From a virus: a DNA stretch of 23,105 nucleotides. The position numbers were made by a program, and so were the translations under genes. Below the pieces are notes generated by a model, which saw only the letters and a list, made by a program, of their open reading frames with translations, did no database searches and was not told the DNA's origin. Location: the IMG/VR virus record IMGVR_UViG_3300027687_000076, positions 1 through 23,105 of that record; one strand, 5' to 3'. Below, piece after piece: positions 1 through 23,105 of the stretch; positions within the stretch are counted from its first letter, which is position 1; each line of letters starts with the position of its first letter.

Positions 1-2
1 AA

Positions 3-134
3 CAAATGAACCAAGATGTTGACCTTAAGATGCAAGAAAGAAAACAAGACCTTATTAAAGAACAACTCCTAGAGTTTGAGAACACATTCCATAAGAGAAA
101 TAAGGGGTCTATAGGTGTTAATAATTGGATTTAG
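3..134 (+). CDS. C-terminal part or whole of a small hypothetical protein
   Basis: An open frame enters from the left edge and ends at TAG 132-134. An internal ATG at position 6 would give a complete 42-aa protein starting MNQDVDLKMQ. The visible sequence is charged and probably helical (MQERKQDLIKEQLLEFENTF). I do not recognise it. Because the window begins here, it cannot be told whether this is a whole small gene or the tail of a longer one. No Shine-Dalgarno site can be judged. Confidence 0.4.
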   Translation, partial: QMNQDVDLKMQERKQDLIKEQLLEFENTFHKRNKGSIGVNNWI

Positions 135-300
135 GGTGCATTCATAACAGTAGTAATATCAAAGACTTACAAGACAGAGGGAATAGGAGGGGTAAATAGC
201 CCCTATGGTACACTTAAAGTGATAATAAGTGATAATCATAATTTGACTATGTTAATAGGTATTTAATATGAATGAGACTATTAGTGAACTTTAAGTGTAT
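135..300 (+). other. Intergenic control region with inverted repeat and promoter-like boxes
   Basis: This 166-bp gap holds a short GC hairpin (AGGGG, 7-nt loop, CCCCT, about 187-205) with no T-run after it, a direct repeat GTGATAAT (219-226 and 230-237), and a candidate sigma-70 promoter (TTGACT 243-248; TAATAT 264-269, spacer 15). A perfect 12-bp inverted repeat (209-220 and 288-299) brackets the promoter-like boxes. It looks like the control region of the next gene; no coding ORF is visible in it. Confidence 0.4.
209..299 (+). repeat. 12-bp inverted repeat flanking a promoter-like segment
   Basis: TACACTTAAAGT at 209-220 is the exact reverse complement of ACTTTAAGTGTA at 288-299. The arms are 67 bp apart. 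The right arm ends one base before the ATG at 301, so it also covers the start region of the acidic protein gene. Possible roles are a looping operator or a long-range RNA stem that would occlude the start codon. This is seen directly; the role is inference. Confidence 0.5.
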
Positions 301-552
301 ATGGATGATGAATTAACCCCAATAGAGCAATGTCAGGTGATACTTGGAGAACACTTTGAGAACTACCTGATAGTGGCTGCTGACAAACCCCATGAGTGTG
401 AGGTTGAGTATAACAACAGCTTTGCTGCCCTAGGGTTAGCTGCTATCGCTAATAAAGTCGTTACAGATGCCCTCCTTCCTAGTGAAGATTATGAGGTTGA
501 CATCGAGTGGGACGAGGATTTAGATGATGAAGATAGCTACGAAGACTTTTAA
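301..552 (+). CDS. Strongly acidic hypothetical protein (83 aa)
   Basis: The frame is open from GTG 295, but ATG 301 (MDDELTPIEQ) is the more usual start. Neither has a clear Shine-Dalgarno site. The protein is very acidic: about 26 Asp/Glu against two Lys and no Arg, with the C-terminal quarter almost all D/E (YEVDIEWDEDLDDEDSYEDF). The middle (SFAALGLAAIANKVVTDALL) reads as a helix. No family is recognised. Small, highly acidic early phage proteins can act as DNA mimics (T7 Ocr is the classic case) or bind basic host proteins. That is only an analogy of charge and position; there is no sequence match to Ocr. It stands alone between two control regions and is followed by a terminator-like hairpin. 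Confidence 0.65.
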   Translation: MDDELTPIEQCQVILGEHFENYLIVAADKPHECEVEYNNSFAALGLAAIANKVVTDALLPSEDYEVDIEWDEDLDDEDSYEDF

Positions 553-584
553 AGATAACTTTGTTTGTGTTATATAGTGTGTTT

Positions 585-630
585 GACCTCCTAGGGATTG
601 TGTGTTTTCTCTAGGGGGTCTTTCTATTTT
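585..630 (+). terminator. Rho-independent terminator-like hairpin running into the next start codon
   Basis: GACCTCCTAG (585-594) pairs with CTAGGGGGTC (611-620) over 10 bp with one G-T wobble and a 16-nt loop. The T-rich tract TTTCTATTTT (621-630) follows and abuts the ATG at 631. It would end transcription of the acidic gene. A very similar hairpin/T-tract/ATG arrangement lies after the capsid gene at 22153-22194. Confidence 0.6.
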
Positions 631-870
631 ATGAAGAATGTAATAACCAGCCTCCTACTAGCACTCCTAGTTGTAGCTGTGATATTGCTCTCAGAAGACC
701 TTAAGGAACAAGAGGCACTTCTAGATGAACTCGTGGACAAGCATAATGCCCACCTGAAGTACACTGAGGGACAGATGGATGTCCTTATAAATCACCAGAA
801 GGATATTGAGGGTATCGTTGCATATCTACTTGAGGTGGAAGCTAGGCGCTCTTTTGTGAGCTATAGGTGA
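631..870 (+). CDS. Small membrane protein with coiled-coil-like tail, Rz/spanin-like topology (79 aa)
   Basis: ATG 631 is chosen over the in-frame TTG 598 because it gives a clean N-terminal membrane segment and TTG 598 lies inside the terminator hairpin. Residues 4-20 are hydrophobic (VITSLLLALLVVAVILL). The rest is charged and heptad-like (LKEQEALLDELVDKHNAHL, then MDVLINHQKDIEGIVAYLLE), ending RRSFVSYR. One N-terminal membrane anchor plus a helical extramembrane part is the architecture of inner-membrane spanins (Rz-type) and of several small phage membrane proteins. No sequence family is recognised, so function is open. The start codon directly follows a T-tract, and no Shine-Dalgarno site is visible. 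A roughly 430-bp control region follows. Confidence 0.65.
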   Translation: MKNVITSLLLALLVVAVILLSEDLKEQEALLDELVDKHNAHLKYTEGQMDVLINHQKDIEGIVAYLLEVEARRSFVSYR

Positions 871-881
871 CCCGTTGGTTT

Positions 882-890
882 TGCTATAAA
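882..890 (+). promoter_or_regulatory. Candidate extended -10 promoter element
   Basis: TGCTATAAA (TG 882-883, TATAAA 885-890) fits an extended -10 box for a sigma-70 type host RNA polymerase. No good -35 is visible at 16-18 bp. It lies just past the stop of the membrane-protein gene. Confidence 0.3.
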
Positions 891-944
891 AATCTGAAGG
901 GGTATACGTATATATGTGGAAAAACTTTTACCCCCAATGGGGTC

Positions 945-950
945 TATAAT
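945..950 (+). promoter_or_regulatory. Perfect -10 box TATAAT, likely early promoter
   Basis: TATAAT at 945-950 is a perfect sigma-70 -10 hexamer, with no recognisable -35 at normal spacing. The paired TGTCCGTG repeats (960-978) sit where transcription would start, which is a typical operator position. This is the best candidate in the gap for the promoter reading the small-gene array. Confidence 0.4.
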
Positions 951-959
951 ATATATATC

Positions 960-978
960 TGTCCGTGCTTTGTCCGTG
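960..978 (-). repeat. 19-bp paired-repeat element, copy 1
   Basis: The + strand has TGTCCGTG twice at an 11-bp period (960 and 971). Its reverse complement, CACGGACAAAGCACGGACA, matches 17 of 19 bases of the + strand at 6607-6625 beside the tRNA fragment. The 11-bp period puts both half-elements on one helix face, as for a protein-binding site. Placed just after TATAAT 945-950, it could be an operator. Confidence 0.55.
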
Positions 979-1053
979 AATGACGGGGGGTGTCTATGTT
1001 TGATAGGGTTGCTCTAGATATTATATTTATTGCTGGTAGATTCTAGCGATTTT

Positions 1054-1088
1054 ATTCAGTGGACTGTTTGGTTTTCATTCAGTGGACT
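1054..1088 (+). repeat. Direct repeat ATTCAGTGGACT x2
   Basis: ATTCAGTGGACT occurs at 1054-1065 and 1077-1088, period 23 bp, each preceded by TTTT or TTTTC. It lies in the control region before the small-gene array. The function is unknown; a protein-binding site is possible. Confidence 0.5.
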
Positions 1089-1305
1089 AGTCGAGATGAT
1101 TGCTTGTTTTTGTATGCGTGTATTTGTGGAAATGCGTGTTTTTGTTTTTTATTTGCATTTAAATATCACTGAATATCAACACCTTAAGCAACACGGTGAA
1201 AATAGTTCTCGACTTATGCAATCAATCTGAAATAACTTTTAAACATAGCAATTCAGCTAAACACAAATACACACAATCAATAACACACACAAAAACAAAT
1301 ACACT

Positions 1306-1572
1306 ATGAATAAATTACCAACAGTTAAAGCAATTCTAAATACACCGTCCATCTTTGAGGGCTTCACCTTTGAGGACATGGTCACGGTAGGACGTGTAAA
1401 CGCAGAACAAGCTACCTCCACTTGCATGATTAATGCTCAAAAGGACTACATGGAAAATCATGGATGGGCAGACACGAAACACGTAGAGGGATTCTTGAAT
1501 AAATGGTCAAAGCTTGAATCACAAGTGCGACGCAAATTTGAGGAAGCGGAGGAAATCGCATCCATCCTTTAA
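1306..1572 (+). CDS. Hypothetical small protein, first of the CA-leader array (88 aa)
   Basis: This is the first gene of the array and the longest. ATG 1306 follows a G-free leader (1259-1305) with no Shine-Dalgarno site, and is the only member whose second codon is AAT. The protein is soluble, mixed alpha, and mildly acidic. It ends in a helical, charged segment (KLESQVRRKFEEAEEIASIL), and the N-terminal half reads PTVKAILNTPSIFEGFTFED. No signal peptide, membrane segment or known motif is seen. I do not recognise a family. Its position directly after the probable early promoter suggests early expression. Confidence 0.75.
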   Translation: MNKLPTVKAILNTPSIFEGFTFEDMVTVGRVNAEQATSTCMINAQKDYMENHGWADTKHVEGFLNKWSKLESQVRRKFEEAEEIASIL

Positions 1573-1609
1573 TCAAATACACACAATCAATAACACACAA
1601 AAACACACT

Positions 1610-1798
1610 ATGAAAATATCAAAGCAAATCAAAAACACACTCCTAGGAATCGACACAATTATCGGCAATGCACTGGGTATAGCAGAGCACATAGGCAACA
1701 CGGGTGTTACAATTTCACAAAAAGACGCAAAGCGCATCTTGGAATGGGCTAACGAACATATTGAGAACCTTCGCGATATTGAGAAGCTCAGTCGCTAA
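1610..1798 (+). CDS. Hypothetical small helical protein (62 aa)
   Basis: The start is ATG 1610, right after the leader ending ACACACT. The frame is open upstream to 1514, but that would read through the leader and overlap the previous gene. The protein (MKISKQIKNTLLGIDTIIGN to ENLRDIEKLSR) looks like two or three amphipathic helices, basic at the N-terminus and mixed at the C-terminus. No family is recognised. A structured spacer (hairpins 1807-1820 and 1822-1841) follows its stop. Confidence 0.7.
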   Translation: MKISKQIKNTLLGIDTIIGNALGIAEHIGNTGVTISQKDAKRILEWANEHIENLRDIEKLSR

Positions 1799-1806
1799 AT
1801 GTCGAA

Positions 1807-1841
1807 ACGCTTTCGAGCGTCCACTGGGTTGGCTACCAGTG
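1807..1841 (+). other. Two adjacent hairpins in a spacer of the array
   Basis: ACGCT-TTCG-AGCGT (1807-1820) is a 5-bp stem capped by a UUCG-type tetraloop. CACTGG-8 nt-CCAGTG (1822-1841) is a second, 6-bp stem. This is the only G-containing structured DNA between 1573 and 1886 outside the gene. There is no T-run, so it is not a standard terminator. It could be an RNA-processing or stability element, or a gene remnant. Confidence 0.4.
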
Positions 1842-1885
1842 CTGAAGAGACAACCACAAACACACACAAACCACACAACCACACT

Positions 1886-2083
1886 ATGAAAACTACACAC
1901 AAAACAGTATACGACGCGCTGAAGCCTTACGGATACAAAGTGCCCTTCAAACACTCATTAGGAACGGGCGAGCCGCTCAGCGCTTGGGGAGGGCGTAAAG
2001 CGTATGCTTTCGGCTTACTCGATATGCTCGCTAATGAATGGCGTATTAATGAAGAGGGCTTAATTGAGGTTACAGAAATATAA
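1886..2083 (+). CDS. Hypothetical small protein (65 aa)
   Basis: ATG 1886 follows the leader ending CCACACT. An in-frame ATG at 1799 exists but would translate the CA leader as Thr/His/Asn/Lys repeats, so it is rejected. The protein (MKTTHKTVYDALKPYGYKVP...) has a central Gly-rich stretch (GTGEPLSAWGGRKAYAFGLL) and an acidic C-terminal segment (NEEGLIEVTEI). It is probably soluble. No family is recognised. Confidence 0.7.
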   Translation: MKTTHKTVYDALKPYGYKVPFKHSLGTGEPLSAWGGRKAYAFGLLDMLANEWRINEEGLIEVTEI

Positions 2084-2161
2084 AGGCACTCACTTAATCC
2101 ACTTGCCCGCCTTCGTTAATTCGTCGCGCGGGCTTTGGGGTGTCCACTAACGGGCAATCTA
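2084..2161 (+). other. Structured spacer with two mutually exclusive stems
   Basis: GCCCGC (2105-2110) can pair with GCGGGC (2128-2133) over a 17-nt loop. Alternatively TTGCCCG (2103-2109) can pair with CGGGCAA (2151-2157). The two stems share one arm, so only one can form at a time. The segment is GC-rich, unlike the CA leaders around it. No ORF is convincing here. It could be an RNA switch, a processing site or a gene remnant. Confidence 0.35.
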
Positions 2162-2181
2162 TTAACACACGCAAACACACT

Positions 2182-2349
2182 ATGAAACCAATAAAAATCA
2201 AAACAACGACCAGTCGCGTGCATATTTCTATGTTCCCTACTGAAGCCGAACTAAAGAAAGCGGAAGCTAAGAAAACGAGACTTGAAAACGCGGGTTATAA
2301 GCTTGTATATTCCGACTCTTGTTCTCTCACTTACCGCTTACCTTGCTAG
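2182..2349 (+). CDS. Hypothetical small basic protein (55 aa)
   Basis: ATG 2182 follows ACACACT; the in-frame start at 2140 would read through the leader. The protein is lysine-rich (MKPIKIKTTTSRVHISMF; ELKKAEAKKTRLENAGYKLV) and ends in SDSCSLTYRLPC. A beta-helix-beta layout is plausible (strand, charged helix 25-40, strand). The first 17 nt of the gene (MKPIKI) are identical to the start of the next gene. No family is recognised. Confidence 0.65.
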   Translation: MKPIKIKTTTSRVHISMFPTEAELKKAEAKKTRLENAGYKLVYSDSCSLTYRLPC

Positions 2350-2363
2350 CACACAAACACACA

Positions 2364-2456
2364 ATGAAACCAATAAAAATATACCTCTTTATAGAGCTAC
2401 CACTTTGCATATTAATAGGGTTGCTTTTCGGATATTTCTTATATCTGATGGTTTAA
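2364..2456 (+). CDS. Tiny single-pass membrane peptide (30 aa)
   Basis: ATG 2364 follows the short leader CACACAA. The predicted protein is MKPIKI followed by one hydrophobic span (about residues 6-28, YLFIELPLCILIGLLFGYFL) and stops at 2456. It is basic at the N-terminus, so a cytoplasmic N-terminus is likely. Its first 17 nt and part of the leader match the previous gene (26 of 27 positions, 2172-2198 against 2354-2380). It could be a toxin-like, superinfection-exclusion or other membrane-acting phage peptide; function is unknown. Confidence 0.55.
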   Translation: MKPIKIYLFIELPLCILIGLLFGYFLYLMV

Positions 2457-2487
2457 CTTTCACCAAAAACACACACAAAAACACACT

Positions 2488-2655
2488 ATGACATACTCAA
2501 AACAATCCGCTTATATAAACTGCACAATGCTTGCCTCTAAAATTGGTCGAGTATTAGACTTAAAGTATCTTGAGTCAGATGACTGCGCCGAACAGGAAAT
2601 CAGAGCTTTACAAGACATATTGATTGAAGATTATAATCGCAAGATATCCAAATAA
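2488..2655 (+). CDS. Hypothetical small acidic protein (55 aa)
   Basis: ATG 2488 follows a leader ending CACACT; this is one of two array genes whose second codon is not AAA (it is ACA). Sequence features: MTYSKQSAYINCTMLASKIG, then an acidic helix (LKYLESDDCAEQEIRALQDI) and a basic end (NRKISK). It has two cysteines. It is soluble and probably helical. No family is recognised. Confidence 0.6.
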   Translation: MTYSKQSAYINCTMLASKIGRVLDLKYLESDDCAEQEIRALQDILIEDYNRKISK

Positions 2656-2686
2656 ACACAAACACACAAACACACACAAACACACT

Positions 2687-2860
2687 ATGAAAACACGCAC
2701 CACACCACACGCAACACTTGCACAATTTATCGAGCAAATGCGCCTATTGTGCATTCAAAACAAACACAACGTTAAAATTAAATATAACAGCGAACAAGCT
2801 ATTGCCTCTTTTTATGTCAAAGGCTCTCTAGTAGACACACGCACCTTGTTCCGCCTCTAA
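2687..2860 (+). CDS. Hypothetical small basic protein (57 aa)
   Basis: ATG 2687 follows a 31-nt leader (2656-2686) that is entirely A/C apart from one T before the start. The in-frame start at 2624 lies inside the previous gene and is rejected. The protein is Thr/Lys/Arg-rich at its start (MKTRTTPHATLAQFIEQMRL) and ends in a strand-like segment (AIASFYVKGSLVDTRTLFRL). No known motif is visible. Confidence 0.65.
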   Translation: MKTRTTPHATLAQFIEQMRLLCIQNKHNVKIKYNSEQAIASFYVKGSLVDTRTLFRL

Positions 2861-2906
2861 TCTAATAACACACAATAACACACAAACACACACACAAACA
2901 CACACT

Positions 2907-3047
2907 ATGAAATACGCAATTAAAAGGCATGACGGGAAACTATTTCCTGAAAGATTCACAACACGTGCAACAGCAGAAAAAGAGTTGCAGTTTAAACTTG
3001 GCAACGGTGCAACCTATGGTCTTGCATGGATTGTAGAAATAATCTAA
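2907..3047 (+). CDS. Hypothetical small protein (46 aa)
   Basis: ATG 2907 follows one of the longest leaders (2861-2906). The protein (MKYAIKRHDGKLFPERFTTR...GLAWIVEII) reads as beta strand, charged turn, helix (TAEKELQFKL), strand: a compact alpha/beta miniprotein. It is basic in the first half. No family is recognised. The gene is too short for many gene callers, but its leader and second codon match its neighbours. Confidence 0.65.
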   Translation: MKYAIKRHDGKLFPERFTTRATAEKELQFKLGNGATYGLAWIVEII

Positions 3048-3068
3048 CCACACACAAACACACACACT

Positions 3069-3305
3069 ATGAAAAACCTAATAATAAAAAGCAAATACAA
3101 GGCAAACCAAGTCACACAAAATCCAAACGACAAACTCTGGTATTGCATCGGACACACGGGAGGCAAACATTGGATGCCTTTGAGTGATGGATTTAAAACA
3201 CAAGCGGGAGCCGACAAATGGAATAAGTTACAAGCCAAAGCCGACAAGGCGCACTTAGCTAGTATTTTAAACTGTTCTTATGACAAAGTTTCCGCTTATA
3301 TCTAA
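3069..3305 (+). CDS. Hypothetical basic protein (78 aa)
   Basis: ATG 3069 follows the leader 3048-3068. The protein is lysine-rich (MKNLIIKSKYKANQVTQNPN) with an aromatic strand-like stretch (KLWYCIGHTGGKHWMPLSDG), then a Lys/Ala helix (ADKWNKLQAKADKAHLASIL). The W-x2-G-x-T-G-G-x2-W-type patch might be a small nucleic-acid or ligand-binding fold, but I cannot name it. No membrane segment is seen. Confidence 0.7.
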   Translation: MKNLIIKSKYKANQVTQNPNDKLWYCIGHTGGKHWMPLSDGFKTQAGADKWNKLQAKADKAHLASILNCSYDKVSAYI

Positions 3306-3331
3306 TCACACAAACCACACGCGACCACACT

Positions 3332-3517
3332 ATGAAAGCACCAAAAGACTTCCCAGAATTACACTCATCAGTAATCCCATGCAATTCATGGGTCTGCACT
3401 CACCCGAAAGGCACAAAGCAAGCAGAGACCTATAGCCGCGACAAGGCACTTGAAGCACACTCTAAGGGCTGGACGGTCAAGACGGCATACCAGCACCTTG
3501 TAGACCTAAATAACTAA
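3332..3517 (+). CDS. Hypothetical small basic protein (61 aa)
   Basis: ATG 3332 follows the leader 3306-3331 (ending CGACCACACT). The protein has two cysteines (IPCNSWVCTH) and a basic helix (YSRDKALEAHSKGWTVKTAY), and ends HLVDLNN. The last codons (GACCTAAATAA) are shared with the gene ending at 4040, whose C-terminus is LTDLNN. This hints at a common ancestor or recombination between them. Function is unknown. Confidence 0.65.
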   Translation: MKAPKDFPELHSSVIPCNSWVCTHPKGTKQAETYSRDKALEAHSKGWTVKTAYQHLVDLNN

Positions 3518-3541
3518 TCAAAAACCACACAAAAACTAACC

Positions 3542-3751
3542 ATGAAATATAACGATTACGATAATGTAAGAAAAGACTGTAAAGCTATTTGTGACATTAT
3601 AGCTAGGCAATCAGACACCTTATTAATTGAGTGCATAGCTGAAAGCATAGCAATCGCAGCAAGTAAGTTTGACCTTTCGTATGAGGAAACAATGGAAGTG
3701 CTTAACTCTAAAGTTGAGCTTTTAAAATATGAACTACTCGAAAGGGTATAA
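3542..3751 (+). CDS. Hypothetical helical protein (69 aa)
   Basis: ATG 3542 follows CTAACC, one of three array genes lacking the CACTATG ending, but it keeps the G-free leader (3518-3541) and AAA second codon. The protein is acidic and helical (DTLLIECIAESIAIAASKFD; YEETMEVLNSKVELLKYELL), with two Cys near the N-terminal third. A two- or three-helix bundle is plausible. No family is recognised. Confidence 0.65.
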   Translation: MKYNDYDNVRKDCKAICDIIARQSDTLLIECIAESIAIAASKFDLSYEETMEVLNSKVELLKYELLERV

Positions 3752-3765
3752 CCCACAAACAAACC

Positions 3766-3867
3766 ATGAAACTATCAGACAATCAAATCTTAGCAATTTG
3801 CACCAGTGCCAGCATTATAACTGCAATCCTTTGCGCTTGCTATGCCTTGCATAAGCTTCAACTCTAA
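3766..3867 (+). CDS. Tiny single-pass membrane peptide (33 aa)
   Basis: ATG 3766 follows the short leader CCCACAAACAAACC. After MKLSDNQ the sequence is one hydrophobic, Cys-rich span (about residues 8-27, ILAICTSASIITAILCACYA), ending HKLQL. The span contains three cysteines. It is one of three single-span peptides in the array. Function is unknown. Confidence 0.5.
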   Translation: MKLSDNQILAICTSASIITAILCACYALHKLQL

Positions 3868-3884
3868 TCACACACACGACCACT

Positions 3885-4040
3885 ATGAAAACACAAGACA
3901 AAATAAAACCATCCCACGCAGAAATCATTAAATACATTGAGGATAATGGTTTTGGAGGTGAAGCAATGCAACCGAATGGCAACCCTACATCTGAGACATA
4001 CGAAGAAGCTAGACAAGAGCTGACAGACCTAAATAATTAA
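3885..4040 (+). CDS. Hypothetical small acidic protein (51 aa)
   Basis: ATG 3885 follows a leader ending CGACCACT. The protein runs MKTQDKIKPSHAEIIKYIED, then a Gly/Asn-rich loop (NGFGGEAMQPNGNPTSE), and an acidic helix ending LTDLNN. The C-terminus matches that of the gene ending at 3517. It is soluble, with no known motif. Confidence 0.6.
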   Translation: MKTQDKIKPSHAEIIKYIEDNGFGGEAMQPNGNPTSETYEEARQELTDLNN

Positions 4041-4053
4041 CCACACGACCACT

Positions 4054-4182
4054 ATGAAAATACACAAACCAAACAAGCTAGTAAAAACAGACAGCCAAAC
4101 CGAGAGCGCATTTATTGTGTTCTCGTGCATCATCGTCGCAGGAATCCTGCTAATTGTAACCGTAATCATGGAAAACCTATGA
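4054..4182 (+). CDS. Small single-pass membrane protein (42 aa)
   Basis: ATG 4054 follows CCACACGACCACT, the last and shortest of the CA leaders. The N-terminal half is polar and basic (MKIHKPNKLVKTDSQTES). Residues about 19-39 are one membrane span (AFIVFSCIIVAGILLIVTVI), ending MENL. The N-terminus is predicted cytoplasmic by the positive-inside rule. The stop TGA (4180-4182) overlaps the next ATG (4179) in an ATGA junction, so the next gene is probably translated by coupling. Function is unknown. Confidence 0.6.
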   Translation: MKIHKPNKLVKTDSQTESAFIVFSCIIVAGILLIVTVIMENL

Positions 4183-4406
4183 GCGCGCAGAAAATCACAA
4201 TACTATCAATGCGGGAGGCTGGAGACAGTTCAGATGATGTCTCCGTCTTCTCAGGACACCTCACGAAACAAGACCTAGCACCTGAAATCCACGATTTCGT
4301 GCAAGACTACATAGCTTGGAGCGAGGAGCCTGACCCTGAAGAGGGACAAGATTACTTTGTCCACGTTGAACAATCACAATTAACACATAGAGAAAATGAG
4401 CTTTAA
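4179..4406 (+). CDS. Acidic hypothetical protein (75 aa)
   Basis: The start at ATG 4179 overlaps the previous stop by 4 bp. It is the first gene of the region without a CA leader. The frame is open upstream to 4125, but that would overlap the membrane gene. The protein is acidic, mostly in its second half (PEIHDFVQDYIAWSEEPDPE), and starts MSAQKITILSMREAG. No family is recognised. It overlaps the next gene by 11 bp. Confidence 0.65.
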   Translation: MSAQKITILSMREAGDSSDDVSVFSGHLTKQDLAPEIHDFVQDYIAWSEEPDPEEGQDYFVHVEQSQLTHRENEL

Positions 4407-4587
4407 TGTATGGAATGAATCACCTCGCTCTATTACTGAGATAATAGAACGCCTCAAGTTTGAAAATAAACAGCTAAGAGCCATCATTCGTGAGAAGGAC
4501 AGGCAACTTGAGTTCAACACCTTGGAAGACTGGCAAAAGTGCTTCCGTAACCGCGCATCATCACCTTACAATACACATGAGAGTTAA
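4396..4587 (+). CDS. Hypothetical coiled-coil-like protein (63 aa)
   Basis: ATG 4396 overlaps the end of the previous gene. Residues about 12-40 form a charged, leucine/isoleucine-patterned helix (SITEIIERLKFENKQLRAII, then EKDRQLEF), likely a short dimeric coiled coil. The C-terminus is polar (KCFRNRASSPYNTHES). No DNA-binding motif is obvious. It overlaps the next gene by 11 bp. Confidence 0.6.
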   Translation: MSFNVWNESPRSITEIIERLKFENKQLRAIIREKDRQLEFNTLEDWQKCFRNRASSPYNTHES

Positions 4588-4786
4588 AAACAGACGAAAC
4601 CTATTCCGAGCCGTGCCAGTAAAGGTGCATAGACCATCGACCATCCTAAATAACAATGAACAAAAGCACATAGACCAGAACTGGAAAGCATTTTGGGCAA
4701 AACGTGGATACACTAAGCCACCAGTCGTAAGTGCCTACATACTAGGAGTTTTTGACTTACCGACACCTAAAAAGGGGCAAGCATAA
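4577..4786 (+). CDS. Hypothetical basic protein (69 aa)
   Basis: ATG 4577 is chosen over an upstream in-frame GTG at 4490, which would run through most of the preceding gene. The protein is strongly basic at its N-terminus (MRVKNRRNLFRAVPVKVHRP). A middle segment (HIDQNWKAFWAKRGYTKPPV) is rich in Trp, Lys and aromatics, and it ends GVFDLPTPKKGQA. It may bind nucleic acid, but no family is recognised. It is the last gene before the regulator/integrase module. Confidence 0.6.
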   Translation: MRVKNRRNLFRAVPVKVHRPSTILNNNEQKHIDQNWKAFWAKRGYTKPPVVSAYILGVFDLPTPKKGQA

Positions 4787-4792
4787 CACCTA

Positions 4793-4841
4793 TTGACTTT
4801 TGTTTTCAAATCTGAAACAGTTTCAAATACGAAACTATTAA
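4793..4841 (+). promoter_or_regulatory. Candidate promoter with tandem palindromic operators for the MarR-like gene
   Basis: A -35-like TTGACT (4793-4798) is followed by two tandem palindromes of form TTTC-N6-GAAA: TTTCAAATCTGAAAC at 4804-4818 and TTTCAAATACGAAAC at 4821-4835, exactly 17 bp apart. A weak -10-like TATTAA lies at 4836-4841. Dyads of this size fit a dimeric winged-helix repressor, so autoregulation by the MarR-like protein is the simplest reading. A third TTTC-N6-GAAA lies at 6819-6832 before the RNA polymerase gene. Confidence 0.5.
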
Positions 4842-4850
4842 GTTTATGGG

Positions 4851-4930
4851 AGATAACTAGTAGATGCCGAAGACTAAAATTAAAGTATCAAGAATAATAA
4901 CAATACCATATTTATTTACATTAGTTATCT
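4851..4930 (+). repeat. 9-bp inverted repeat in the regulator leader
   Basis: AGATAACTA (4851-4859) is the reverse complement of TAGTTATCT (4922-4930), with a 62-nt loop. The pair frames the leader ORF start at 4864 and ends ahead of the AGGGGAG ribosome-binding site of the regulator gene. It could be a long-range RNA stem or an operator; the evidence is only the symmetry. Confidence 0.3.
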
Positions 4931-4998
4931 ACAGCGATAGCGAGGGGAGAATAAAAAATGTCTGTTTTAAAACTCATTGGTTTAATCGACAAGGTTGA
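4864..4998 (+). CDS. Possible leader ORF overlapping the regulator gene (44 aa)
   Basis: ATG 4864 has a decent Shine-Dalgarno site (GGGAG 4848-4852) and reads MPKTKIKVSRIITIPYLFTL..., ending at TGA 4996-4998, 41 bp inside the MarR-like gene in another frame. It has a basic N-terminus and a hydrophobic stretch (RIITIPYLFTLVIYS). Its translation would pass over the ribosome-binding site of the regulator. It may be a real small gene, a leader peptide or chance. Confidence 0.3.
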   Translation: MPKTKIKVSRIITIPYLFTLVIYSDSEGRIKNVCFKTHWFNRQG

Positions 4999-5290
4999 TG
5001 AATATATAGGACACCACTCATTCAGAGACGTAAAGGTGCTTGCGTATCTTTACCAGTCTGAACGCAGTGTTATTTACTTTCAATCCATAATCAAAGACCT
5101 AGAACTATCAGCAGTCGGAGTCACCAGAAGCCTAAAAGTATTAAGTGACCGCGACATGATTACATTATCAATGGACACCGAAGACACACGAAAGAAAAGC
5201 GTATCAATTACCGACAAGGGAAACGCACTTAAACTACACATAATAGAAATATTGGGGGACACACATGGCAGTAAGAGTAAATCACAATAA
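4958..5290 (+). CDS. MarR-like winged-helix transcriptional regulator (110 aa)
   Basis: ATG 4958 has one of the strongest Shine-Dalgarno sites in the window (AGGGGAG about 4942-4948). The protein fits a winged-helix DNA-binding domain. Helices lie at about 3-50; a helix-turn-helix at about 55-88 (YFQSIIKDLELSAVGVTRSL, then KVLSDRDMITL); a wing at about 88-103 (DTEDTRKKSVSITDKG). The D-x-R-K-K-x-x-x-x-T-x-K-G pattern is characteristic of MarR family wings. It is a little shorter than typical MarR proteins (about 140 aa). It overlaps the integrase gene by 26 bp, and tandem dyads lie upstream. Next to an integrase, it is the best candidate for the lysogeny regulator, either repressor or activator. 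There is no CI-like or Cro-like gene in the window. Confidence 0.7.
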   Translation: MSVLKLIGLIDKVDEYIGHHSFRDVKVLAYLYQSERSVIYFQSIIKDLELSAVGVTRSLKVLSDRDMITLSMDTEDTRKKSVSITDKGNALKLHIIEILGDTHGSKSKSQ

Positions 5291-6302
5291 GTTCCTAGCC
5301 GACTTCATGTTGGACGGGAGGCGTATCAAAAGACAGTTCGACACCGAGATAGATGCACAAGCGTTTGAAATAGAGACACGTAGGCAGCACCAGTATGGGA
5401 AACCTCTTGAGGCAGTCGAAAAGGCAAAGGCATACACGCTAGGTCACATGATGGATAAAACCTTTGTTAAATACTGGCAGAATAAGCCTACCGAAGAACT
5501 AAGTCTAGTAAACATGAAGATTATTGAGAAGTTCTTCCTTCCTATGACACCTTTGGACTCCATCACGACTGAGAAGATTGATGATTTCATAATGCACCTG
5601 CAAAACAAGGGCAACAAGCCATCGACCGTCAACAGTAAGCTATCGACGCTTAGTAAGTGCATGCGATTTGCTAACGACCGCGGTTACCTCAAGGTAAAAC
5701 CTAAGATTGACCGCCCAAAGGTTGGAAACAATGCACGATTGAGGTTTTTTAACATAGAGGACGAGAATCTTATAATAGATTTACTTTCGGAGCATGGTAA
5801 GAAAGACTTCAAAAACTTCTTCATCTTCTTACTATACACAGGGATAAGACCGAGCGAAGCACGAGGCATACATAGCAGGGATATACGAAAAGATGACCAG
5901 CTAGAATGGGTTGTTGATGTGAAAATGGTTAAAGATGTATCAGGCACGACGTTACCGCGCACCCTGCCTTTAACTGAAAAAGCATATAGTGCCTACCAAA
6001 AGTTAGACAATGGTTCTGTTTATCCTTTTGCTAAGTTTACCAAGCAAGAGATAAGAAAGAACTGGGATTGGGTTAGAGCAGCTTCAGGACACACTCACGT
6101 TGCTGATAAAGACTTTGTGTTCTACCTTACACGTCACACCTGTGCATCACGAATGGTGCAACGAGGTATAAGCCTAGCGGTTGTTCAGAAGTGGATGGGT
6201 CATAGGACAATTCAAACCACTTTGATATACGCTAAGTTAATACCGACTAATTTACTTGACGCTCGAGACGCACTTAATTCAATAAAAGAAAACACTTTAT
6301 GA
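5265..6302 (+). CDS. int: Tyrosine recombinase / phage integrase (345 aa)
   Basis: This is a site-specific tyrosine recombinase, expected to catalyse attP x attB integration. The N-terminal part (1-55, VNHNKFLADFMLDGRRIKRQ) resembles an arm-binding domain. About 60-150 is the SAM-like core-binding domain (STVNSKLSTLSKCMRFAND). About 165-335 is catalytic. Visible catalytic residues are R195 (TGIRPSEAR), R290 in YLTRHTCASR, H313 (WMGHRTIQTT) and nucleophile Y322 (LIYAKL). The first position of the HxxR box is Tyr287 rather than His, a substitution seen in some integrases. Length is normal. The gene overlaps the regulator gene by 26 bp and the next ORF by 4 bp, and lies about 400 bp before the tRNA-derived att-like site. 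Confidence 0.95.
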   Translation: MAVRVNHNKFLADFMLDGRRIKRQFDTEIDAQAFEIETRRQHQYGKPLEAVEKAKAYTLGHMMDKTFVKYWQNKPTEELSLVNMKIIEKFFLPMTPLDSITTEKIDDFIMHLQNKGNKPSTVNSKLSTLSKCMRFANDRGYLKVKPKIDRPKVGNNARLRFFNIEDENLIIDLLSEHGKKDFKNFFIFLLYTGIRPSEARGIHSRDIRKDDQLEWVVDVKMVKDVSGTTLPRTLPLTEKAYSAYQKLDNGSVYPFAKFTKQEIRKNWDWVRAASGHTHVADKDFVFYLTRHTCASRMVQRGISLAVVQKWMGHRTIQTTLIYAKLIPTNLLDARDALNSIKENTL

Positions 6303-6391
6303 GAACATCCACAATACTACTGAAGCAAGCGACCAAACGCAAGACACCTAAAACCAAACCTAAAACTAAAAATGCCAGCAAAAAAAAGTAA
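6299..6391 (+). CDS. Possible tiny basic peptide (30 aa)
   Basis: ATG 6299 overlaps the integrase stop (ATGA). The peptide is MRTSTILLKQATKRKTPKTK and a KTKNASKKK end: very basic, with low-complexity Lys/Thr/Pro. It overlaps the next gene (6372) by 20 bp in a different frame. It could be a DNA-binding or excisionase-like peptide by position, but it is too short to assign. Coding status is uncertain. Confidence 0.35.
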   Translation: MRTSTILLKQATKRKTPKTKPKTKNASKKK

Positions 6392-6578
6392 GTCACTATA
6401 CGCACCTGATACCGAAAGTATTTTAACACGAGGACTAAATTCTATGACCAAGGCTTGTGATGCCTTGACAAAACAAAACGAGACTCTTAATAACGACATC
6501 GAGGGTTTAAAGTCTAAGATTAAACGACTCAGTGAACGAGTATTAATTGATAAAGGTAACGACAGTGACGTTAACTAA
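6372..6578 (+). CDS. Hypothetical coiled-coil protein (68 aa)
   Basis: ATG 6372 gives MPAKKSKSLYAPDTESILTR followed by a helical segment with heptad-like hydrophobics (ACDALTKQNETLNNDIEGLK, then SKIKRLSERVLIDKG), ending DSDVN. The N-terminus is basic and the middle a likely coiled coil. No excisionase-type winged helix is recognisable. It is the last gene before the att-like region and RNA polymerase, so a role in integration control is possible but unsupported by sequence. Confidence 0.55.
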   Translation: MPAKKSKSLYAPDTESILTRGLNSMTKACDALTKQNETLNNDIEGLKSKIKRLSERVLIDKGNDSDVN

Positions 6579-6597
6579 TATAAAAATACAAAAGTTA

Positions 6598-6630
6598 GGG
6601 ACAAACCACGGACAAATCACAGACAATCAT
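6598..6630 (+). repeat. Three direct repeats of GGACAAAYCA, 11-bp period
   Basis: GGACA/AGACA cores at 6599, 6610 and 6621 are spaced exactly 11 bp, placing them on one face of the helix. The segment 6607-6625 matches, inverted, the element at 960-978 (17 of 19). These are candidate arm-type sites for the integrase or an excisionase, or an operator. A -10-like TATAAA lies just upstream at 6579-6584. Confidence 0.6.
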
Positions 6631-6712
6631 GACCTATTTTTGTCCCTGCTTTTACTTTCTGGTCATGGACTTTTAAGGTATAAGTCCTTGAATTAAATAG
6701 AGAATACCAAAT

Positions 6713-6756
6713 GCGCTCGTAGCTCAGCTGGATAGAGCACTAGACTACGAATTTAG
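6713..6756 (+). pseudogene. 5' half of tRNA-Arg(ACG), att core
   Basis: The first 44 nt of a tRNA are present: acceptor strand GCGCTCG (6713-6719), D-stem GCTC/GAGC (6722-6725, 6735-6738), anticodon stem CTAGA/TTTAG (6740-6744, 6752-6756) around the loop CTACGAA with anticodon ACG (6747-6749). The variable loop, T-arm and 3' acceptor strand are absent; AT-rich unrelated DNA follows. It cannot be a working tRNA. The anticodon stem and 7-nt loop form the usual integrase core geometry (inverted 5-mers around a 7-bp overlap). Its presence suggests integration into a host tRNA-Arg(ACG) gene. Confidence 0.8.
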
Positions 6757-6818
6757 ATAAATTAATAACACATCTGAAACTATATAAAACTCACCCTATA
6801 CACTAGTCCAAATATCTA

Positions 6819-6832
6819 TTTCATTTATGAAA
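6819..6832 (+). promoter_or_regulatory. TTTC-N6-GAAA dyad upstream of the RNA polymerase gene
   Basis: TTTCATTTATGAAA is a palindrome (TTTCAT-TT-ATGAAA) of the same TTTC-N6-GAAA form as the two dyads before the MarR-like gene, and lies 40 bp before the RNA polymerase ATG. A single such match can arise by chance in AT-rich DNA, so the link rests on position. Confidence 0.35.
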
Positions 6833-6872
6833 GTAATTTGATTTTGGTGTCCGTATAGGGACAATCACACTT

Positions 6873-9296
6873 ATGCTAAATCAACAAAAACTTAACGCTG
6901 ATATGTCAGAAATTGGCAAGGGTCGCTATCGAAATAAAATCGAAAGTGCCAAGGCGCGTGAAGTTGAGGGAGAGACAAAGTATGGGCAGAGATTGATGCG
7001 AGGAGCGTTACCACTACTAGCGAAAGCCATTGAAGATTCTTTTATCACATGGAAGAAACCAAAGACTAAAGCTAGGTGGCAGATTGATATTGTAAAAGCT
7101 AAAGCACCTGTGATTGCGTTCATAACAATCAAGGCAGTCATCGATAGCATTACCTTGCGTAAACCAATGAGCAGCGTAGCTGCCTTTGTAGGCGCACGAG
7201 TTGAAGATGAAATAAGATGTTCGTTCTTAGTTAAGAACAACGAAAAGGGTGAAGGCATCATCTTGGGTGCAAAGCGTAAACGAGGTGGTCTTGGTAATAC
7301 AAGGCGGCACATCAGACGTTCAATGCTCCATGAAACCGAGAAGGGTTTGATGCCAGAATGGGAGGGGTGGAGACAACGAGATAGATTAAGTTGTGGTCTA
7401 AACTTAGTAGAGATACTCAGGGTAAGCACTGGGTTAATAGAATATATCTATGTTCAAGATGGGAAGCGCAAGAAGAAGTCCCCAACTAGATATGTAACGG
7501 CAACGAAAGAAACACTACAATGGATTGAGGATTATAACACCGACCGTGAACTCCTCGAACCGTTCTGGCTACCAAGCGTGGAACTCCCAACACCTTGGCA
7601 GTCTGTTTGGGAAGGTGGGTACAGCTCCTCCGACACCTATCTTCCCAAACTTCCATTTATCAAGTCCACTAACATGGATTACATTCGTTCCATCAAAGGT
7701 AAGCTAGAAGAACCGATGGAAGCGTGTAACCTTATTCAGAATACACCTTGGACAGTGAACGATAATGTTTACAAGGTGATGGACTGGGCTTGGAAAAACA
7801 ATGTGCAAGTGGGTGAGCTACCTAGCCGAGAGGATGAAGAACTACCAGATATTCCTAGTGACTTTCATGACAACCCTGATAGTAATACTACATGGAGAAG
7901 GACTGCCGCAGGTATCTATGGTCGCAACCTATCGACACGTAGTAAGAGACTGCTCACGTCCAAGACTTTATATGTAGCAGAGAAACTAAAAGGTAATCGT
8001 TTCTTCTATCCTAGTAACTGTGACTTCAGAGGTAGGGTTTACAACGTCCCTGCTTTCCTTGGTATTCAAGGCACTGATATGTCACGAGGACTCTTGCAGT
8101 TCTATCGGTCTTGTAAGATTAAGAACGAGAAGGATGCACGTTGGTTAGCCATACACGGAGCGAACACCTTTGGTAATGATAAGGTATCACTTGATGACCG
8201 CGTTAAGTGGGCTTACGACTTTGGCAAGATAGCAATCGACATTGCCCAGAATCCTACCGACCACCTACTGTGGACAGAGGCAGCCAGTCCTTGGCAGTTC
8301 TTAGCGTGGTGCTTTGAGTGGCGTAACTACATGGTCAACAAGAAGATAGATAGCTTCTTACCTGTGAACATGGATGCCACCAACAATGGATTGCAGATAC
8401 TTTCAATGCTCACTCGTGATGAGTATGGGATGCAAGCAACTAATGTTCTCCCAACCAGCACACCTGCTGACATCTACCGAGTGGTATCCGACAAGGTTGT
8501 TGAGCAACTTAAGATAGACCTGCAACAAGGCGTTGCGTTCAGTCAGCAATGGTTAGACTTTGGGTTAGACCGCAAGACAACTAAGCGTCCTGTCATGTGT
8601 TACAGCTATGGTCTTACACCATACTCTAATCGTGCCTACATCAATGACTGGTATGACGAGACTATTCATAAAGATAAAACCAAGCCACGCTTTGACGAAG
8701 GCATAAAGTATAAAGCCATCCACTATCTATCTACACTTGTATGGGATGGTATTGAGTCAGTCCTAGATAGACCTAAGCAGTGTATGCAGTGGTTCCAAGA
8801 ATGTTCTAGACTCATCTCAGAAAAACAACGTCCAATGAGTTGGGTAAGTCCAAGTGGTTTCCCAGTGCATCAAGAGTATCACAAGTTACACGAGAAAAAG
8901 ATAAGCACTTGGATTGGTGGCACTGCTACACACGTAACCTTCTATGATACCAAGGATGAAATCTCATCAAGGAAACAATCCAATGGTGTCAGTCCTAACT
9001 TTGTTCATGCACTAGATGGCGCTGCGTTACACAAGTCAGTCATTCAGTGTAACCAACAAGAAGACATATACGATTTCAGTATGGTGCATGACAGCTATGG
9101 AACGCACTCAACGAACTGCGACAAGATGAGTAAGGTTATACGCAATGTCTTCTATGAGATGTTTAGTGTTGACCTCCTCCAAGATTGGAAACATCAATTA
9201 GAAGTTAACAACATCGACATAACATTCCCAGACCCGCCTGCCTACGGGAACGCTGACCTCACACAACTCAAGGACAGTGAATACTTTTTTAGCTAA
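6873..9296 (+). CDS. T7-type single-subunit DNA-directed RNA polymerase (807 aa)
   Basis: It transcribes the replication and virion genes from phage promoters. Motif A is NMDATNNGLQILSML with catalytic D501 (T7 D537). Motif B is RKTTKRPVMCYSYG with K571, R572 and Y579 (T7 K631, R632, Y639). Motif C is MVHDSYGT with D740 (T7 D812). The C-terminus ends SEYFFS, near the T7 aromatic end. It is about 75 residues shorter than T7 RNA polymerase, mostly N-terminal, so the promoter-recognition part is diverged. ATG 6873 lacks a Shine-Dalgarno site; its leader (GGGACAATCACACTT) resembles the att arm repeats. No phage promoter sequence could be identified downstream. It follows the att-like region, as in integrase-bearing T7-like phages. 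Confidence 0.97.
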   Translation: MLNQQKLNADMSEIGKGRYRNKIESAKAREVEGETKYGQRLMRGALPLLAKAIEDSFITWKKPKTKARWQIDIVKAKAPVIAFITIKAVIDSITLRKPMSSVAAFVGARVEDEIRCSFLVKNNEKGEGIILGAKRKRGGLGNTRRHIRRSMLHETEKGLMPEWEGWRQRDRLSCGLNLVEILRVSTGLIEYIYVQDGKRKKKSPTRYVTATKETLQWIEDYNTDRELLEPFWLPSVELPTPWQSVWEGGYSSSDTYLPKLPFIKSTNMDYIRSIKGKLEEPMEACNLIQNTPWTVNDNVYKVMDWAWKNNVQVGELPSREDEELPDIPSDFHDNPDSNTTWRRTAAGIYGRNLSTRSKRLLTSKTLYVAEKLKGNRFFYPSNCDFRGRVYNVPAFLGIQGTDMSRGLLQFYRSCKIKNEKDARWLAIHGANTFGNDKVSLDDRVKWAYDFGKIAIDIAQNPTDHLLWTEAASPWQFLAWCFEWRNYMVNKKIDSFLPVNMDATNNGLQILSMLTRDEYGMQATNVLPTSTPADIYRVVSDKVVEQLKIDLQQGVAFSQQWLDFGLDRKTTKRPVMCYSYGLTPYSNRAYINDWYDETIHKDKTKPRFDEGIKYKAIHYLSTLVWDGIESVLDRPKQCMQWFQECSRLISEKQRPMSWVSPSGFPVHQEYHKLHEKKISTWIGGTATHVTFYDTKDEISSRKQSNGVSPNFVHALDGAALHKSVIQCNQQEDIYDFSMVHDSYGTHSTNCDKMSKVIRNVFYEMFSVDLLQDWKHQLEVNNIDITFPDPPAYGNADLTQLKDSEYFFS

Positions 9297-9337
9297 TGCA
9301 ATTAATTCTAATAATCAGAAAGGAACGCAAATAAATT

Positions 9338-9934
9338 ATGGCAAATACAATAACAACACCACAGGGTAAAGCAGTTTACCCACGTATCGATACACCTGAC
9401 ACTAAGTTCAACGAAGACGGCTTGTACTCTTGCAAGCTTCACATCAGTGAGGACGACTTCAAAGCTTTTGAGTTGGGCATCGATAAATTATATGACGCAG
9501 CGTTCGACGCTGAGTGCAAAGCTCATGGTAAGAAGCTGAAGAAGTCAGTAAACAAACCAGTAAGGATTACTCCTGATGGGGACTATGAGATTTTTGCCAA
9601 GCAGGTAGCTCAAAGGCAGACTAAAACAAGAGGACTCATTGAGTTCACTGTTGTCTGCTTTGATAGCCAAGGAAGTAAAATCGCCACACCAAAAGTAGGT
9701 AGTGGTTCTGAACTTAAACTTGCTGTTGAGCCAAACTTCTGGTTCATCCCAAGTCAAGGGTTCGGATACACACTACGCCTCAAGGCAATCCAAATTATGG
9801 AGTTGGTTGAGTATGGTGGTGGGTCTTCTGACAGCTACGGTTTCGGTAAAAGTGATGGGGGATATACAGGGGAATCCTTCAACGAAACATTTACGGAAAC
9901 GAATGAGACATCATCGGAAACAGCACCGTTCTAA
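9338..9934 (+). CDS. Single-stranded DNA-binding protein, T7 gp2.5-like (198 aa)
   Basis: By position (after RNA polymerase, before endonuclease I), size and architecture this is the ssDNA-binding protein that coats replication intermediates and contacts helicase and polymerase. The first about 160 residues form an OB-type beta-rich body (AVYPRIDTPDTKFNEDGLYS; LKLAVEPNFWFIPSQGFGYT). The tail is Gly/Ser-rich, then acidic and phenylalanine-terminated (FTETNETSSETAPF), as in gp2.5 and other phage SSBs whose acidic C-terminal F recruits partners. There is a Shine-Dalgarno site (AAAGGA 9319-9324). It overlaps the endonuclease gene by 32 bp. Confidence 0.85.
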   Translation: MANTITTPQGKAVYPRIDTPDTKFNEDGLYSCKLHISEDDFKAFELGIDKLYDAAFDAECKAHGKKLKKSVNKPVRITPDGDYEIFAKQVAQRQTKTRGLIEFTVVCFDSQGSKIATPKVGSGSELKLAVEPNFWFIPSQGFGYTLRLKAIQIMELVEYGGGSSDSYGFGKSDGGYTGESFNETFTETNETSSETAPF

Positions 9935-10286
9935 ATCTCCCTATCGTTCAGGTTTCGAGGAGAGAGTAGCTGGCGCACTTAAAGATGCGAAGGTTGCTTT
10001 CTCCTACGAAACTCTGCGATTGGAATATTATAGGACAAGCCACTACAAACCTGATTTTATTTTACCTAATGGAGTAATACTTGAAGTTAAAGGTTATTTT
10101 CTACCCAGCGACAGGACGAAACACAAGCTCGTTAAAGAGTGTCATCCAGAGTTGGACATCAGATTTGTATTTCAGAACGCACACAACACTCTTAGTCGAA
10201 AGAGTAAAACAACATACGCACAATGGTGTGACACTCATGGATTCATGTGGTGTCACAAAGAAATACCAAACACATGGATGATTTAA
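9903..10286 (+). CDS. Endonuclease I, Holliday-junction resolvase, T7 gp3-like (127 aa)
   Basis: It cleaves branched DNA and, in T7, helps degrade host DNA and resolve junctions before packaging. It aligns well with T7 endonuclease I: RSGFEERV (T7 RSGLEDKV), YKPDFILPNGVILEVKG (T7 YTPDFLLPNGIFVETKG), HPELDIRFVFQNA (T7 HPELDIRIVFSSS). The PD-(D/E)XK catalytic set is E19, D51, E61, K63. ATG 9903 is chosen because it gives a T7-like N-terminus just before RSG. The frame is open further upstream only inside the SSB gene. It is 22 residues shorter than T7 gp3 (149 aa), lacking the basic tail. It overlaps SSB by 32 bp and the primase-helicase by 13 bp, indicating coupled translation. Confidence 0.95.
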   Translation: MRHHRKQHRSKSPYRSGFEERVAGALKDAKVAFSYETLRLEYYRTSHYKPDFILPNGVILEVKGYFLPSDRTKHKLVKECHPELDIRFVFQNAHNTLSRKSKTTYAQWCDTHGFMWCHKEIPNTWMI

Positions 10287-11857
10287 CACCACTAAAAACA
10301 CACCAACCTTGCCCAGACTGTGGCAGCAGTGACGCACTTACATTAAATACCAACGGAACAACTAAATGTTATTCGTGTGGTGACTTTACTTCCACCAATG
10401 ACCCTGTTGTTGGAGAGGTAGAAGACAATTTCGTTAAGGGTAAAATCATGCCACTTCCCAAGAGAGGTATTCATGAAGAGACCTGTAAGAAATACAACTA
10501 TAGAATAGGAGAAGTTAATGGACAGACCGTCCACATCGCCAACTATTGTGACTTAAATAAAAAAGTCGTTGCCCAAAAATATCGTTACGCTGATAAGAAG
10601 TTTAAGTGTAACGGTTCTCCTACTCACTTCTTCGGACAGCACCTATTCCCCAATGGTGGTAAACGATTAGTAATTACCGAGGGTGAGATAGATTGTCTTA
10701 CAGTTAGTCAGGTTCAGAATAACACTTGGGAAGTGGTTTCTCTTAGCTCAGGAGTGCAGAGCGCTAAGTCATTATTCAAACGTCAACTTGAATGGTTGAA
10801 TAAGTTTGAAGAGATTGTGCTTATGTTTGACTCTGATGAGGCGGGCAAGCAGGGCATGGAAGATGTCGCTCACATTATACCAGCAGGTAAATGTAAGATT
10901 GCTAACCTACCCATGAAGGATGCTAATGAACTGTTGTTAGCCGAGCAGCCCAAAGAAATACTAAAGGCTATATGGAACGCCAAGGTGTGGGGACTGGATG
11001 CAATCGTAGGTGGAGATGAGTTATATGAAAGGCTTACCTCACCTAAGAACTTTGAGTCTATCCCTTATCCTTTTGAGGGCTTGAACAAAATGACAAGAGG
11101 TATCCGCACAGGTGAGATAATTACCTTCTGTGCTGGTAGTGGTATTGGTAAGTCACAGATATGTAAAGAGGTAGCTTACAACATACTGACCACCACCGAT
11201 AAGAAGATAGGATACATTGCACTAGAAGAAAGTGTTGAGAGAACTGGCAATGGTATCATTGGTTTACATCTCAATAAATTATTACACCTAGATAACTTCG
11301 ATGATAACGAAGAATACAGAGCAGCCTACGAAGCCACTGTAGGTAACGGTAGGTTCTTTTTGTATGACCACTGGGGTTCCATCGAAGGGGACAAACTAGT
11401 TGGTCACATCCGCTACATGGCTAAGTCATTAGATGTTGAGTACATCGTTCTCGACCACATCTCAATCGTTATCTCAGGTAGCTCTGAAGGTGATGAGCGT
11501 AGAATGATAGACAACCTAATGACCAAGCTTCGTGCCTTGGTTGAGGAGTGTAAGATAGGTGTCATACTTGTCAGTCACTTGAAGCGACCTGAAGGTAGAG
11601 GACACGAGGACGGTGCAACCACATCGGTAGCACAACTACGTGGGTCGGCTGGTATCGCACAACTCTCCGATATGGTTATTGGTTTAGAGCGGAACCAACA
11701 AGACGTAGAGAGTAAACATCTCACATCAGTAAGAGTCCTGAAGAATAGATTCAGTGGTGATACTGGTGTTGCTTGCAACTTAAGGTGGCAAGTGGAGACA
11801 GGAAGACTAACAGAGGAAAAGTTTATAGAGGGAGAGACAGGTGAAAATTACTTTTAA
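10274..11857 (+). CDS. DNA primase-helicase, T7 gp4-like (527 aa)
   Basis: A bifunctional replication protein. The N-terminal zinc ribbon has four cysteines (C13, C16, C32, C35: PCPDCGSSD...KCYSCG). The TOPRIM primase has VITEGEIDCLTV and IVLMFDSDEAGKQG. The C-terminal RecA-like DnaB helicase has Walker A AGSGIGKSQ and Walker B YIVLDHISIVISGSS, followed by ILVSHLKRP and QLRGSAGIAQLSDMVIGLER. Length is close to T7 gp4A (566 aa). ATG 10274 is preferred over an in-frame ATG at 10247 because it places the zinc ribbon near the N-terminus as in T7. The acidic C-terminus ends EGETGENYF, an aromatic tail like that of gp4 which contacts DNA polymerase. It overlaps the endonuclease gene by 13 bp. Confidence 0.97.
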   Translation: MDDLTPLKTHQPCPDCGSSDALTLNTNGTTKCYSCGDFTSTNDPVVGEVEDNFVKGKIMPLPKRGIHEETCKKYNYRIGEVNGQTVHIANYCDLNKKVVAQKYRYADKKFKCNGSPTHFFGQHLFPNGGKRLVITEGEIDCLTVSQVQNNTWEVVSLSSGVQSAKSLFKRQLEWLNKFEEIVLMFDSDEAGKQGMEDVAHIIPAGKCKIANLPMKDANELLLAEQPKEILKAIWNAKVWGLDAIVGGDELYERLTSPKNFESIPYPFEGLNKMTRGIRTGEIITFCAGSGIGKSQICKEVAYNILTTTDKKIGYIALEESVERTGNGIIGLHLNKLLHLDNFDDNEEYRAAYEATVGNGRFFLYDHWGSIEGDKLVGHIRYMAKSLDVEYIVLDHISIVISGSSEGDERRMIDNLMTKLRALVEECKIGVILVSHLKRPEGRGHEDGATTSVAQLRGSAGIAQLSDMVIGLERNQQDVESKHLTSVRVLKNRFSGDTGVACNLRWQVETGRLTEEKFIEGETGENYF

Positions 11858-11860
11858 ATT

Positions 11861-12214
11861 ATGGAATATTGTTCAAACTTCAGATACGACCTCAAGGTGG
11901 GACAAGTTGCTGAGAAGCAAGTTGCTGACCTTTTACAAGACAAAAAGATTGAGGTCAAAAGAGACCTTAAAGCAAAGACTACTGGCAACCTATATATTGA
12001 ATATGAATCAAGGGGCAAGCCCTCTGGTATCTCTCGCTCCGAGGCAGACTACTGGTGCTTTGCGTTCGAGAATCTTTTCATCTTTATTGAGACAACCAAA
12101 CTCAAAGAGATAATAGAACCCATGAAGGGAAGCAGTATGGATAAACGAGGTGGAGATAAGAACTCCAGCAAGGGCATCCTCTTACCACTAGAACGATTAA
12201 CGGAATTGAAATGA
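11861..12214 (+). CDS. Probable PD-(D/E)XK-like nuclease (117 aa)
   Basis: The core IEVKRDLKAKTTGNLYIEYE followed by SRGKPSGISRSEADYWCFAF resembles a conserved phage protein family that I associate with the PD-(D/E)XK nuclease fold. The pattern is an N-terminal helix with Glu (QVAEKQVADLL), an E-V-K strand, a second acidic strand (YIEYE), then the A-D-Y-W turn. The catalytic set is not certain, so nuclease activity is inference. It starts 4 bp after the helicase stop, and its stop overlaps the DNA polymerase ATG (ATGA). It is therefore embedded in the replication operon at a place where T7 has other small genes. It could process DNA ends or host DNA. Confidence 0.6.
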   Translation: MEYCSNFRYDLKVGQVAEKQVADLLQDKKIEVKRDLKAKTTGNLYIEYESRGKPSGISRSEADYWCFAFENLFIFIETTKLKEIIEPMKGSSMDKRGGDKNSSKGILLPLERLTELK

Positions 12215-14010
12215 ACACACTGACATTTGATATAGAAACAAACGGAATTAAAAACTGGGCAACACTCAGTGACCTAGACACACTACATTGTTTATCCATC
12301 TACGAGTCATACACTCAAGAGATGAGCAGTTACAGCACAGTAGCGGGTAACATTGAAGAAGGACTTGAGAAGTTAAAGAACGCTAATACTATTGTAGGAC
12401 ACAACGTCATAGGGTTTGATGTCCCTGCCCTACGGAAGTTATATGGGTTCACTCACGACAACGTGATAGACACCTTGGTGTTAGCTCGGTGCATCTTTCC
12501 AGATGTACGCAACGATGACTTCAAGCGTGTAGACTTTGACACTAAGCTAATAGGCTCACACTCACTCAAGGCTTGGGGAACTCGACTAGGTATCCTCAAG
12601 GATAACTATGGTGAGACAGCGGACTGGTCACAGTGGACACAAGAGATGCAAGATTACTGCGAGCAAGATGTTCGTGTGACTTCTGCTTTGTATCTGTGGT
12701 TAAAGTGCAGACATCCATCAGAACAAATGATAGAGCTTGAGCATAAGTTCGCTACCCAAATGCGTCTCCAAGAATACAACGGGTTTCCTTTTGATAATAG
12801 AAAAGCTGTTGAACTTATGGAGAGACTGATGCTTGAGAGGTGCGAGATAGAGACAGAGCTACAAAAAGCTTTCCCTCCTGTCATTGAAAAAACTAAAAGT
12901 TTCCAATGGCAGAACCTAAATGGTGACCCCTTTCCTACCAAGAAATCTATGCTAGAGGTAGGCTACAAAGCTAACGAGTGCGTTAAGGGAGACCTTAAAA
13001 CTAAAGCTATTCCATTCAACCCCAACAGTCGCGACCAAATCTCTACTAGGCTAATGGAACAAGGATGGAAGCCTGCCGCGTTTGATGGTAAGCGCCCTGC
13101 TATAAATGAAAGCGTTCTTAAGGACATTAACACTGAGGAGTCTCTCAAACTATTACAGTTCTTGACCATCTCCAAAAGACTTGGACAACTCATGGAAGGT
13201 AACCAAGCTTGGATTAAGTTAGAGCGTGAGGGTAAGATACATGGTGGTATAAATACTAATGGTGCTATCAGTGGTCGATGCACTCATCAATCACCAAACG
13301 TAGCTCAAGTACCATCCGTCCGCAGTCCCTATGGTGGTGAGTGTAGAGAACTATTTACTGCACCAAAGGGTAAAGTATTAGTAGGATGTGACGCTAGTGG
13401 TTTAGAACTACGATGTCTTGCCCACTATCTATACCCATGGGACAACGGTAAGTATGCTAAGACTATCCTTGAAGGTGACATCCACACTGCTAATCAAAAA
13501 GCAGCAGGACTAGAGACAAGAGACCAAGCTAAGACTTTCATCTATGCCACACTGTATGGTGCAGGTGATGCCAAGATTGGTTCTATTGTTGGTGGTAGTT
13601 CTAAGGAAGGCAAGCGTCTCAAGGGTAACTTCAAGAAGAACCTACCAGCATACAGCAAGCTAGTAACAGCAGTCGAAGCTAAGGTCACATCAGTCGGTTC
13701 ACTCATCGGTCTTGATGGACGCAGGTTACCTTGTCGTTCAGCCCACTCAGCACTCAACTTACTATTGCAGTCAGCAGGTGCAGTCATAATGAAACAAGCC
13801 CTAGTGAACTTTGTAGCAGAAGCAACCAAGCCTTATGAGATGCACGCCAATGTTCACGATGAGGTGCAGTTTAGTTGCGACGCTAAGGATGCTCCAGTTC
13901 TTGGAGAGTTATTTGTCAAAGCAATTACCAAAGCAGGTGATGACTTGAACTTCAAGTGTCCTCTCGATGGTGAATACAAATCAGGAAACAACTGGAAGGA
14001 TACACACTAA
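12211..14010 (+). CDS. Family A DNA polymerase with 3'-5' exonuclease, T7 gp5-like (599 aa)
   Basis: The replicative polymerase. The exonuclease domain has D7/E9 (LTFDIETNG), GHNVIGFDVPAL and YCEQDVRV. The polymerase domain has motif A VGCDASGLELRCLAHYL (D394), motif B RDQAKTFIYATLYGAGDAKI, and motif C HANVHDEVQF (H549, D550). It is about 105 residues shorter than T7 gp5. Part of the loss lies before FNPNSRDQI, where T7 carries its thioredoxin-binding insertion. Only about 50 residues separate SFQWQNLNG from that motif here, so thioredoxin-based processivity may be absent or different. ATG 12211 overlaps the previous stop by 4 bp. The stop TAA shares its last A with the next ATG. Confidence 0.97.
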   Translation: MNTLTFDIETNGIKNWATLSDLDTLHCLSIYESYTQEMSSYSTVAGNIEEGLEKLKNANTIVGHNVIGFDVPALRKLYGFTHDNVIDTLVLARCIFPDVRNDDFKRVDFDTKLIGSHSLKAWGTRLGILKDNYGETADWSQWTQEMQDYCEQDVRVTSALYLWLKCRHPSEQMIELEHKFATQMRLQEYNGFPFDNRKAVELMERLMLERCEIETELQKAFPPVIEKTKSFQWQNLNGDPFPTKKSMLEVGYKANECVKGDLKTKAIPFNPNSRDQISTRLMEQGWKPAAFDGKRPAINESVLKDINTEESLKLLQFLTISKRLGQLMEGNQAWIKLEREGKIHGGINTNGAISGRCTHQSPNVAQVPSVRSPYGGECRELFTAPKGKVLVGCDASGLELRCLAHYLYPWDNGKYAKTILEGDIHTANQKAAGLETRDQAKTFIYATLYGAGDAKIGSIVGGSSKEGKRLKGNFKKNLPAYSKLVTAVEAKVTSVGSLIGLDGRRLPCRSAHSALNLLLQSAGAVIMKQALVNFVAEATKPYEMHANVHDEVQFSCDAKDAPVLGELFVKAITKAGDDLNFKCPLDGEYKSGNNWKDTH

Positions 14011-14159
14011 TGGCTGAACACTTAGTAAAAGAATCTATTGTGCTGGGTTTAGAAGTTAAGATTGATGAGCTTAAACAAACTCTCAGTAGTCTAGAGCTAC
14101 AGCGTATTCACTTAGTCAAACTTATAACCAAACTAGAAACATTCAAAAAAGAAATATGA
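14010..14159 (+). CDS. Small helical hypothetical protein (49 aa)
   Basis: ATG 14010 shares a base with the polymerase stop (TAATG), and its TGA (14157-14159) overlaps the exonuclease ATG (14156). Such tight coupling supports it as a real gene. The protein MAEHLVKESIVLGLEVKIDE, then LKQTLSSLELQRIHLVKLITKLETFKKEI, is almost all helix with leucine/isoleucine at heptad-like spacing: a probable short coiled coil. No family is recognised. It may be an accessory to polymerase or exonuclease. Confidence 0.65.
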   Translation: MAEHLVKESIVLGLEVKIDELKQTLSSLELQRIHLVKLITKLETFKKEI

Positions 14160-14893
14160 GCGGTAAAACAATAATGATAGATGGCGATATGATTATATAT
14201 CGTGCAGCGTTTTCATCAGAGGTGGAAACTAAATGGGATGATGATATATGGACACTTCATTCTTCAGAGGCAGCCGCTACCGCAAAGGTAGACGAACTCG
14301 TTGAGGGTATCATGAAGAAGTTAAAAGCTACTGATTACATTACGTGCATTAGTAGTAAGACTAACTTCCGTCATGACCTCTATCCAGCCTACAAGGCTAA
14401 CCGTTCCGACAAGCGTAAGCCGTTGGGCATCAAGGGATTAACTGAGTATATGTATGACTATCACAACGGGTTGATTGTCAATGACTTAGAAGCTGATGAC
14501 CTCATCGGTGTTCTCTGCACTAGGAACCCCAAGGATACCATAGCGGTGAGCGGTGACAAGGACTTCGGTACACTGCCCATCACTTGGTATAACCACTTGA
14601 AGGATGAGGTCACTACTACAAAGTTAAAACAAGCTAAACGCTTCCACCTTATTCAGACACTCACGGGTGACGCTATTGATGGATACAAAGGTCTCAAGGG
14701 TGTTGGCATTAAGACCGCAGAAAAGATATTAGATAAGAATGGTGCTACGTGGAAGACCGTTGTTGATGAGTATAAGAAGCATGACCTCACAGAAGATGAT
14801 GCCCTACTCACAGCACGACTAGCCTACATCCTACAGAAACAACATTACAACTTAGAAACTAAAAAGATAAAACTATGGACACCAAGAAAGTAA
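14156..14893 (+). CDS. 5'-3' exonuclease, FEN/T7 gp6-like (245 aa)
   Basis: It removes RNA primers and digests duplex DNA during replication and recombination. Metal-binding acidic clusters of the FEN family are visible: IMIDGDMIIYR near the N-terminus, LEADDLIGV and AVSGDKDF in the middle, and TGDAIDGYKGLKGVGIKTAEKI (helix-hairpin-helix with acidic residues) at about 175-200. The basic helical-arch region NFRHDLYPAYKANRSDKRKP is typical. It is shorter than T7 gp6 (300 aa). The start overlaps the preceding gene by 4 bp and the end overlaps the next by 19 bp. Confidence 0.95.
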   Translation: MSGKTIMIDGDMIIYRAAFSSEVETKWDDDIWTLHSSEAAATAKVDELVEGIMKKLKATDYITCISSKTNFRHDLYPAYKANRSDKRKPLGIKGLTEYMYDYHNGLIVNDLEADDLIGVLCTRNPKDTIAVSGDKDFGTLPITWYNHLKDEVTTTKLKQAKRFHLIQTLTGDAIDGYKGLKGVGIKTAEKILDKNGATWKTVVDEYKKHDLTEDDALLTARLAYILQKQHYNLETKKIKLWTPRK

Positions 14894-15270
14894 CATTACC
14901 TGACAGTGGTAAACGCTCAGAGTTTGACACAGGTGCAGTGAGAGATGCGATGGAGGGAAAAGGGATACCCTCGTTACTACCCATCGCTGCACTACGAGCT
15001 GCCTCTAAACGCTTTGAGGATGGAGCTAATAAGTATGGTCGTGACAACTGGACTAAGGGTATTCCACTCAGTAGATACATAGATAGTTTGTATAGACACC
15101 TCTGGCAATTCATCGAAGGGGATGAGAGTGAAGACCACGCTGGTGCTATCGTTTGGAACGCCATGTGTCTGGTTCAAACTGAAGAATGGATTAAGAATGG
15201 TAAGTTACCTAAGTCGTTAGATGACATAAGGAAGAGGGAATATGAAGTATCGAACCAAGAAGAAAGGTAA
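14875..15270 (+). CDS. dATP/dGTP diphosphohydrolase-like protein (131 aa)
   Basis: The pattern GAVRDAMEGKGIPSLLPIAAL, KRFEDGANKYGRDNWTKGIP, LSRYIDSLYRHLWQFIEGD and EDHAGAIVWNAMCLVQTEEW matches the phage family annotated as dATP/dGTP diphosphohydrolase N-terminal domain (DUF5664-type), an all-alpha MazG-like nucleotide-pyrophosphatase-related fold. The acidic residues E-G-D-E-S-E-D-H and the Y-R-H helix probably form the metal site. Members are common in tailed phages. Some 2-aminoadenine (Z-genome) phages use related enzymes, but no PurZ or DatZ gene is in this window, so a Z genome is not supported. It overlaps the exonuclease gene by 19 bp. Activity here is inference from family. Confidence 0.75.
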   Translation: MDTKKVTLPDSGKRSEFDTGAVRDAMEGKGIPSLLPIAALRAASKRFEDGANKYGRDNWTKGIPLSRYIDSLYRHLWQFIEGDESEDHAGAIVWNAMCLVQTEEWIKNGKLPKSLDDIRKREYEVSNQEER

Positions 15271-15272
15271 TT

Positions 15273-15461
15273 ATGGCTGACTCATTTCCCCCAATACATC
15301 CACAAATACTCAAAGCTTTGGTCGAAAACTTTCCCCAAAAAGATTTTGATACGAGTAAGTCATTAAGAGATATGGACTTTCATAATGGACAACGCTCGGT
15401 CATTAACTTTCTTACCCATCAATTCGAGATTCAAAACGAAAATATCCTAACGAAAGAATAA
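15273..15461 (+). CDS. Hypothetical small protein (62 aa)
   Basis: ATG 15273 has a Shine-Dalgarno-like AAGAAAGG (about 15260-15267). The protein MADSFPPIHPQILKALVENF...RSVINFLTHQFEIQNENILT is soluble and helical. The arrangement H-P-Q-I-L-K-A-L...F...H-N-G-Q-R-S-V-I-x-F-L recurs in small proteins at this place in marine T7-like phages, as far as I recall; function is unknown. It sits between nucleotide metabolism and virion genes. Confidence 0.65.
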   Translation: MADSFPPIHPQILKALVENFPQKDFDTSKSLRDMDFHNGQRSVINFLTHQFEIQNENILTKE

Positions 15462-15465
15462 TACC

Positions 15466-15669
15466 ATGTGCATGTCATCCCCTAAAATCCCAGACCCAGT
15501 TCCACCACCTGCCGCTCCTCCCCCTCCCACTAAGACGGCTAAGACGGTAGAGAACAAAGCTCTTAAGAACCGCAGTAGTTCTAAGAAGCGTGGTACTTCT
15601 GCTCTAACTATTCGTCGCTCTACAGTCAACACTGGCTCAAGTGGCACAGGTGCAAATATCTCTTACTAA
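15466..15669 (+). CDS. Small proline-rich virion-type protein, T7 gp6.7/gp7.3-like (67 aa)
   Basis: The N-terminus MCMSSPKIPDPVPPPAAPPP resembles the MC-S-PK-P start of T7 gp6.7 and of other small phage head proteins. The C-terminus (GTSALTIRR, then GSSGTGANISY) resembles the Ser/Gly-rich end of T7 gp7.3. Both T7 proteins are minor virion or assembly components encoded just before the portal gene, which fits the position here. The middle is basic (KNRSSSKKR). These similarities are from memory and short, so the call is tentative. Confidence 0.6.
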   Translation: MCMSSPKIPDPVPPPAAPPPPTKTAKTVENKALKNRSSSKKRGTSALTIRRSTVNTGSSGTGANISY

Positions 15670-15674
15670 TATAA

Positions 15675-17357
15675 ATGGCAGATAGAACCCTAACGGTAAA
15701 CGGTCAACCTTTCACATTTAATCGTGATAGGTTTGCAGGTGTAAGAACTATGACGGTGACAGCGGGCACAGTCCCTCTTACTGACGATACTACCTCAATC
15801 CAAGTAACCGTTGCGGGATATGCTGTCAATAGTGGGATATATACTACTTCGACTCCTGTCACTGGAAACTCTACTTGGAGTCAACAGGGAGGTGCTAGCA
15901 CTATTACTCCCAGCAATTTTAATGAGACAGATGGCTATTCGTATCTAGTTGAAGACCAGAGCGATTCCGACCCACAGATACTTCTTAATACTGGAGCTGG
16001 TTTCACTGACAGACCTTGGGAGGCTGTTATGCCTAGCTCACCCCAGTACAAGGTAACGATTACTGGGCTTCCGCTAACAGAGACAGTCACAGTAGACCGC
16101 ACAGCACAAGTAATAGATTCAGACCGCAAGGGTGAGTCTCGTCCACTACTAAGTAAAGTAGTTGGTGGGGCAGCAGCAGCATATTCTCTAAGAGACCTCA
16201 ACGACAAGCAAGGTAACAACAAGGTTGTGCGTGTGCGTAGAGGAAGCAACAATGTTGAAAGTGACTTTACAGCTTCTGGTGTATCTTCTGGAGCATTGTT
16301 AGACTTTGTTACCACACCTCAAATTGGATGGAATGCACAACCTACCTTTTCCAATGCCGCTGGGACTGGTAGTGTTACTTCCCAATCTTCTACAGCTACA
16401 ACAGCTACCGTTTCATTTACGGGAGAGGCAAGTTTAATTAGAGAAACCTCTAAGCCCAATCACGTCTTAGGCTCTTCGGGTGACCAAGTAATTTTTAATA
16501 TTTCAGTATCTGGTTTAGATAGTGCAGGAACGCTAAGGTTGCGTACGTCTGGGACTAATACTAGCGTTGGTAGTGCCACTAATATTAATAATGGGGACAA
16601 TCAAGATATCACAATAAATTTAAGTGGTAGCGCTGGTTATCTTGCTATGACTTTTGTAGCTTCTAGCGGTGGAACAATTACATTTAACTCAATTAAGGTA
16701 TTACCTAAGAGTGGCTTTGTAGAGACTTGGTATGACCAGTCAGGTAACAGCGAGGATGCCGTGCAAGCAACTGCTGGAAGCCAACCTAAGATTGTTATTG
16801 CTGGTTCTTTGGTAACAGGAGGAATAGATTTCCTTGATGGGACTGAGACTTTCCTTGAGACAACTAACTCCGATATTTGTAACGTCCCCCAACTCTCTTT
16901 CTTTACTGTATTAACTCCACATATTGCAAGTAGTCAACTTGCCGCCTTTTCTTGTGGGGCAACCGTTGGAAATAGCACAAGTTATGGGGGTTGGGAAATG
17001 AATCTAAATGGTTATGGTGACCTTGCTAGTTTTCAAACTCAAAGTAAAGGTAACAGTCTTGTGACTTCTACACAGACAGGTGTAACAAGTAGCGAAGCTC
17101 TATTATCATTCGTTAGTACTTTCCCCAACGCTTCTATTTCGAGGGACGGTGGGACTGTGACTACCTCAAGTTCTATGGTATCCCCAAATCAAACAAGCGC
17201 GGGCACAAGAAAATTTAGAATTGGCTGTAAATTTACTTTTCGGGCGGCTAACTTTTACACCCAGCCCATAAACGAAATAATTGTATATACATCCAACCAA
17301 ACAGCCAACCGTCCCGCCATCGAAGCTAACATTAACAATCAATACGACATCTACTAA
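15675..17357 (+). CDS. Virion surface protein with carbohydrate-binding-like domains (560 aa)
   Basis: A Ser/Thr/Gly-rich, beta-rich protein with no signal peptide. Residues about 165-211 (GGAAAAYSLRDL, KVVRVRRGSNNVESDFTASG, ALLDF) and about 347-560 (GFVETWYDQSGNSEDAVQAT, GGIDFLDGTETFLETTN) form the two parts of a concanavalin/LamG-like module known from phage tail and surface proteins, sometimes annotated arabinofuranosidase-like. Residues about 213-345 (Thr/Ser-rich, jelly-roll-like: VIFNISVSGLDSAGTLRLR) interrupt it, like an inserted carbohydrate-binding domain. An enzymatic role is not supported. It lies between a small gp6.7-like gene and the portal. The likely role is a decoration or receptor-binding/fibre protein; location in the virion is inference. 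Its stop overlaps the next ATG. Confidence 0.7.
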   Translation: MADRTLTVNGQPFTFNRDRFAGVRTMTVTAGTVPLTDDTTSIQVTVAGYAVNSGIYTTSTPVTGNSTWSQQGGASTITPSNFNETDGYSYLVEDQSDSDPQILLNTGAGFTDRPWEAVMPSSPQYKVTITGLPLTETVTVDRTAQVIDSDRKGESRPLLSKVVGGAAAAYSLRDLNDKQGNNKVVRVRRGSNNVESDFTASGVSSGALLDFVTTPQIGWNAQPTFSNAAGTGSVTSQSSTATTATVSFTGEASLIRETSKPNHVLGSSGDQVIFNISVSGLDSAGTLRLRTSGTNTSVGSATNINNGDNQDITINLSGSAGYLAMTFVASSGGTITFNSIKVLPKSGFVETWYDQSGNSEDAVQATAGSQPKIVIAGSLVTGGIDFLDGTETFLETTNSDICNVPQLSFFTVLTPHIASSQLAAFSCGATVGNSTSYGGWEMNLNGYGDLASFQTQSKGNSLVTSTQTGVTSSEALLSFVSTFPNASISRDGGTVTTSSSMVSPNQTSAGTRKFRIGCKFTFRAANFYTQPINEIIVYTSNQTANRPAIEANINNQYDIY

Positions 17358-17587
17358 TGTATCTAATTTACGCAAGCGAAGAAGCCGCCATTGAGCGAGC
17401 AGACGAAGAAGGCAAAGACAACAACTTCTCCTACTGGACTGAAGGCAAGGGAACCAGATGGTTGACTAAGCCAGTCCCTACGGCTGACGGTATGTGGGCT
17501 TTAGATGTTTCTGAGTATGACCTCGACGTATCCGAAGAATCCGCTACTATTGATGCCTATTCACCCCTAGAAGTCGAAGAGGACTAA
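17357..17587 (+). CDS. Acidic hypothetical protein (76 aa)
   Basis: ATG 17357 shares a base with the previous stop (TAATG), indicating coupling to the surface protein gene. The protein MYLIYASEEAAIERADEEGK, then SYWTEGKGTRWLTKPVPTAD and an acidic end (VSEESATIDAYSPLEVEED), is a small alpha/beta protein. I recall similar small proteins beside fibre-like genes in marine phages, but no function is known. It may be a chaperone for, or partner of, the upstream surface protein. Confidence 0.65.
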   Translation: MYLIYASEEAAIERADEEGKDNNFSYWTEGKGTRWLTKPVPTADGMWALDVSEYDLDVSEESATIDAYSPLEVEED

Positions 17588-17594
17588 TATATTT

Positions 17595-19154
17595 ATGAGT
17601 AACAAATCTGCCGAAAGCTTATACACCTCCCTTGAAGGGAAGCGATACCAATACCTAGACAGAGCCAGACAAGCATCTAAATTAACTTTACCTTATGTAA
17701 TGCCTGATGAGGGCTTCGGTTCTCATTCACGGTTAGAGACACCATTTCAAGGCGTTGGGGCAAGAGGAGTAAACAACCTCGCTTCTAAATTACTGTTGGC
17801 ACTTCTACCCCCCAACGCCCCCTTTTTTAGATTAAACATAGACAAGTATGCTTTGGCAGCCGAAGGCGCTGATGCAAGTGTACTGTCTGAAATCGAAGCA
17901 GGACTTCAACAAGTAGAAGATTCTGTGATGGATGAGATTAGTCGTGAGACCTATCGCGTTGCTATTCACGAAGCACTAAAGAATCTTATCATTACTGGTA
18001 ATGCTTTGATATATATGCCTGATGATGGAGGTATGCGTGTATTCCACCTCGACCGTTATTGTGTTGAGCGTGACGCTATGGGTAATACCCTATACATCTG
18101 CACCAAGGAAACACTTTCCTATATGACCCTATCCGATGAGTTGAAAGAACTCGTGGGTGTCCAAGGAGAAAGCGCTGACGAGGCTATCAATCTTTATACA
18201 GCCGTGTGCCGTAAGAGTGACCACTGGTTTGTCTATCAAGACATCAATGGTATTCGTATCCCATCCTCTGAAGGTAAATACAAACTCGACAAGAACCCAT
18301 TCATCCCTCTTCGCTTTACACGAATTGATGGTGAAGACTATGGACGAGGTTATGTAGAAGAATACCTCGGAGACTTGCAGTCACTTGAGACCCTTACCCA
18401 AGCAATCGTTGAGGGTAGCGCAGCAGCAGCCAAGGTTTTGTTCATGGTTAATCCTAATGGTACAACCAGAGCAAGGACACTAGCTGAGTCACCTAATGGT
18501 GCTATCACCCAAGGCAATGCACAGGACGTATCGGTTCTACAACTTAATAAATTTAATGACTTTCGTGTTGCCCAAGAAACTATCAAAGAAATCAAAGATA
18601 GACTTGGACACGCCTTCTTACTTACTTCAGGAGTTGTTCGCCAAGCCGAACGCGTGACTGCCGAAGAGATAAGAATGTTAAGTATGGAACTAGAGTCTGC
18701 CCTCGGTGGTCTCTACTCTCTACTTAGTACAGAACTTCAGATGCCTATGGTCAACCGACTGTTGGTAGTAATGAAGAAAAAGAAATCGTTACCTGAACTA
18801 CCTAAAGATATAGTCAACCCTGTTATTATTACAGGTGTTGAAGCATTAGGTCGTGGTAATGATTTACAGAAACTTGACTTGTTCCTAGCTGGAGCAGCTC
18901 AAGTGGTTGGTGCTGAAGCCGTAGCTCAGTTCGTTAATGTAAGTGAATACTTCAAACGTAGAGCAACCTCTCTGGGTATCAAGACTCAAGAGTTAATCAA
19001 GAGTCCTGAACAGATGCAGCAAGAGGCACAGCAAGCCCAACAAGCAGCGATGATGCAAGCTGCTATACCTAATGGCGTAAATGCAATTAGTAGTCAGTTA
19101 AGCCAAGCTCAAGACGGAGCGAATATGAATCAACAAGTAGAAGCAAGCGAGTAA
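17595..19154 (+). CDS. Portal / head-tail connector protein, T7 gp8-like (519 aa)
   Basis: It forms the dodecameric ring at the capsid vertex through which DNA is packaged. It matches the T7-type connector: an N-terminal stretch with SLEGKRYQYLDRARQASKLT, TPFQGVGARGVNNLASKLLL and LLPPNAPFFRL; a middle DYGRGYVEEYLGDLQSLETL; and TSGVVRQAERVTAEEIRMLS. The C-terminal about 45 residues are Gln/Ala-rich (MQQEAQQAQQAAMMQAAIPN). Length is close to T7 gp8 (536 aa). It is preceded by AGAGGA about 12 bp before ATG. The scaffold gene starts 2 bp after its stop. Confidence 0.95.
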   Translation: MSNKSAESLYTSLEGKRYQYLDRARQASKLTLPYVMPDEGFGSHSRLETPFQGVGARGVNNLASKLLLALLPPNAPFFRLNIDKYALAAEGADASVLSEIEAGLQQVEDSVMDEISRETYRVAIHEALKNLIITGNALIYMPDDGGMRVFHLDRYCVERDAMGNTLYICTKETLSYMTLSDELKELVGVQGESADEAINLYTAVCRKSDHWFVYQDINGIRIPSSEGKYKLDKNPFIPLRFTRIDGEDYGRGYVEEYLGDLQSLETLTQAIVEGSAAAAKVLFMVNPNGTTRARTLAESPNGAITQGNAQDVSVLQLNKFNDFRVAQETIKEIKDRLGHAFLLTSGVVRQAERVTAEEIRMLSMELESALGGLYSLLSTELQMPMVNRLLVVMKKKKSLPELPKDIVNPVIITGVEALGRGNDLQKLDLFLAGAAQVVGAEAVAQFVNVSEYFKRRATSLGIKTQELIKSPEQMQQEAQQAQQAAMMQAAIPNGVNAISSQLSQAQDGANMNQQVEASE

Positions 19155-19156
19155 TA

Positions 19157-19951
19157 ATGGAAAGAGTAGTTATACAAGAACACAGTGAGGACGAAAATAT
19201 CTCACTAGAAAAACAATCGGCTATGCAAGACGAAGCCGCCAAAGCTAGAGGTCAATCTATTGTATCTGAATCTGAAAAGATTGAAGAGACAGAGACCCCT
19301 ATTGAAAGTGAGCGCCCTGAGTGGTTGCCTGAGAAGTTTGACACACCAGAAGATATGGCTAAAGCCTATTCCGAAGCTGAGAAGAAACTATCAGAACCAA
19401 AGGACACCAAGGAAAGTAAAGAAGCTAAACCTAAAGAAACTTCTGAACCTTCTGACAATGTTGTCTCAAGTGCCTCCGAAGAATTTTCTAATAAAGGAGA
19501 GCTATCTGACAAGACCTATGAAAGTCTTGAACAAGCTGGTCTCTCCCGTGAAATGGTCAACGCATACATCGCTGGTCAGCAATCATTAGTCGACGCTCAG
19601 ACTGCAAACATCCACAAGGTTGTGGGTGGTGAAGGTGAGTATGACGCTATGGCTAAATGGGCTGGTGAAAACTTAGCTGATGATGAGCTAGAAGCTTTCA
19701 ACACTATTGTTGAGGGTGGCACAGTGAGCCAAGCAAATGTTGCAGTCAAAGGCTTATATGCTCAATACAGAGCGCTAGGTGGTGGAGAACCTTCCCTTGA
19801 AAAAGGTGGAACTTCTGCTTCTGACGCTGGCGTAAAGCCGTATGGTTCTGCCGCTGAGGTGACCCGTGCAATGCGTGACCCTAAGTATGCTGAAGATGCA
19901 GGATATAGAAAACTAGTTGAACAACGACTCTCAGTCACAACCGCAATTTAA
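19157..19951 (+). CDS. Capsid assembly scaffolding protein, T7 gp9-like (264 aa)
   Basis: It directs procapsid assembly and leaves before maturation. It lies between portal and capsid. The protein is acidic and low-complexity in its first half (SEKIEETETPIESERPEWLP, EKFDTPEDMAKAYSEAEKKL, KESKEAKPKETSEPSDN), with helical segments afterwards. W-L-P-E-K-F-x-T-P-E-D is a typical element of T7-like scaffolds. The C-terminal 40 residues (GVKPYGSAAEVTRAMRDPKY, AEDAGYRKLVEQRLSVTTAI) are the likely capsid-binding end. It is shorter than T7 gp9 (307 aa). Two small membrane genes and a lysis-type gene separate it from the capsid gene, unlike T7. Confidence 0.9.
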   Translation: MERVVIQEHSEDENISLEKQSAMQDEAAKARGQSIVSESEKIEETETPIESERPEWLPEKFDTPEDMAKAYSEAEKKLSEPKDTKESKEAKPKETSEPSDNVVSSASEEFSNKGELSDKTYESLEQAGLSREMVNAYIAGQQSLVDAQTANIHKVVGGEGEYDAMAKWAGENLADDELEAFNTIVEGGTVSQANVAVKGLYAQYRALGGGEPSLEKGGTSASDAGVKPYGSAAEVTRAMRDPKYAEDAGYRKLVEQRLSVTTAI

Positions 19952-19953
19952 TT

Positions 19954-20352
19954 ATGACCCCAGAACTAATAGCAATGCTAGCAGGAGGACTCAGTGGCTT
20001 CGTAATGAAGCTCATCGGAGTGCAGATGGAAAATCAATCCCGTCAGTTTGAGCGTATGATTACGTCTCAGCAGACAGCAGATGCCTCGGCTGATGCCGCT
20101 GCCAAACGTGATGGAGGTGTATTAGTTCGTAGGTTCCTAGTGGTCTCCACCGTCTTCGCCATTGTACTCGCTCCGTTCATCTTCGCATGGACAGATGTGG
20201 GTGTCAGTGTCGCTCAAGATACAAATGGCTTTCTAGGACTATTCAAAGGTGTTAAATGGGAAACCATTCAAGGCTTTGTAATACTTCCTGAAATCAGACA
20301 AACCGCTCTTGCCATAGTAGGGTTCTACTTTGGCTCATCCCAGATTAAATGA
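19954..20352 (+). CDS. Membrane protein, holin-like (132 aa)
   Basis: It starts 2 bp after the scaffold stop. Probable membrane segments are about 61-80 (FLVVSTVFAIVLAPFIFAWT) and about 109-128 (VILPEIRQTALAIVGFYFGS). The N-terminal LIAMLAGGLSGFVMKLIGVQ is a weaker third segment, and a polar, helical stretch lies between (ENQSRQFERMITSQQTADAS). Size and two to three spans fit a class I/II holin. Its location directly before another small membrane gene and an exported muramidase-like gene supports a lysis role. No specific holin family is recognised, so the call rests on topology and context. Its TGA overlaps the next ATG. Confidence 0.6.
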   Translation: MTPELIAMLAGGLSGFVMKLIGVQMENQSRQFERMITSQQTADASADAAAKRDGGVLVRRFLVVSTVFAIVLAPFIFAWTDVGVSVAQDTNGFLGLFKGVKWETIQGFVILPEIRQTALAIVGFYFGSSQIK

Positions 20353-20504
20353 ATGAAGTCCTTCAAGTTGTATCATCCCTATCTCCCGTCTTTATTGGTG
20401 TCATTACACTAATCATTGTACTAGCTAGGATGCACTACAACCTTGAGACTCTTACAGAAAAAGTAAAAATTCTGTTTGACTTCCATAATAAAAAAAAGAA
20501 ATAA
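20349..20504 (+). CDS. Small single-pass membrane protein, holin/spanin-like (51 aa)
   Basis: ATG 20349 overlaps the previous stop (ATGA). MNEVLQVVSSL is followed by one membrane span (about 12-27, SPVFIGVITLIIVLAR), then an amphipathic charged tail ending NKKKK. One N-terminal span with a basic C-terminus is seen in small holins, pinholins and inner-membrane spanins. The next gene starts 5 bp after its stop. No family is recognised; role in lysis is by context. Confidence 0.6.
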   Translation: MNEVLQVVSSLSPVFIGVITLIIVLARMHYNLETLTEKVKILFDFHNKKKK

Positions 20505-20509
20505 GATGA

Positions 20510-20962
20510 ATGAAATCCTATCTAATACTATTATCTTTTCTTGCGTTCCTAATCCCTCAATTAAAAGCAAATGAAAATCTGTCAATCTCCAGATTCGTGT
20601 CAAAAATCCCTTTGTGGGAAGTGTATCCGAATAGTAAGCCTAACGTCATTGGTGACAATGGTAAAGCTTTTGGCTTCTATCAAATTACGAGTATTATGGT
20701 TAAAGACTTCAATCGTATTAGCGGTCAAAGTCTTGTTCATGAAGATTGTTTCGACCCAAGAATTTCTAAAGAAATCGCTTATACAGTTCTGGCGCACTAT
20801 TCAAAACATATTAAAAGACAAGGAATAGAACCGACTGTAAAGCATTGGTTGTTTATATGGAATGGTGGGGGTGGTGCTTGGAGACGAGTACATCATCCTA
20901 TCAGTGACCGTAAACAATTACGACTGGAGGGTTATGCTCAACGAGCTATGACCTTCCTATAA
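20510..20962 (+). CDS. Exported lysozyme / lytic-transglycosylase-like endolysin (150 aa)
   Basis: ATG 20510 gives a Sec-type signal sequence: K2, hydrophobic core YLILLSFLAFLI, then QLKA with probable cleavage after residue 20. The rest resembles lysozyme-like/SLT transglycosylase domains: NVIGDNGKAFGFYQIT at about 45-60 (family I-G-D-x-G-x-A-x-G-x-x-Q), FDPRISKEIAYTVLAHYSKH, and WNGGGGAWRR (family W-N-G-G). The catalytic Glu is probably E37, upstream of I-G-D-N-G as in the family. A signal-peptide endolysin can be exported by the host Sec system, so the adjacent holin-like proteins would act to trigger or time lysis. T7 instead uses an early amidase (gp3.5) and an internal-core transglycosylase. 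Whether the signal is cleaved or is a signal-arrest-release anchor cannot be told. Confidence 0.75.
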   Translation: MKSYLILLSFLAFLIPQLKANENLSISRFVSKIPLWEVYPNSKPNVIGDNGKAFGFYQITSIMVKDFNRISGQSLVHEDCFDPRISKEIAYTVLAHYSKHIKRQGIEPTVKHWLFIWNGGGGAWRRVHHPISDRKQLRLEGYAQRAMTFL

Positions 20963-21079
20963 CTTTCGTTTAAGATTAATAAGCACAATGCCCTCCGAGG
21001 AGGATAACATTTGGTAAGCAGATAATCGAAGACAAAAACAATAAACTAAAACTAACCCCAATAAAAGAAAGAAAAAACT
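20963..21079 (+). other. Leader and spacer before the capsid gene
   Basis: A 117-bp gap with a perfect mirror-like GC patch CCCTCCGAGGAGG (about 20990-21002; CCTC/GAGG stem) that includes a strong GGAGG followed by no gene (the frame after it stops within a few codons). Then comes a long A/C-rich, nearly G-poor leader (21030-21079, ending AAAAAACT) before the capsid ATG. The leader again lacks a Shine-Dalgarno site at normal distance and ends ACTATG like the small-gene array. A phage promoter or RNA-processing hairpin may lie here. Confidence 0.4.
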
Positions 21080-22138
21080 ATGGCAAATGGTAATACATCC
21101 CCAAGTCGCAGTGGTCTTAAATCTGGGGGTTCTGACAATGATGCGTTGTTTCTCAAAGTCTTCTCAGGAGAAATCCTGACTGCTTTTGAACAGAACAATG
21201 TCATGAAGGACTTGCACTTGATGCGTACAATCACATCAGGTAAGTCTGCTCAGTTCCCAGTATCAGGAATCGCTACTGCAAAATATCATACACCCGGAGT
21301 CAACATCGCTGACTCTGGTAACTCGATGCTTAGCAGCATTGGAATGAACGAGCGTGTCATCACTATTGATGATGTTCTTGTATCGTCCACATTCATTGCT
21401 AACATTGATGAACTCAAGAGTCACTACGACGTTCGTAGCATTTATGCTTCTGAACTTGGTAAGGCTCTGGCAAAACGCTTCGACATCGCAACAATGAAGA
21501 CTCTCTTCGCTGCTGCTGGTACAGGCGCTTCTGCTCCACAAGCTGGTGGTAACACCATCTCAGGTGCAGTTACTAACACCACTGCTGGTATCGTTGACGC
21601 ACTCTATGCGGCTGCTACTAAGCTTGACGAAGTAGATGCTCCAAGTGAAGGACGTTTCGCTATCGTAACTCCTGCCCAATACTACAAGCTATTGACTGCT
21701 GACAATGTTGCTATCAACAAGGACACCTCTGGTGGTTCTGCTGATGCTGCTCGTGGCACAATCGTTGAAGTTGCAGGTATCCAACTCAAGAAGAGCAACA
21801 ACTTCCTCGAAGTTATCGCTGAAGGCAACATCTCTGCTGCTGGTACTGGTGGGTCTAATGACCAAACCAATGCTGACAATGATGATGGTTCCTCAAACAA
21901 TGATGTGTTTGTTGGTGATGGAGTAGGTTACAATGGTAACTTTGCTGCGCTTAACAACAGTGGTGAACATGGTATCCTCGTGGGTACTAAGGAAGCTATC
22001 GGTACAGTTAAGCTTCTCGACCTCGCTACAGAGTCCGAGTACCAAATCGAGCGTCAAGGTACACTATTCGTTGCTAAATATGCAATGGGTCATGGTGTTC
22101 TTCGCCCTGAGTGTGCAGTGAAGATTCTTCCTGCTTAA
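21080..22138 (+). CDS. Major capsid protein, T7 gp10-like (352 aa)
   Basis: The shell-forming HK97-fold protein. It is collinear with T7 gp10A (345 aa) in length and pattern: MANGNTSPSRSG start; ALFLKVFSGEILTAFEQNNV and MKDLHLMRTITSGKSAQFPV; VDALYAAATKLDEVDAPSEG; FAIVTPAQYYKLL; and a C-terminus YAMGHGVLRPECAVKILPA. A polar insertion at about 252-282 (TGGSNDQTNADNDDGSSNND) is a likely surface loop. ATG 21080 follows an A-rich leader with no normal SD, probably relying on high transcription. A strong terminator follows its stop. There is no sign of a programmed frameshift product like T7 gp10B, because the terminator begins 15 bp after the stop. Confidence 0.97.
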   Translation: MANGNTSPSRSGLKSGGSDNDALFLKVFSGEILTAFEQNNVMKDLHLMRTITSGKSAQFPVSGIATAKYHTPGVNIADSGNSMLSSIGMNERVITIDDVLVSSTFIANIDELKSHYDVRSIYASELGKALAKRFDIATMKTLFAAAGTGASAPQAGGNTISGAVTNTTAGIVDALYAAATKLDEVDAPSEGRFAIVTPAQYYKLLTADNVAINKDTSGGSADAARGTIVEVAGIQLKKSNNFLEVIAEGNISAAGTGGSNDQTNADNDDGSSNNDVFVGDGVGYNGNFAALNNSGEHGILVGTKEAIGTVKLLDLATESEYQIERQGTLFVAKYAMGHGVLRPECAVKILPA

Positions 22139-22152
22139 AACCCTCTGAATTC

Positions 22153-22194
22153 AAAGCCCTCCTTGGTCAATCCCTTGGAGGGCTTTTTTATTTT
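22153..22194 (+). terminator. Rho-independent-type terminator after the capsid gene
   Basis: AAAGCCCTCC (22153-22162) pairs perfectly with GGAGGGCTTT (22177-22186), 14-nt loop, followed by a T-rich tract to 22194 that abuts the ATG at 22195. In T7 the strong late terminator T-phi also lies just after the capsid gene and lets capsid transcripts exceed tail transcripts, so the same job is likely. Confidence 0.85.
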
Positions 22195-22434
22195 ATGAAA
22201 CGAAAAGGCGTATCATTACGAAAAGAACACAAGTCTGATAAAGGCGGTCTCACCAAGAAAGGTCGTGACTACTATAATAAGAAGACAGGTTCTAATCTTA
22301 AAGCACCACAGCCCAAGGGAGGCGCTAGAAAGCGTAGCTTCTGTGCAAGAATGTCAGGTGTTAAAGGAGCGATGAAAGACTCTAAGGGTCGCCCTACTCG
22401 TAAAGCTTTAGCCCTTAAAAGATGGAAATGTTAA
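22195..22434 (+). CDS. Basic phage protein of a conserved small family (79 aa)
   Basis: The start ATG 22195 directly follows the terminator T-tract. An in-frame start at 22111 would begin inside the capsid gene and is rejected. The protein is highly basic (MKRKGVSLRKEHKSDKGGLT...) with the conserved block KRSFCARMSGVKGAMKDSKG, then RPTRKALALKRWKC. I recall this block from phage and marine uncharacterised proteins (DUF6321-like). It is a possible DNA- or capsid-binding virion protein. There is no obvious zinc-binding set; two Cys only (in SFCAR and the last residue). Function is unknown. Confidence 0.75.
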   Translation: MKRKGVSLRKEHKSDKGGLTKKGRDYYNKKTGSNLKAPQPKGGARKRSFCARMSGVKGAMKDSKGRPTRKALALKRWKC

Positions 22435-22437
22435 ATT

Positions 22438-22566
22438 ATGTCCCTATACGAAAATATTAACCGACGCAAGAAACTAGGCATTAGCCGAAGTAAGAAGAAA
22501 TCCACCGTAAGCAATAAGTCTTACAGCAACATGAAAAAAGGTTTCCCCAAAAAGAAAGATAAATAA
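22438..22566 (+). CDS. Tiny basic protein (42 aa)
   Basis: It starts 3 bp after the previous stop, and its TAA shares a base with the next ATG. The protein MSLYENINRRKKLGISRSKK, then KSTVSNKSYSNMKKGFPKKK, is extremely lysine-rich. The pattern L-Y-x-N-I-x-x-R-K-K-x-G belongs to tiny conserved proteins found beside capsid and tail genes in marine phages, as far as I recall. It may be a DNA-binding virion or assembly factor. Confidence 0.7.
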   Translation: MSLYENINRRKKLGISRSKKKSTVSNKSYSNMKKGFPKKKDK

Positions 22567-23105
22567 TGCCTACTACTACAATCTCTACGACTCTGCTTGA
22601 GTCAGTAAATATCGTCCTTGCTAACCTTGGCGAGTCACCAGTAAACACTCTTTCTGGTGGTGCGCTTCCACAACAAGTGTCGCTGGCGTTAAACACGATT
22701 GAAGAAGTAAGCACTGACATCCAGTCTAAAGGCTGGTGGTTCAACCAACAAACAGCAAGCGCCTACAACACTACTGCCAATGTTGTTATCTATCCGAGCA
22801 ACACTGCTAATGATTGGAGTTCATCCATCCCAGAGGAAGTTAGACGGTACATCACAATCCGTTCTTCTCGTATTGCACAAACACGATTAATCGGCTCAGA
22901 AGAGCTACAAAAATTTAGTTATAATGAAGAGCTAGTTAGTCTAGCTATTCTACAACAAGCTCACGTCCGTAACTCTGGTGGTGTCCTAGACTTCAATGAT
23001 TTCCCAGCGGAACTCAGAGGTCTTGGGATGGACGAGGTTATGTTCCTCCAAGGGAACGTAGAGGAGAAGATAGGAACCCTACGTCTCGGTGGTGAACTTG
23101 CTAAC
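22566..23105 (+). CDS. Tail tubular protein A (gp11-like), 5' part
   Basis: An open frame of 180 codons from ATG 22566 to the window edge. The start MPTTTISTTLLESVNIVLAN, then LGESPVNTLSG, ALNTIEEVSTDIQSKGWWFN, and SIPEEVRRYITIRSSRIAQT, match T7-like tail tubular protein A / adaptor proteins (T7 gp11, 196 aa), which form the ring between portal and nozzle. T7-like members contain the same L-x-x-x-S-x-x-x-x-Q-x-x-G-W-W-F-N block. The gene is cut by the window, with probably only a short piece missing. Confidence 0.93.
   Translation, partial: MPTTTISTTLLESVNIVLANLGESPVNTLSGGALPQQVSLALNTIEEVSTDIQSKGWWFNQQTASAYNTTANVVIYPSNTANDWSSSIPEEVRRYITIRSSRIAQTRLIGSEELQKFSYNEELVSLAILQQAHVRNSGGVLDFNDFPAELRGLGMDEVMFLQGNVEEKIGTLRLGGELAN

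What the first reader, a model, noticed from the sequence alone, without database searches (positions are those of the whole stretch)
6579..6872. Probable attP that carries the 5' half, not the 3' half, of tRNA-Arg(ACG)
The phage has nt 1-44 of the tRNA, up to the anticodon stem, with flanking GGACA-type arm repeats. Most tRNA-integrating elements carry the 3' part and leave the host promoter in place. Here integration in the anticodon loop would replace the host tRNA's promoter and 5' half with phage DNA. A TATAAG (6679-6684) about 30 bp before the tRNA start could serve as its new promoter. It predicts the host attB and that the tRNA stays functional in the lysogen, with its transcription set by the phage.
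Basis: partly seen in the sequence, partly recalled or inferred. Interest (0 to 1): 0.65.

Follow-up and report, generated by a model that had tools for sequence, protein, structure and literature searches.

The report
Phage attachment site with half tRNA
A marine T7-like phage that probably infects SAR116 bacteria carries the front half of a host tRNA-Arg gene as its landing site, so inserting into the host would cut the tRNA off from its own promoter and rebuild it behind phage DNA; this arrangement is already known from cyanophages and turns out to be common in this phage group.

Summary
Window 6713-6756 is nt 1-44 of tRNA-Arg(ACG), complete through the anticodon arm and with no 3' half. 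It lies between a tyrosine integrase and a T7-like RNA polymerase and is flanked by GGACAA arm-type repeats. It is an attP. The matching attB is the tRNA-Arg(ACG) gene of SAR116 (Puniceispirillales): about 60 of 121 genomes of that order match 43/44. The one mismatch is just past the anticodon loop (phage T, host C, nt 41), so the exact 44-mer search found nothing. Sister phages carry a tRNA-Leu(TAA) 5' half in the same place, and it matches the same host order 42/42.

No lysogen of this phage was found, but the predicted junctions exist. Two SAR116 genomes have gpt - truncated tRNA-Arg 5' half - insert - complete tRNA-Arg. Ca. P. marinum IMCC1322 carries a 39.9-kb T7-like prophage bounded by a tRNA-Lys(TTT) 5' half and the only complete tRNA-Lys(TTT) found, which now follows phage DNA.

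5'-half attP sites are already known and tested in T7-like cyanophages, so this is a new member of a known kind. New here are the SAR116 host, the chromosomal junctions, and a survey showing at least five 5'/3' switches. The proposed TATAAG promoter is unsupported.

The parts
6713..6756 (+). 5' half of tRNA-Arg(ACG), nt 1-44: the identity block O of attP
   Evidence: Sequence; SAR116 match 43/44; structural scan; Rfam 19.4 bits
6745..6751 (+). Anticodon loop CTACGAA, the inferred 7-bp overlap (crossover) region
   Evidence: Contiguous identity with the host ends at nt 40, one base past the loop; in G998 and G925 the 5'-half copies diverge from the complete tRNA one and two bases past the loop
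6753..6753 (+). Phage T where the SAR116 host has C (nt 41)
6599..6646 (.). Left (P) arm repeats: GGACAAACCAC, GGACAAATCAC, inverted TTTGTCCC
   Evidence: kept in sister phages
6856..6864 (.). Right (P') arm repeat TAGGGACAA
   Evidence: kept in sister phages
6794..6860 (.). 8-bp inverted repeat CCCTATAC (6794-6801) / GTATAGGG (6853-6860) between O and the RNA polymerase gene; role unknown
   Evidence: Fold; kept in sister phages
5265..6302 (+). Tyrosine integrase, 345 aa
   Evidence: PF00589 E=1.3e-18; catalytic-type residues invariant in alignment A1
4958..5290 (+). MarR/SarA-like regulator upstream of int
   Evidence: PF22381 E=1.7e-6; MarR-int-RNAP order is shared with P-SSP7, pelagiphages and roseophages
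6372..6578 (+). Small coiled-coil ORF between int and attP
   Evidence: weak leucine-zipper match; kept in sister loci
6873..9296 (+). T7-like single-subunit RNA polymerase, directly downstream of attP
   Evidence: PF00940 E=5e-94

Best explanation
6579-6872 is the attP of an integrase-bearing autographivirus of SAR116 (Puniceispirillales). The integrase binds GGACAA arms on both sides and exchanges strands in the anticodon loop of tRNA-Arg(ACG). Because attP carries tRNA nt 1-44, recombination yields (i) attR: phage DNA + phage-borne 5' half + host 3' half = a complete tRNA-Arg that now follows phage DNA, and (ii) attL: host promoter + truncated 5' half + phage DNA leading into the phage RNA polymerase gene. 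Shown here: the half tRNA, the arm repeats, the integrase gene, the host tRNA and its lineage, the tRNA re-formed in silico, and junctions of this kind in SAR116 chromosomes. Inferred: that this phage's integrase acts at this gene and binds those repeats, that the crossover is in the anticodon loop, and that phage-side sequence drives the rebuilt tRNA.
For: Half tRNA beside int and between arm repeats. Host: about 60 of 121 Puniceispirillales genomes match 43/44; two other taxa searched gave none. Independent support for the host: the sisters' tRNA-Leu(TAA) 5' half matches the same order 42/42 and sits at the same place between conserved flanks. ARAGORN finds tRNA-Arg(ACG) in attB and attR but not in attP or attL. 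Chromosomal junctions: G925 has gpt - 5' half - 424-aa integrase on one contig and element DNA - complete tRNA-Arg on another; G998 has gpt - 5' half - about 3 kb - complete tRNA-Arg; G966 and G921 show gpt directly next to the complete tRNA. IMCC1322: a 39.9-kb prophage with integrase and T7-like RNAP, tRNA-Lys(TTT) 5' half at 424,554 and complete tRNA-Lys at 384,686, the only one found by two searches (genome identified by its length 2,753,527 bp, PMC3368413). Precedent: S-TIP37 and P-SSP7 integrate at tRNA-Leu and cyanophage attP motifs are the first half of that gene; the paper reports that integrase and attP are both required (PMC8776855).
Against: No integrated copy of this phage was found: among 136 Puniceispirillales genomes only IMCC1322 has a related RNAP, at 28% identity. 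No genome matched all 44 nt. No promoter was recognised upstream of the tRNA half. Cyanophages with this layout integrate but stable lysogens were not found (PMC8776855), so 'lysogen' may be the wrong word. The elements in G925 and G998 are not T7-like phages, so they show the site and geometry, not this phage.
Confidence: 0.9

Rival explanations
1. The half tRNA is a relic of past integration or imprecise excision and is not used any more.
For: No integrated copy of this phage was found, and one base (nt 41) differs from the host.
Against: Arms, 5' half and integrase reading frame are all intact and kept in sister phages, and the sisters carry a different tRNA half with exact 42/42 host identity at the same place. 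A decaying relic would not be expected to keep 40 contiguous identical bases or to be replaced by another precise half.
Confidence: 0.06
2. The fragment makes a tRNA-derived RNA that acts in trans, for example as a decoy, primer or regulator, and is not an attachment site.
For: The 160-nt stretch 6713-6872 folds somewhat better than shuffles (z = -2.1), and an 8-bp inverted repeat lies downstream.
Against: Position beside int and arm repeats, and the use of different tRNAs and different halves in relatives with the same integrase family, fit attP and not an isotype-specific RNA.
Confidence: 0.02
3. The attP is real but the host is another alphaproteobacterium.
For: The anticodon-arm core occurs in other alphaproteobacteria too.
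Against: In the genomes read out beyond the two Puniceispirillales ones the acceptor strand differs, giving 2-5 mismatches in 44. The sisters' tRNA-Leu half also matches Puniceispirillales.
Confidence: 0.08

Closest known systems
T7-like cyanophages P-SSP7 and S-TIP37 (integrase plus tRNA-Leu attP; PMC8776855)
   Same: Regulator-int-5'-half-RNAP order in P-SSP7; attP matches the first half of a host tRNA on the int strand; integration shown by PCR, with integrase and attP reported as required.
   Different: Host (cyanobacteria versus SAR116), tRNA (Leu versus Arg) and a very distant integrase; no experiment exists for this phage.
Autographivirus prophage of Ca. Puniceispirillum marinum IMCC1322 at tRNA-Lys(TTT), found here
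   Same: Same host order, tyrosine integrase, T7-like RNAP and 5'-half geometry with the complete tRNA behind phage DNA.
   Different: Its attP lies upstream of int rather than between int and RNAP; RNAP is only 28% identical; the tRNA is Lys.
pTN3-like archaeal integrases (Cossu et al. 2017, as described in PMC8371274)
   Same: attB is the 5' half of a tRNA and the rebuilt tRNA is expressed from element DNA; the review says this is seldom met in bacteria.
   Different: Archaeal suicidal integrases whose gene is split on integration; here int stays whole.
tRNA-dependent lysogeny of actinobacteriophages (PMC10865867)
   Same: The phage makes good the loss of an essential tRNA at its attachment site. 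Many relatives of this integrase carry a full replacement tRNA beside a short core.
   Different: This phage carries half a tRNA and rebuilds the gene; it has no complete tRNA in the window.
Ayaqvirus S45C18 (AP013544), nearest named phage by structural and replication genes
   Same: DNA polymerase 56%, portal 68%, integrase 39% identical.
   Different: No tRNA half was found downstream of its integrase (L158 appears to be the same phage).

Membership tests
Integrase-bearing autographivirus with 5'-half tRNA attP (P-SSP7 / S-TIP37 kind) | Tyrosine integrase next to a T7-like RNA polymerase | tested here: met
   PF00589 and PF00940
Integrase-bearing autographivirus with 5'-half tRNA attP (P-SSP7 / S-TIP37 kind) | About 40 nt of the first half of a host tRNA downstream of int | tested here: met
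   6713-6756; 40 contiguous nt, 43/44 in SAR116
Integrase-bearing autographivirus with 5'-half tRNA attP (P-SSP7 / S-TIP37 kind) | Integration into the matching tRNA shown | not testable with these tools
   Only chromosomal junctions of other elements at the same gene and of a related prophage at tRNA-Lys
Tyrosine-recombinase tRNA attachment site, anticodon-loop class | Identity block ends at the anticodon loop; arm-type repeats on both sides | tested here: met
   Identity ends at nt 40; arms
Conventional 3'-half tRNA attP | attP carries the 3' half and the host promoter is kept | tested here: not met
   No T arm or acceptor 3' strand
tRNA-dependent lysogeny | Complete phage tRNA of the same isotype plus a short core of about 10 bp | tested here: not met
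   No tRNA in the 23.1-kb window; identity block is 40 nt. The window may be a fragment of the phage genome.

The most novel reading that the evidence does not exclude
Integration swaps promoters both ways: the host's tRNA promoter, cut off from its tRNA, would read through the truncated half straight into the phage RNA polymerase gene, so host growth state would set the activity of the integrated phage, while phage DNA sets supply of an essential tRNA. In the integrase family surveyed, half or complete tRNAs downstream of int mostly lie on the int-RNAP strand, which would put RNAP downstream of the host tRNA promoter.
Probability: 0.2. Interest if true: 0.65.

Novelty: new member of a known kind. 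Interest (0 to 1): 0.42.

Why it matters
It links a family of uncultured marine T7-like phages to SAR116, an abundant surface-ocean group, through two independent tRNA matches. It shows in real chromosomes, including that of a cultured strain, that an essential tRNA can be left with phage or element DNA as its 5' flank. A recent review calls this seldom met in bacteria (PMC8371274); in the integrase family surveyed here the 5'-half arrangement appears several times over.

Tried and rejected
Exact 44-mer in genome contigs: none, because of the single base difference at nt 41. Bacteroidota and Gammaproteobacteria as hosts: none. A Verrucomicrobia host was considered from the weak Shine-Dalgarno signals and Mizuno et al. 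2013 but could not be reached with the tools and became unnecessary. A prophage of this phage in 136 Puniceispirillales genomes: none by RNAP. Sigma-70 promoter and terminator around attP: none beyond chance. AAACTCACCCTATACACTAG as a repeated phage promoter: it occurs once in the window. The idea that the half carried is set by the orientation of the tRNA relative to the integrase was examined on a tree: side of O needs 3 changes, half needs 5. In the window's supported 15-row clade every half lies on the int side, but the numbers are too small for a firm claim.

Full report
WHAT IS THERE. The window is a 23.1-kb virus record, a T7-like phage: single-subunit RNA polymerase, T7-type SSB, helicase-primase, family A DNA polymerase, exonuclease and head-tail connector. 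Its nearest named relative is Ayaqvirus S45C18. A MarR/SarA-like gene (4958-5290), a tyrosine integrase (5265-6302) and a small coiled-coil ORF (6372-6578) precede the 294-bp gap named in the finding; RNA polymerase begins at 6873. In the gap, 6713-6756 is nt 1-44 of tRNA-Arg(ACG) including the whole anticodon arm; nothing of the 3' half follows. GGACAA repeats lie on both sides.

RELATIVES. Viral contigs L005, L006 and L025 carry the same tRNA-Arg half. L007-L011, with 83-87% identical integrases, carry a tRNA-Leu(TAA) 5' half at the same place. Aligning the window with L008-L011 shows the flanks 82-100% identical, the 60 bp before the tRNA about 60%, and the tRNA half 51%. So the tRNA half and its upstream stretch appear to have been exchanged between otherwise similar attP regions.

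HOST. An exact search with the 44-mer in genome contigs gave nothing. Allowing mismatches in a 37-nt core, 296 Bacteroidota and 369 Gammaproteobacteria gave none at two mismatches, while 64 of 240 Alphaproteobacteria matched at three. Of 13 of these read out, only two matched the full 44 nt with one difference, G784 and G888. G888 is one contig of 2,753,527 bp, the published length of Ca. Puniceispirillum marinum IMCC1322, SAR116 (PMC3368413); the identification rests on that length. In 121 genomes of its order, 80 matched within three mismatches and about 60 with one, always C for the phage's T at nt 41. The sisters' tRNA-Leu half matches 42 contiguous nt in 11 of 61 genomes of the same order. 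Two different tRNAs thus point to one host order.

JUNCTIONS. Joining phage DNA through O nt 40 to the IMCC1322 remainder gives tRNA-Arg(ACG); the reciprocal junction and attP give none. The same products exist in genomes. In G966 and G921 a phosphoribosyltransferase gene (gpt) lies directly upstream of tRNA-Arg(ACG). In G925 the gpt side is followed by a 5' half ending CTACGAAT and then a 424-aa integrase, and a second contig carries the complete tRNA preceded by DNA with the same GGGGGTAC repeats. In G998 the gpt side is followed by a 5' half ending CTACGAA, about 3 kb with a TPR-methyltransferase gene, and the complete tRNA. These elements are not T7-like, so they establish the site and the geometry, not this phage.

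A T7-LIKE PROPHAGE. A search of 136 genomes of the order with the window's RNA polymerase found one match, in IMCC1322. Beside it lie an integrase and, after a host gene that reads like coaD, a tRNA-Lys(TTT) 5' half at 424,554; 39.87 kb away at 384,686 is the complete tRNA-Lys(TTT), preceded by phage genes. The two copies share a few bases upstream of the tRNA plus the tRNA through the anticodon stem. Two searches found no other tRNA-Lys(TTT) in the genome. In this viable strain the tRNA therefore depends on phage-side sequence upstream, unless transcription comes from further off.

SURVEY. In the integrase family, the region after int was scanned for tRNA halves in about 100 loci; in most of the 44 checked, RNA polymerase follows within 270-670 bp. 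Four states occur: 5' half on the int strand (window, sisters, L018 group, L169, L171, L179, L192, L194, L196, P-SSP7); 5' half on the other strand (HTVC131P, HTVC121P, tRNA-Cys); 3' half on either strand; and a complete tRNA next to a short core, including LUZ100 and HTVC119P where it lies upstream of int. On a tree of 54 integrases the 5'/3' label needs at least five changes. The tree is a quick one with some long branches, P-SSP7 above all. In Amorphus and Telmatospirillum the complete tRNA-Leu beside int is followed by a leftover tRNA-Leu 3' half, which fits integration with displacement of the host 5' half.

READING. The best reading is an anticodon-loop attP of the 5'-half kind. [quoted passage not shown] The specific promoter guess, TATAAG, has no support from the scan and is not kept exactly in the sisters.

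NOT SHOWN. No integrated copy of this phage, no integration assay, no transcript. Whether integration leads to stable lysogeny is open; in the cyanophages studied, stable lysogens were not found.

Noticed in passing
G888 (IMCC1322) C1:384686-424554; loci L113-L115: A 39.9-kb T7-like prophage in tRNA-Lys(TTT) with attP upstream of int; the only complete tRNA-Lys(TTT) found in the genome lies at its phage-gene end.
   Followed up: partly
G925 (L105, L106) and G998 (L104): Two elements that are not T7-like, integrated at SAR116 tRNA-Arg(ACG) by the same 5'-half geometry, one with its own 424-aa integrase.
   Followed up: partly
L108-L111 and other SAR116 genomes: A roughly 330-aa integrase gene with TTTGACACAG repeats sits directly 3' of tRNA-Arg(ACG) in many genomes, so the gene seems to be used from both sides.
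   Followed up: no
L026, L030, L035, L127, L163, L170, L198, L200; L041-L043, L050: Relatives carry a complete tRNA-Leu beside a short anticodon core; possible tRNA-dependent lysogeny in T7-like phages.
   Followed up: partly
window 6794-6801 and 6853-6860: Perfect 8-bp inverted repeat CCCTATAC/GTATAGGG before the RNA polymerase gene, kept in sister phages; role unknown.
   Followed up: no
window 6372-6578: Small conserved coiled-coil ORF between int and attP; could be an excision factor, untested.
   Followed up: no
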